A stretch of 43,259 bases of DNA from a virus, in IMG/VR virus record IMGVR_UViG_3300022747_000007, positions 1-43,259 of that record. One strand, 5' to 3'. Shown here piece after piece: positions 1 through 43,259 of this stretch; the stretch's first letter is position 1; each line of letters begins with the position of its first letter. The notes under the pieces are model-generated. The model had not been told where the DNA came from, did not search any database, and worked only from the letters and a program-made list of their open reading frames with translations. The position numbers and the translations under genes were made by a program.

Positions 1-127
1 CTAAATACAGCGCAAAAGCCCCAAATGAGCTGTATTGCACCAAACAAGCACAAGACAAAAGCGGGTGCATCCCGCTAAAGCCTTGTGTATGTTGTATGAC
101 GCGCTGTTAGAACCTCGCCTTCACACT
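1..127. repeat. terminal direct repeat, left copy (circular contig overlap)
   Basis: The first 127 bases are identical to the last 127 (43133-43259). An exact overlap of 127 nt equals a common maximum k-mer of short-read assemblers, so I read it as the mark of a circular contig with a true length of 43,132 bp. A biological direct terminal repeat of this size is possible but less likely. The stretch lies between the zinc-ribbon gene (42631-43062) and the tRNA and holds no gene. Inside it are an inverted repeat AATACAGC (4-11) / GCTGTATT (29-36), a small hairpin (60-76) and one TTGTATG motif (92-98). Confidence 0.95.
56..76 (-). terminator. weak Rho-independent terminator of the leftward late operon
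   Basis: Read on the minus strand, arms AGCGGG and CCCGCT with a 5-nt loop (76-60) are followed by TTTT. It lies downstream of the lysis genes, past the antisense of the tRNA, and is the first hairpin plus T-run a leftward late transcript would meet. The T-run is short, so termination may be partial. Confidence 0.45.
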
Positions 128-225
128 ACTTTCCAGTTTTGTGAGTGAATCTGCCGCAAAGCTAGTGTTCATGCGGGTTTCAAGCGACAGACAAATTGTC
201 CGTTGCGCTGTTAGTTGTGCTGAAT

Positions 226-300
226 GGGTCGTTAACTCAGCGGTAGAGTGCCACCTTCACACGGTGGAAGCCAGTGGTTCGATCCCACTACGACCCACCA
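226..300 (+). tRNA. tRNA-Val (anticodon CAC)
   Basis: A full cloverleaf can be drawn. The acceptor stem pairs GGGTCGT with ACGACCC. The D stem is ACTC/GAGT. The anticodon stem CCACC/GGTGG closes the 7-nt loop TTCACAC, giving anticodon CAC, which reads GTG (Val). The T arm is AGTGG-TTCGATC-CCACT. The CCA end is encoded at 298-300. It is on the plus strand, opposite to the neighbouring lysis genes, and lies on the same side of the circle as the integrase. It may be a phage cargo tRNA, or a copy linked to integration into a host tRNA gene; the sequence alone does not decide. Confidence 0.9.
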
Positions 301-310
301 TTCACACAAC

Positions 311-787
311 TCACGCGAAGGCTCGCGTGCCCTGGCTGTCGATGATTAGCTTCGACAGTTTAGGCGCATCATGCTCATAAGTCGGAATAGCCACGTGGGT
401 CCAGCGATCAAACTCACGGATGACTTGCTGATACGGCAGGCCACTGGCGATGATTGCACGCACAACCTCATCTGGCGTCATGCCTGGCACACGAATGTCA
501 GCGGCACAGCCACGGCGATGGTCGCTGGTGTCGCTTGAGCCAACTGCATCGTTGACCGACTTGCTACGGAATGCGCTGTTCACAATGATTGGCTTGTTGC
601 CAAGCACCACCTTGACCTGCTCCAAGAAATTGGCCAGGCGCGGCAGGTTGGCCACCGCATTGATTTCCACATAGGGACCACCTTTGACGAGCTGGCAGCG
701 CTCATGCTCTGTCGGTGTGTTGTCCAGGGTGCGATGGTCGGTGTGGGTCAACTCTTCAAGAGTGAAGTGTGGGGTGAGTTGTGTCAT
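311..787 (-). CDS. endolysin, M15-type peptidase (Peptidase_M15_3)
   Basis: A 158-residue zinc peptidase of the D-Ala-D-Ala carboxypeptidase/L,D-endopeptidase type, expected to cut peptidoglycan cross-bridges at lysis. The N terminus (HFTLEELTHTDHRTLDN) is the typical start of Peptidase_M15_3 proteins. The zinc ligands are visible as H90 and D97 in SDHRRGCAADI and H131 in WTHVAI, with D127 as a probable catalytic acid. No signal peptide is seen, so export should depend on the holin. The start ATG overlaps the holin stop as TAATG with AAAGG upstream. It is the last gene of the late operon. Confidence 0.9.
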   Translation of the reverse strand: MTQLTPHFTLEELTHTDHRTLDNTPTEHERCQLVKGGPYVEINAVANLPRLANFLEQVKVVLGNKPIIVNSAFRSKSVNDAVGSSDTSDHRRGCAADIRVPGMTPDEVVRAIIASGLPYQQVIREFDRWTHVAIPTYEHDAPKLSKLIIDSQGTRAFA

Positions 788-1287
788 TACTTGCCTTTCA
801 ATTTTTCAAGTTCAGAGTTTTTGTCCTTGCTGCCTTGCGAAGAACCTCGGTGGAAATTCAGGACCGTGCCGCACATCGTCAGCAAAGAGCCAAGGGCCAT
901 GTAGACCAGCTCCTTGTTTTCGGGTGGCACACCTTTGACGAACGCAAACCACGACAGAAACAAGGTCGCGCACACGATCACGCAGTCGATGACGTAGGCG
1001 ATGTTCTTTGCGAGCCACGATGCGCTTGACGAGCTTTGAATCTCGGCATTCATCTTTCGTGCGCTGTCGGTGTTGGCGTTGTGCAGCTCAAACTCTTTGA
1101 GGTCGATTTCCTTGAGCTTGAGCGCCAGCGATGGGTCAGCCTCCAGTGCCTTCGTCACCTCGGACACAGAGGCCGGTACGCCCAGCTGGTCAGCGATGGC
1201 CTTGACGGCCATGCCACCCATGGGGCCAGCCACCGCAGTGGCCAGCGCTGGGGCTGCGGTTTTCAAAATGTTAAGCAGGCTGTCCAT
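787..1287 (-). CDS. holin-like protein (3TM holin family, GTA_holin_3TM type)
   Basis: 166 residues. It has a soluble N-terminal part rich in Ala and Leu with an acidic helix (about residues 40-75), then two strong membrane segments (about 94-116 and 126-146), and ends in a hydrophilic charged tail. The layout matches the family called holin of 3TMs (PF11351). I chose ATG 1287 rather than the frame's upstream start at 1314 because AAAGGTGGAAG precedes it. Its 5' end overlaps the preceding holin-like gene by 17 nt, and its stop overlaps the endolysin start. Role: timing of membrane permeabilisation. Confidence 0.7.
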   Translation of the reverse strand: MDSLLNILKTAAPALATAVAGPMGGMAVKAIADQLGVPASVSEVTKALEADPSLALKLKEIDLKEFELHNANTDSARKMNAEIQSSSSASWLAKNIAYVIDCVIVCATLFLSWFAFVKGVPPENKELVYMALGSLLTMCGTVLNFHRGSSQGSKDKNSELEKLKGK

Positions 1288-1579
1288 CGTCTTCCACCTT
1301 TGGTTTGCTGCCACTGCCCTTGCGGCCAGAGATAGCTCCCATTGCGCCGACGCCCATGAAGGCGATGGCTTTCAGGATTTCCAGGAACACGGCGTCGATT
1401 GGAGCCAGCACCTCGTCCTGCTTTTCAAAACCGATCAGCCACAGCACGCCGAACGCGATGACCAGCACCATGACGGTGATGGACTTCACGACGAACGACC
1501 ATGTGCTTATCTCGATCTGTTCTTCTGTTGGTTGTGGACGGTTAATCCACGCGATGATGAGTTCTTTGAACCATGTCAT
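1271..1579 (-). CDS. small two-TM membrane protein, second holin candidate
   Basis: 102 residues. It has a short amphipathic N terminus (WFKELIIAWI), two hydrophobic segments (about residues 28-50 and 60-85), and a charged, glycine/lysine-rich C-terminal tail. Size and topology fit a class II holin or antiholin, and it lies inside the lysis cassette. Its start overlaps the stop of the upstream gene by 4 nt (ATGA), which suggests translational coupling, and AAGGCAAGGA serves as ribosome binding site. No specific family recognised. Confidence 0.6.
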   Translation of the reverse strand: MTWFKELIIAWINRPQPTEEQIEISTWSFVVKSITVMVLVIAFGVLWLIGFEKQDEVLAPIDAVFLEILKAIAFMGVGAMGAISGRKGSGSKPKVEDDGQPA

Positions 1580-1800
1580 TCCTTGCCTTTCTCGGTGTTT
1601 TCCACCGCTTTCAATAAACGCTCTAACTTCTCTCTCTCTTCACGCAACACCAGCGCTGCCTTCGCAGACTCACGCTCCTGTCGCTTGAACTGGCCGTCCT
1701 TTATCCACAGCTGCAACACCAACCAGAAGGTCAACGCGCAGAGGCACATGACTAGGAATCCAAGAAATGCGGCAAGCCACAAACTTTCCCACTTAAACAT
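1576..1800 (-). CDS. i-spanin-like membrane protein (Rz-like)
   Basis: 74 residues from ATG 1800. One N-terminal membrane segment (about residues 7-30, LWLAAFLGFLVMCLCALTFW) is followed by a charged helix (QFKRQERESAKAALVLREER) predicted to form a coiled coil. This is the topology of inner-membrane spanins such as Rz, although it is about half the usual length. No outer-membrane lipoprotein partner was found, so the assignment is by position and topology only. The frame's earlier start at 1815 is a TTG with no better ribosome binding site and is less likely. Confidence 0.5.
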   Translation of the reverse strand: MFKWESLWLAAFLGFLVMCLCALTFWLVLQLWIKDGQFKRQERESAKAALVLREEREKLERLLKAVENTEKGKE

Positions 1801-2530
1801 TTGCAACCATCCCAATCAAAAGCCAGAACCAGACGATGACTAGGCTCGTAAAAAACGCCATGACGTTGCGGTCAATGCGGTCGCTTCTCACTTGAGCTGC
1901 CTTCGCTTCGCGCCACGCCTTCTCACGCTTTTGCTTGAGCTGGCGAGCTGCCTGTCCGATGGCAACCTTGTCCTGCATTTCCTTGAACTGCGACCAGATG
2001 GGGCCGATCTGCCATGGGGCATTCGTCGTCATCAATGTCATTAGCTTTGGGTAGGCTGCATCCAGCTCCACCTGCAACTGCGTCAGCTCAAGAACCTCCT
2101 TCTGGTCAATCACATCCTTGTCAAAGACTTCGGCGTATCGCTTTTCAGTGAACTCCTTTAGGTACGCGTACTTGTCAAACCACTCGCCAACATGGCCAAT
2201 GAATTGCTGGACGATTTCGTCTTGTGTTGGGATGTGATCGACGTAGCCGTCGTCCTTTTTCTTTGATTTCTTTTTCGCCACAGGCTCTGGCGCGGCGGTG
2301 GCGGCGGCTGGCTCGGGCTGAGCGCTTCGATCAGGTTTAGCAGGCGCACCCAATAAACCCTTGAGCCATCCCCAAATGCCGGTGACTTCTGCGTAGATTT
2401 TTTTGGCGTCGGCCACGCCGCCTTCAACCGTTTTCTTAACGCGCTGAATCTCGACAGAGCCTTCGCGCAGGCAGTCGCAGCAATACTGGATGCCGCTATA
2501 CGCAGCGCGCATGGCTTGCAGGGCGAGCAT
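1793..2530 (-). CDS. conserved phage protein: amphipathic N terminus, Lys/Pro/Ala linker, coiled coil and C-terminal TM
   Basis: About 245 residues from ATG 2530; GTG 2545 is also possible. The N-terminal part (about 1-60) is helical with a Cys-Cys pair (YCCDCLREG). A low-complexity Pro/Ala and Lys-rich linker follows, then a long helical region rich in Gln, Lys and Glu, ending in one membrane segment (about 222-243, MAFFTSLVIVWFWLLIGMVA). It lies between the polyvalent ejection protein and the lysis genes. I do not recognise a family with known function. The C-terminal anchor and coiled coil suggest an inner-membrane-associated lysis or ejection accessory. Confidence 0.65.
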   Translation of the reverse strand: MLALQAMRAAYSGIQYCCDCLREGSVEIQRVKKTVEGGVADAKKIYAEVTGIWGWLKGLLGAPAKPDRSAQPEPAAATAAPEPVAKKKSKKKDDGYVDHIPTQDEIVQQFIGHVGEWFDKYAYLKEFTEKRYAEVFDKDVIDQKEVLELTQLQVELDAAYPKLMTLMTTNAPWQIGPIWSQFKEMQDKVAIGQAARQLKQKREKAWREAKAAQVRSDRIDRNVMAFFTSLVIVWFWLLIGMVANV

Positions 2531-2546
2531 GATTTCCGGTCCCACA

Positions 2547-5500
2547 TCAGAACGTCCCTTGCTCGCCAGCCTTCTCGCCGGTCTTCTTTTGCTTGCTCTC
2601 TTTTTCGCCAGCCAGCCAGTCCTGGAGCTGGGCCTTGAATGCGGGTGACGACATATACATGTACGACGCACCCAGGCCAGCGCCCACCACTGGACCGCCA
2701 GGCAGGTAGCCAGTGGCGTAGGCCAGGCCAGGCTGAGCAATCAGCTCATAGACGCCACGCACTGCACCGCGCTCAGCTGAGTTGGTCTTCTCGCTGTTGA
2801 GCACGAAGAGCTTGGCGATGCGCTCGATGGCTTGGAAGATGAATGAGCCAGTCGCACCGGCCAAGATGTTGGACAGGTCGCGCTGGTATTTCACACCCAG
2901 GAATGCGTTGTAGAGCGGGTCGGCCAAACCAGTGAAGCCAGCGCGGCTGAATGCCAACGACGCCAGCCACTTGATGGGGAAGCCACCTTCTTTTTTCTCT
3001 TCTTCGTCCCACTTCTCAGGGTTGAGCAAAGCCTCGCGAGCGACCGTCACCAACAGGTGGCCAAGGTACAGGCTGGCCAACGGAGCGATGACTTGTGTGG
3101 CGGCCACTTGAGCTGCGTATGCTTTGCCGCCGCGGTCGTACTCGCGGCCAACCTTTTTGAACGACTTGACTGCGACGTTGCGGAAGAACGCCATTGAGAA
3201 CGACAGCAAGCCGTACACAAGGCGACCAACGCTGGTGTTGGATGCGTAGGGTCGGTCAATGGCTGTCGGGCTTTGGATGGCCTGGTTGACTAGGCGACCC
3301 ACCATGACTGCATAGAGCTTGCCCATTTCAGTCAGGCTGCCGTCGACGTCGATCACCTCGTCGTGACGTGGCACGCGACCGGTGAACTCACGCGACCAAT
3401 TCACAAAGTCCTGGAGCTGAGCGCCACGCAAGCCAGCGTCGATCAGCTCGTCCTTGGCAAAGCCCTTGTCGCGTGCGCTGGCTGTGTCGTCGTCCAACAC
3501 TTGAGCCAGCTCCATCACATAGCTGCCAGCCAGCTGCATGGACGCACGGCGCTGAGCGTTGGTCAAACCAGTCAGGCCGACTCGACGGAAGAAGTTGGCA
3601 GACGCACGGGTCATTGAGGATGACTCAGCGACAGTGCCACCCAAGCGGTTGGCGATCATCTCGTCAGCCAGGTCACCCGACACAATGCCAAGCACACGTG
3701 CCATGGCGCGTCGCTCGCGAACGCTGCCGCTCTTGCCGATTTCTTGGATGGTCAGGGCCAAGCCCTTGAACGCGTCCAGTGGCTTGCCAGTCTGCAAAGC
3801 CACTGTCATGGGTTCAGCCAACGACGTCAGCACCACGCGACCCAGCAAAGCCATTTGGCCAAGCCCGTGCACAAATCCCAAAGTGCGGTTCAGCTCGTTT
3901 GGCAATTGCGAGCGGTCAGTGCCGGTCACTTGGCCAACGATCTTCTGCACCATCTCGCGGTCGTCCTTGCGCACACCGGCCTTCACCATGGTGTCCAACA
4001 AGCGATACAGCTTGGTGTTTGTTTCCTTGCTGTTGCGAGCGTCTTTGCCGAAGCGAGTGTTGTACTCAGACTTGCGCACCGACATTTGCACGTATGACGT
4101 GATGCGCTCGATTGGGTCTTGGATGTAATACTTGGACAGAATCTTGTCCGCTTCTGGTGGCAGCGCACGACCCTTGAGGAATGAACCGGCAGGTGAGTGC
4201 GAGCTGAAATCAGTGGGCGAGCCGTAGCTGATTCGCACCTGGTATTCGGCTGCGGCTTTTGCTGACCACTCATCGCGAACCAAGTCGTAGGCCGCCTCAA
4301 AGACGTCACCGTTCTCGTCCAAGAACTCATTGATTGCTGCCTGTGCTTTGTCAGCCTTGTCTGCTGCGTCTTCCTCGGCAGCATTGGCTTGGTCAAGTGT
4401 ACGCAACAGCTTGGCCAACTCTTTCTTGGCGGTGCGGTATTCACCCAAGCGTGGGTCGCCAACCATCTCAGCTTCTTTGATGCGCTTGTCCAGCGCGTCG
4501 AGTGCGACTGAAATGTCGTCAGCTTCCATCGGGCGCTCGGTGTCGCGCTCAAAGACGATCTTGTAAACCTCAGTGGCGTCCTTCACGAACTCAGCGTCGT
4601 TGGCTGTCACCAGCGGCTCGTCGATCAGGCGTGGCAGGTAGCCCTGGTCCTTGACAAAACCAATGTCCAGGCCAGCGTTGCGGTTGTAGTAGTAGACGTC
4701 GGTCATCAACTCACGCAGCGCTGCGGCCAGTTTGTTCAAGTCGGAACCAGCGGTGGCCGCCGCCTCGTTGCCGGTAGCTGTCAGCATGTCTGTGAGCTTG
4801 GCCAAGTCCTCGTCGCTCAACAGGTCGGCGTTGTGGTTGCCAGAGATGTTGGATAGGCGTGTCAGCAAGCGACGTGTCTCGCGCTCGACTGCCTCGGCAT
4901 ACGTGCCACCAGTGCCAGTCTCTTTGCCAGCGCCAGGGTTGGTTGCCAAACGCTCTGTCACTTGACGAATGGCTTTGGCCGCCGCCAGGTTGCCTTGCTT
5001 TTGGTAGTACGACTCCATGGACAGCAAGACGCCACGGTTTGTCTCAATGGCTGCACGCACGTAGTCGCCCATGCGTTTCATCAAAGGGCGGTCATCGTTG
5101 GGGCGCAGCGCCAGCTTTTCGTGCTCGCGCTGGCGGACGACCCATGCGCGCTTCTCAGCATCCCACATGGCACGGATGCCTGTCGACTGAGCGGACCGTT
5201 GTTGGTCGGCAAAGTAGACACTTGGGTCAGAAAGACGCACGTTGGTTGGCAGCGTGGCAGACAACTCGCCGTCAGGGTTGAGCAACGCCTGCTCGCGCAT
5301 GGCATCAAACAACAAGTCGTAGGCGCGGAAAATGTTGAACCGGTCAGAGTCCTTGGGGAAAGTCTTGGCCAGGCGAATCTCTGCATCGTTGAGGTATGCA
5401 GCGTCACCTTTGCCAATGAACTCGGTTGAGCCACCGGCTGCTTCCACCTTGTGTGCGACGTAGGCTTCAAACGAGCGGGCCAACATCTCTGTTGGTTTGC

Positions 5501-8500
5501 GCCAATAGTTGGGGTCGCTGCCAGTCGTCTTAGCAAACTCACCGGCATTCTTGTAGAACTGGCTGCGGTCGTTGCGACTCTTTGATGCGCCAGCGATGAT
5601 GCGCTCCAGGTCGGCTTTGAGCTTGGTGGTGTCTTGGCCCTTTTGCTCAGCTGCCTCGATCTTTCGCTCCAGGTCCATGATCTTGGCCGACTGCTCAGCC
5701 TGGTCAAAGAACATGGTGTTCATCAACAGGCGGAATGAGTCACGCACGTTCTCTGGCATCTTGTCGCTGAACGACTCGCCGTCACGAACGTAGCCAGACA
5801 GCGTGTCGGTGATACCTTCCAACGACGTCAGCAAATGGTAGTCAAGCGCGTGGCCCCATTCATGGGCAAACGAGTTTGAGCGACCAGGCATTGCGATGGT
5901 CGGAACTTGTGACTTGATGCCTTCGGTATGGCCACCGCCACCAGTGCCCTGTGGAAAGTAAGCGCCCAAGAAGTCGCCCTGGCTGGTCATGGCCAAGCCA
6001 AGTGTGCCGCCCAAGCCAATGGCTGAGGTAGGCAGGTCCAGCACGTGAGTCATCAATTGCAGGCCGCGGTATGCGTCAAGCAACTGGTCGATGGAATCGC
6101 GGACGTTGGCCTTTTCGGACTTCTGCACGAAGGCCAGGCCGTAAGTGTTTTTCAGGCCGTCGGCAAGAATCTTGAACTGACGGGCCGGTGGCAACAACTC
6201 AGCCTCGGCTGGGTCATAGCCTAGCTCGACGAAGGCGTCACGGTAGATGCTTTGGCGGTCGGTGAACGAGACTTTGCGGAATAAGGAGTCCTGGCCAGTG
6301 CCTTTGACGCGTTGGCTTTTTGCGGGGCCATCGTCTTGGCTGCCGCGTTGACGGCTCGGCGTGCTTGCGCCTTGGTCATTCCCGTCAGGTCCACCGGCTC
6401 GCTCATTTACATCACCGGATTCGGTTTGATCGGAGCTTCCTTGGCCTGCTTCGTCCGACGTGCGTCCCCGATCTGCGGTGTCGAGAAGTGGGCTTGTTGA
6501 GCTGCGACCTCCAAGCGTTTGCCCGACGCGACGAACGAAGGGAGCGACCGCTGGTGGCCGACTTGCGTGAACGCCTTGCTCAGCGCTGCCATCGCTTGAG
6601 GGCTGGCTGGTCGCTTCGGCGTCGAAGAGGGTTCCATTGTCGGGTTTTCGATTTCGTTCATTGCGTTGCTCCACGGCTGAGCGGGTTAGCTCTTGGGGTG
6701 AGGGTGGCGAGCCTCCCAGCAAGTCCTCGGTGTCTTGGCGCTTGGCGAAGTCAACGTAGGCTTTGAGCACGTCGTTGATCGCGTCACGGCCAACGGCACG
6801 GGACAGGTCTTCATTGTAGAAGGCGCGTACAAATTCATCAACGATGGGGTTGCGCTCGCTCACCATGTCGTTTTGAGCAAGCCATTCCTGCACGCGGGAC
6901 TTGTTTTGGCGCAGCTGGTCGACGGTGCGAGCCGCCGTCACCAGCTCTTGTGTCACGTCATAGCCGGATGGGATGACGCCTTCGCGTGCCATACGACGCA
7001 TTTGCAGCCAGGCTGGGGCGCTGTCAAACAAGGCGTTGCCGATTGACTTGATGTTGTCGTCGGTGCTGTCGATGAGCTTGGCCAGCAACTCACGGTCGTC
7101 GTATGCGGCTGCCAACAAGGCGCGACGGATGCGCGTCACGCCATCTGGCGAAACATTGCCGTAGTCGTCCAGCATGCCATTGCGCTGAGCCTGGGGTAGC
7201 TGACCAATGAATGCGCGAACGAAATCACGGTTGGCTGCCGACGTAATGTCGCCACCGGTCCACACGTCGACCACGCTGTCCTTGAGCGCAGACACGTCGA
7301 TCTTGGCGCGCTCCACTGGCGTGAGGTCCATGGTGGCTGACTGATTTGATTCTTGAACGAAAGCCACGCGCTCTTGAGGCGTCATGGGTGTGACGCGCTC
7401 ACGCACCAACACCGGCTCGTTGATGCCGGTGGTGTCGTAGCCAAGGCTCTTGAGGTAGTCGCGGTACGCCTGAGCACGCTCAGGAAACATGGCGAAGGCG
7501 CGACGGATGGACTGCACGCGGCCATTGCCAGACTCAACAATCATGTCGGGGCCAATGATCGGAGCGCCACGGTCGGCTTCTGCTGACTGGCCAAGACGTT
7601 GTGGGTCGAGCTGGCTGGCGATGTTGTTGATCTGCTCGTCGCTGGCTGCACGTGAACGGTCACGTGGCTGCAAGTCACCGCTGGCAGGCTTCAACTCGCT
7701 GGCGTCAATGATGCGCATGCGGGTTTCAACCTGGCGACCAGTGACGGTCGACACGCGGTGGGTGTCGCCACCGCTTGGCGCAGGGGCCGCCTGGGGTGCG
7801 CTTGGCTCGGTCGAGCTAGAGGCGGGGGCGGGCTGTTCTTTGGGCTTGAAATTGGAACGAACCAGCTCGTCGGCTTGCTCGGTGGTCAAAGGCTGAGCGC
7901 CAACGCCTTGCGGGTTGAACTGGTTGGCCAACGCATAGCCCTTCTGATTGAGCTTGCCTTCGCCGTCCAACATGCCGTTGGCAGTCAGCAACTCTTTGAC
8001 GTCGCCGTCCTTCAAGTTGCCGTTCATGGCGTCGGTCATGCCCATGTAGATGGCCACGGACGATGGCAGCTTTGTGCTTTCAGCCACCGGCTCTGGTAGT
8101 TGTGTCGATTCAGCTGGCGCTTGAGCGACAGGAGGCTCAGGGTTTTGCACGTTCTGAGTCGGCTGAGTCTTGGGAATGAGGTCATCAAACGACACTGGAG
8201 CTGCTTGCAGCTGAGCGCGGTCAGGGCTGAGTGAGTCGACGGCAGCCTTGCGGGTTGCGTCTTGATTGAGCGCAACTTGCTCAATGTCGGCCTGAATTGC
8301 ACGTGCCAGCGCTGAGCCTGGTGCAACGACCGGCTCCACTTTGGACTGGTAGAACTCTTTGGCCAGGTCAATACTCTTTGCGCCACCAGCCATACCGCCT
8401 GAAATCAACAGGGTTTGCATGAACTGCTTGCGGAATGCGTCGGCCACGCTCATCTCTTCATTGCTGAGTCCGGCCTGCATTTCGGCCTTGTTCTGGCCGA

Positions 8501-9497
8501 CAGCTGTGATGGTTTCGGTGGCTTGCTCAGAAGCCAGCGAGCCAGCCTTTTGCGTCAGCTCAGTCAGGCGTGCGCCCTTGGCAGCACGTGCTGGGGCTGA
8601 GAATGCTTTGAGGAAAAGCGCATTGCTGACGGCTTCGGGAATTGCCTCCCAAGCGCCGTACTTGACGGCTGCTGAGTCAAAGTCTTTAAGGGCTTTGCTC
8701 CACTCTTGTTCGGTCAGCTCGCTGCCGTAGAGCTTTTTGGCCTGAGTGTTCAGGTTGTCGCGCACGCGGCCAAGAAATTCGTCTTTGCTGGCGCGGTAGC
8801 TCACCGTGCCGGATGCGGCCATACCAGCGCCAACGCCCACAGCTGGGTTGGCTGTCGCGGTTGTTGCCGCCGCCCCAGCGATGGCTGAGGTAACCATGGT
8901 GGTCAGGCTGTAACCCAACGACTCACCGAATCCAGTCAGCCCTTCGTAGTTGGGGTCGACCTTTTTCTTCGGAGCTGACGTCGCCGTGATGGCGCGGTCC
9001 AGCATGCCGTCGTCAGTTGCACCCATATTGCCGCCACGTATGGCGCGCAAGGCGGTGTTGGCAGCCGCAGCTGGTACGCGTGGCAGGTCGTTGGCCACCA
9101 CAGCGGCAGCTTCTGGCACGGCCTGAGTCAGTGGTCGACCTTCGGGGTTGAACATTGGGCGATTGCCGCCAGCGTCGCGATACACCTGGTCAACGGATGA
9201 GCCACGCTCGGCAGCGATACGACGTGCGGCCAGCTCGTTGGCTGAGCGAGCACGGTTGCCACCAAGTCCCAAGAACTCGGCAGCGCGCTCAACGAGCGTA
9301 GGCTCGTATGGGCGCATCTCAGGTCCATTGAGAACAGTACCAGTAGCCGCCCCGCCAACTGGTCCCGATTCTTCCGCAGCCGCAGGAGTGGCCGACGCGG
9401 TGGCCTGGGGCGGAGCTGCTGGAATTAGGTCGTCAAAACTGACTCCGGCAGGGGCTTGCTTCTGTTTTGGAATCAGGTCGTCAAAATTGACTGTCAT
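2547..9497 (-). CDS. giant polyvalent ejection protein (ddrB-ParB, LPD1 zincin-like, LPD38)
   Basis: 2316 residues, the largest gene, at the place where T7-like phages carry the gp16 internal virion protein. The motif FDDLIP occurs three times near the N terminus (residues 5-10, 20-25 and about 433-438). A ddrB-type ParB domain spans about 585-927 (SGNGRVQSIRRAF is its GNGR motif). A low-complexity linker follows, then an LPD1-type domain at about 1070-1400 with a metallopeptidase-like HEWGH at 1212-1216. The rest is long and helical, and an LPD38-like end (about 2085-2260, GRLVYGLLSFSMAFFRNV) contains hydrophobic helices. Such fusions are the 'polyvalent proteins' of phages and conjugative elements, thought to enter the host with the DNA and act early. 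The virion role is inferred from position. Confidence 0.85.
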   Translation of the reverse strand: MTVNFDDLIPKQKQAPAGVSFDDLIPAAPPQATASATPAAAEESGPVGGAATGTVLNGPEMRPYEPTLVERAAEFLGLGGNRARSANELAARRIAAERGSSVDQVYRDAGGNRPMFNPEGRPLTQAVPEAAAVVANDLPRVPAAAANTALRAIRGGNMGATDDGMLDRAITATSAPKKKVDPNYEGLTGFGESLGYSLTTMVTSAIAGAAATTATANPAVGVGAGMAASGTVSYRASKDEFLGRVRDNLNTQAKKLYGSELTEQEWSKALKDFDSAAVKYGAWEAIPEAVSNALFLKAFSAPARAAKGARLTELTQKAGSLASEQATETITAVGQNKAEMQAGLSNEEMSVADAFRKQFMQTLLISGGMAGGAKSIDLAKEFYQSKVEPVVAPGSALARAIQADIEQVALNQDATRKAAVDSLSPDRAQLQAAPVSFDDLIPKTQPTQNVQNPEPPVAQAPAESTQLPEPVAESTKLPSSVAIYMGMTDAMNGNLKDGDVKELLTANGMLDGEGKLNQKGYALANQFNPQGVGAQPLTTEQADELVRSNFKPKEQPAPASSSTEPSAPQAAPAPSGGDTHRVSTVTGRQVETRMRIIDASELKPASGDLQPRDRSRAASDEQINNIASQLDPQRLGQSAEADRGAPIIGPDMIVESGNGRVQSIRRAFAMFPERAQAYRDYLKSLGYDTTGINEPVLVRERVTPMTPQERVAFVQESNQSATMDLTPVERAKIDVSALKDSVVDVWTGGDITSAANRDFVRAFIGQLPQAQRNGMLDDYGNVSPDGVTRIRRALLAAAYDDRELLAKLIDSTDDNIKSIGNALFDSAPAWLQMRRMAREGVIPSGYDVTQELVTAARTVDQLRQNKSRVQEWLAQNDMVSERNPIVDEFVRAFYNEDLSRAVGRDAINDVLKAYVDFAKRQDTEDLLGGSPPSPQELTRSAVEQRNERNRKPDNGTLFDAEATSQPSSDGSAEQGVHASRPPAVAPFVRRVGQTLGGRSSTSPLLDTADRGRTSDEAGQGSSDQTESGDVNERAGGPDGNDQGASTPSRQRGSQDDGPAKSQRVKGTGQDSLFRKVSFTDRQSIYRDAFVELGYDPAEAELLPPARQFKILADGLKNTYGLAFVQKSEKANVRDSIDQLLDAYRGLQLMTHVLDLPTSAIGLGGTLGLAMTSQGDFLGAYFPQGTGGGGHTEGIKSQVPTIAMPGRSNSFAHEWGHALDYHLLTSLEGITDTLSGYVRDGESFSDKMPENVRDSFRLLMNTMFFDQAEQSAKIMDLERKIEAAEQKGQDTTKLKADLERIIAGASKSRNDRSQFYKNAGEFAKTTGSDPNYWRKPTEMLARSFEAYVAHKVEAAGGSTEFIGKGDAAYLNDAEIRLAKTFPKDSDRFNIFRAYDLLFDAMREQALLNPDGELSATLPTNVRLSDPSVYFADQQRSAQSTGIRAMWDAEKRAWVVRQREHEKLALRPNDDRPLMKRMGDYVRAAIETNRGVLLSMESYYQKQGNLAAAKAIRQVTERLATNPGAGKETGTGGTYAEAVERETRRLLTRLSNISGNHNADLLSDEDLAKLTDMLTATGNEAAATAGSDLNKLAAALRELMTDVYYYNRNAGLDIGFVKDQGYLPRLIDEPLVTANDAEFVKDATEVYKIVFERDTERPMEADDISVALDALDKRIKEAEMVGDPRLGEYRTAKKELAKLLRTLDQANAAEEDAADKADKAQAAINEFLDENGDVFEAAYDLVRDEWSAKAAAEYQVRISYGSPTDFSSHSPAGSFLKGRALPPEADKILSKYYIQDPIERITSYVQMSVRKSEYNTRFGKDARNSKETNTKLYRLLDTMVKAGVRKDDREMVQKIVGQVTGTDRSQLPNELNRTLGFVHGLGQMALLGRVVLTSLAEPMTVALQTGKPLDAFKGLALTIQEIGKSGSVRERRAMARVLGIVSGDLADEMIANRLGGTVAESSSMTRASANFFRRVGLTGLTNAQRRASMQLAGSYVMELAQVLDDDTASARDKGFAKDELIDAGLRGAQLQDFVNWSREFTGRVPRHDEVIDVDGSLTEMGKLYAVMVGRLVNQAIQSPTAIDRPYASNTSVGRLVYGLLSFSMAFFRNVAVKSFKKVGREYDRGGKAYAAQVAATQVIAPLASLYLGHLLVTVAREALLNPEKWDEEEKKEGGFPIKWLASLAFSRAGFTGLADPLYNAFLGVKYQRDLSNILAGATGSFIFQAIERIAKLFVLNSEKTNSAERGAVRGVYELIAQPGLAYATGYLPGGPVVGAGLGASYMYMSSPAFKAQLQDWLAGEKESKQKKTGEKAGEQGTF

Positions 9498-9499
9498 GC

Positions 9500-10780
9500 T
9501 TAAAGCCCCACTGGTTCGATGCCGTTGTCTTTGAGTCGTTTGATTACTGCGGCGCGGTTTGCGCCCTTGTTGATCGCGTCACGTGCCTTTGCAATTGCGT
9601 CGGCATTTGCGCCACCACCTGCACCTGGCTGACGTTGCAGCGTTTTCTTGTCAGAGCGCAGCATGCGTGACTCGGTGTTGATGCTCACGCCGTTGACGGT
9701 TTCACCACCGCGCAGGCGTTGAATCACATCGTCAGCAGCTGCCGCTGGGTTTTTGTTTGTCTGCCAAACATTGCCAGCCTCGGCCAACAAGCCAGAAACA
9801 GTTTCTGGTGAAACTGTGATGCCTTGTTCTTTCATCTGAGCTTCGATGATTGACTGCATCTTGTTGCTGGCCGCCACCGGTACAGCTGACGTCTTGTTTA
9901 CGCCACTGCCTGGTGTCGTCTTCTCACGGCCTTCCACGGCATCGCCACCCAGGCTGCCTGGCTTTTGAATCTGGCCAGTGCCAAGGGTTGCGCGACCACG
10001 CACGACGTATTGGCCATTTTCATTTGGCTCAATGCCCATGGCTTTGCCCTGGGTGGGAGTGACGATGGTGTCGGTGTTGTTGCCAGCGGTGATCGGCTTG
10101 TTGTCTACGCTGTACTTGTTGCGACGGTCAGCGCCAGCTTGGCGGACGCCTTCAAGCGACTTGGCTTCACCGCTGTCACGCGACGAAATGGCGTCTTGAC
10201 GGCCAGTGGTAAGGGCTGTCTGAGTGTTAGGCGCATGCACGCCTACGAACGGCGCGTAACCCAACGCTGAGTCAGGTTTGTCGCCAGCCATGCGTCGCAG
10301 ATATTCAGCTTGACCCGCGGCTTTGAGCACGTCTTCGAGCTTCATGCCGCGAATGTCAGCCTCTTGAATGGCGCGTGCCATCTTCTCTTGCGATGTGGCG
10401 TATGGCAAAAACATTGGCGCGCTGGATGCTGGCTCAATCTTTTGGGTGAGCACGTTGTTCCAGTCAATCGGAGCTGGCTCTTTGTAGTCAGGGTTGCGCT
10501 TGAGCTGGTCATCACGCAGAACGCCGCCGCCAAGAATCAACTCGGCCAGCGTGCTGGGTGCAGTCATCACTGCATCGTTCTTGTCTCGCAAGCCGCGGGT
10601 TTCTTCGCGGTACTTGCCAGCATGAGCGCGAGACATGTCAGCGTTGGCTGCGTAGTTCTCTGCATGCGCCGTGTTCAAGGCGTCTTTTCCACCAGGGAAA
10701 AGCGTTGCAGCCAAACCCTCAAAGGCTTGGCCCATGCCAGGGTTGGCATATTGGTAAAACGGGTTTTGACGGTATGGCAT
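9500..10780 (-). CDS. probable internal virion / ejection protein
   Basis: 426 residues without recognised domain. It is low in hydrophobic segments and rich in Ala, Gly, Asn and Gln. The N terminus (MPYRQNPFYQYANPGMGQAF) is typical of a soluble podovirus core or ejection protein. The C-terminal third is helical and basic. It lies between two other ejection-type genes and the polyvalent protein, the place of T7 gp15 in gene order, with AAGGAG before its ATG. The assignment rests on position and composition, not on a visible motif. Confidence 0.6.
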   Translation of the reverse strand: MPYRQNPFYQYANPGMGQAFEGLAATLFPGGKDALNTAHAENYAANADMSRAHAGKYREETRGLRDKNDAVMTAPSTLAELILGGGVLRDDQLKRNPDYKEPAPIDWNNVLTQKIEPASSAPMFLPYATSQEKMARAIQEADIRGMKLEDVLKAAGQAEYLRRMAGDKPDSALGYAPFVGVHAPNTQTALTTGRQDAISSRDSGEAKSLEGVRQAGADRRNKYSVDNKPITAGNNTDTIVTPTQGKAMGIEPNENGQYVVRGRATLGTGQIQKPGSLGGDAVEGREKTTPGSGVNKTSAVPVAASNKMQSIIEAQMKEQGITVSPETVSGLLAEAGNVWQTNKNPAAAADDVIQRLRGGETVNGVSINTESRMLRSDKKTLQRQPGAGGGANADAIAKARDAINKGANRAAVIKRLKDNGIEPVGL

Positions 10781-10791
10781 TGCTGCGCTCC

Positions 10792-11574
10792 TTACTTGAT
10801 TCCAAGCGAGTTCAATGATGTGCCTGGCGCACGCAGGCCAATGCCACCACTGCTGCTGACGGTGGGCAATGCGTAGATGCTGTCAGAGCCAGTCGTTGGC
10901 TTGTCTTTTGGTTGGTTCATGTATGCCAAGCCACCCATTGACAGCCCGTAGAACAGGTCGCCCATGGTTGGATTGGCCGGCTTGATTTGCTGTGTCTCAA
11001 AGAACTTGCCAGCTGGCGCTTGGATTTCTTGATTGGCCACATTGGATGAGCCTTGAGCAAAGTTTTGCAACATGCCAGCGACTTGCTTGTTGCGAATTTG
11101 AGCTTGGTTTTTGTCAATGAACACTTGGCCAAGCGCTTGTGTCTTGGCTAGGTTTTCTGCATTGCGCGTCGCGTCACCGGATGCGGCGGCAGAAGCTGAC
11201 GCCTCACGGTCCGCTACTGGCCCGACAGACTTTGGTACTGCCACGCTGCCAGATTGGTGGGCCAGTGCGCTCTTGAACACGTCAGCGATGGCCGCTGACT
11301 TTGCGCCAATGTCCGCCTCGACGTTGCCGTACTGCGCCTTGGATGCGTTTACCGAATCAGCAACAGCGCGTGCCATCTGCTGCTGACGTGCAATCTCCTG
11401 GTCGCGAATGGCGATCTGTTTGGCAAGCGTCTGCTTTTCAAAAGCGACACGTTGACGAATCTGGTCCGTCTGACGCGCCCACATGTCCATGGATGCGCGG
11501 CTCGACTCATAAGCGTTGAGCGCATTGCCCACCGCCCCAAGTGCATAGAGTTGACCGTTTGTGACGTCTGCCAT
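10792..11574 (-). CDS. probable internal virion / ejection protein
   Basis: 260 residues. A short hydrophobic N terminus (LYALGAVGNALNAY) is followed by a long Gln/Arg-rich helix (about residues 30-75) likely to form a coiled coil, then an Ala/Ser-rich middle and a glycine-rich end. It resembles the small internal core proteins of podoviruses in length and composition. It is preceded by AAGGAG and followed after 11 nt by the next ejection gene. No enzyme motif is seen. Confidence 0.6.
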   Translation of the reverse strand: MADVTNGQLYALGAVGNALNAYESSRASMDMWARQTDQIRQRVAFEKQTLAKQIAIRDQEIARQQQMARAVADSVNASKAQYGNVEADIGAKSAAIADVFKSALAHQSGSVAVPKSVGPVADREASASAAASGDATRNAENLAKTQALGQVFIDKNQAQIRNKQVAGMLQNFAQGSSNVANQEIQAPAGKFFETQQIKPANPTMGDLFYGLSMGGLAYMNQPKDKPTTGSDSIYALPTVSSSGGIGLRAPGTSLNSLGIK

Positions 11575-11583
11575 ATCAGCTCC

Positions 11584-12315
11584 TTACGCGACGATCTTGC
11601 CCGAGCCAGTCGAGCCTGTGTCATACAGGTTCACGCCTGAGCCAGATGACGAGCCAGAGTTGACTGCCGCTTTGGGTGTGGTGGATAAGTTGGTGGCCAA
11701 GTTGGCGATCAAGTCACCAAGACTGGCGTATGTTGGGTTGGTTCCAAGCTGTGTTGCGGCAGCGTTGGCCTTCGCCGTCACCAAGCCTGGGTCAGCCAGT
11801 TGAGAGTTGCTTTCAAGCAGAGAAGCGCGCTGACCTTCGACCGATGCGCGCGCGTCTTGAATCATCTTGTTGGCTGTGTCAGCGATGCTGACCTTGCCGG
11901 TGTCGTATTGGCGTTGCAGCTCTGCCAGCATGTCACCACGCAGCGATGAGTTAAGGTTGCCACTGCGAGCCAGGTTGGCGATCAAGTCGCGCTGCTGGTT
12001 CTGGTACTGGCGGTCCAGCTCTGGCATGGCGTAGTTGGTGTAATCCTGGCCACGCTTGTTGTAGAAGTCGTCGTTGAACTGGCTAAAGATGCTGGAAATG
12101 CTGCCAGCGCCTTCTGTGATTGCAGTTTGACGACGAGCCTCAGCTTCGCGTGCTGCTTGAGCGGCCTTTTCGGCCTCCGCGATGCGTGCATTCTCGGCCT
12201 CTTGCTGAATGCGAGCTTGCTCTGCTGCTTGGCTTGCTGCTTGATCGCGAGCCTTTTTTGCTGAGTCGTATTGCGAATACGCTGCGACGGTAATTGCTGC
12301 TGCTACTACTGACAT
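11584..12315 (-). CDS. internal virion protein, gp14-like
   Basis: 243 residues. It has a hydrophobic N-terminal stretch (VVAAAITVAAY), then a very regular Ala/Glu/Gln-rich coiled coil (about residues 18-65), a central ARSGNLNSS-type segment common in phage ejection proteins, and a Ser/Gly-rich tail. The pattern resembles T7 gp14-like proteins that form the first pore in the outer membrane. Its start follows the stop of the cupin-SET gene directly (TAAATG), and its ribosome binding site CAGGAG lies inside that gene, so the two are translationally linked. Confidence 0.65.
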   Translation of the reverse strand: MSVVAAAITVAAYSQYDSAKKARDQAASQAAEQARIQQEAENARIAEAEKAAQAAREAEARRQTAITEGAGSISSIFSQFNDDFYNKRGQDYTNYAMPELDRQYQNQQRDLIANLARSGNLNSSLRGDMLAELQRQYDTGKVSIADTANKMIQDARASVEGQRASLLESNSQLADPGLVTAKANAAATQLGTNPTYASLGDLIANLATNLSTTPKAAVNSGSSSGSGVNLYDTGSTGSGKIVA

Positions 12316-13191
12316 TTATTTCTCCTGTCCAATTTGCAAAGTTAGTGAAAGCGCTTGGCGGTAGTCGATGGTGATTTCCTCACCGTCCTGTCCGCCTCGG
12401 CATCCTGTGATGTGTTTTGTTGCGACGAGATATGCGTCGTCACCAACTCGCACCAGCTTTGCATTGGGTGATGCTGAGTGATTTGTGTATCGTCCTGCGA
12501 TGGTTTGCTTGCCGTAAATGCGCGCTGGCGCAATGGCTTCGCCTGGCTCAATGCCAGCCGTGGCAAACAAGCCTTGTCCTTCGATGCGTGATGTGGCAAC
12601 CTTAATCTTGTAGCCACCGCCTGGTAGTTCTGCAACGTCATCGCTCACCATGAGTGAGCCGTCAGTGACGCCAACTTCTTGGAGCACCTTGCGGTAGTCC
12701 GACTGGTCGACTTCGTTCATGAGTAAGGCGACTTTGCCGTCCAAGTGCTGGCCAAAGTATTGGCTCTTGGTGATGAACGTGTCTTCCAGTTTGGTGACGT
12801 CTTGCTCGTTTGTCGCGTAGACGTTGAGCCAAACCATGTCTTCATGGATGTAACCGATCTTGCGTCCTGGCTTGCCGACAAACAGAGCTGGTGCGACAAC
12901 TTCGCTTGTACTGCCGTCGTCGTTGAGCATGGTGACGCGGCCCTTGAGCATGATGTTGGTGTGCTCAAAGTTTTGATGGTGGCCAACGGCCAACGTGCCA
13001 GCTGGAATCATCAACTCGCGGATATAGACGCCAGGTCCATAGCGGTGGATGACAGAGCATTCAACTTGCTGCTCGCTGAGCATGAATTGCTCAATGCGCT
13101 CTACGTCGCGACCAAACTCTTGGGCGAGCTGGAGCAACGACGCTTCGCCGCTGGGCGTAGTGAGTGCGTTGGTTGGGGTCAGCTCGGCCAT
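12316..13191 (-). CDS. cupin-SET domain protein (putative protein-lysine methyltransferase)
   Basis: 291 residues from ATG 13191. An N-terminal helical part precedes a cupin-like barrel (about 55-125) with the metal-site-like string GHHQNFEHTNIMLKG. The C-terminal third carries the SET hallmarks in order: GQGLFA (205-210, cofactor-binding GxG), NHSASPN (237-243, the N-H-S-x-x-P-N box) and GEEITIDY (270-277, catalytic-Tyr box). The usual Cys in NHSC is Ala, and there is no post-SET Cys cluster. SET proteins methylate lysine in proteins; the target here is unknown. It sits between the nozzle and ejection genes, so the substrate could be a virion protein. The promoter at 13252-13280 would start transcripts downstream of the frame's alternative GTG (13248), which supports ATG 13191. 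Confidence 0.75.
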   Translation of the reverse strand: MAELTPTNALTTPSGEASLLQLAQEFGRDVERIEQFMLSEQQVECSVIHRYGPGVYIRELMIPAGTLAVGHHQNFEHTNIMLKGRVTMLNDDGSTSEVVAPALFVGKPGRKIGYIHEDMVWLNVYATNEQDVTKLEDTFITKSQYFGQHLDGKVALLMNEVDQSDYRKVLQEVGVTDGSLMVSDDVAELPGGGYKIKVATSRIEGQGLFATAGIEPGEAIAPARIYGKQTIAGRYTNHSASPNAKLVRVGDDAYLVATKHITGCRGGQDGEEITIDYRQALSLTLQIGQEK

Positions 13192-13251
13192 GTGTCTTGA
13201 CGTGTTGAGTCGCGTCCTGGCGAGAGACACAGGTATCGCCTGCTGCACTGA

Positions 13252-13280
13252 ATTGTATGAAATTTGTCGGCCTTGGCCAA
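13252..13280 (-). promoter_or_regulatory. sigma70-like promoter for the cupin-SET and ejection genes
   Basis: On the minus strand, TTGGCC (13280-13275), 17 nt and TACAAT (13257-13252) form a promoter-like pair in an AT-rich gap of otherwise GC-rich late genes. The -10 box is part of the 8-mer CATACAAT, also found at two other leftward promoters. Confidence 0.5.
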
Positions 13281-13283
13281 CAA

Positions 13284-15365
13284 TTAACCAGCTTCGCCGT
13301 CCCGTGGTGGGTCGTAGTGGACCAACAACGAGCCAATCTTGGCGTAGCCATCGTTCAAGCTGGTCAGCCGGAATGCGATGTGGGTGCTATACGCCTGGAA
13401 TGCCACGTTGCCGACGCCAAAGGTGTTTTCAGCAATCCGCGCAATTTCTTGTCGCAATGACGTGTCAGTGGGGTCGGTGGCAATCTCCACCTTCCACTCG
13501 CCCTCGCAAGCCATGTCGATGCCCTGAAACATTTTCAAGGTAGCTGGCTTGCCAGCGCTGACGTAGGGAATGAATGCCTCGACCTCGGTGTCGTCGTAGG
13601 TCCGGCCATTCTCACCGCCAAGCAAATACAGGTTGTTGTCTGCGCCTCGGCAGTACAACTTGCGACCAATGATGGCCCAATCCGTCACGGCAAACCCTGG
13701 GTCGTACAAAGACCAGGCCGATACGTGCGACGCTGGGAAATACGAGAAGACATAGACCTTGCTGCCCATGGCCAACAGGTATCGGCCATCGCGTGGTTCT
13801 AGCACAGCACGGCTTTCACGAGCTGTCAGGCGGTCGGCATTGACGTCGGCCAGGACCATGGGGTCAATTGGGTTGCCAATGTCCGTGGCAAAGGCTGCGT
13901 TTGACGCGTCGCGGGCACGGATGGAACGAATGCCTGACTCAGACAGGTAGAACACGTCGCTGTCACCAATCTCCTGCACAGAGCGTGGGGCAATCGCACC
14001 GGTGTTGTTCAAAACCTGGAGTTGCTGGTTGCCGGACGCGGTGACGTCCACAAACCAGATTTGCACGGTTCGCTCAGAGAAGAAGGCTAAGTTGCTTTGG
14101 TAGTTGGCAATCGACGTCAGGCGCTCAGAGCCTTCGGCGTTGGTCGACAGGTTGATGAAGCCAGCGCCCTTGACGGACTCATTCGACTCAAGTGGAGCCT
14201 CAATGCCAGAGAAGTGCACCAAGCTGCCGGACGTCGTGTAAACCTTACTCTTTGCAGGCTTGCCGTACTCGCCAGGCAGGTAGGTTTCAGAGCCAGCTGG
14301 GCTTGTCGTCAGGTTTGCGCCGTTGGCCAGGGCCACGGACGCCACGTTGGTTGTGACGTTGCCAGTCTTGGTGATGGTCAGCGTCTTGCCGTTGTTGGCC
14401 GTGCCAGCCAATTGAATGATGACGTTGACCTTGTTGCCAACAGCCATAGCGCGATAGTCAGGGCTGCTTGAGTAATCGTTGATAGCGGCAGCGATGGCCG
14501 CCGCTGTGGTGGCGTTGTCGCCCGTATGGTCGATTTGAGCGCCAATGATCTTGATGCCATCCACAACCAGGTTGGTGATGGCGTTATCCACACCGCTCGC
14601 AAAGTTACTCACAGAGCCGATGGTGAAGCTGCCGGTCACGTTGGCCACCAGAGCCAGCCCGTTGAACTTTGTGCCAGGCGTGACTGCTGTGATCGTCACG
14701 ACAGCGCCCACGGCCACCGCGGTGAAGTCGGGGTTGCCGACAAACGAGTTGATGGCTGCCGCGATGCGAGCTGCCGTTGATGTGTTGCTGCCGTCGTGCT
14801 GCACGGCTTGAGTCATGATGGCGTATGTGCCAGCACGAATGCTGGTCATGCGGTCGCCAGTTGAGTTGATACCGCCAGTCACGGTGAAGCTGGCCGTCGC
14901 ACTTGTGCCGCCAGCCGTACCGCCTGTAATCGTAAACGACGCACGCGCGCGCGCCTCAACAAACTCTGTGTGGCGCGTGCCGTTGTAGAAGTGGTAGATC
15001 GCGCCGTCGTCGAATTGAGCAATCACGTATGGCAAACCAGAGAATGCGCTGACGTGAAGAACCTTGGCCAGCGCTGCGCCTGTTGGCGACACCAGCTGCT
15101 GGTAAATCAGGTTGGATGGCGCGCCGGACGGGATGGTGACTGACGCCACCGAGCCAAAGGTGTAGAGCGTTCCGCCCACCGCAGCCAGGCCAAACGTATT
15201 TGCAGGGAATGCAGCCTGGTTGACAAAGGCCAGTCGCTTCTCGATTTCTCCGCCGCGATTGATGTGGCCATTGACCAGGTTCAAAAGCGAACCAGGGACC
15301 GACAACACCGGCATGCGCCGTGTGTCCATCCCTGAGCGAAAGTCCTCGATTTGAAAGTACGGCAT
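13284..15365 (-). CDS. tail nozzle-like structural protein (tail tubular protein B position)
   Basis: 693 residues. The N terminus (FQIEDFRSGMDTRR, then NGHINRGGEIEKR) is a recognisable start of podovirus proteins placed after the head-tail adaptor. The middle (about 130-370) is Gly/Thr/Ala-rich with repeated Ig-like or beta-type segments: SFTITGGTAGG and SFTVTGGINST, and two copies of an AAIAAAIN-type unit. The C terminus is beta-rich with YLLAMGSKVYVFSY-type blades. Length and gene order fit the gp12-like nozzle or stabilisation protein. Its start lies 3 nt after the adaptor stop. The internal repeats suggest an inserted surface-exposed domain. Confidence 0.7.
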   Translation of the reverse strand: MPYFQIEDFRSGMDTRRMPVLSVPGSLLNLVNGHINRGGEIEKRLAFVNQAAFPANTFGLAAVGGTLYTFGSVASVTIPSGAPSNLIYQQLVSPTGAALAKVLHVSAFSGLPYVIAQFDDGAIYHFYNGTRHTEFVEARARASFTITGGTAGGTSATASFTVTGGINSTGDRMTSIRAGTYAIMTQAVQHDGSNTSTAARIAAAINSFVGNPDFTAVAVGAVVTITAVTPGTKFNGLALVANVTGSFTIGSVSNFASGVDNAITNLVVDGIKIIGAQIDHTGDNATTAAAIAAAINDYSSSPDYRAMAVGNKVNVIIQLAGTANNGKTLTITKTGNVTTNVASVALANGANLTTSPAGSETYLPGEYGKPAKSKVYTTSGSLVHFSGIEAPLESNESVKGAGFINLSTNAEGSERLTSIANYQSNLAFFSERTVQIWFVDVTASGNQQLQVLNNTGAIAPRSVQEIGDSDVFYLSESGIRSIRARDASNAAFATDIGNPIDPMVLADVNADRLTARESRAVLEPRDGRYLLAMGSKVYVFSYFPASHVSAWSLYDPGFAVTDWAIIGRKLYCRGADNNLYLLGGENGRTYDDTEVEAFIPYVSAGKPATLKMFQGIDMACEGEWKVEIATDPTDTSLRQEIARIAENTFGVGNVAFQAYSTHIAFRLTSLNDGYAKIGSLLVHYDPPRDGEAG

Positions 15366-15368
15366 GGC

Positions 15369-16079
15369 TTATGGCTGTGGCTGAACTGCAATGATCTTTG
15401 GGCCTTGAGGCATGAGTCCTTGAGGCTCGCCGGAAAGGGTGAACACGTCGTTCTTGGACGTGCGGCCCTTGAGGGTTAGCAGGTGCTTTTCAGCCAGCTT
15501 CAACTTGATGCCAGCGTCAGCGCCTTTCTCACGGGCTAGGATTTCTGCTGCGGTGAACAACACCAGCAAGGTGTCATCCAGGTCAGCGCGGTCGGACTCA
15601 GCCACCAGGGGTCGCAACTTGCGAATGCCCCAAATGCGCAACACGATGTTGGGCGGGCTGGTTGTGCCGTTTGAGCTGGGGATGGGCCACAGCTCGATTT
15701 GATCGTTCTCGTACTCTTGCCAGCGCTGGGTCGGGATGGCGCGAATGTCGCGGTCCGAGTCGTACTGGTCGTACTGAGGTTGGCCAATGCCGTAGTCGAC
15801 GGGAACCCAACGGTTGCCGTACTTGAATTCGATTTTCTCGATGCGCTCCAACGTCAAGTCGTTGGGCAAGTCGTAGTAGCGTTGGCCAGCGTTGAGCACA
15901 ATGTCGCGGTGCACGCGCAAGAATTTCCAATCGTGGTCTTCCCACAGTCGGCGCTGCTGGCGCTGCAACGCTTTGACGAGGACGTCGCGCATGGCGACGC
16001 CCAAACTGGCCTGCAACGAATGCCCAGCTTCTGCTCGCACGTCGTCGATCAATTCACCCAGGGTTACGTTGCGGGCCAT
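15369..16079 (-). CDS. head-tail adaptor protein (gp6/gp11-like)
   Basis: 236 residues. The helical N terminus (TLGELIDDVRAEAG) and the segment RRLWEDHDWKFLRVHRD followed by YYDLPNDL are the typical pattern of podovirus adaptor proteins that bind under the portal. A helical C-terminal hairpin with EILAREKGADAGIKLKLAEKHL supports this. It is placed after the capsid gene and before the nozzle, with AAGGAG before its ATG. Confidence 0.75.
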   Translation of the reverse strand: MARNVTLGELIDDVRAEAGHSLQASLGVAMRDVLVKALQRQQRRLWEDHDWKFLRVHRDIVLNAGQRYYDLPNDLTLERIEKIEFKYGNRWVPVDYGIGQPQYDQYDSDRDIRAIPTQRWQEYENDQIELWPIPSSNGTTSPPNIVLRIWGIRKLRPLVAESDRADLDDTLLVLFTAAEILAREKGADAGIKLKLAEKHLLTLKGRTSKNDVFTLSGEPQGLMPQGPKIIAVQPQP

Positions 16080-16090
16080 GTTGCTGCTCC

Positions 16091-16477
16091 TTAGGCGGCT
16101 GCGTCAGTGCTTGCGTCGTCTTGAGGAACTTTCAATTCCTCAGTGGCGCTGGCCTTCTTGGACTTCTTGGTCTTGGCAACGCTGTTCGACACGATGAATT
16201 CATCGTCGATGCCTGCTTCGTCCAAGGTCTTGGGCAAATTGCCGTGAGCGCCGAGCACGTCGCGCACGATTGTTTCGGGGTTCTTGTAGACAGCGCCAAG
16301 ACGGCTGCGCTCTTCGCTGGCGTCAATGTCGGCGTCTTCAATGACTTCGATGTTGCGAACTGCGTCTTCGCCGTGAACGGCACGCAAGATCATGATTTCT
16401 GGAACGGTCACGCGCTCCTTGTGAACGGTCATACCAGCTTCGCCGCCGATAGCCACTGTGATGTTGCAAAGTTGCAT
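16091..16477 (-). CDS. conserved small structural protein downstream of the capsid gene
   Basis: 128 residues. The N-terminal half (MQLCNITVAIGG, then TVPEIMILRAVHGEDAV) matches a common podovirus protein encoded between capsid and adaptor genes, whose function I do not know. The C-terminal tail is rich in Lys, Ser and Asp and looks disordered. A strong CAGGAG site follows the attenuator hairpin behind the capsid gene. It could be a head-completion or decoration-type protein. Confidence 0.6.
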   Translation of the reverse strand: MQLCNITVAIGGEAGMTVHKERVTVPEIMILRAVHGEDAVRNIEVIEDADIDASEERSRLGAVYKNPETIVRDVLGAHGNLPKTLDEAGIDDEFIVSNSVAKTKKSKKASATEELKVPQDDASTDAAA

Positions 16478-16497
16478 GGTTTTCTCCTGGAGTTACG

Positions 16498-16530
16498 ACA
16501 AAGGGCCGCCACCCTTGCGAGTGGCAGCCC
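16498..16530 (-). terminator. attenuator hairpin after the major capsid gene
   Basis: On the minus strand, arms GGGCTGCCAC and GTGGCGGCCC form a 10-bp stem with one G-U pair and an 8-nt loop, followed only by TTTG. A strong stem with a weak T-run directly after the capsid gene fits partial termination that would make capsid the most abundant transcript. Confidence 0.6.
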
Positions 16531-16545
16531 CATGAATTTCAGCGA

Positions 16546-17613
16546 TTAGCTGAACTGGTACACACCGTGGCAGTTGAGCTGACGGGCAGCCAACACACCA
16601 GTGGTGGTGATAGCGCGGTACATCACGTACTGGTTGTACGGACGTGCAGGGCTGTGACGCTTCATCTTCTCGTTTTCCATGTAGTACAAGTTCAACTTGC
16701 TGGAGTCGAGGATGTAGCAACGCTTGGCGTAGTTGGTCGAGCCGCCGAGGGTCGTGCCAATGTCGTCCATGGTTGGGTCGTAGCGGAATGTCAAACCAGA
16801 GTAGGTGATGTCACCAACTTTGATGTCAGCGCCGCGAGCAAAACCTTGCTGTGTGTAGTAGCCGCGAGCGGTCAACTCTTTGTTCAAACGGTCCATGAAG
16901 TCAGAGCCGCACAAAGCAATGTCGGGCTTGCCGCCAAAGCGTTGCAGTTGACGCATTTCGGTGTTGATGAACATAGTCAACTCGTTACCTGTCGCAGTAG
17001 TAGCGACAGACAAGTTGACGCGGTTGCGCCACCAGGCGTTGGCAGTTGCGTTTTGGTCGATGCCACCGCAAGTTTGGCCAACAGCAGCAGGTGTGTCTTT
17101 CACGAAAGCACGGATGCCAGCCAAAGCGTTGGCGTCAGAAGTGCCGTCGCCCCACAAGAAGCCGTTGAGGCCACGTGCGTAGCTTTCAGCCATGTCTTCC
17201 AACTTGTCTTCCAAGAGGTTTGCCAAGGCTTGCTCTTCGCGGCCACGGTTGCTCTTCAAAGAGTCGCTGGTTGCAGAGTCCACAACGCTGATACCGTCAC
17301 GCTTCAATTCGGTCAGAGTCACGCCGATACCGATGTGATGTTCTTTCCAAGTGAAGTTTGCACGCTTGACCTTTGCAGGGTTCACGTAGTTAACGGTGTC
17401 GTTGTGGGTGTAGCCACCGAGCGCGGAGTCGTATTGACCCTTAACGCCCAAAGACACAGCGCCTTTGCCACCAGGGAATGTTTTAGCTTTGCCGTCCAAT
17501 GCAGCCAACAGGGGCTTGTCTTGGATGGTGCTAGAGAAAACTTTGCCCTTGTCGATGTAGTAGTCAAGAGCTGCGTTTGCGATGTTGTCGATTTCTGCTT
17601 GTGAGAATGCCAT
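16546..17613 (-). CDS. major capsid protein
   Basis: 355 residues, following scaffold and portal in order. The sequence is typical of podovirus HK97-fold capsid proteins: an N-terminal helix with ALDYYIDKG, a central KRANFTWKEHHIGIGV strand pair, the long helix region GREEQALANLLEDKLEDMAE, and a C-terminal MYRAITTTGVLAARQLNCHG segment. No protease gene or obvious cleavage site is seen. The ribosome binding site is CGGAG, and the gene is followed by an attenuator hairpin. Confidence 0.9.
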   Translation of the reverse strand: MAFSQAEIDNIANAALDYYIDKGKVFSSTIQDKPLLAALDGKAKTFPGGKGAVSLGVKGQYDSALGGYTHNDTVNYVNPAKVKRANFTWKEHHIGIGVTLTELKRDGISVVDSATSDSLKSNRGREEQALANLLEDKLEDMAESYARGLNGFLWGDGTSDANALAGIRAFVKDTPAAVGQTCGGIDQNATANAWWRNRVNLSVATTATGNELTMFINTEMRQLQRFGGKPDIALCGSDFMDRLNKELTARGYYTQQGFARGADIKVGDITYSGLTFRYDPTMDDIGTTLGGSTNYAKRCYILDSSKLNLYYMENEKMKRHSPARPYNQYVMYRAITTTGVLAARQLNCHGVYQFS

Positions 17614-17641
17614 TTGAAAATCTCCGATTGATTAAATCGGC

Positions 17642-18607
17642 TCAAGCACCCGCAGAGGCTCGACGAATGACGTCGAGTAAGCTCTTTGGTTCGGGTGCGG
17701 CAGAGCCATTTGTCTTGCCCCCGACCGCGGTTCGCATTGGCTGCTTGTCACCACGCACGCGAAGAAGCGCTTGAGTAACTTGGTCATAAGCGTCTTTCGA
17801 CAGCTTCACCGCATCCTCTTTCGTCTTCGGCATGCCGTTGGCAGCAATTTGTGCGCGCACACGGTCTTTAACCAAATCAGCCTTCAAGTCATAGTCAGGG
17901 TCAGTTGCCTTGGTAGACACTTCCCATGCCGACACTGCGTTGGCCATCGCCACAACTTGAGCGTGCGCTTCCTGTTGGGAGCGTTGCTCCAGCTGGCTTT
18001 GAGCCGACTGAGCTTGACGTTCAGCATTGACACGCGCCTGGTGGAGTTCACTTGCGGTGTCTCGGTCGATATAGCCTTGATCGACTTTCTCTTCCAAGTC
18101 CGCAGGTAATTTCTTACCGGCTGCAATGGCAATCTCTTCCATGCGACCTTGCAGTAGCTCGTAAGCCTCAGCTGGCGTGCCACTGCGCATCTTTGCCAAC
18201 ATTTGCAACGAATTTGCGACGTCTTCCGCCGTCAAATTGTGTTGCTGCATGAAGCTCTGAATGTCGCGGTATTGCTTTGCGTCACCCTCGTACTCGGCCA
18301 TTTGGGCCTTGTACTTGTTCTTCTCTTGAACAAGCTCGCGAAAACGCGGATGCTTGTTAAAGGGCAGTTTTGAAAAGTCTTCTGGCTGTTCGCCGTCGTT
18401 CTTTTCTTCGGTCTGACTGTGCTCTTCGGTTGGCGAGTCCGTTGTACTGTCATCTGTGCTGTCGTCAGTGGTGTTCTCCACGACGCTCTGCACAACTGAC
18501 AGTAGGCTGTCTTCTGTTTCGCCTGGTTTGTTGGATTCGTCGTTCACCTGTTGGGTGTTCGTCGTTTCCAGTTCCGAGGACGAGTCGGTTTGCTCTTCAA
18601 TTTGCAT
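17642..18607 (-). CDS. scaffolding protein
   Basis: 321 residues. The first 75 or so are a highly acidic Ser/Thr/Asp/Glu-rich disordered region. A long helical, Gln-rich coiled-coil body follows, with a basic C terminus (RTAVGGKTNGS, then IRRASAGA) that could contact the capsid shell. The position between portal and major capsid protein is that of the scaffold in podoviruses. AAAGGTGA precedes the ATG. Confidence 0.8.
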   Translation of the reverse strand: MQIEEQTDSSSELETTNTQQVNDESNKPGETEDSLLSVVQSVVENTTDDSTDDSTTDSPTEEHSQTEEKNDGEQPEDFSKLPFNKHPRFRELVQEKNKYKAQMAEYEGDAKQYRDIQSFMQQHNLTAEDVANSLQMLAKMRSGTPAEAYELLQGRMEEIAIAAGKKLPADLEEKVDQGYIDRDTASELHQARVNAERQAQSAQSQLEQRSQQEAHAQVVAMANAVSAWEVSTKATDPDYDLKADLVKDRVRAQIAANGMPKTKEDAVKLSKDAYDQVTQALLRVRGDKQPMRTAVGGKTNGSAAPEPKSLLDVIRRASAGA

Positions 18608-18684
18608 ACGTCACCTTTGCGTCTTTATCCTGTATGGATTGTGTCTGATTATGCGCGATTATTCAACAGAATGCCCGCGCAAAA

Positions 18685-20763
18685 TCACATTGGGAGTTGT
18701 GCAGGTCCGGTTGGGCCTGCGCCTGGTGCACCCTGCATGGGTGCATTGAGGGAGCCAGCTGCACCCTGGCCTTGGCCAGCTGCGCCGTTGGCGTCCTTCA
18801 ATCCGTTTTGCGCGACGATGGACTGAGTGCCCTCCGACAGCGCGGCGTCTAGGTCGAGCTTGTCGTCCATGCGCTTCAATACTTCCTTGGCCAACCACTT
18901 GGGGTCGATGCCTGGGATTTGGATGACGTAAGGCAGCACGCGCTCCAGGTTGCGCAGCTCCGCGGCCTGGTTTGGCTTGCCGGTCGAGCCAGCCTCAATC
19001 TCCAACATCACCTCGTCGGCAATCTCTTGAGCGGTCAGCTCAGGCCACACTGCGCCAGGACCGGCGATCTTCTTGACCTGCTCAGCGCTCATCTGCTGGA
19101 ACATGATTGCGCCAGCTGCGCGGGCAATCTCAGACATGAACGAGTCCAGCTCGTCCACCTGCGCGCCCAGGGCGGACATGCGCGAGCTTTCAGCTACGCT
19201 GGTTTCGGTTGCCGTCGCGCCAGCCGTGCCGCCAAAGTTGGCTTCTTGAGCGCCGACGGCCAGTTGCACGTCGTCAAACACGGTCTTGACTTCGTACAGG
19301 TTGGGGTCAATGCCAACGGTTTTGAGCGGGGTCACCACGTCGTCCGACTTCTGGCCGGACTGCAAGCCCTCGACGGTAATCACCGCGTGGGCAGGGCGGC
19401 TGCCCAGCTTGGCTTTCTCTTCGTCGTTGAGCAAACCAGCTGGCGTCAGGTAGCCAGGACGGTTGGCCTTGCGGTGCTCACGCAAACCCTCGCGGGCGCG
19501 GTTGTACTCTTCCAACATCGAGCGCATGAGGTGCACGTCGGACGGTGGGTAGATTTCCTTGTCGTGCTCGACCTCGTTGCACACCAGCGAGAAGAATGGC
19601 CAAAAGGTTTCCAGCTTCAACTCAGGCTCGGCTGGGTCAACCAAGAAGTCTTCAAAGCCTTCGGCCACGGTGTAAACCATGCCGCTTGGCTTGTCGTAGA
19701 TTTCATAGACGCACACCATGCCTTCGGTGGCTGGCTTCTTTGCGCCGCCGTCAGCTGGCTCAGACTGAGCTTTCCATGAGTCGTGCGAGCGACCCTTGAC
19801 CTCATAGCCGGTGTAGTTGCTGTCGACGCACTTGCCATAAATCTCTTCCACCTCGTCGGGTGTGAAGAACATCTGGTGGGCAACCCAGCGTGCGCCAATG
19901 AATCCACGCAGCTGCTTGCAACGTGGGTCGACGATGATGGCGGTGGCGTCAGGAAAATCAAACATCAAGCCTTCGCGCACGATGACTTGCGGCTGTTCAC
20001 CCAGCGACTTGAGCGAGAGCGTCAGCTCTTCAAACTCAGCGTCGTTCTCATTGATTTCACCCTCAGCAACTTCTTCGGCCAGGCGCTTCAAGTGGTCCAG
20101 GCGGACCTGAATGTCGTTCATGCGAGCGCTGATTTCTGGTCGGCGCTGCATCTCACGCTGAAAGCCTAGCTTCACATAGCCAACGCCAGTGGTCAGCATG
20201 CGACGCACCAGAGCCTTCATCTGCGACTTGAACGTCGGCTGCGACTCCTGCATGAAATAGTGAAACAAGATTTCCAGCGTCTTGCTGATCTTGTCAAGTT
20301 TGGCGTTCTCAGCCTGCACGCGGTCGTACTCTTCCAACACCATACCAACAGCTTGTGGAATTGGCGTTTGGTTTTGCTCGGCCATCTGGCGTGTGTAGAG
20401 CGCGTCGCCCAACATTTGCTGCGAGCCGTCCCACAAGGTGTACTGCAAGCGCTCACGACGCTTGGCAACGCAGCGTGGATTCTTGGCGTACAAAGCGGCA
20501 GTGCGCTGCTGAACGTGACGTTGAGCAAGGTTCACAGAGTATTTGTCAGCGCTCCAGTTTGTGGGGTCATAGCCGTTGAACACCAACGCCATGTCAGCCT
20601 TCATTCGCTTGAATGCTTCCTTGTGCTCGCCCTTGGCGTTTTGCACGCGAGACAAAAGCTCGGTCACAAGGTTCTTGCGTGCCGCACTGATCTCTTTGTC
20701 CTCGTCTGCCTCATCTGTTGCCATGGTGGCGACGATGATTTCCATTTCGTTTTTCTGTTCCAT
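18685..20763 (-). CDS. portal protein
   Basis: 692 residues, within the range of podovirus portals. The N-terminal part carries a long helical region with DPTNWSADKYSVNLAQRHV. A central segment has DFPDATAIIVDPRCKQLRGF, and a stem/clip region follows with YNRAREGLREHRKANRPGYL. The C-terminal tail is Gly/Pro/Gln-rich, as in many portals. Its start overlaps the large terminase stop (TAATG), matching the terL-portal pairing. Confidence 0.88.
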   Translation of the reverse strand: MEQKNEMEIIVATMATDEADEDKEISAARKNLVTELLSRVQNAKGEHKEAFKRMKADMALVFNGYDPTNWSADKYSVNLAQRHVQQRTAALYAKNPRCVAKRRERLQYTLWDGSQQMLGDALYTRQMAEQNQTPIPQAVGMVLEEYDRVQAENAKLDKISKTLEILFHYFMQESQPTFKSQMKALVRRMLTTGVGYVKLGFQREMQRRPEISARMNDIQVRLDHLKRLAEEVAEGEINENDAEFEELTLSLKSLGEQPQVIVREGLMFDFPDATAIIVDPRCKQLRGFIGARWVAHQMFFTPDEVEEIYGKCVDSNYTGYEVKGRSHDSWKAQSEPADGGAKKPATEGMVCVYEIYDKPSGMVYTVAEGFEDFLVDPAEPELKLETFWPFFSLVCNEVEHDKEIYPPSDVHLMRSMLEEYNRAREGLREHRKANRPGYLTPAGLLNDEEKAKLGSRPAHAVITVEGLQSGQKSDDVVTPLKTVGIDPNLYEVKTVFDDVQLAVGAQEANFGGTAGATATETSVAESSRMSALGAQVDELDSFMSEIARAAGAIMFQQMSAEQVKKIAGPGAVWPELTAQEIADEVMLEIEAGSTGKPNQAAELRNLERVLPYVIQIPGIDPKWLAKEVLKRMDDKLDLDAALSEGTQSIVAQNGLKDANGAAGQGQGAAGSLNAPMQGAPGAGPTGPAQLPM

Positions 20764-22385
20764 TACCAGCCCCTTATTGCAGCTTCAAGTTTCAATTTGT
20801 CTTCACGGTATTTGGCGTCAGCCTTGAGCCAGCCCAACGTGCCGTAGCGTGGCCCGTTGTCTTTTGGTCGGCCTGCCGATGGTGTGGCCATGCGGTCAAC
20901 GGCACGGCCCAGCCATGCCAGCGCATCCACAAAGTCGTCGTGGCGAGCGTTGGGAAATTTCAGCAACTCGTCGCGAGCCTCCATCACCCAAGGCGCGTGC
21001 TTTGGAAAGCGCACCTTCTTCATGCTCATGCGGCCAATGATTGACTGCGCGCGCTGCACCTTGTTGTTGACCGGTGTCACTTCTTCAATCGAAAAGTAGA
21101 CGCGCTCTTCTTGCATGCGCTTGCGCAGGAATGGACCAATGGCTTTGCTGATATGGCCTTTCTCGGCGTACCAGAGCAACGGCTTCCACTGCTTGGCCAA
21201 CCTCAGCATGGCCTCAACCTGCTTGTCCGAACCGGCCTTTTGCCACCACACATCCAGGATGTAGAGGTCGCCGTATTGGTCGATGCCGCCAACGATCATC
21301 ACGGTGGCGTCGTTGCGGGTCTTGTCAGTGCCGATGGCGTGGTCGCTGGCCGCGTATATGCGCAAGTCGCTTGGCAGCTGTGACTTCTCGTAGGTGACAA
21401 ACCAGTCGGCGCGGAACAGGTCGCCGTCATCTGGTGTCGGGCGCTGCTGATACAGCGCAGAAAAGCCACGGCTGTCGAGCTGCTTGGCTGCGTTCAAGAA
21501 CTCCAAGTCAAAACGCTCAGGCCACAGTGCCTCACCAGGCTTGCGGCCCAACGGGTCGTCAGCGCCAGCAATGGCGGGCAGGTTGATGATCTTCCACTTG
21601 GCTGCCTCTTCCTCTGAGTAGCAAGGGTTTGTTGGGTCAGTGATGCGACCAATCAAGTCGTCTTCATGCCAACGTGTGTGCACAACCACAACGCAGGCGA
21701 ACTTGGTCATCAAACGGGTCATGGCCACCTGGGTGAACCAGTCCCACAGCTTGGCGCGCAGCGTTGGCGACTGAGCCTCTTCGCTGTCCTTGATCGGGTC
21801 GTCGATGATGAGAATGTCAGCACCGCGACCAGTGATTGAGCCACCGCGACCGACAAACGCGGCCATGCCACCCTCAGCCGCTTGCAGCTTTTCCTTGCTC
21901 AATCCGCCCATGCGAAAGCGGAACTTGGGAAACACTTGCTTGAAACCTGGCGACTGCATGATGTTGCGGCAGTCGGAGCCAATGTCCTGGCTGAATGGCT
22001 CGTTGTAGGTTGCAAAGATGATGTTGCGGTATGGACCACGGCCCAAAAGCCATGGAATGAACCGGCGTGAAATCAGCTCGGTCTTGCCATGACGCGGTGG
22101 CAGTGTGACGATGAGGCGAGGGATGTGGCCCTTCTCAACTTTCTCCAGTACCTTGGCCAGCGCTCGATGGTGCTTGGCGTCTTTGAAAATCGACAGGTCG
22201 GTGTTGTCGGGGTCTTCAATGTCCGGCATGGTCAGCTTGACGAACTTTAGGTAGTCGTCGCGGGCCTCCAGCGCCAGCTTTGCACGCTTGGCAGCGGCAA
22301 TGCGTTTTTCAAGCGCCGACAGCTGAGCCGCGCCGTTGTCCTGCTGGTCAACGGCTTGGTCTTGAGTGTCGGCTACCTCGGTCAT
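20763..22385 (-). CDS. terL: terminase large subunit
   Basis: 540 residues. The ATPase domain has Walker A LPPRHGKTE (95-103) and Walker B ILIIDD (191-196). A coupling segment VVVHTRWHEDDLIGR follows. The C-terminal RNase H-like nuclease is visible as AASDHAIG, DATVMIVGGID and, near the end, HDDFVDALAWLGRAVD. Role: ATP-driven DNA packaging and cutting at the portal. It is unusual that the small subunit is not adjacent: the fibre module of about 4.7 kb lies between them. Confidence 0.93.
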   Translation of the reverse strand: MTEVADTQDQAVDQQDNGAAQLSALEKRIAAAKRAKLALEARDDYLKFVKLTMPDIEDPDNTDLSIFKDAKHHRALAKVLEKVEKGHIPRLIVTLPPRHGKTELISRRFIPWLLGRGPYRNIIFATYNEPFSQDIGSDCRNIMQSPGFKQVFPKFRFRMGGLSKEKLQAAEGGMAAFVGRGGSITGRGADILIIDDPIKDSEEAQSPTLRAKLWDWFTQVAMTRLMTKFACVVVVHTRWHEDDLIGRITDPTNPCYSEEEAAKWKIINLPAIAGADDPLGRKPGEALWPERFDLEFLNAAKQLDSRGFSALYQQRPTPDDGDLFRADWFVTYEKSQLPSDLRIYAASDHAIGTDKTRNDATVMIVGGIDQYGDLYILDVWWQKAGSDKQVEAMLRLAKQWKPLLWYAEKGHISKAIGPFLRKRMQEERVYFSIEEVTPVNNKVQRAQSIIGRMSMKKVRFPKHAPWVMEARDELLKFPNARHDDFVDALAWLGRAVDRMATPSAGRPKDNGPRYGTLGWLKADAKYREDKLKLEAAIRGW

Positions 22386-22412
22386 TGTTGGTCTTGAAAT
22401 CAGACGTTGGGT

Positions 22413-22604
22413 TTATTTTGGGAGCGAGCCATGGCCGCCCAGCCACATGAACAGGCCAATTACAGCTGCGCCGGTAATCCAGCTCAGCTTCTTGAGGACA
22501 CTCTTGCCCACCTCGGTGTAAACCTTGTTGAGCGCAACCTGGGCGGCGCGCTCAGCAATGTGCTCGATTTGTTCATCGGTCAAAGGTAGGTTTTTGTCAG
22601 TCAT
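22413..22604 (-). CDS. small single-TM protein upstream of terL
   Basis: 63 residues. An acidic, helical N-terminal half (LTDEQIEHIAERAAQVAL) is followed by one membrane segment (about 42-58, WITGAAVIGLFMWLGG). Short proteins of this kind are frequent beside terminase genes in podoviruses, but their role is not known to me. Confidence 0.6.
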   Translation of the reverse strand: MTDKNLPLTDEQIEHIAERAAQVALNKVYTEVGKSVLKKLSWITGAAVIGLFMWLGGHGSLPK

Positions 22605-22614
22605 GTCCGTTCTC

Positions 22615-22983
22615 TTATTTCAGGCTGAGCATGTAGAGCGCGGACAGGTACTCTCCGCAAATCTCGTCAATGATGTTTTGCAGCGGGGTGTCTGTCTTCT
22701 TTACGGCCTCATAGCGATTGGCCTCAATCCAGTCGAGTTGCTTGCGCAGCTGCTCAGCAATTTCGCCATCGCCCTTGTTTTCGAGCAACGGGATTTCGCT
22801 GATCGGCTTACCTTGGCGGCCTTGGTAGGCTTCTGCCAGGTTGTCGGCCAGCTCGATGATGTTGATGTAAAAGTCGTTGAGCGCCTTGTGGCGTGCAAAG
22901 CTGCCTGGCCCTTGAGCTTTTAAGTGCTCGCGGTGCGCCAGGTCACGCCCAAGAAAAAGCAGGGCGATTAAGTGGCCAATCAT
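22615..22983 (-). CDS. helical phage protein, DUF5856-like
   Basis: 122 residues, almost entirely helical, with HREHLKAQGPGSFARHKALN at the start and DTPLQNIIDEICGEYLSALY at the end. The pattern of spaced His, Glu and Asp in a four-helix layout resembles DUF5856 phage proteins, which look ferritin/Dps-like in outline; that link is from memory and tentative. Its start overlaps the stop of the preceding gene by 4 nt (ATGA). Confidence 0.55.
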   Translation of the reverse strand: MIGHLIALLFLGRDLAHREHLKAQGPGSFARHKALNDFYINIIELADNLAEAYQGRQGKPISEIPLLENKGDGEIAEQLRKQLDWIEANRYEAVKKTDTPLQNIIDEICGEYLSALYMLSLK

Positions 22984-23336
22984 GGCTGTACCTCAGCCTC
23001 AACCCAAGAGGTTGTTGCCTCATCCCACTGATAGCGCTTGCCGTCAGTTGGCATGGCAACCGGCGCATCCCAAAGGCAGGTGTCTTCGTTCAACACCCAG
23101 CTTGCAAATGGCTTGGGCGGGATGAAGGCATCACGTTGGGCGTCGTATGTGAAACCCACGCCAGCGTAGTTCTTGCGCAGCGGCTCGCCACCATTAGCGT
23201 GAACACCGCCATGCGTGTTGTATGAGGTTTGAATCCATTGACCGGGCGAGCTGTCCACGAATGTGTCGAAGAATTCTGGCTCTGCGACGATTACTTGCGT
23301 CACGATACCGTCAGTTACTTTTGCAAAATGTCCCAT
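22980..23336 (-). CDS. tail-fibre-associated virion protein (widespread small phage protein)
   Basis: 118 residues. It contains the conserved string LRKNYAGVGFTYD followed by IPPKPFASWVLNEDTCLWD and KRYQWDEATTSW, seen in many marine and freshwater phages near tail genes. It probably decorates or assembles the tail fibre; the function is not established to my knowledge. AAGGAG sits between the upstream stop and its ATG. Confidence 0.6.
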   Translation of the reverse strand: MGHFAKVTDGIVTQVIVAEPEFFDTFVDSSPGQWIQTSYNTHGGVHANGGEPLRKNYAGVGFTYDAQRDAFIPPKPFASWVLNEDTCLWDAPVAMPTDGKRYQWDEATTSWVEAEVQP

Positions 23337-23348
23337 GTTGATTGCTCC

Positions 23349-24164
23349 TTATGCTGTAAACGTGCCGGACGATGTGAATGTGTGGATGGTGTAACCACCA
23401 GAGCTAGTTACCGTTCCACCTGTACCGCGTTGGCTTCCTGCGTAACGAATGATTACGATGCCAGAGCCGCCAGAGCCAGCGCTTCCGTCACCACCTCCGC
23501 CGCCACCTCCTGTGTTTGCAGTACCGTTTCCACCGGCTGTTCTTGCTCCACCAAATCCACCGCCGCCTGCGCCGCCGGACGAGGCGACGCCACTGTTGTT
23601 GTTTGTAGCGCCTCCACCGCCTCCGGCTCTTGTTGTTGATGTTCCATTGATTGATGAACTAACGCCAATGCCACCACCACCACCGCTTACTCCGCTAGTC
23701 GAGCTACCAATACCACCAGCGCCTCCACCTCCACCACCGGATGTGAATGCGGATACACCATCAGCTCCAACGCCACCAGCAAATCCTTGGCCAGCAAAAC
23801 CAATACCAGCGGCACCAGCCGCGTTTGCTACATACTGAGTTCCAGCACCGCTACCGCCAGAATTTGCGGTTCGAGAATTCGATATAAGCCCGCCGCCGCC
23901 GCCAGCAGAAACGATTGACCCAAACGATGACGAATTCCCTGTATATCCAGCAGCTCCGCCTGCGCCAACATTGGCTAAATACGACTTACCTGAAACCAGC
24001 GTTAGGCTTTGTTCAGCTAGGTGTCCACCTCCGCTGTTTTCACCAGATACGGAGCACCGATAACCACCAGCACCACCTCCGCCATAAGTTCCTCCACCTC
24101 CACCAGCAATGACGAGATATTCAACGTCGTATGTAGAGCGTGCTAATTCGCGTGCTTTGCTCAT
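23349..24164 (-). CDS. glycine-rich fibre-tip protein (paralogue of the fibre C terminus)
   Basis: 271 residues, about one third glycine. After a short leader it starts VEYLVIAGGGG and ends with GIVIIRYAGSQRGTGGTVT, then YTIHTFTSSGTFTA. The same start and end frame the C-terminal domain (about 669-949) of the upstream tail fibre, so the gene is a shortened duplicate of that domain. Both genes even share the layout GCATAAGGA across the stop and the next ribosome binding site. Gly-rich domains of this kind form polyglycine-type receptor-binding tips. Probable role: alternative or additional adhesin tip. Confidence 0.75.
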   Translation of the reverse strand: MSKARELARSTYDVEYLVIAGGGGGTYGGGGAGGYRCSVSGENSGGGHLAEQSLTLVSGKSYLANVGAGGAAGYTGNSSSFGSIVSAGGGGGLISNSRTANSGGSGAGTQYVANAAGAAGIGFAGQGFAGGVGADGVSAFTSGGGGGGAGGIGSSTSGVSGGGGGIGVSSSINGTSTTRAGGGGGATNNNSGVASSGGAGGGGFGGARTAGGNGTANTGGGGGGGDGSAGSGGSGIVIIRYAGSQRGTGGTVTSSGGYTIHTFTSSGTFTA

Positions 24165-24173
24165 GTCTGTTCC

Positions 24174-27023
24174 TTATGCCGTGAATGTTCCTGAGCTGGT
24201 GAAGGTGTGGATGGTGTAGCCACCAGCGGATGTCACTGTGCCGCCTGTGCCTCGTTGAGCGCCAGCGTAGCGAATGATGACAATGCCTGACCCTCCAGCA
24301 CCGCTGGATGAGTCCTTTCCGCAACCTCCTCCACTACCAGTGTTTGCAGTTCCAGCACCGCCACCAGCAGAGCCACCACCGCCCGATCCCGCAGTTCCGT
24401 CAGCTAGAGGAGTTTGTCGAGCAGGAGCGCCACCACCAGCTCTTGTTACGGCTGTGCCAGTGATATTTGAAGAAGCGCCAGCACCGCCACTAGCCAAAGA
24501 AGATGAGGATGTAGCATTTCCACCAGCAGAGCCAGCACCACCACCACCACCGCCAGAGTTGTTTCCTGATTGATCCCATGCGTTTCCGCCAGCATAACCC
24601 TGACCAGCAGTGCCAGCGCCTCCAGCAACTGATGTTCCGCCAGTATTTCCATCTCCAGTAGAACCTCCGCCGCTTCCTCCGCTTAAACCAACAGACCCAC
24701 CAACAAATCCACCCGTTCCACCAGCTCCACCACCGTTTGACGAGATGTTTAGACCAGAACCAGCTAATCCATAAATTTGAGAGCTATTGCCACTTGATCC
24801 ATAAACTCCACTGGATGTTGTTGCAGCTCCTCCAGCTCCGACCGTAATTGAATAAGTGCTTCCTGCAATAACAGAAACAGATGATTCAGCTGCCGCACCA
24901 CCACCAGATGCTTGTCCAGATACATTGGATCGGTATCCACCAGCACCACCACCGCCGTAACGATAGCCTCCAGCTCCACCGCCGCCGATCACAAGATATT
25001 CAATCGCGTATGGCACACCTTGAGAAAACTTGACCCATGTAGATGACGATGTGTCATACCACTCTGGCTGACCTGTCGTGCTGTTCATCCTGAACATGCC
25101 AGATTGAGGCGTTGCTGGTCGCTGCGCGGTCGTGCCAACGGGCATCGTCGCCGCACCAGTCGCTGAATCCTTGCCAACAAAACGACCATCAGCATCAGTC
25201 TTGTTGTAGTGGTCTGCCAGCGCAAAAGTGCCGTAGGCCACGATGTTCAATTCATCTCCAGCAGCAGCTGCTGATGTGAGCACAATCGAAGTGCCAGAGT
25301 TTGCGGTGTAGTCATTTTTATCGAGGAAAACACCGTTCAAAAACACATCAACATAGCCAGCGTCATAGGCCAGCGTGAATCCGTTGCTGTCAGCGCCAGT
25401 GAATGTGGTCTGTGCAGCCGTGGCGATGTAGCGATAGCGTCGAGAAGTGCCGTTCACCGAAGAACCAGCAGCGGTCCAACCAGACGAGCCATACACCTGC
25501 ATGGCGTTGGTCGTCGTGTTGAAGTACAGAGCACCAATCAGCAACGCGTTGCCGTCGTTGTCGAGTGTGGGGGCGCTGGCCTTTGGACCCAGGTAGCGGT
25601 CGTCAAACGAGTCATACGACGCAGCAGCAGCGGCAGCCGAAGCAGCAGCGCTGGTGGCCGAGGTGGACGCGTTTGTTGCTTGTGTCGTGGCCGTGGTGGC
25701 CGAAGTCGACGCAGAAGAGGCCGAGCTGGCAGCAGCAGTGGCTGACGTCGCAGCCGAGGTGGCCGAGGACGCAGCATTCGTTGCCGAAGTGTTGGCCGAC
25801 GTCGCGGAGGCAGAAGCATTGGATGCTTGCTGCGTGGCAGTCGTGGCAGCGTTCGTCGCTGTCGTGGCCGAGTTGGTGGCAGAAGTTGCCGAAGATGAAG
25901 CCGATGTGGACGAAGAGCCAGCGCTGGTTGCCGAAGCAGCAGCGTTGTTGGCAGCCGTCGTCGCGTCGCTGGCCTTTTGTGTAGCAGTGGTTGCGGACGT
26001 TGCAGCAGATGTAGCCGAAGTCGCAGCGCTGGTGGCAGAGGTCGCAGCCTCAGATGCCTTTGTCGTTGCTGTCGTCGCTTGCGTAGTAGCAGTCGATGCC
26101 GACGCAGCAGCGTTGGTTGCCGATGTGGCAGCAGCTGTTTGCGATGTGCTGGCAGCGCTGGCGCTTGAAGCGGCAGCAGTGGCCGAACCAGCAGCAGCTG
26201 TCTGTGAAGTCGATGCAGCTGACTGTGATGCGGCAGCAGCAGTGGCACTCGATGCAGCAGCCGTTTGCGAGGCCGCAGCAGCAGTCTGAGATGCAGCCGC
26301 AGCGTTCTTGCTTGTCAGCGCAGCAGCTGCATAGCCTTGAGCGTCAGCAGCGCTGGTCGTCGCTAAGTCAGCAGCCAGCTGAGCCTCAACACCAGTACCA
26401 CGCACCATGATGTTCTTGCGGCCAGCGACAGAAGGCGCGGGTGGGGCAGTCACAAAGGTCAGCGTTGTGCCGACGATGGTGAAGTCCTGCGTTGGAATCT
26501 GAGCAACACCAGCAACAAAAACAGTCGCAGCGTTTGAGCCTGCGTAGTTGTACGACAGTGTGAAAGCAGTTTGCGATGCGTTGCCAGAGAACGTGTCGAC
26601 AGCTTGTCCACCACCTTGCAAAGCACCGTTTGCAATCAGCAGCCAGTAGCCAGCAGAGTTGTCGGTAGCAAACGACGCAGTGGACGTATTGGCAACCAGG
26701 CACAAATACGTTGCGTCGTTGTAGTTCACCAGGTCGCCAACAGCGTAGGCCGTCGATGCAGCCCAATTGCCACGCGGGTTGTACTCGCCCTGGGAGATGA
26801 TGGCCAGCGTTGCAGCAGACAACGATTCTGGTGTCACCAGTTGATTGACTAGCTTGCCGTCGTCGCGCTGCAACAGCGCCAGGTTGGTGAGAGTTTCATC
26901 AAGCGTCAGCTCGACAGCGTTCAACTCAGCATCAAGATTGGTAGCAGGCAGCGGCTTTGTAGGGTTCACTGTCTGGTAGTCAGTGAAGTTATACAGCCGC
27001 GTGTATTGGGTTGGTTGAGACAT
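24174..27023 (-). CDS. tail fibre protein with Ala/Ser/Thr stalk and Gly-rich tip
   Basis: 949 residues. The N terminus (about 1-140) is the virion-attachment part (TRLYNFTDYQTVNPTKPLPA). Residues about 232-468 are an almost pure Ala/Ser/Thr repeat (SAATSATSAATSATTATQ style) expected to form a long trimeric stalk. Residues about 478-660 are beta-rich, with a GALYFNTTTNAMQVYGSSGW motif common in fibres. Residues 669-949 are a glycine-rich tip closely related to the next gene. The stalk codes from repetitive GC-rich DNA, so copy number could change by slippage. It is transcribed from the promoter at 27051-27080. Confidence 0.88.
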   Translation of the reverse strand: MSQPTQYTRLYNFTDYQTVNPTKPLPATNLDAELNAVELTLDETLTNLALLQRDDGKLVNQLVTPESLSAATLAIISQGEYNPRGNWAASTAYAVGDLVNYNDATYLCLVANTSTASFATDNSAGYWLLIANGALQGGGQAVDTFSGNASQTAFTLSYNYAGSNAATVFVAGVAQIPTQDFTIVGTTLTFVTAPPAPSVAGRKNIMVRGTGVEAQLAADLATTSAADAQGYAAAALTSKNAAAASQTAAAASQTAAASSATAAAASQSAASTSQTAAAGSATAAASSASAASTSQTAAATSATNAAASASTATTQATTATTKASEAATSATSAATSATSAATSATTATQKASDATTAANNAAASATSAGSSSTSASSSATSATNSATTATNAATTATQQASNASASATSANTSATNAASSATSAATSATAAASSASSASTSATTATTQATNASTSATSAAASAAAAAASYDSFDDRYLGPKASAPTLDNDGNALLIGALYFNTTTNAMQVYGSSGWTAAGSSVNGTSRRYRYIATAAQTTFTGADSNGFTLAYDAGYVDVFLNGVFLDKNDYTANSGTSIVLTSAAAAGDELNIVAYGTFALADHYNKTDADGRFVGKDSATGAATMPVGTTAQRPATPQSGMFRMNSTTGQPEWYDTSSSTWVKFSQGVPYAIEYLVIGGGGAGGYRYGGGGAGGYRSNVSGQASGGGAAAESSVSVIAGSTYSITVGAGGAATTSSGVYGSSGNSSQIYGLAGSGLNISSNGGGAGGTGGFVGGSVGLSGGSGGGSTGDGNTGGTSVAGGAGTAGQGYAGGNAWDQSGNNSGGGGGGAGSAGGNATSSSSLASGGAGASSNITGTAVTRAGGGAPARQTPLADGTAGSGGGGSAGGGAGTANTGSGGGCGKDSSSGAGGSGIVIIRYAGAQRGTGGTVTSAGGYTIHTFTSSGTFTA

Positions 27024-27050
27024 GTCAGCGCCCTTGTGAATTCTTGCGAC

Positions 27051-27080
27051 ATTGTATGACGCATGTCTGATGGTTGTCTG
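27051..27080 (-). promoter_or_regulatory. leftward late promoter upstream of the tail fibre
   Basis: On the minus strand, CAGACA (27080-27075), 18 nt and TACAAT (27056-27051) lie just after the terS terminator and before the fibre ATG. The -10 is again inside CATACAAT. GACAT and ATGTC (27048-27067) form a small dyad over the -10, a possible operator. Confidence 0.5.
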
Positions 27081-27111
27081 CTAAAAAGTGGCCACGAAGA
27101 TGGGCAAATGC

Positions 27112-27143
27112 AAAAAATTTCTGGTGGCGGGGGTAACCAGAAA
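27112..27143 (-). terminator. Rho-independent terminator after terS
   Basis: On the minus strand, arms TTTCTGGT and ACCAGAAA (8 bp, 10-nt GC-rich loop) are followed by TTTTTT. It separates the small terminase transcript from the fibre and late operon. Confidence 0.75.
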
Positions 27144-27325
27144 CTCGCGGCGCGGCGGGGCAGCCCGAGGGGGTGAAGCGGGTCTGGCGCATTGCCGCCA
27201 CCGCAGCACGTCACCAGCCAGCCAAGCCACCGCCATGGGGCTGATACATGATGCCGAGGGAGGAATTAGGCGGGGCGCTGCCCTAAGTAGGCAGTGGTCA
27301 ACACCCCCACCATGAGGGTTTGGCG
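27144..27325 (-). other. GC-rich non-coding stretch next to terS
   Basis: About 180 bases, clearly richer in G+C than the neighbouring genes, without a convincing gene: reading frames here have no ribosome binding site and unnatural composition. It contains a small hairpin (CTGCC/GGCAG near 27280). Lying beside the small terminase, it is a candidate packaging-recognition (pac/cos) region; no direct evidence. Confidence 0.3.
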
Positions 27326-27850
27326 TTACACCTGCGCCATTCGCTGCGCTGAATCCACCAAAACGACGTCCGCGGGGTTGATTGGCGTCGCCAGCGCCGC
27401 CTTCTCGGCTGTCCACTTGTCGATCATGCCCGCCAGTTCTTCGGCTGTCATCTCACTGAGTGGGCGGTCCTCTTCGGCTGAGCGCTTGGCCTTGCCGATT
27501 TCGCCCGACATTTCCAACACAGTGCGCGCAGCCTGCACGCGGGCCGCTGCTGGGGCCGCCTTGTCGACCAGTATGGCGTGCAGCGTGCCGGTGGCGACGT
27601 TGGCCAGCTCGCCCGAGATATAGCGCTCGCGTTCTAGGCGGATAGCGGCGGCTATATGGGGCAAACGCATTAGGTCGTAGGCCGAGGCTCCAGCGTCGCT
27701 ATATCCGGCTTCTCTCGCTGCATTTGTGGGGTTTGTGCCAGTTCTGACTATCGCCATGACAAACAACCGTTGTTTGGGCGTCAATTCGATGCCTGGCGCG
27801 TACTGAGTGCGGGCCAAGATTTGGCGGGGTTTTTGCGCTGTCTTATCCAT
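27326..27850 (-). CDS. terS: terminase small subunit
   Basis: 174 residues from ATG 27850. The N-terminal part has a Terminase_2-type helix-turn-helix: LTPKQRLFVMAIV, then NPTNAAREAGYS and an AYDLMRLPHIAAAI helix. A central oligomerisation helix and a C-terminal EMTAEELAGMIDKW segment follow. Role: recognition of the packaging site and recruitment of the large subunit. The frame can be extended to a TTG at 27892, but ATG 27850 is preferred; the ribosome binding site is weak. It is separated from terL by the fibre module. Confidence 0.82.
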   Translation of the reverse strand: MDKTAQKPRQILARTQYAPGIELTPKQRLFVMAIVRTGTNPTNAAREAGYSDAGASAYDLMRLPHIAAAIRLERERYISGELANVATGTLHAILVDKAAPAAARVQAARTVLEMSGEIGKAKRSAEEDRPLSEMTAEELAGMIDKWTAEKAALATPINPADVVLVDSAQRMAQV

Positions 27851-27882
27851 GCGCGGAATTGTCGCACTATCGACCAGACAAA

Positions 27883-27928
27883 CGCCATACAAAAAAACAA
27901 TTGGCTTTTGTCTTGTTTTTGTATGCCG
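27883..27928. repeat. imperfect inverted repeat in the divergent terS / early-operon region
   Basis: The left arm CGCCATACAAAAAAACAA (27883-27900) and the right arm TTGTTTTTGTATGCCG (27913-27928) are near-perfect complements, separated by 12 nt. Each arm contains a TTGTATG heptamer in inverse orientation. The arrangement places the same element before both divergent transcripts and suggests a shared regulator or mirrored promoters. Confidence 0.6.
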
Positions 27929-27941
27929 TCCGACATATTAT
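27913..27941 (+). promoter_or_regulatory. rightward early promoter for the ardA operon
   Basis: TTGTTT (27913-27918), exactly 17 nt, then TATTAT (27936-27941) form a good sigma70 promoter about 45 nt before the first small gene. The -35 lies inside the inverted repeat, so a protein bound there should control it. Confidence 0.65.
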
Positions 27942-27985
27942 CGCGTTACTGGATTATCTCATCCACTTAACAAAAGGGTAACACC

Positions 27986-28063
27986 ATGCGCAGCCAACTA
28001 CAAACCACCGTCCTCAACTGGCTTTATCTCTTAGCCGTCGTCGTCGTGTGGCTCACCGCTTAA
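27986..28063 (+). CDS. 25-residue membrane peptide
   Basis: The peptide begins MRSQLQTTVLNWLYLL and ends VVVVWLTA, one hydrophobic helix. AAAAGGGT precedes the ATG, and the next gene's ribosome binding site starts at its stop. Function unknown. It is the first gene of the rightward early operon. Confidence 0.5.
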   Translation: MRSQLQTTVLNWLYLLAVVVVWLTA

Positions 28064-28076
28064 CAGGAGCAACACC

Positions 28077-28262
28077 ATGGAGCAACGCAACATCAACCAG
28101 GTCCACTTCATCAAGACGCCCAAGCCTGGCGACGTCAAGACCATGCACATTTTCGGCAAGGTCCAAGCCGTCACCATCCTGGCCGTGCACCCTGCTGGCA
28201 CGCTCGACATTGAGCTGGACAACGGCAAGTGCTTTCGAGTTTCGGGATTCAGCCTCATCTAA
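28077..28262 (+). CDS. small early protein, unknown
   Basis: 61 residues, mostly beta-type pattern (MHIFGKVQAVTILAVHPAGT, then LDIELDNGKCFRVSGFSL), perhaps a small barrel. A strong CAGGAG site is present. It lies directly before ardA in the same operon, consistent with an early host-takeover role. I do not recognise a family. Confidence 0.6.
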   Translation: MEQRNINQVHFIKTPKPGDVKTMHIFGKVQAVTILAVHPAGTLDIELDNGKCFRVSGFSLI

Positions 28263-28281
28263 TCAACCAGGAGAAAACACC

Positions 28282-28800
28282 ATGACAACCACCATTACAG
28301 CAGCATCACAAGCGGCCATCTACGTCGGCACTTATGCCAAGTACAACAACGGCAGCATCGAAGGTAAATGGCTGAACCCAGCCGACTACGCAGACCGCGA
28401 CGACTTTTATGCGGCCTGCGCTGAGTTGCACGCGGACGAATCAGACCCTGAATTCATGTTCCAAGATTTTGAGTGCATCCCCGAAGGCATGGTGAGCGAG
28501 TCGCACGTTGACGCAGAGCTGTGGGACTGGCTAGACATGGACGACGACGACAAAGAGCTGTTGAGCGTCTACCGCGACCACGTGGACAGCGACGGCACGC
28601 TGGAGCAAGCCCGCGACGCCTACCAGGGCCGCGCTCGCACCGCTGAGGATGCAGTCGAAGAGATTTTCGGCGAGTGCTACACCATCCCCCGCGAGCTGGA
28701 GAGCTACATCGACTGGTCCCGCGTGGTCCGCGATTGGGAATGTGACGGGTTCACGTTCGCACGCCACGACGGAGAGGTTATTGTTTTCCGCGCTGTCTGA
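28282..28800 (+). CDS. ardA: antirestriction protein ArdA
   Basis: 172 residues, the usual ArdA length, and strongly acidic. The N-terminal ArdA pattern is visible as IYVGTYAKYNNGSIEGKWL followed by DPEFMFQDFECIP. A very acidic middle (DWLDMDDDDKELL) and the C-terminal RDWECDGFTFARHDG segment match the family. ArdA mimics DNA and blocks type I restriction-modification enzymes after entry. Early rightward placement with a strong CCAGGAG ribosome binding site fits immediate expression. Confidence 0.9.
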   Translation: MTTTITAASQAAIYVGTYAKYNNGSIEGKWLNPADYADRDDFYAACAELHADESDPEFMFQDFECIPEGMVSESHVDAELWDWLDMDDDDKELLSVYRDHVDSDGTLEQARDAYQGRARTAEDAVEEIFGECYTIPRELESYIDWSRVVRDWECDGFTFARHDGEVIVFRAV

Positions 28801-28813
28801 TTTGCCGACCAAC

Positions 28814-28906
28814 ATGAACAAACGCCGACGTACAGAAGCCGCCTTCGTGGTGGCTTTGCTTTTGATTCCCCTCTGTCTTTACATCATCAAGGAGCTAACC
28901 AAATGA
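28814..28906 (+). CDS. 30-residue single-TM peptide
   Basis: A basic start (MNKRRRTE) is followed by one hydrophobic helix (AAFVVALLLIPLCLYII) and a charged end. Its stop overlaps the next start by 4 nt (ATGA), and AAGGAGC near its 3' end serves the next gene, so it is likely translated and coupled. Function unknown. Confidence 0.5.
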   Translation: MNKRRRTEAAFVVALLLIPLCLYIIKELTK

Positions 28907-29169
28907 CCAACACAACCGGACCATGGAGCCTAAACCCAGCACGCAGCACACGCGTGGACCTCATCGACAACGCCAAAGGCGAGGCGGTGGGTGAAATCGT
29001 TTGGGTGGACGTGCGCGACCCAGCCGTCGCCCGCTTAATCGTCAAAGCCCCTGAGCTGCTGGCGCTTGTGAATCGAATCCTGGACGACGTGGACGCTGAC
29101 CGCGCCGACGGACTCGGTGAACCTGATTGGGCAAACGACGCCCGCGACCTGGTGGGGGTGATCGTATGA
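28903..29169 (+). CDS. small acidic early protein, unknown
   Basis: 88 residues. The N-terminal part has a beta pattern (GPWSLNPARSTRVDL), and a helix APELLALVNRILDDVDADRA is of a type often seen in short phage proteins. The start overlaps the preceding stop (ATGA) and the stop overlaps the next start. No function known to me. Confidence 0.65.
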   Translation: MTNTTGPWSLNPARSTRVDLIDNAKGEAVGEIVWVDVRDPAVARLIVKAPELLALVNRILDDVDADRADGLGEPDWANDARDLVGVIV

Positions 29170-29549
29170 CGACCCGCATCATTTACGGAGACATAGTTTT
29201 TGCCGAGGGCGAGGCCCACGTCGTGCGCATCGTTCACGCTGAGACAGTGCCAACGCCATACACCGAAGCGCTGGACCAATACGCCGAGGACCAAGCCAAG
29301 ACCCACGGCGGTGACTGGCTCATGCCCGACGTGTACGAGGGCCGCATCACTTACGCCGAAACCATCGACCCCCACCAAGCCGCCGAAGCCGCGGCTTTTT
29401 CGCTGATGCCGTCGACTGGCCCCGCACAGGTCGACACCACCGCCGACATGTTCGGCTATGACGCCGACGACTTGGAGCACTGGCAAGCCTCCCGCTGCGC
29501 TTCACGCCTGCGCCAGCCGTCCGCTGATTCTCTTGGCCTATTCGATTAA
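29166..29549 (+). CDS. early protein, unknown
   Basis: 127 residues from ATG 29166, whose first bases overlap the preceding stop. It is acidic, with a beta-rich N terminus (TRIIYGDIVFAEGEAHVVRI) and a less ordered C terminus ending SLGLFD. The C-terminal ending with two hydrophobics and an acid is of the kind used as short docking motifs (for example clamp-binding QxxLF), but it is not an exact match. Function not recognised. Confidence 0.6.
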   Translation: MTTRIIYGDIVFAEGEAHVVRIVHAETVPTPYTEALDQYAEDQAKTHGGDWLMPDVYEGRITYAETIDPHQAAEAAAFSLMPSTGPAQVDTTADMFGYDADDLEHWQASRCASRLRQPSADSLGLFD

Positions 29550-29561
29550 AGGAGCACCGCC

Positions 29562-29780
29562 ATGCTTTTGATGACACCCCACCAAGCCCACACCACCGCC
29601 GAAGCTATCCGCGAAGCCCGAACCCTTGCCGCCTACATCCAAATGTTGAACCGCTCCAAGCGCAAGCCCGACGAGATTTTGGTCAAACAATCCGAACGGC
29701 TTTCCGCTGCGCTTCACGCCATGGACGCATCGAAAGACGAAACCACCCCAGCCGTCACCCACCAGCTTCGACGCGCATAG
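29562..29780 (+). CDS. small helical early protein, unknown
   Basis: 72 residues, almost entirely helical (AHTTAEAIREARTLAAYIQM, then RKPDEILVKQSERLSAALHA). AAAGGAG precedes the ATG. It is the last gene of the rightward operon, 26 nt before a strong terminator. Function unknown. Confidence 0.6.
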   Translation: MLLMTPHQAHTTAEAIREARTLAAYIQMLNRSKRKPDEILVKQSERLSAALHAMDASKDETTPAVTHQLRRA

Positions 29781-29805
29781 CCTCCCGCTGTGCTCCACAC
29801 CTCCG

Positions 29806-29829
29806 ACCCAGCCGCGCGCTGGGTTTTTT
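29806..29829 (+). terminator. Rho-independent terminator of the rightward early operon
   Basis: Arms ACCCAGC and GCTGGGT (7 bp, 5-nt loop) are followed by TTTTTT-rich sequence. It is one-directional: no T-run on the other side. It prevents early transcripts from entering the iteron array. Confidence 0.85.
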
Positions 29830-29907
29830 CTTGCCCGCTTTTCGACCGTCCGCCCGCAGCCTTTGGCCCATCTCTCTGCGGCGCTTTTGGTCCCCAGCTG
29901 TGGTGTC

Positions 29908-30085
29908 GGTATCGGACTGGTATCAAGGTATCACCCTTATAGGGGGGTGATACCACTGATACCAACACCACCGAAGCTGATACCTCGCGTGATACCACCT
30001 GATACCAAACCTCGCCAAGCCGCATAAACACTGGCTTTCTTGGTATCACCCCCACCTGATACCGCCTGATACATTTGGTATCACC
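29908..30085. repeat. iteron-like array (GATACC/GGTATC), candidate replication origin
   Basis: Eleven exact copies of GATACC or its complement, plus one GATACA, occur in 178 bp. GGTATC is at 29908, 29919, 29927, 30042 and 30077. GATACC is at 29949, 29958, 29979, 29991, 30001 and 30058. Several are 8-11 nt apart, about one helical turn. Extended forms GGTATCACC/GGTGATACC recur, and arms GGTATCACCC (29927-29936) and GGGTGATACC (29945-29954) form a perfect 10-bp dyad around an AT-richer centre. The array lies between converging operons, directly beyond the 3' end of the primase-helicase gene. It fits binding sites for an initiator. Confidence 0.7.
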
Positions 30086-30106
30086 ACCCCATTTCCAAAC
30101 AGCGGC

Positions 30107-32404
30107 CTAAAACTCCTGCCCTGAACCCATCGCGCTTGTCATTGGCCCCCCGTTTCCGAGTCGATACTGCCCCGATTGCTCGTAAATCAGACCCTGCTTT
30201 CGCAGGCTTCGGATGTAGCGCTTAACCGTGACCTTGGAGAAACCTTCGACCCCGTTCACCAATTCCGTGTAGCGCAGGCCGCCCACGGCTGACGCTTTGA
30301 TGAGGTCCAAGATTTCCAGCTCGCCGTCCTTGAGCTTGTCGGTTGGGTCGGCTTGGGCTGGCGTCGCTTGTTCGACGTAGCAGGTGGTCAGGAGCTGGCC
30401 GAAGTTGCTCAGGCCGAGGTTGACTTTGGTCAGGCTGAACCCGTAGACGTCGCCCTTGCCGTCGAGGTCGCGCTGCTTTGTCACCTTGAACTCTTTTGGG
30501 CCGCCGTTGGCTGGGTCGCTGACTTCAATTTCAGTATCGGTGGCAGCACGTAGCGCAGAGCTTCCGCGTGCACCGCGTGACTGGTCCTTGCCCGTGTGGT
30601 GGATGAACATGATGTGTGCGCTGGTGCGGTCCTTAATCATGTCGCTGTGCTGCACCAAGACGCCCATGTCTTTCGTGGCGTTCTCGTCACCGCCGCCCAT
30701 CGCTCGGGCCAGCGTGTCCACCACGATGAGGGCGATAGTCACGCCAAAGCTGCGCTCGATGGCTGTGGTTGTGTCCACGATGGCCTTGGTGTCGCCGTTC
30801 TCGTCGAATATGTCGATAGGGCAGTCCGTGATGAACAGGTGGTCCAGCTTGGTGTCGAGCTTTTCGGCCAGCGCTCGGCTGCGGTTTTGAATTGACTTGG
30901 GCGACTCGGCTGCAAGGTACAGGACCGCGCCGCGCTTCACCTGCTTACCAAACCATGGCTTGCCGATGCTGATATGCGCCGCCATGTCCAGCACCAAGAA
31001 AGATTTGCCCGTGTTGCTGTCGCCGTAGACGACTGACATGGTGCGCTCGATGAGCATGCCCTCGACCAGCTCATTGGGTGGCTCCCAATCTGGCAGGTTG
31101 CTGGCCTGCACGAAGTTGAGTAGCTGCATCTCAACGCCGTCATCCGTCAAGGATTCCTTGACAGCTGGGGCCACATAGCCCTCGTCGAACTCAGTCAGCG
31201 GCTGGGCCGGCTCTGTGCCGTCGTCGGGGAACTCAACGTCCGCGTCGTCCGCCACTGGCTGCACCGCTGGGGCTGGAGGCTGAGGCGATGGCTTGGCCAA
31301 CGGACCGCCCGACAGGACTTGCAGCGCTTTTGCTGTGTTGAGGCGGCGGCCCATGTCGGCCATCATGTCGGCTTGGCTTGGCGGTGGCTTGATTCCCATG
31401 TCTGCCGCGGCTGCCTTGATGGCCTGCGTGCGGTCGTTGCCGTGCATGTGGAATGCGTACAGGTCAAAGGCGTCACCAAAGCACGTGCGCCCGTCAGCCG
31501 TCACGCTTCCCACGCCAGCCGACAGGTCGGACTCGCTCAGGCTAATCCAGTACGAACCAGCTGGCTCGTCGAACACCTTGGTCGCAAAGCTGTCCGTCGT
31601 CTGCCGTGGGCTGCGCCAGCCACGTGGCCCTTGCTTGTAACCGCAGGCGGCGAGCATGTTGTCCACGCTGTGCGCATCGTTGAACTGCTGAATGACGGAC
31701 TTGTCGCTGTCGGGGCGGGCGCGCTGCTGGGCCATCTTGCGTCGCGCTTCGGCTGCACGCTTGTCCTGCTCCTTGATTCGCTCTTCCTCTTCGGCCATGA
31801 CGGCCAGCACTTGGTCCGCACCTGGTGCGTCGCGCCAGTTGAACAGCTCGCCATCGACCAGGTTGTCGGCAATCAATGGCTCGATGCCGTCGGTGCGTGG
31901 CGCTGTGTTGGGCAGGTAAATAGGTTGGCCTGCGCGCTCCAGTGCTCGGTCAGGCCGCACGCCCAGCTCGTTGGTCAGGTGAATGTTGAGCGCCGATGTG
32001 ACGGCCAGCCACTCGTCGTATCGCATGGCGTCCACCGTCGGGATGAGCACGCGCCACTTGCGAGCCTCTGCGGTGGCCGAGCTGGATGAGTAGACGCGCA
32101 TCTGCGCCAGCCCCGTGAACGACTGCACCGCTTGGACCAGCGCCTTGCCTTGCACGTTGCCCGTGTCCAAGTCGACGGCCAGCATGACAAACCTGCCGTG
32201 TTCTTGTTGCGCTTTGTGGCTGCGCCCACCTGGTTCATTGTAGGTAGAGCACAGCACCCAGCGCGCTTGGTCCTTGGCCACCGCGGTGCGCTCAATGGTC
32301 ATCAGCTCCTGCACGCTAATTGTTTCGTACTGCTGGTCCGTGCCTTTGTGTGAGTCATAAGCGCCGACTACCGTGAGCACTCTGTCGTTGAATCCCTCGG
32401 TCAT
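30107..32404 (-). CDS. replication protein: primase-like, RepA-type helicase and winged-helix domains
   Basis: 765 residues. The N-terminal part (about 1-200) resembles an AEP-type primase: the metal motif DLD is D78/D80 in VMLAVDLDTG, and a strand KWRVLIP follows. The expected S-x-H motif reads VYSSSSATAE, without His. The centre (about 435-690) is an AAA_25/RepA-like helicase with Walker A GDSNTGKS (461-468), Walker B ALIVVD (ending D563) and the HHTGKDQSRGARGSSAL segment. The C terminus has a winged helix (TVKRYIRSLRKQGLIYEQSG). The three-part plan recalls the P4 alpha protein. It is the probable initiator for the iteron array next to its 3' end. The start overlaps the upstream stop (ATGA). 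Confidence 0.82.
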   Translation of the reverse strand: MTEGFNDRVLTVVGAYDSHKGTDQQYETISVQELMTIERTAVAKDQARWVLCSTYNEPGGRSHKAQQEHGRFVMLAVDLDTGNVQGKALVQAVQSFTGLAQMRVYSSSSATAEARKWRVLIPTVDAMRYDEWLAVTSALNIHLTNELGVRPDRALERAGQPIYLPNTAPRTDGIEPLIADNLVDGELFNWRDAPGADQVLAVMAEEEERIKEQDKRAAEARRKMAQQRARPDSDKSVIQQFNDAHSVDNMLAACGYKQGPRGWRSPRQTTDSFATKVFDEPAGSYWISLSESDLSAGVGSVTADGRTCFGDAFDLYAFHMHGNDRTQAIKAAAADMGIKPPPSQADMMADMGRRLNTAKALQVLSGGPLAKPSPQPPAPAVQPVADDADVEFPDDGTEPAQPLTEFDEGYVAPAVKESLTDDGVEMQLLNFVQASNLPDWEPPNELVEGMLIERTMSVVYGDSNTGKSFLVLDMAAHISIGKPWFGKQVKRGAVLYLAAESPKSIQNRSRALAEKLDTKLDHLFITDCPIDIFDENGDTKAIVDTTTAIERSFGVTIALIVVDTLARAMGGGDENATKDMGVLVQHSDMIKDRTSAHIMFIHHTGKDQSRGARGSSALRAATDTEIEVSDPANGGPKEFKVTKQRDLDGKGDVYGFSLTKVNLGLSNFGQLLTTCYVEQATPAQADPTDKLKDGELEILDLIKASAVGGLRYTELVNGVEGFSKVTVKRYIRSLRKQGLIYEQSGQYRLGNGGPMTSAMGSGQEF

Positions 32405-32757
32405 TTCGTCGCCTTTTGTTCTTGTGTTGCTGGTCGTGTCGTCACTATCTGCTGGAGCATGGAGCGCATCACACTGCCTCGCTTCTTCTGCCGCTCGCGA
32501 TAGAGCTTTTGCTTTTGCGCGTTGGTGTGCTTGCGTCGTGGTTCGCTCGGCTCAGAGCCAAGCCCCCACACCGGCTCGACAGCGCGGCCAGTGTCGTCAC
32601 GCAACCAATCGCTGACGCGCGCCACCTTGGCTGCCTCAAGCGCACGCAGCGCTTTGTAGATGGTCTGCCGTGTCATGCCCGCCTTGGTCACGATTTGCGC
32701 CACCGTTGCAGTCTTGGCGAGTAATTCCATGAGGGTTGCTATTTGTTTTGTGTTCAT
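32401..32757 (-). CDS. winged-helix DNA-binding protein
   Basis: 118 residues from ATG 32757 (a TTG at 32787 is less likely). The N-terminal HTH is clear: QIATLMELLAKTATVAQIV, then GMTRQTIYKALRALEAAKVA with a wing. The C-terminal half is very basic and Gln/Arg-rich (RRKHTNAQKQKLYRERQKKR). It is coupled by a 4-nt overlap to the replication protein, so it may be a loader or regulator of replication. Confidence 0.7.
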   Translation of the reverse strand: MNTKQIATLMELLAKTATVAQIVTKAGMTRQTIYKALRALEAAKVARVSDWLRDDTGRAVEPVWGLGSEPSEPRRKHTNAQKQKLYRERQKKRGSVMRSMLQQIVTTRPATQEQKATK

Positions 32758-32799
32758 GTTGTTTTTGTTGGTCGTCAAATCAGACAAGGAGGGCGAGCA

Positions 32800-32976
32800 T
32801 TATGTGTTGCGTGCGCGCACGGACTTCACCTGCTGGCGTTTGGCTTTGCGCTCTTCGCAGTCATGCTCAGGGCGTTGGCCGTTGTAGGGCAGGATGACAC
32901 CGCAGTGGATGCAGCGCCATGCCAAGCCTTCGTTCACGCCGCGGTGCGTGCCTGTAAATGTGCGGATTGGTTTCAT
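32800..32976 (-). CDS. 58-residue zinc-finger-like protein
   Basis: It begins MKPIRTFTGT and contains C22-x2-C25 and H38-x-C40 (CIHCG, then PEHDC), a plausible single zinc site, followed by a basic tail. The start overlaps the stop of the tiny upstream gene (ATGA). Function unknown. Confidence 0.55.
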   Translation of the reverse strand: MKPIRTFTGTHRGVNEGLAWRCIHCGVILPYNGQRPEHDCEERKAKRQQVKSVRARNT

Positions 32977-33032
32977 AGTCCGTTACCCCACACTTCGTCG
33001 ACTAGGTACATGAAGATGGCGATGGTCAGCAT
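32973..33032 (-). CDS. 19-residue hydrophobic peptide
   Basis: The peptide begins MLTIAIFMYL and ends DEVWGNGL. It is linked by overlaps to both neighbours (7 nt upstream, 4 nt downstream). It may only serve translational coupling; existence is uncertain. Confidence 0.3.
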   Translation of the reverse strand: MLTIAIFMYLVDEVWGNGL

Positions 33033-33202
33033 GGTGAACGCTCCAACTCGGCCTTAATCACATCCTCAAGACGGTTGATTTCTCTCATGTAGGCCATGCA
33101 CTGCTTGTTGTCGCCCATGTTTACCGACACAAGCGATGCGGCTTGCATGAATCGCAGGTCGCCAAGCAACTTCTTGATTGACACAAGGTCTTTTTGTGTC
33201 AT
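33026..33202 (-). CDS. small helical protein, unknown
   Basis: 58 residues from ATG 33202, a helical hairpin type (TQKDLVSIKKLLGDLRFMQA, then MREINRLEDVIKAELERS). The start overlaps the upstream stop by 4 nt. Function unknown. Confidence 0.55.
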   Translation of the reverse strand: MTQKDLVSIKKLLGDLRFMQAASLVSVNMGDNKQCMAYMREINRLEDVIKAELERSPC

Positions 33203-33411
33203 GCAGCACCTCTTGCAGACTTGGCCTGCGCAGCTTTGAACGTCGTGTAGACGCACTCTCCTGCTTTGCCGTATGGCTTGCACGCGTCGCGCACCATGCG
33301 CAGCGCATTCACTCGCTCGGTGGCGATGGCGTCGGCCAGCTCACGCTCAAGTCGTTCGACGCGAGCGCGCACCAGGCGGCTCTCTTGTTCTAGCTCTTCA
33401 ATGTCAGTCAT
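33199..33411 (-). CDS. small coiled-coil protein, unknown
   Basis: 70 residues from ATG 33411, chosen because GAGGGAAACG precedes it. An N-terminal coiled coil (ELEQESRLVRARVERLEREL) is followed by a Cys-containing segment. The upstream gene overlaps it by 8 nt. Confidence 0.55.
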   Translation of the reverse strand: MTDIEELEQESRLVRARVERLERELADAIATERVNALRMVRDACKPYGKAGECVYTTFKAAQAKSARGAA

Positions 33412-33577
33412 CGTTTCCCTCGTAATAGTCATCATCTTGTCGTTCGCGTGGCTCAACGCCACACCCTTTGCACTTGTAGCAAGTGGAGCCGTCGTACATG
33501 CCTTCGCCTGAGCCGCTGCATGCGGAGCAAATCTCGTCTTCGTCGTCGTCATCTATGGATTCGTCTTCTTCACACAT
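33404..33577 (-). CDS. acidic microprotein with DnaJ-type zinc motif
   Basis: 57 residues. A run of Asp and Glu precedes CSACSGSG (17-24) and CYKCKGCG (33-40), two halves of a CxxCxGxG zinc ribbon as in DnaJ, followed by another acidic tail. Zinc binding is likely; the partner is unknown. Such isolated DnaJ-type ribbons occur in phage early regions. Confidence 0.6.
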   Translation of the reverse strand: MCEEDESIDDDDEDEICSACSGSGEGMYDGSTCYKCKGCGVEPRERQDDDYYEGNDD

Positions 33578-33684
33578 GTGTATTCGCTTGGTTGTTGGTT
33601 CATGTAATAGACGCTGACCACCACGGCGATGGCGAACACCACGGCCAACGTGCCAGCGATTGAGATGAGGGCGGCGCGCATCAT
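33553..33684 (-). CDS. single-TM microprotein
   Basis: 43 residues. One strong membrane helix (ALISIAGTLAVVFAIAVVVS) is followed by a short polar tail. GAGGGCAACC precedes the ATG pair. The start overlaps the upstream stop. Function unknown. Confidence 0.5.
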   Translation of the reverse strand: MMRAALISIAGTLAVVFAIAVVVSVYYMNQQPSEYTCVKKTNP

Positions 33685-33821
33685 TTGGTTGCCCTCGATA
33701 GATAGCCAAGGCCCATGCCAGACATAAAGCAGCCGATGCTGTGGACTGCCACGCTGTCGAAGCCGACGGCCAAGCCGATGCCAGTGACTAGCAGCAAGCA
33801 ACCCAGGTCAATGTCTCGCAT
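33681..33821 (-). CDS. small hydrophobic protein
   Basis: 46 residues from ATG 33821 with two short hydrophobic segments (GCLLLVTGIGLAVG, then IGCFMSGMGLGYL), a glycine-rich hairpin. Overlaps both neighbours. Function unknown. Confidence 0.5.
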   Translation of the reverse strand: MRDIDLGCLLLVTGIGLAVGFDSVAVHSIGCFMSGMGLGYLSRATK

Positions 33822-34077
33822 GCTGGCCTCGCTCTCTAATCTTTGCGGCGAAGTAGTCACCACGGTGGCGGTCGGACTGTTCGCACAACTTCGCGCACGC
33901 TTCTCGCTCGCCGTGCACTGCATAGTCAATGACAATGCGTGTGAAGAACTTGTAATGCGTAGCGCAGTCCTCGCGCTCTTCCTTTTGGCCAAGCTCATAG
34001 CAGTTCATGGCCAAGCGCAGCGTGTTCTCGTTGGCTCCTGCCGCCTTCAAGTCGGTGATGAGTTCATCTAAGGTCAT
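33808..34077 (-). CDS. small helical protein, unknown
   Basis: 89 residues from ATG 34077, preceded by GGTGGGGGTG. Helical, with LDELITDLKAAGANENTLRL and several Cys/His residues (EACAKLCEQSDRHRGDYFA), of the type found in short phage proteins of unknown role. 4-nt overlap with the upstream stop. Confidence 0.6.
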   Translation of the reverse strand: MTLDELITDLKAAGANENTLRLAMNCYELGQKEEREDCATHYKFFTRIVIDYAVHGEREACAKLCEQSDRHRGDYFAAKIRERGQHARH

Positions 34078-34430
34078 CGCACCCCCACCATGAAAGAGGG
34101 CGGCATTGGCATGGCATAGCCTGTCGGACGCCACAAGTGCAGACAGTTGGGGTGGTTGTTCACGTACTCACTCTCGGGCGGGTGGTACTGAATCACGCAG
34201 TCGTCCTTGTCCCAAAACAAATCTTTGACCTGGCACATCTCGTCCCATGTTGGGCAGCGGTCGGTACGAGACACACTCACGTGCTCCCATCCCAACGCAT
34301 CACTGGCGATGGCAAAGAGCACCTGGTTGTGCTTGAGCTTCAACTTGAACGCGCCGCTGTTGCCGTATGAGTCGTTGCTACCCATCTGGCCATCGCGTAT
34401 GCGCATGTCGTTTGGTACGTGGAACGTCAT
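34074..34430 (-). CDS. DUF7694-like phage protein
   Basis: 118 residues from ATG 34430. The family pattern is visible: FAIASDALGWEHVSVSR, then PTWDEMCQVKDLFW, VIQYHPPESEYVNNHPNCLH and a closing LWRPTG. The protein is widespread in phage early regions. Its many conserved His, Asp and Trp residues suggest an enzyme or metal site, but no activity is known to me. The start overlaps the upstream stop. Confidence 0.75.
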   Translation of the reverse strand: MTFHVPNDMRIRDGQMGSNDSYGNSGAFKLKLKHNQVLFAIASDALGWEHVSVSRTDRCPTWDEMCQVKDLFWDKDDCVIQYHPPESEYVNNHPNCLHLWRPTGYAMPMPPSFMVGVR

Positions 34431-34558
34431 CGCATCACCCTCACGACGACGCTGCGCGCACCAGGGAAACGGTGCATGGCAGCAATCACTGCGTCGCAAC
34501 TCGATGGCTGCAAGTCGCGGTACATCACGTTGCCGACTTTCACCAAAAAGAATTTCAT
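34427..34558 (-). CDS. 43-residue microprotein
   Basis: Begins MKFFLVKVGNVMYRDL and ends VVVRVMR, a beta-alpha-beta type layout. It has an excellent ribosome binding site (GGAGGTTCCT) inside the preceding gene and ATGA overlaps on both sides, so translation is likely. Function unknown. Confidence 0.6.
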   Translation of the reverse strand: MKFFLVKVGNVMYRDLQPSSCDAVIAAMHRFPGARSVVVRVMR

Positions 34559-34731
34559 AGGAACCTCCAATAGATGAGGGCATACAAAGCAATGGCCGTG
34601 ATGAAGATGAGCCAGCGCTTCAAGTTGCGTGGCTTGCGGTAGTGCTCGATGCCGAATAGGCTGTATGGCCTTGGTGCTTGCCGCGGGTAGCGGTAAGTCA
34701 GTTGGTCGTTAGGGTCGTTGTCTGTCGTCAT
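34555..34731 (-). CDS. 58-residue single-TM protein
   Basis: A polar N-terminal half rich in Arg, Tyr and Pro (RYPRQAPRPYSLFG) is followed by one C-terminal membrane segment (WLIFITAIALYALIYW). 4-nt overlaps with both neighbours. Function unknown. Confidence 0.55.
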   Translation of the reverse strand: MTTDNDPNDQLTYRYPRQAPRPYSLFGIEHYRKPRNLKRWLIFITAIALYALIYWRFL

Positions 34732-35201
34732 TTCATACTTTCGGGCGTGATTTCAATGACTTCGGGTGCGCGGCTACGCTCCCTGTTGATGGCTTGCAGC
34801 AAAAACTTTTCGTACTCACTGCGTGCAATCGACTGACGTTGCAGGTCGTGGTACTCATAGAGGTCTTGCCAACACACCAGCGCTGGCCCTGTCGCACCCA
34901 TCTTGCCGATGCGTTGAAAGCGCTTGGCCGACTCAATCAAGTGGTCCTGCGCCTGCATGCACACCGACAGCACCTCGATGCCAACGCCAGCGCGTGACAT
35001 GGCCTCGGCCACGTTGAGCAACGCCTTCAAGTTTTCCCAATCGGTCAGCGTCGCTTGGCCGCTGCGAAAGTTGTTGAGTGCCTTTTGCTCACGCTCACGC
35101 AGCTTGTCCAAGTCTTCCTCAGACGCAACGCATGCGCCGTTGATGGCGTATTCGACGGGGTTAACCAATTGGTAAACCTTACGCTTCGTCCGTTTGCGCA
35201 T
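34728..35201 (-). CDS. helical early phage protein, unknown
   Basis: 157 residues from ATG 35201, helical throughout (EREQKALNNFRSGQATLTDW, then LKALLNVAEAMSRAGVG). The layout is shared by a common temperate-phage protein beginning with a basic string, an LxxxNxxALxxLxxG motif and NVAEAL; its function is not known to me. It overlaps the upstream DUF3310 gene by 23 nt. Confidence 0.65.
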   Translation of the reverse strand: MRKRTKRKVYQLVNPVEYAINGACVASEEDLDKLREREQKALNNFRSGQATLTDWENLKALLNVAEAMSRAGVGIEVLSVCMQAQDHLIESAKRFQRIGKMGATGPALVCWQDLYEYHDLQRQSIARSEYEKFLLQAINRERSRAPEVIEITPESMK

Positions 35202-35415
35202 ACATAGTCTCCATCTCGATGAGCAAGTCGACTTCGTGCTTGATTTTTTCCAAGTCCTCAAAGCGACGGCTGGCTGGTTTGTTGCGCCAGCGCGTGATGC
35301 GCTTGACGATGCAGCCCTCCAAGAAGTTGAGGTTGTTTGCGGCGATGTACTCAATGGGTTGAATACGCTTGTCTTTGTAGTGGTCGCCTGCCACTTGAAT
35401 GTCGAGTGCGCTCAT
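35179..35415 (-). CDS. DUF3310 protein
   Basis: 78 residues. The family signature is complete: GDHYKDKRIQPIEYI, NNLNFLEGCIVKRITRW and DLEKIKHEVDLLIE. DUF3310 proteins are common in phage early regions and are sometimes labelled nucleotide kinases; the activity is not well founded. The 4-nt overlap with the upstream stop shows one operon. Confidence 0.88.
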   Translation of the reverse strand: MSALDIQVAGDHYKDKRIQPIEYIAANNLNFLEGCIVKRITRWRNKPASRRFEDLEKIKHEVDLLIEMETMYAQTDEA

Positions 35416-35663
35416 GATGCAAGTACCAATTTCTTTTCGTGGATGGTGATGCTGCGGCTAGTGAGGCCGCCGTCGATGGTGATTTCAGAGTTGGGGTCGC
35501 CGCCGTCGAGGTGGACCAGAGCGCTCAGGAAACCAACCAGGTGTCCGCACAACATGTTGAGCGCGGCTTGTTGGTCGACCTCTGCCAGCGCACGGATAGC
35601 CTGGTCGAAGGCTGCAATCTTGTTGTCGACGTCGCTGTCTGTTGTTTGTATGGTGTCTGTCAT
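35412..35663 (-). CDS. small protein, unknown
   Basis: 83 residues. A helical first half (DNKIAAFDQAIRALAEVDQQ) is followed by a beta hairpin (EITIDGGLTSRSITIHEKKL). ATGA overlap on both sides. No family recognised. Confidence 0.6.
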   Translation of the reverse strand: MTDTIQTTDSDVDNKIAAFDQAIRALAEVDQQAALNMLCGHLVGFLSALVHLDGGDPNSEITIDGGLTSRSITIHEKKLVLAS

Positions 35664-35920
35664 GCTGCCTCCACTGGTTCGTAGGTCATGGCAAAGATTT
35701 CAGGCTTGCATGGGTAGAACTCGCCCTTGACCCCTTTGATAATCCAGTCGCCAATCTGTGCGCGCATCTCACCCTCAAGGGTTTGAATGTCAATCACTCG
35801 CTGATTCGCTGGCAGGCGCAGCCCTTTGATTGAGCCTTTGCACCATTGCTCTAGCTCTTCCAAGTTAAATACCGTAAGCTGTTGAGCTTCGATTACGACG
35901 GGTTTTTTTTTGAACTTCAT
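35660..35920 (-). CDS. widespread small phage protein (KKPVVIEA ... GEFYPCKPEIF type)
   Basis: 86 residues. It starts FKKKPVVIEAQQLT and contains LEGEMRAQIGDWIIKGVKGE followed by YPCKPEIFAMTYE, a pattern found in very many phages and prophages. Function unknown; probably a small beta-rich protein. It is the first gene after the regulatory region 35921-36024, with GGAGAAG before the ATG. Confidence 0.8.
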   Translation of the reverse strand: MKFKKKPVVIEAQQLTVFNLEELEQWCKGSIKGLRLPANQRVIDIQTLEGEMRAQIGDWIIKGVKGEFYPCKPEIFAMTYEPVEAA

Positions 35921-36024
35921 GCGTCTTCTCCATTGAGGTTTGTATTGTTGTTGTCGCTTTTGTTACGACAAAATGTAGGATAACCGACAAAATGGTAACA
36001 AATTTCACACTTTAATTGTTTTTA
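35921..36024 (-). promoter_or_regulatory. AT-rich promoter region with direct repeats CGACAAAATG
   Basis: This is the only strongly AT-rich gap inside the leftward early block. Direct repeats CGACAAAATG lie at 35966-35975 and 35985-35994, and TTTTGT/ACAAAA arms form a dyad at 35958-35973. On the minus strand TTGTTA, 18 nt and TACATT make a possible promoter across the repeats. It probably starts transcription of the microprotein and replication operon (35920 to 30107). Confidence 0.5.
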
Positions 36025-36840
36025 TCAATTACCAACGCTTGGGTCATCGAGCGGGTCTATCACCGCGGGCTTGGTAAACCCTGCCTTGACCACGCGAGCG
36101 CCAGGAAATTGAGCCTTGATGATTGATACTTGGCCGTCTTCGTCCCACGCTTGGAGAATCTTGGCCACCTCGGCCAGCGTGTAGGTCGCCACGCCATCCT
36201 TTTGCTCAGCGTTGCGCTGGTCAATGTCGTCACGCACGATGGCATAGACAGTGCCGTTGGGCGCTTCCACTTCCCAAACGTCTGGCCTGGACCATGGCTG
36301 TTGGCCAGCCTCGGTGGCCAGCTCATCGAGCTTGAGCCAGCCGCGGCGCATGATTTCAGCGCGCTCGCGTATGGCGTTGAGGTCGCTGGATGCCAGCGCT
36401 GTGTCTAGCTTGGTGGCAGCCGAGTGAAACTTGAGTGCCCATTCCTCGTTGACTAGGGTTTGCAGGCGGCCCACGCCCCACTTGCGCTCCATGGCGCTGG
36501 CCACCGCATCGAGCGGGCCAGTGATGGCGTCTGAGCTGGCTTGCATCTGCCTGCGCAGCTCTTCGTTTCGGTCCTGTCTTGCTGGCAGCTCTGTGCCTGC
36601 CTTCTTGGGGTTGGCCCCCTTCGGTGTCATTGCGCGTCCCATCTGTAACTCCATTTGTTTGATGGCCTCTCTGCCTGTTGGCAGGTACTCGCCAGTTGGT
36701 TTGCCGCCTTTGCCCCTGACGGGTTGGCGCGGCAGCTCCTTTGGCTGTTCGCCGTACAACCATGGCGAGTCTTCGCGTTGAACCTTGTCCATCCACTCAA
36801 ACATCTCGGCCATCGACGGGCTTGTGAATGCTGTCGCCAT
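36025..36840 (-). CDS. phage protein of unknown function, possibly replication-associated
   Basis: 271 residues from ATG 36840; the frame's earlier TTG start lies in the terminator. A basic, Pro/Gly-rich N-terminal part (ELPRQPVRGKGGKPTGEYLP) is followed by a helical core (ERKWGVGRLQTLVNEEWALK, then NAIRERAEIMRRGWLKLDEL) and a compact C-terminal alpha/beta part (VWEVEAPNGTVYAIVRDD). No catalytic motif seen. It follows a strong terminator, so it may have its own promoter or depend on read-through/antitermination. Confidence 0.6.
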   Translation of the reverse strand: MATAFTSPSMAEMFEWMDKVQREDSPWLYGEQPKELPRQPVRGKGGKPTGEYLPTGREAIKQMELQMGRAMTPKGANPKKAGTELPARQDRNEELRRQMQASSDAITGPLDAVASAMERKWGVGRLQTLVNEEWALKFHSAATKLDTALASSDLNAIRERAEIMRRGWLKLDELATEAGQQPWSRPDVWEVEAPNGTVYAIVRDDIDQRNAEQKDGVATYTLAEVAKILQAWDEDGQVSIIKAQFPGARVVKAGFTKPAVIDPLDDPSVGN

Positions 36841-36850
36841 GTTGTGTGTC

Positions 36851-36884
36851 AAAAAAGGCCGTCACCAGTTACCTGATGACGGCC
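36851..36884 (-). terminator. strong Rho-independent terminator with GTAA tetraloop
   Basis: On the minus strand a 12-bp stem (GGCCGTCATCAG with CTGGTGACGGCC, one G-U pair) closes a GTAA loop, a GNRA-type tetraloop, followed by TTTTTT. It ends the recombination operon behind the SSB-like gene and lies 11 nt before the next ATG. Confidence 0.9.
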
Positions 36885-36917
36885 AAGCCCAATGATTGGG
36901 CGGTCCCTCATGGCGAA

Positions 36918-37502
36918 TCAGAACTCGTCCGCGGCTGCGGCAGCTGCGGGTGCAGGCGCTGCCTTGGGGGCTGGTGCTGGAGCGCTGGCTGGCTCATCGT
37001 GGCCATCGAACACACCAGGGCGGTCAATCCACTTCAAGATGGTGAACTGAGGCACGCGGGTGTTGCCCTTGCCAACCTTGATGGGCTTGCTGCCAGTGAT
37101 TTGCACGACAGGAGACTTGCCTTGCGCAAACTCAGGTGCTTGCTCAGCGGTGTTGTACAGCTCTTGAATGAACATGGTGCTGCCGGTGGCGTTGCTGGAG
37201 TAGCTACGCACAGGCTCGTCACCAAACATGGCCTTGGAGTAGACGTCGACTTCAAAGCCAGCCTTGTACTCGCCCTGGGGCTTGCCGGTTGGGTTGTTGT
37301 CGGGCCATGGCTGCCAGTCACGGTTGCCAGTTTCAAGCAGCAACCAGCCGAGCTGGACGTTTTGAATGTCGAACACAGCAGGTTGGCTGAACTGGAACTC
37401 GACGGGCTTGCCATCGACACCAGACATTTGCCAAGAGTTTGCGGACGCTTGATAGCGGATATAGGGTTTGGCGTCGCCGCCACCAGGGATTGCGAGAGGC
37501 AT
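36918..37502 (-). CDS. possible single-stranded-DNA-binding protein
   Basis: 194 residues. A beta-rich body contains aromatic residues (YIRYQASANSWQM, DWQPWPDNNPTG, FTILKWIDRP). An Ala/Pro linker and a short acidic end (AAADEF) follow. A disordered linker ending in an acidic-aromatic tip is the plan of SSB proteins, which recruit partners by this tip. The position in the recombination operon supports the idea, but no OB-fold family is recognised. Confidence 0.5.
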   Translation of the reverse strand: MPLAIPGGGDAKPYIRYQASANSWQMSGVDGKPVEFQFSQPAVFDIQNVQLGWLLLETGNRDWQPWPDNNPTGKPQGEYKAGFEVDVYSKAMFGDEPVRSYSSNATGSTMFIQELYNTAEQAPEFAQGKSPVVQITGSKPIKVGKGNTRVPQFTILKWIDRPGVFDGHDEPASAPAPAPKAAPAPAAAAAADEF

Positions 37503-37579
37503 TTGAGATTTCCTTTAAGCAGTTTTAAGCCGTGACCGACGGCAGGCGGTGCGGGTAGGAATGACCCGCGGCATTACGT

Positions 37580-38410
37580 TTACTTGGACTCGTAGTAGCC
37601 GACGCCCACGGGCACGTCTTTCAGAGCTGCGCGAACCAGGCCAGCGAACTCTTGAGACATTTCCTCGGCATGCAGCTCTTCGTTGATGACGCGCAAACTG
37701 ATTGATGGCTTGTCGCCACTTGTCTGCACACCGACACGCAGCACGAACGTGCGCTTGGCCAACTCTTGGAATGGCACGCACGTGAAATAGATGTGCGTTG
37801 GCAGCGACTCAAACTCGTTGACCGTTACGGACTCGAAGGCGCTCTTGCTTGCGCTGTGCGACTTCTCAACAGTCTCTTGTTTGCGGTAGCTGTCGATGGT
37901 GATGCGACGCAAAGCGGAGATAGCCTTGGCGTTGGTCAGCTTCTCGGCGTCTTTGAAACACTCGATGCAGTCGGACCAGTCCTCGACGAACTCGACGGCC
38001 TTGACCTGGCTGATACAGCCGTTGCTTGTGTGGCCACGCATTGCGATGTACGCCGCAGTCATGCGCAACCCCAGCTTGGCGCGGTTGTCGCAGTGGCCAG
38101 GCGCAGCAGGCGTGCCCATGTTGAGGACAGCCCAGGCGCTCATGTCGCGGATTTCATCTGCGGACACAAACACAGCTGCACCAGATTCCTTGTTGGTCGT
38201 CACGTATGCAGCGAAGTCAGCTATGACGTTGGTCTTGAACAGGCCGCGCATGCGGCGGCGCAGGGGCATAAAGTCTTCAAGGTCGCCCACCTTAAAGTCT
38301 TCTGGCAGTGCCACCGCTCCGTTGGTTGCGATGCCTGAGCTGATAGCTGCCTTGGCCTGGTCGATGCCAACGCTGTTCTGAATTGCGTAGATGGCTTGTT
38401 GGTCAATCAT
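37580..38410 (-). CDS. DUF2303 protein
   Basis: 276 residues. The family pattern is visible: ALPEDFKVGDLEDF, PLRRRMRGLFKTNVIADFAA, then KVVEFVEDW-like and ALRRITIDSYRKQETVEK segments. DUF2303 genes are common in temperate phages beside recombination genes; the activity is unknown. Here it lies between a YqaJ exonuclease and the SSB-like gene, so a role as annealase or recombination mediator is a reasonable guess. Confidence 0.85.
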   Translation of the reverse strand: MIDQQAIYAIQNSVGIDQAKAAISSGIATNGAVALPEDFKVGDLEDFMPLRRRMRGLFKTNVIADFAAYVTTNKESGAAVFVSADEIRDMSAWAVLNMGTPAAPGHCDNRAKLGLRMTAAYIAMRGHTSNGCISQVKAVEFVEDWSDCIECFKDAEKLTNAKAISALRRITIDSYRKQETVEKSHSASKSAFESVTVNEFESLPTHIYFTCVPFQELAKRTFVLRVGVQTSGDKPSISLRVINEELHAEEMSQEFAGLVRAALKDVPVGVGYYESK

Positions 38411-38419
38411 GGCGTCCCC

Positions 38420-38779
38420 TTACTCAGCGTTGGCCAAGTTGCCCTGACGGTCCATGAAGGACAGCTGGTTTTCGGGAGCCAGCGACAGCTTGCCGTACTT
38501 GCCAACGTGCATGGGGGTGGTGCGCTTCTCTTCCTCGCCAGCCTTGCCGTCCATGGTTGGCTTGCTGTACTTGAGCGAGTGCTCGACGTGAACCTGGCTT
38601 GTGCCTGGAATCTTTTTGAACGAGAACTTGATTGAGACTTCGCCAACCTTGTCGTGGTCCACCGATGCGGCGGCCACTTGAGACAGGGCGATAGACAGCT
38701 TGCGGTCAAAGACGCCAGCGTCCAAGTCGGTGATGAACTCGGACACGTCGGTCGCGGCAGATGTGAATTGTTCTGACAT
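38420..38779 (-). CDS. conserved partner of DUF2303, unknown
   Basis: 119 residues. An N-terminal helix (FITDLDAGVFDRKLSIALSQ) is followed by a beta-rich part with GEVSIKFSFKKIPGTSQVHV and MHVGKYGKLSL. The same pair is often found together in phage genomes. Function unknown. CAGGAG precedes the ATG. Confidence 0.7.
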   Translation of the reverse strand: MSEQFTSAATDVSEFITDLDAGVFDRKLSIALSQVAAASVDHDKVGEVSIKFSFKKIPGTSQVHVEHSLKYSKPTMDGKAGEEEKRTTPMHVGKYGKLSLAPENQLSFMDRQGNLANAE

Positions 38780-38782
38780 GGA

Positions 38783-38998
38783 TTACTCCTGGTTGGTTTC
38801 TGTTGTTGCCTCTTCGGCTTTGCTTTGCTCGACGACTGCGCCTTTGGCCATCAAGTTGGCGACGTCAATGGCAGTGGCTGCCTTCACGTCAAACAAGTTG
38901 TTGGCCACGTGGCGCAGTGCCTGTGCTGGGTTGGAGGCCATCACCAAACGGGTTGTGTTGTCGGTGGTGTTGCTCACTGAATAGATGCGTTGTGTCAT
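38783..38998 (-). CDS. small phage protein, unknown
   Basis: 71 residues with the recurring pattern TTRLVMASNPAQALRHVANN and ATAIDVANLMAKGA followed by a Glu/Thr-rich tail. Often found next to the previous gene type. No known role. AAGGAAATC precedes the ATG. Confidence 0.65.
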   Translation of the reverse strand: MTQRIYSVSNTTDNTTRLVMASNPAQALRHVANNLFDVKAATAIDVANLMAKGAVVEQSKAEEATTETNQE

Positions 38999-39024
38999 GG
39001 GGATTTCCTTTGTTGTTGAGGGAT

Positions 39025-39231
39025 TCAGTAGTCCATCGCTTGGCGAATGTCGCGAATGCGCATCTTCAAGAGAGGGTTCAAATCGAGCTTTGACTTTTCC
39101 AGTCGCTCAATCTCTTGGCGTAAATAGCCAATCTTTCGGTCGATGTTTTCTTCGACCGTCGGGTTCTCGTCGATGCGTTGAGCGCCGACCAAAGTGCGCG
39201 GACCTTCGGCCATCGCGTATGCCTTTTCCAT
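39025..39231 (-). CDS. small coiled-coil protein, unknown
   Basis: 68 residues. A short N-terminal part with GPRTLVGAQRIDENPT is followed by a coiled coil (NIDRKIGYLRQEIERLEKSK) and a closing helix. The ribosome binding site TAGGAGAAAG spans the stop of the exonuclease gene. Confidence 0.65.
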   Translation of the reverse strand: MEKAYAMAEGPRTLVGAQRIDENPTVEENIDRKIGYLRQEIERLEKSKLDLNPLLKMRIRDIRQAMDY

Positions 39232-39240
39232 GTCTTTCTC

Positions 39241-39933
39241 CTAGTTGGTGTGTGGCGTGGCCAGCGCCTCGATGCGGCCTTCAAGCTGCTTCAAGAACTC
39301 ACGCAAGTCGCGGTCGTACTCTTCAAGCGGCATGTCTTTGGCATGCACCTCTTTCACAAAGAGCTGCAAGTGGGCTGGCAGTCGGTCGTCGAAGCTGCCG
39401 AAGAAAAGGGTGTCTGCTCCACTGACGTAGAGGTTGTGAAGCGCTTGGCCCATGTAGGTGTCGGGCACGACGTTGGCCTCGATGTAGCGCAGGTGTGTCG
39501 TGGTCTTGGGGCACTTCAACTCAACGACGGCACGGAAGTCATCAATGTCGCCATCAAGTGAAGAGCCAATGCGCAGGTTGTTGTGCGCCAAGAAACCTGT
39601 CTCACGCACCACCACGCCAAGACGACGAGCAATGGCGCTGCGAGCCACTGGCTCCAGCTCGATGCCGCGCTGCATGTCGCGAGTGACATACACGTCGTCA
39701 GCGCTGATACCTGTCAGCGCTTCGGCCAACAGCTGGTCTTGGTAGCTGGTCCAGCCAGCGGTGCGCTCGCCTTTCTTTGTCTTGTCCCACACATTGCTGG
39801 CCATCGAGCCAGTGACGCGAGACAAGCGCGACTCAAACCAGGCTTCGCTACGTTGCTCGGTTTGCACAATCACGAATGGGCGGGTGGGGTGCGCATAGAT
39901 TTGCACCTCGGGGTTGAAAGTGTCGGTCGTCAT
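39241..39933 (-). CDS. YqaJ-type viral exonuclease / recombinase
   Basis: 230 residues from ATG 39933, with AAGG nine bases upstream. The lambda-exonuclease-like nuclease fold is visible: QRSEAWFESRLSRVTGS (27-43), GIELEPVAR (90-98), the metal-binding D127 in SSLDGDID, E138-L-K140 in VVELKCPK, and YMGQALHNLYVSG. It should degrade one strand from double-strand ends to feed a strand annealing protein in phage recombination. Its start overlaps the resolvase stop. Confidence 0.9.
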   Translation of the reverse strand: MTTDTFNPEVQIYAHPTRPFVIVQTEQRSEAWFESRLSRVTGSMASNVWDKTKKGERTAGWTSYQDQLLAEALTGISADDVYVTRDMQRGIELEPVARSAIARRLGVVVRETGFLAHNNLRIGSSLDGDIDDFRAVVELKCPKTTTHLRYIEANVVPDTYMGQALHNLYVSGADTLFFGSFDDRLPAHLQLFVKEVHAKDMPLEEYDRDLREFLKQLEGRIEALATPHTN

Positions 39934-39934
39934 T

Positions 39935-40414
39935 TCATACATCCTTGGAAAAAGAAACCAGCCAATGGGCCAGCAAGGCTGCGTCCGCACGTCCGTCGTC
40001 TTTCACGCGAGAGAACGACGCAGCGTAGGCAGGGAAGAGTTGGGCGGCACGTTGACGGTTTGCGTCTTTGCCACCGCTGACTTTCATGTCAGACGTCCAC
40101 TTGCGTGGAGTGACCAACGTGATTGGGATGCGCAGGCCAGCGAGTACGCCACGGATAGCACCGTAGGTCTGGCCAAAGTTGAACATTGAGGTGACGCCCT
40201 GACCAGGCATAGCGCCGACTAGCTCCAGAGCGCAGTGGTCAATGTTGTGAGGACGCAGAAGCTCAGCCAGCATTGGCTCGCTGAGTCTGCGTTTGATGCT
40301 CTTGCCGGACTTGACCTCGACGGTCGGCATATCAAGTATGGTGAGCATGCCTTTCTCCACGTCAAACACGCAGATAGCACCAGACAATCCTGGGTCAATT
40401 CCGGCAACTTTCAT
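39935..40414 (-). CDS. RuvC-like Holliday junction resolvase
   Basis: 159 residues, the usual length. RNase H-like fold with acidic residues D7 (AGIDPGLSGA), E64 (CALELVGAMPGQG), D140 and D144 (DDGRADAALLAHW). The MPGQGVTSMFNFGQTYG segment is typical of phage RuvC proteins. Role: cleavage of branched DNA during recombination and before packaging. The start overlaps the upstream stop (ATGA). Confidence 0.92.
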   Translation of the reverse strand: MKVAGIDPGLSGAICVFDVEKGMLTILDMPTVEVKSGKSIKRRLSEPMLAELLRPHNIDHCALELVGAMPGQGVTSMFNFGQTYGAIRGVLAGLRIPITLVTPRKWTSDMKVSGGKDANRQRAAQLFPAYAASFSRVKDDGRADAALLAHWLVSFSKDV

Positions 40415-40605
40415 GCAGCCTCCGCTACGCCTTGCACCAACATTACGCTGGCTGCTTGTTTGATTTGTGGTGTTGCACCGTGCTTGGCAAGTGACGACAG
40501 CATGTTGGTTGCTGACACGGAACTGTCATGCTCATCACCTCGTCCTGACAAAACATCTGTCGCCCAATTCAGGTCGCTTAGTTGCTCTTTGGCTAACGTA
40601 CTCAT
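40411..40605 (-). CDS. small early protein, unknown
   Basis: 64 residues, mainly helical (KEQLSDLNWATDVLSGRGDE, then ATNMLSSLAKHGATPQIKQA). Coupled by 4-nt overlaps to both neighbours, in second position after the Cro-like gene. Function unknown. Confidence 0.6.
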   Translation of the reverse strand: MSTLAKEQLSDLNWATDVLSGRGDEHDSSVSATNMLSSLAKHGATPQIKQAASVMLVQGVAEAA

Positions 40606-40844
40606 TTCTTTCTCCGAACTTTCACAAAGTGGTTGAAGTCAAAAGGTGTTCGCATGGCGCGTGCCACTTGAACAGCCTCAAGAATGCGTGTAGTCGGCAC
40701 GACTCCGCGCATCACCCACTTGTCTTGAGCACCTTTGGTCAGCTCCAGCTTGTGCCTAGCCCATGTAGAGCGCATGGACGCTGGCCCACCGAAGAAGGCG
40801 ATGAACGCCTTGACGTCGACGATTGTTTTCTTGTTGTTCTGCAT
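40602..40844 (-). CDS. Cro-like HTH regulator
   Basis: 80 residues from ATG 40844. The pattern VKAFIAFFGGPASMRSTWAR followed by DKWVMRGVVPTTRILEAVQ and ARAMRTPFDFNHF is that of Cro/YdaS-type HTH proteins of temperate phages, where 'GG..AMR..' and the 'W..RG.VP..R.LE' helix are typical. It is the first gene of the leftward early operon and diverges from the repressor, as cro does. The frame continues upstream to 40934, but that part lies over the promoter and operator. Confidence 0.7.
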   Translation of the reverse strand: MQNNKKTIVDVKAFIAFFGGPASMRSTWARHKLELTKGAQDKWVMRGVVPTTRILEAVQVARAMRTPFDFNHFVKVRRKK

Positions 40845-40847
40845 GAG

Positions 40848-40879
40848 ACAAATTGTATGCTCGGCATACAAGTTGTCAC
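40848..40879 (-). promoter_or_regulatory. leftward early promoter with 29-bp operator dyad
   Basis: Arms ACAAATTGTATGC (40848-40860) and GCATACAAGTTGT (40864-40876) match at 12 of 13 positions around a 3-bp centre. On the minus strand GTGACA (40879-40874), 16 nt and TACAAT (40857-40852) form a promoter that is fully covered by the dyad. A repressor bound here would shut the early leftward operon starting with the Cro-like gene. Confidence 0.75.
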
Positions 40880-40937
40880 AAGAAAACGTAAAAAAAGTTG
40901 CGGAAGGGGTCTTGAATGGTCTAAACTCCGCCACAAA

Positions 40938-40958
40938 TAGCGTACAAGATGTACACTA
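40938..40958 (+). promoter_or_regulatory. second operator dyad before the repressor gene
   Basis: Arms TAGCGTACA (40938-40946) and TGTACACTA (40950-40958) match at 8 of 9 positions around AGA. It lies 20 nt before the repressor ATG and overlaps plausible -10 sequences (TACACT or TATTAA). Its half-site differs from the leftward operator, so a different protein (Cro versus repressor) or autoregulation may act here. Confidence 0.6.
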
Positions 40959-40977
40959 TTAACAGGAGAGTAACGCG

Positions 40978-41409
40978 ATGCCTAAATACGCAACCCAACC
41001 CAAACCTGCCCCAAATAAATCGCAGGAACCAGACGCGCTGAGCAACAGGCACTTAGTAAAAGCTGAGTTTGCCAAGCGTCTTTACAACAAGATTGCTGAG
41101 CGTGGATGGACTCAATCAGAGTTCGCACGCAACTGCGAGCTGGCCCGCGATGCGATTAGCACTTACGTGCGTGGTCGCTCGATTCCAAGCCCACAAGCGT
41201 TGGAGAAGATGGCCAGCGTATTGAATGTTCGACCAGAGGACTTGCTGCCCAACTACTACGAGCAAGCACAGAACAAAGTCGAGCCTACGTTTGAGCTGCG
41301 TGATGTGCCCAACGAAGAGGGCTACATGTGGATTCGACTCAACATGCGCCTGCCAAAGAAGTTGGCCATGCAAATTTTCATGCTCGCTCAAGAGCACGAA
41401 GGCAAGTAA
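40978..41409 (+). CDS. XRE-family repressor (CI-like, no peptidase domain)
   Basis: 143 residues. After a polar leader, an HTH_3 domain covers about residues 27-90: EFAKRLYNKIAERGWTQSEF, then CELARDAISTYVRGRSIP and PQALEKMASVLNVRPEDLL. The C-terminal part is short, without the S24 peptidase of LexA-type repressors, so induction by self-cleavage is not expected. It has a strong site (CAGGAGAG) and diverges from the Cro-like gene. Role: maintenance of lysogeny. Confidence 0.85.
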   Translation: MPKYATQPKPAPNKSQEPDALSNRHLVKAEFAKRLYNKIAERGWTQSEFARNCELARDAISTYVRGRSIPSPQALEKMASVLNVRPEDLLPNYYEQAQNKVEPTFELRDVPNEEGYMWIRLNMRLPKKLAMQIFMLAQEHEGK

Positions 41410-41414
41410 CTCCC

Positions 41415-41726
41415 GTGGACTTACTGCTTGAAACTGAGGTGGCTGACATGCTGCACAGAAGCAGGGGATTCGTTCGCAAGCTGCGCCAGTCTGGTGAGCT
41501 GCAATGGATTCCTGGCGCTGGCCGTGCACCACTTCTGATTTCACGCGAGTCCGTACAGCAATATATTGAAAGGACATTGAGATGGCACGCAAAGCGCTCC
41601 CACCAAGACTCGTCGAAAACGCTGGCGTCTGGTACGTCGCGTTCACAGATGGAGGTCGCTCGCAAAGAACGAGCCTTCGGACAGCAGATTTACAAGTCGC
41701 GCAAGAGAGGTTTCAGGGCTGGCTGA
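41415..41726 (+). CDS. HTH_17 / excisionase-like protein overlapping the integrase
   Basis: 103 residues from GTG 41415. The first 55 or so are a typical MerR-like HTH_17 domain: LLLETEVADMLHRSRGFVRK, then LRQSGELQWIPGAGRAPL and the closing SRESVQQYIERT. Such small proteins next to integrases act as excisionase or directionality factors. The frame then runs on for 48 codons inside the integrase gene (overlap 145 nt), with a basic, low-structure tail that may be a by-product of the integrase sequence. The ribosome binding site (GAAGG) is weak, and coupling to the repressor stop is likely. Confidence 0.65.
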   Translation: MDLLLETEVADMLHRSRGFVRKLRQSGELQWIPGAGRAPLLISRESVQQYIERTLRWHAKRSHQDSSKTLASGTSRSQMEVARKERAFGQQIYKSRKRGFRAG

Positions 41727-42634
41727 AAGCACGCACTGAGGATGAGATTGCACATGACCCGCAGACATTCGCCGCCGCCTGCCGCATGTACCTGGAGCAA
41801 CACGGCCCAACGGTGGCTTCGCCTGACACGCTCAAGCATGTTTTGATTTGTCTGATTGTCCGATTTGGCGACCGCACTCTGTCACAAATTACAAGGGCCG
41901 ACGTTGAGCGCTTCACCAAAGAGCGCCTAGAAGGTACGTTTGAAGGCCGTCGCAAGGTGTCGGCTGGCACGGTGCGCAAAGAGCTTGGCATCATGCGTGC
42001 GGTGTTCAACTTCATGGTCAAGAAGGTGGAGCCGAAAGAGCTGCGCGTCACCGCCAAAGACCTGTCGTACATCCCGCTGCCGCCTAAGCCACCAGCTCGC
42101 AACCGTGTCCTTACCGAGGCAGAGCTGGCCATGATTCGCGCAGAGGCCACCCACATCAAGGGCGAGCGCATGAGCCGACTGAGCCGCTACCTGTGGTTGC
42201 TCATGGAGACTGGCGCGCGCTCAGACGCTTTGCGCTCATTGACCTGGCAGCAAGTCGACCTGGACCTTGGCATCATCAAGCTCAACCCATGGGGTCGCAA
42301 CCAAACGACCAAGCGCAGGCCGACTATTCCAATCAGCGACGACCTGTTGCCAGTGCTCCAGCGCGCCAAAGAAGAGGCGATTAACGATTGGGTGCTGGAC
42401 CACCGCGGCCAGATTCGCAAGTCGATGGAGCGGTTCTGCGAGCGCAAACACTTGGCCAACGTCACGGCTCACACATTCCGCCACACGCTGGCCACCAGGT
42501 TGGCTCAGGCTGGTGTGTCCATGCCCGAGATTGCAGCCATGCTGGGTGACTCAATCGTGACGGTGGAGAAGAACTACCTGCACATGTCGCCGCACTTCCT
42601 GCGTGGTGCGCTGGCCAAGCTCAAGGCGGCCTAA
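41582..42634 (+). CDS. int: tyrosine-type integrase
   Basis: 350 residues. The N-terminal arm-binding part (GVWYVAFTDGGRSQRTSLRT), the core-binding domain (about 60-165) and the catalytic domain (about 175-345) are complete. Catalytic residues: R213 in ETGARSDALRSL, K244 in TTKRRPTIPI, H297 and R300 in HTFRHT, Y332 in KNYLHMSP. The usual LGH box is LGD (D323), as in a number of phage integrases. The AAAGGACATTGAG site supports the ATG at 41582 although it lies inside the excisionase-like frame. The stop overlaps the end of the convergent gene by 4 bp. Confidence 0.93.
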   Translation: MARKALPPRLVENAGVWYVAFTDGGRSQRTSLRTADLQVAQERFQGWLKARTEDEIAHDPQTFAAACRMYLEQHGPTVASPDTLKHVLICLIVRFGDRTLSQITRADVERFTKERLEGTFEGRRKVSAGTVRKELGIMRAVFNFMVKKVEPKELRVTAKDLSYIPLPPKPPARNRVLTEAELAMIRAEATHIKGERMSRLSRYLWLLMETGARSDALRSLTWQQVDLDLGIIKLNPWGRNQTTKRRPTIPISDDLLPVLQRAKEEAINDWVLDHRGQIRKSMERFCERKHLANVTAHTFRHTLATRLAQAGVSMPEIAAMLGDSIVTVEKNYLHMSPHFLRGALAKLKAA

Positions 42635-43062
42635 CCCTTCTTGGGTCTAAACGGGGTGGAGAGTGCGCGCTTCACGCTCCACCCGTTGTTGATTCTGTAT
42701 TGAATGGACTGATAGCTTGCGCCCAGCTCATCGGCCCACGCCTGCAACGATTGAGTCTTACCGTTGTGGGTCAAATTCCTGATTACACCTTTTGGCTTTG
42801 GCTTCTTGGCCACCGCCACCACGGTCAGATGTTTCACTTTCTTGGGCGCGTCTTTTCTTCTGGCCTTGTTTGCGTCGAGCACTGCACATCCACACGACGT
42901 CGACTTGCCAGAGCGTAGGTTCAAACCAATCACAACCTTCTCAGTGCCGCATGAACAACGGCATAGCCAGGTCGCGTGAGCGGTTCCGTAAGTGCCAGCT
43001 CGGGCGACGACTTGGAGTCGTCCAAACCATTGGCCAGTTAAATCAAGCGCATGTCTTCCCAT
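42631..43062 (-). CDS. zinc-ribbon plus HTH DNA-binding protein (homing-endonuclease-derived, no HNH)
   Basis: 143 residues. The N-terminal part is the zinc-ribbon found in front of phage HNH/AP2 proteins: DLTGQWFGRLQVVARAG, then WLCRCSCGTEKVV and SCGC (Cys 34, 36, 38, 57, 59). A basic linker follows. The C terminus is the HTH often seen in the same proteins (GKTQSLQAWADELGASYQSI, then NNGWSVKRALSTP). No HNH catalytic motif is present, so it is probably a DNA-binding remnant or regulator. No good ribosome binding site; its promoter area holds 13-bp direct repeats. Confidence 0.7.
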   Translation of the reverse strand: MGRHALDLTGQWFGRLQVVARAGTYGTAHATWLCRCSCGTEKVVIGLNLRSGKSTSCGCAVLDANKARRKDAPKKVKHLTVVAVAKKPKPKGVIRNLTHNGKTQSLQAWADELGASYQSIQYRINNGWSVKRALSTPFRPKKG

Positions 43063-43079
43063 GGCTTTTATTCTGGCAT

Positions 43080-43115
43080 ATAACTAATAAACGGGGTGAA
43101 AAATAACTAATAAAC
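43080..43115. repeat. 13-bp direct repeats ATAACTAATAAAC
   Basis: Two exact copies at 43080-43092 and 43103-43115, 23 bp apart (about two helical turns), in the AT-rich gap upstream of the zinc-ribbon gene. They could be operators for that gene or arm-type integrase sites. Confidence 0.7.
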
Positions 43116-43127
43116 CTGTGCTGTTCG

Positions 43128-43147
43128 TTGCGCTAAATACAGCGCAA
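43128..43147. repeat. inverted repeat TTGCGCT-N6-AGCGCAA, core-site-like
   Basis: Perfect 7-bp arms surround a 6-bp AT-rich centre (AAATAC). This is the geometry of a tyrosine recombinase core site. It spans the circle joint, between the integrase side and the tRNA. GTTGCGCT recurs at 202-209 just before the tRNA. A role in integration is inference. Confidence 0.45.
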
Positions 43148-43259
43148 AAGCCCCAAATGAGCTGTATTGCACCAAACAAGCACAAGACAAAAGCGGGTGC
43201 ATCCCGCTAAAGCCTTGTGTATGTTGTATGACGCGCTGTTAGAACCTCGCCTTCACACT
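43133..43259. repeat. terminal direct repeat, right copy
   Basis: Exact copy of positions 1-127. Features inside it are described at the left copy and should be counted once. Confidence 0.95.

Follow-up and report, generated by a model that had tools for sequence, protein, structure and literature searches.

A SET domain without its SET-I insert, fused to a cupin in the tail and ejection gene block of podoviruses, is probably an active methyltransferase

Between the nozzle gene and the DNA ejection genes of a podovirus we find a gene for a protein that joins a cupin barrel, a helical linker and a minimal SET domain, and this protein is probably an active methyltransferase. The 43,259 bases under study (the window) form one virus record of IMG/VR, and their genes for a terminase, an integrase and a major head protein make a temperate podovirus the probable source. 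SET methyltransferases are a known kind of enzyme, whereas the SET-I-less form tied to a cupin of the podovirus virion module is new. The comparisons given below lead us to infer that the enzyme is active and targets lysine, and likewise its association with the particle, its timing and its substrate.

An earlier note, made from the letters alone, had placed the gene at 12316-13191, and these limits hold, the strand being minus. The open reading frame begins with an ATG at 13191 and closes with a TAA ending at 12316 (Table 1). Upstream of this ATG the frame is open to a GTG at 13248; we prefer the ATG because zth2-2, the closest relative in GenBank, has its start at about this position. The TAAATG link to the following gene is as described, its ATG abutting the TAA of the cupin-SET gene with a gap of 0, and 92 bases separate the fusion gene from the 693-aa gene that precedes it. 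The claim that the gene has its own promoter is not upheld, as a search gave two overlapping hits in 2.7 kb versus 1.0 ± 0.9 in shuffled sequences and thus did not rise above chance.

Table 1. Features of the cupin-SET gene and its neighbours in the window
Feature	Position	Strand	Basis
Cupin-SET gene, 291 aa	12316..13191	-	Pfam SET, PHROG matches
Cupin (RmlC-like) barrel, about residues 40-128	12808..13074	-	AlphaFold2, solved cupins, PHROG 12032 and 24280
Helical linker, about residues 155-194	12610..12729	-	Shared by SET-bearing members in each of the three lineages
Minimal SET domain, about residues 195-285	12337..12609	-	Pfam, AlphaFold2, MLL1 SET-SAH 7u5v
GxG motif GQGLFA (SAM site), residues 205-210	12562..12579	-	Conservation in 133 distinct modules
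NHSxxPN motif NHSASPN (SAM site), residues 237-243	12463..12483	-	Conservation in 133 distinct modules
GEEITIDY motif, residues 270-277, with catalytic-type tyrosine Y277	12361..12384	-	Conservation in distinct modules
Upstream gene, P22 gp10-type nozzle, 693 aa (P0004)	13284..15365	-	Upstream-gene profile from relatives
Downstream gene, gp7-type DNA ejection protein, 243 aa (P0002)	11584..12315	-	Relatives' phrog_598 matches
Promoter-like site TTGGCC-17-TACAAT	13252..13280	-	9/12 match, not above chance

The fusion of the two domains is supported by the Pfam match to SET, PHROG matches to the cupin, the AlphaFold2 model and matches to solved structures, and the motifs GQGLFA, NHSASPN and GEEITIDY follow each other in the order originally noted. 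The Pfam SET match has an E value of 9.6e-6 (26.4 bits versus a cut-off of 22.4), and four of six fusion records lie above this cut-off in a six-frame search. Folded from an alignment of 48 rows, 46 of them with SET (alignment A2), the cupin-SET protein gives a mean pLDDT of 92 and a pTM of 0.88, with block pLDDT values of 94-98 across residues 191-280. Residues 189-278 of this model overlay the SET domain of MLL1 with bound S-adenosylhomocysteine (7u5v) with a Z of 10.8 and an rmsd of 1.7 Å over 78 aligned residues at 32% identity, and the best structure matches on the SET side are true SET methyltransferases. Structure prediction, which had been proposed as a check, therefore returns a SET fold, and the objection that the fold might be missing falls away. 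The Foldseek list consists mostly of cupins, with SETD8 at rank 49 among the 50 matches listed, and the absence of a family from this list proves nothing. A profile built from 12 linker-plus-SET modules finds MLL1 in the PDB with an E value of 2.8e-9.

Conservation was assessed over 133 distinct linker-plus-SET modules, which remained from 197 fusion ORFs after copies had been removed and one masked ORF left out. Both glycines of the GxG motif are kept (G205 in 132/133, G207 in 133/133), as are N237 (133/133), H238 (132/133), N243 (131/133) and E272 (133/133); Y277 is present in all 132 rows that reach this site, the sequence of L106 ending before it. The exceptions are a Q for H238 in L116, a K for G205 in L203 and a Ser for N243 in two rows. 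The set carries a pattern bias, as E..T.DY was used in several scans, GR[YF].NHS in one and an NHS peptide as one of six patterns elsewhere. A bias-free set comprises loci found with patterns missing the key residues and GenBank relatives found by tblastn; among its representatives the two glycines, N, H and Y are kept in 20/20 rows, and N243 also in 19/20. One further fusion with intact motifs (L337) was found by profile alone among 398 genomes of one bacterial family. All three motifs are kept in far relatives, which answers the question of conservation in homologues in favour of the earlier reading. The dN/dS ratios over 35 pairs sharing no sequence are 0.120 for SET, 0.087 for the linker and 0.082 for the cupin, and a decaying enzyme would not be expected to show such ratios together with such conservation. 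Therefore, in view of purifying selection and the retained SAM and catalytic residues, it is reasonable to propose an active methyltransferase, and we hold its catalytic competence to be very likely.

In one stretch the domain differs from its cellular counterparts. From the second glycine of GxG (G207) to N237 there are exactly 30 residues in 133/133 modules, versus 56 in the cellular SET protein of L121, and in the PDB profile search the corresponding blocks are 7 positions apart in the phage family versus about 42 residues in MLL1. We take the occupant of this gap in other SET domains to be the insert called SET-I. It is usual in the SET class and helps to form the substrate groove, one wall of which it builds. 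The insert is missing from all 133 modules, every one of which is short here, and the phage protein is therefore filed as a variant of the SET methyltransferase class. Post-SET zinc cysteines, found in only part of the class, are absent from the window protein, in which a helix without cysteines follows Y277. Proteins of the PH1 and L119 types also have the linker alongside their SET domain; the linker has a helix at residues 160-173 in the AlphaFold2 model and conserved positions at D165 (130 of the 133 distinct modules), Y/F166 (133), G174 (121) and P190 (128). These conserved helices probably take the place of SET-I. A CxGG insert precedes GEE; its place is filled in 115/133 modules, with the Cys itself in 103, and it is absent from 18 modules, those of the PH1 and L119 types.

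The amino-terminal part has barrel strands at residues 46-125 of the model, aligns with solved cupins at a Z of about 9.8-9.9 over residues 42-128 and is matched by PHROG 12032 and 24280 in a PHROG profile search; model and structure matches agree on the RmlC-like barrel of the cupin superfamily. A Pfam search of the protein gave no match in this part. Catalytic cupins carry a metal-binding His/Glu motif. Among 25 aligned cupins no invariant HxH motif is present, and the five His-rich columns that remain (15 to 22 of 25) may have a structural role. PHROGs and GenBank give relatives of the cupin the names 'short tail fiber' or 'tail fiber adhesin'; for a similar cupin protein of a Ralstonia phage, one paper states that no validation was done.

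Homologues of the neighbouring genes support the place of the gene between nozzle and ejection genes. Because an iterated search from the nozzle and gp7-type proteins of the window gave only 6 and 7 relatives, neighbours were chosen by position, a procedure that also brings in some wrong genes, to judge by the mixed list of PHROG matches. The profile of the relatives' upstream genes finds solved chains of the gp10 nozzle (8.7e-24) and a chain named 'needle head' (2.6e-44). The window's own upstream protein fits this profile with a left-one-out E of 4.4e-25, under strong composition bias, and on its own matches no PHROG or Pfam family. In the set of 38 upstream proteins, phrog_578 'head closure Hc3' is matched by 18, and some others are wrong picks. 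On the downstream side, 20 proteins of a chosen sample of 33 match phrog_598 'DNA ejection' and 5 match phrog_21132 'DNA ejection'; P22 gp7 itself matches phrog_598 at 2e-95. The window's downstream protein fits the respective profile with a left-one-out E of 6.9e-22, also under strong composition bias, and alone has no clear PHROG or Pfam family match. This gene had been called gp14-like; by family it is P22 gp7-like instead. For 118/131 distinct fusion ORFs there is a downstream ORF longer than about 130 aa, and 114 of the 116 listed downstream offsets lie within 24 bases of the cupin-SET stop. The nozzle and cupin genes of annotated relatives are often separated by one or two small genes, and the cupin-only form occupies the same place in the gene order as the fusion. 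This place is not absolute, however, since Alteromonas phage H4/4 carries its cupin gene ahead of the head-tail adaptor gene.

As candidate substrates the neighbours offer no distinctive lysine: considering columns more than 60% filled, lysine exceeds 45% in no column of the nozzle set (38 rows) or the gp7-type set (33 rows), and the idea of a conserved lysine as a substrate mark in either protein was dropped. The gp7-type proteins are lysine-poor next to a SET gene (mean 2.3% in 105 proteins, of which 15 have at most two lysines), and also without a SET partner (2.9%, 12 proteins). Their N-terminus is nearly always MS, with the consensus MSGVATAIV (alignment A6).

Some further genes deserve mention. 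At the end of the window's ejection block (2550-9497, minus strand) lies the gene for a 2316-aa polyvalent protein with ddrB-ParB (1.5e-33) and LPD1 (3.5e-11) matches, and directly upstream of the nozzle gene (15372-16079, minus strand) one for an SU10-type adaptor (Pfam 2.4e-13). Two adjacent genes at 23352-24164 and 24177-27023 (minus strand) match parts of PHROG 2295, and the latter also matches tail-fibre families. In two relatives (L026:14620-16458, L025:14953-16788) the third gene after cupin-SET is annotated 'putative TerL', a name that is probably wrong in L026 because another gene there is already named terminase large subunit.

The gene order is 10-26-14-7 in P22 and 12-13-14 in T7, so that the cupin(-SET) gene corresponds in position to genes 26 and 14 of P22 and to gene 13 of T7. 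P22 gp14 (DUF2824) and T7 gp13 share with it the location between tail or needle genes and the first ejection gene, yet they are not homologous to the cupin: profile scores are near zero, and phrog_651 and phrog_308 (P22 gp14 and T7 gp13) each match 0/12 cupin-bearing records, window included, the P22 and T7 records matching their own profiles. A relationship to the tail needle gp26 was likewise rejected on profile comparisons. The needle profile phrog_1219 has no match in the window genome and gives weak pieces (E 0.002 and 0.008) in MW202744, in a search that also matches 6/14 control genomes; moreover, phage VvAW1 has a separate tail-collar gene besides the cupin, which counts against a needle identity. 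T7 gp13 (L123:7308-7724, relatives L297-L325) is annotated 'probable scaffold protein'. Folded from 17 rows, it yields a GNAT fold at a pLDDT of 93.5 (4u5y, Z 12.1, rmsd 2.5, 127 aligned), and a PDB profile search with its family gave no match. On the strength of this model T7 gp13 is possibly an unrecognised acetyltransferase in the T7 ejection block. It is important to note that this is a parallel to the SET gene and not homology, and that it is silent on activity. There is no neat GNAT-for-cupin swap either, since Sphaerotilus phage vB_SnaP-R1 has the cupin in this place and a GNAT gene elsewhere.

The fusion is not peculiar to this one phage; it belongs to a large family, with members on 509 IMG/VR stretches in one scan. 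PHROG 34170, of function unknown, already clusters the cupin-SET family (E 1.2e-78). By tblastn 55 GenBank phage records have the cupin; in 8 of them the match extends across at least 80% of the protein, at 30-55% identity, and from our reading of the records these 8 represent five different phages. The cupin-SET gene of MW202557 (L028:4356-5240) has been left unannotated. The fetched loci hold 197 ORFs with both domains, 17 cupin-only entries (two of them pieces of the frame-broken contig L147) and 2 SET-only ORFs, counts that are not frequencies, since loci overlap between scans and the fusion was usually the query. The two SET-only ORFs among 199 SET-profile ORFs are a cellular SET protein with post-SET cysteines (L121) and the frame-broken L147; apart from the latter, these 199 include no stand-alone SET of the cupin-SET family. 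A scan with the SET module only also gave fusions (best 80 of 416 matches), and in a module-only tblastn every one of the 8 records below E 1e-11 was a fusion, the remaining 19 having E values of 2 or more. At E 0.1 Pfam SET matches 6/6 fusion records and 0/6 cupin-only records. The SET module is thus an optional add-on to the cupin protein.

A cupin tree built from 72 representatives, 59 of them fusions and 13 cupin-only, requires three changes of the SET label versus 12.2 in shuffles, and strongly supported branches force three changes, although the alignment offers few columns and the bootstrap had not converged. PH1 is firmly joined to cupin-only proteins of the BA3 type, and L119 is placed, with weaker support, beside the cupin-only proteins of SnaP-R1, H4/4 and Amaethon. 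From this tree, the linker-plus-SET cassette appears to have been gained or lost three times. In the bacterial family of L119, 11/398 genomes match, at 14 places, of which 3 are fusions; 10 of the other 11 were re-examined and are cupin-only, and L334, with one TGA in frame, was left out. A cupin-type stretch with one TGA in frame lies at G268:C1:1997642-1998091. In one Paraburkholderia MAG two distinct fusion genes lie 83 kb from each other, and a cupin-only gene is present as well (G002:C12:277357-278187, C12:360471-361262, C15:310505-310897), perhaps in several prophages. Among plasmids, 8/72,556 records match, with the cupin part only.

Proteins of the same architecture and length occur in Rhodoferax phage P26218 (gp30), zth2-2, Pseudoalteromonas phage PH1 and the Manatee Spring podoviruses. 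The annotations consulted do not describe them as methyltransferases, save for one GenBank relative that its annotators named 'pbcV-1 histone H3-lys 27 methyltransferase structure'. The cupin-only 'short tail fiber' proteins (PHROG 12032 and 24280; VvAW1, BA3 and Vibrio phages) have a homologous cupin in the same gene order and end after it, whereas the fusion adds linker and SET. With the SET domain of MLL1/KMT2A the phage domain shares the fold and the GxG, NHSxxPN and EExTxDY motifs; it differs in the shortened distance between motif blocks and in having a cupin as partner. Chlorella virus PBCV-1 has another small viral SET, vSET (1n3j, 3kma; Z 9.6, rmsd 1.9, 79 aligned, profile E 4.6e-6), with a chain of 119 residues, whereas the phage SET is fused to a cupin. 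We take vSET to be a stand-alone protein from a virus of algae. As other phage proteins have SET-like BFVD models, e.g. A0A6J5PTS6 (263 aa, 'SET domain containing protein'), phage SET domains are not confined to the cupin-SET family. No paper on a cupin-SET phage protein was among those listed by a literature search whose coverage excluded most subscription journals and bioRxiv preprints not in PMC. In two phage structure papers 'SET domain' denotes immunoglobulin I-set or C2-set domains, and the word methyltransferase is absent from the P26218 genome paper.

What might such an enzyme do in a podovirus? Our preferred but tentative proposal is a SAM-dependent lysine methyltransferase that is held by its cupin on the tail/ejection assembly and methylates a protein of the assembling particle in the producing cell. 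The enzyme would be made late, when the nozzle and ejection proteins are also produced and SAM is available in the cytoplasm, with the linker helices standing in for the missing groove wall. Its target would most likely be an ejection, tail or head protein of the particle, and methylation would tune assembly or later release. SAM is present inside cells, and because it is intracellular a tail-bound enzyme could act only in the producing cell or in the one entered next. We favour action during assembly because of the late production with tail and ejection proteins and the fixed cupin fusion, and the GNAT fold of T7 gp13 in the matching place offers a parallel for an enzyme-like fold there. Several observations speak against the proposal in its simple form: neither the nozzle nor the gp7-type proteins have a conserved lysine column, and the latter are poor in lysine; the usual substrate groove is incomplete without SET-I; the SET module is absent from many related phages; and H4/4 has its cupin gene elsewhere. 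Because lysine evidence is lacking in the neighbours, we keep two further readings open, in which the target is a host protein.

According to the first, which we consider unlikely though the strongest competitor, the protein would be packaged, ejected together with the gp7-type proteins and would methylate a host protein early, e.g. one of defence or transcription. The gene lies in the ejection block, and further down that block the same phage encodes its polyvalent protein, a class that is ejected with the DNA; the absence of a conserved lysine from the neighbours also fits. However, cupin-only forms fill the same place without an enzyme, so that the base role is not that of an effector. Less likely again, the SET domain may act on a host protein in the late phase, with the cupin alone serving as a virion or assembly component. 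The evidence from fold and catalytic residues applies equally here, and the late gene block and the optional nature of the SET module agree with this view, whereas the fusion in cis to a cupin, seen in 197/199 SET-profile ORFs, suggests that location matters.

There is also a small chance, slightly below that of a late host modifier, that the SET domain is a non-catalytic binding or adhesive module, perhaps at a SAM-free tail tip. The SET domain shares its beta-clip fold with structural proteins. The missing SET-I and the tail-fibre names of the cupin relatives would fit such a role, but the SAM and catalytic residues are kept, beyond the fold alone, and we saw no experiment behind those names. 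Finally, it is improbable that the enzyme modifies its own cupin or linker and so switches its assembly state: K111 is kept in 47/48 and K142 in 45/48 rows of alignment A2, but the PH1- and L119-type fusions, like 12/15 cupin-only forms, have Arg at the K111 column with a Lys just before it, so that no single lysine marks the SET-bearing form, and L119 and PH1 also lack K142.

Returning to modification during assembly, a broader and unlikely generalization would be that podoviruses control their ejection machinery by protein modification. The gene place before the ejection genes would then be a site for modifying folds, the GNAT of T7 gp13 and the cupin-tethered minimal SET, which would act on ejection or tail proteins in assembly, the SET domain being an unusually short form that works with linker helices in place of the SET-I wall. 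Phage-made methyl-lysine tied to the tail/ejection block would, for its part, represent a new layer of control in assembly or early infection. Members of the family are common in IMG/VR and occur in the cultured phages PH1 and P26218, and the missing SET-I makes the phage enzyme a natural test of the minimal needs of a SET methyltransferase.
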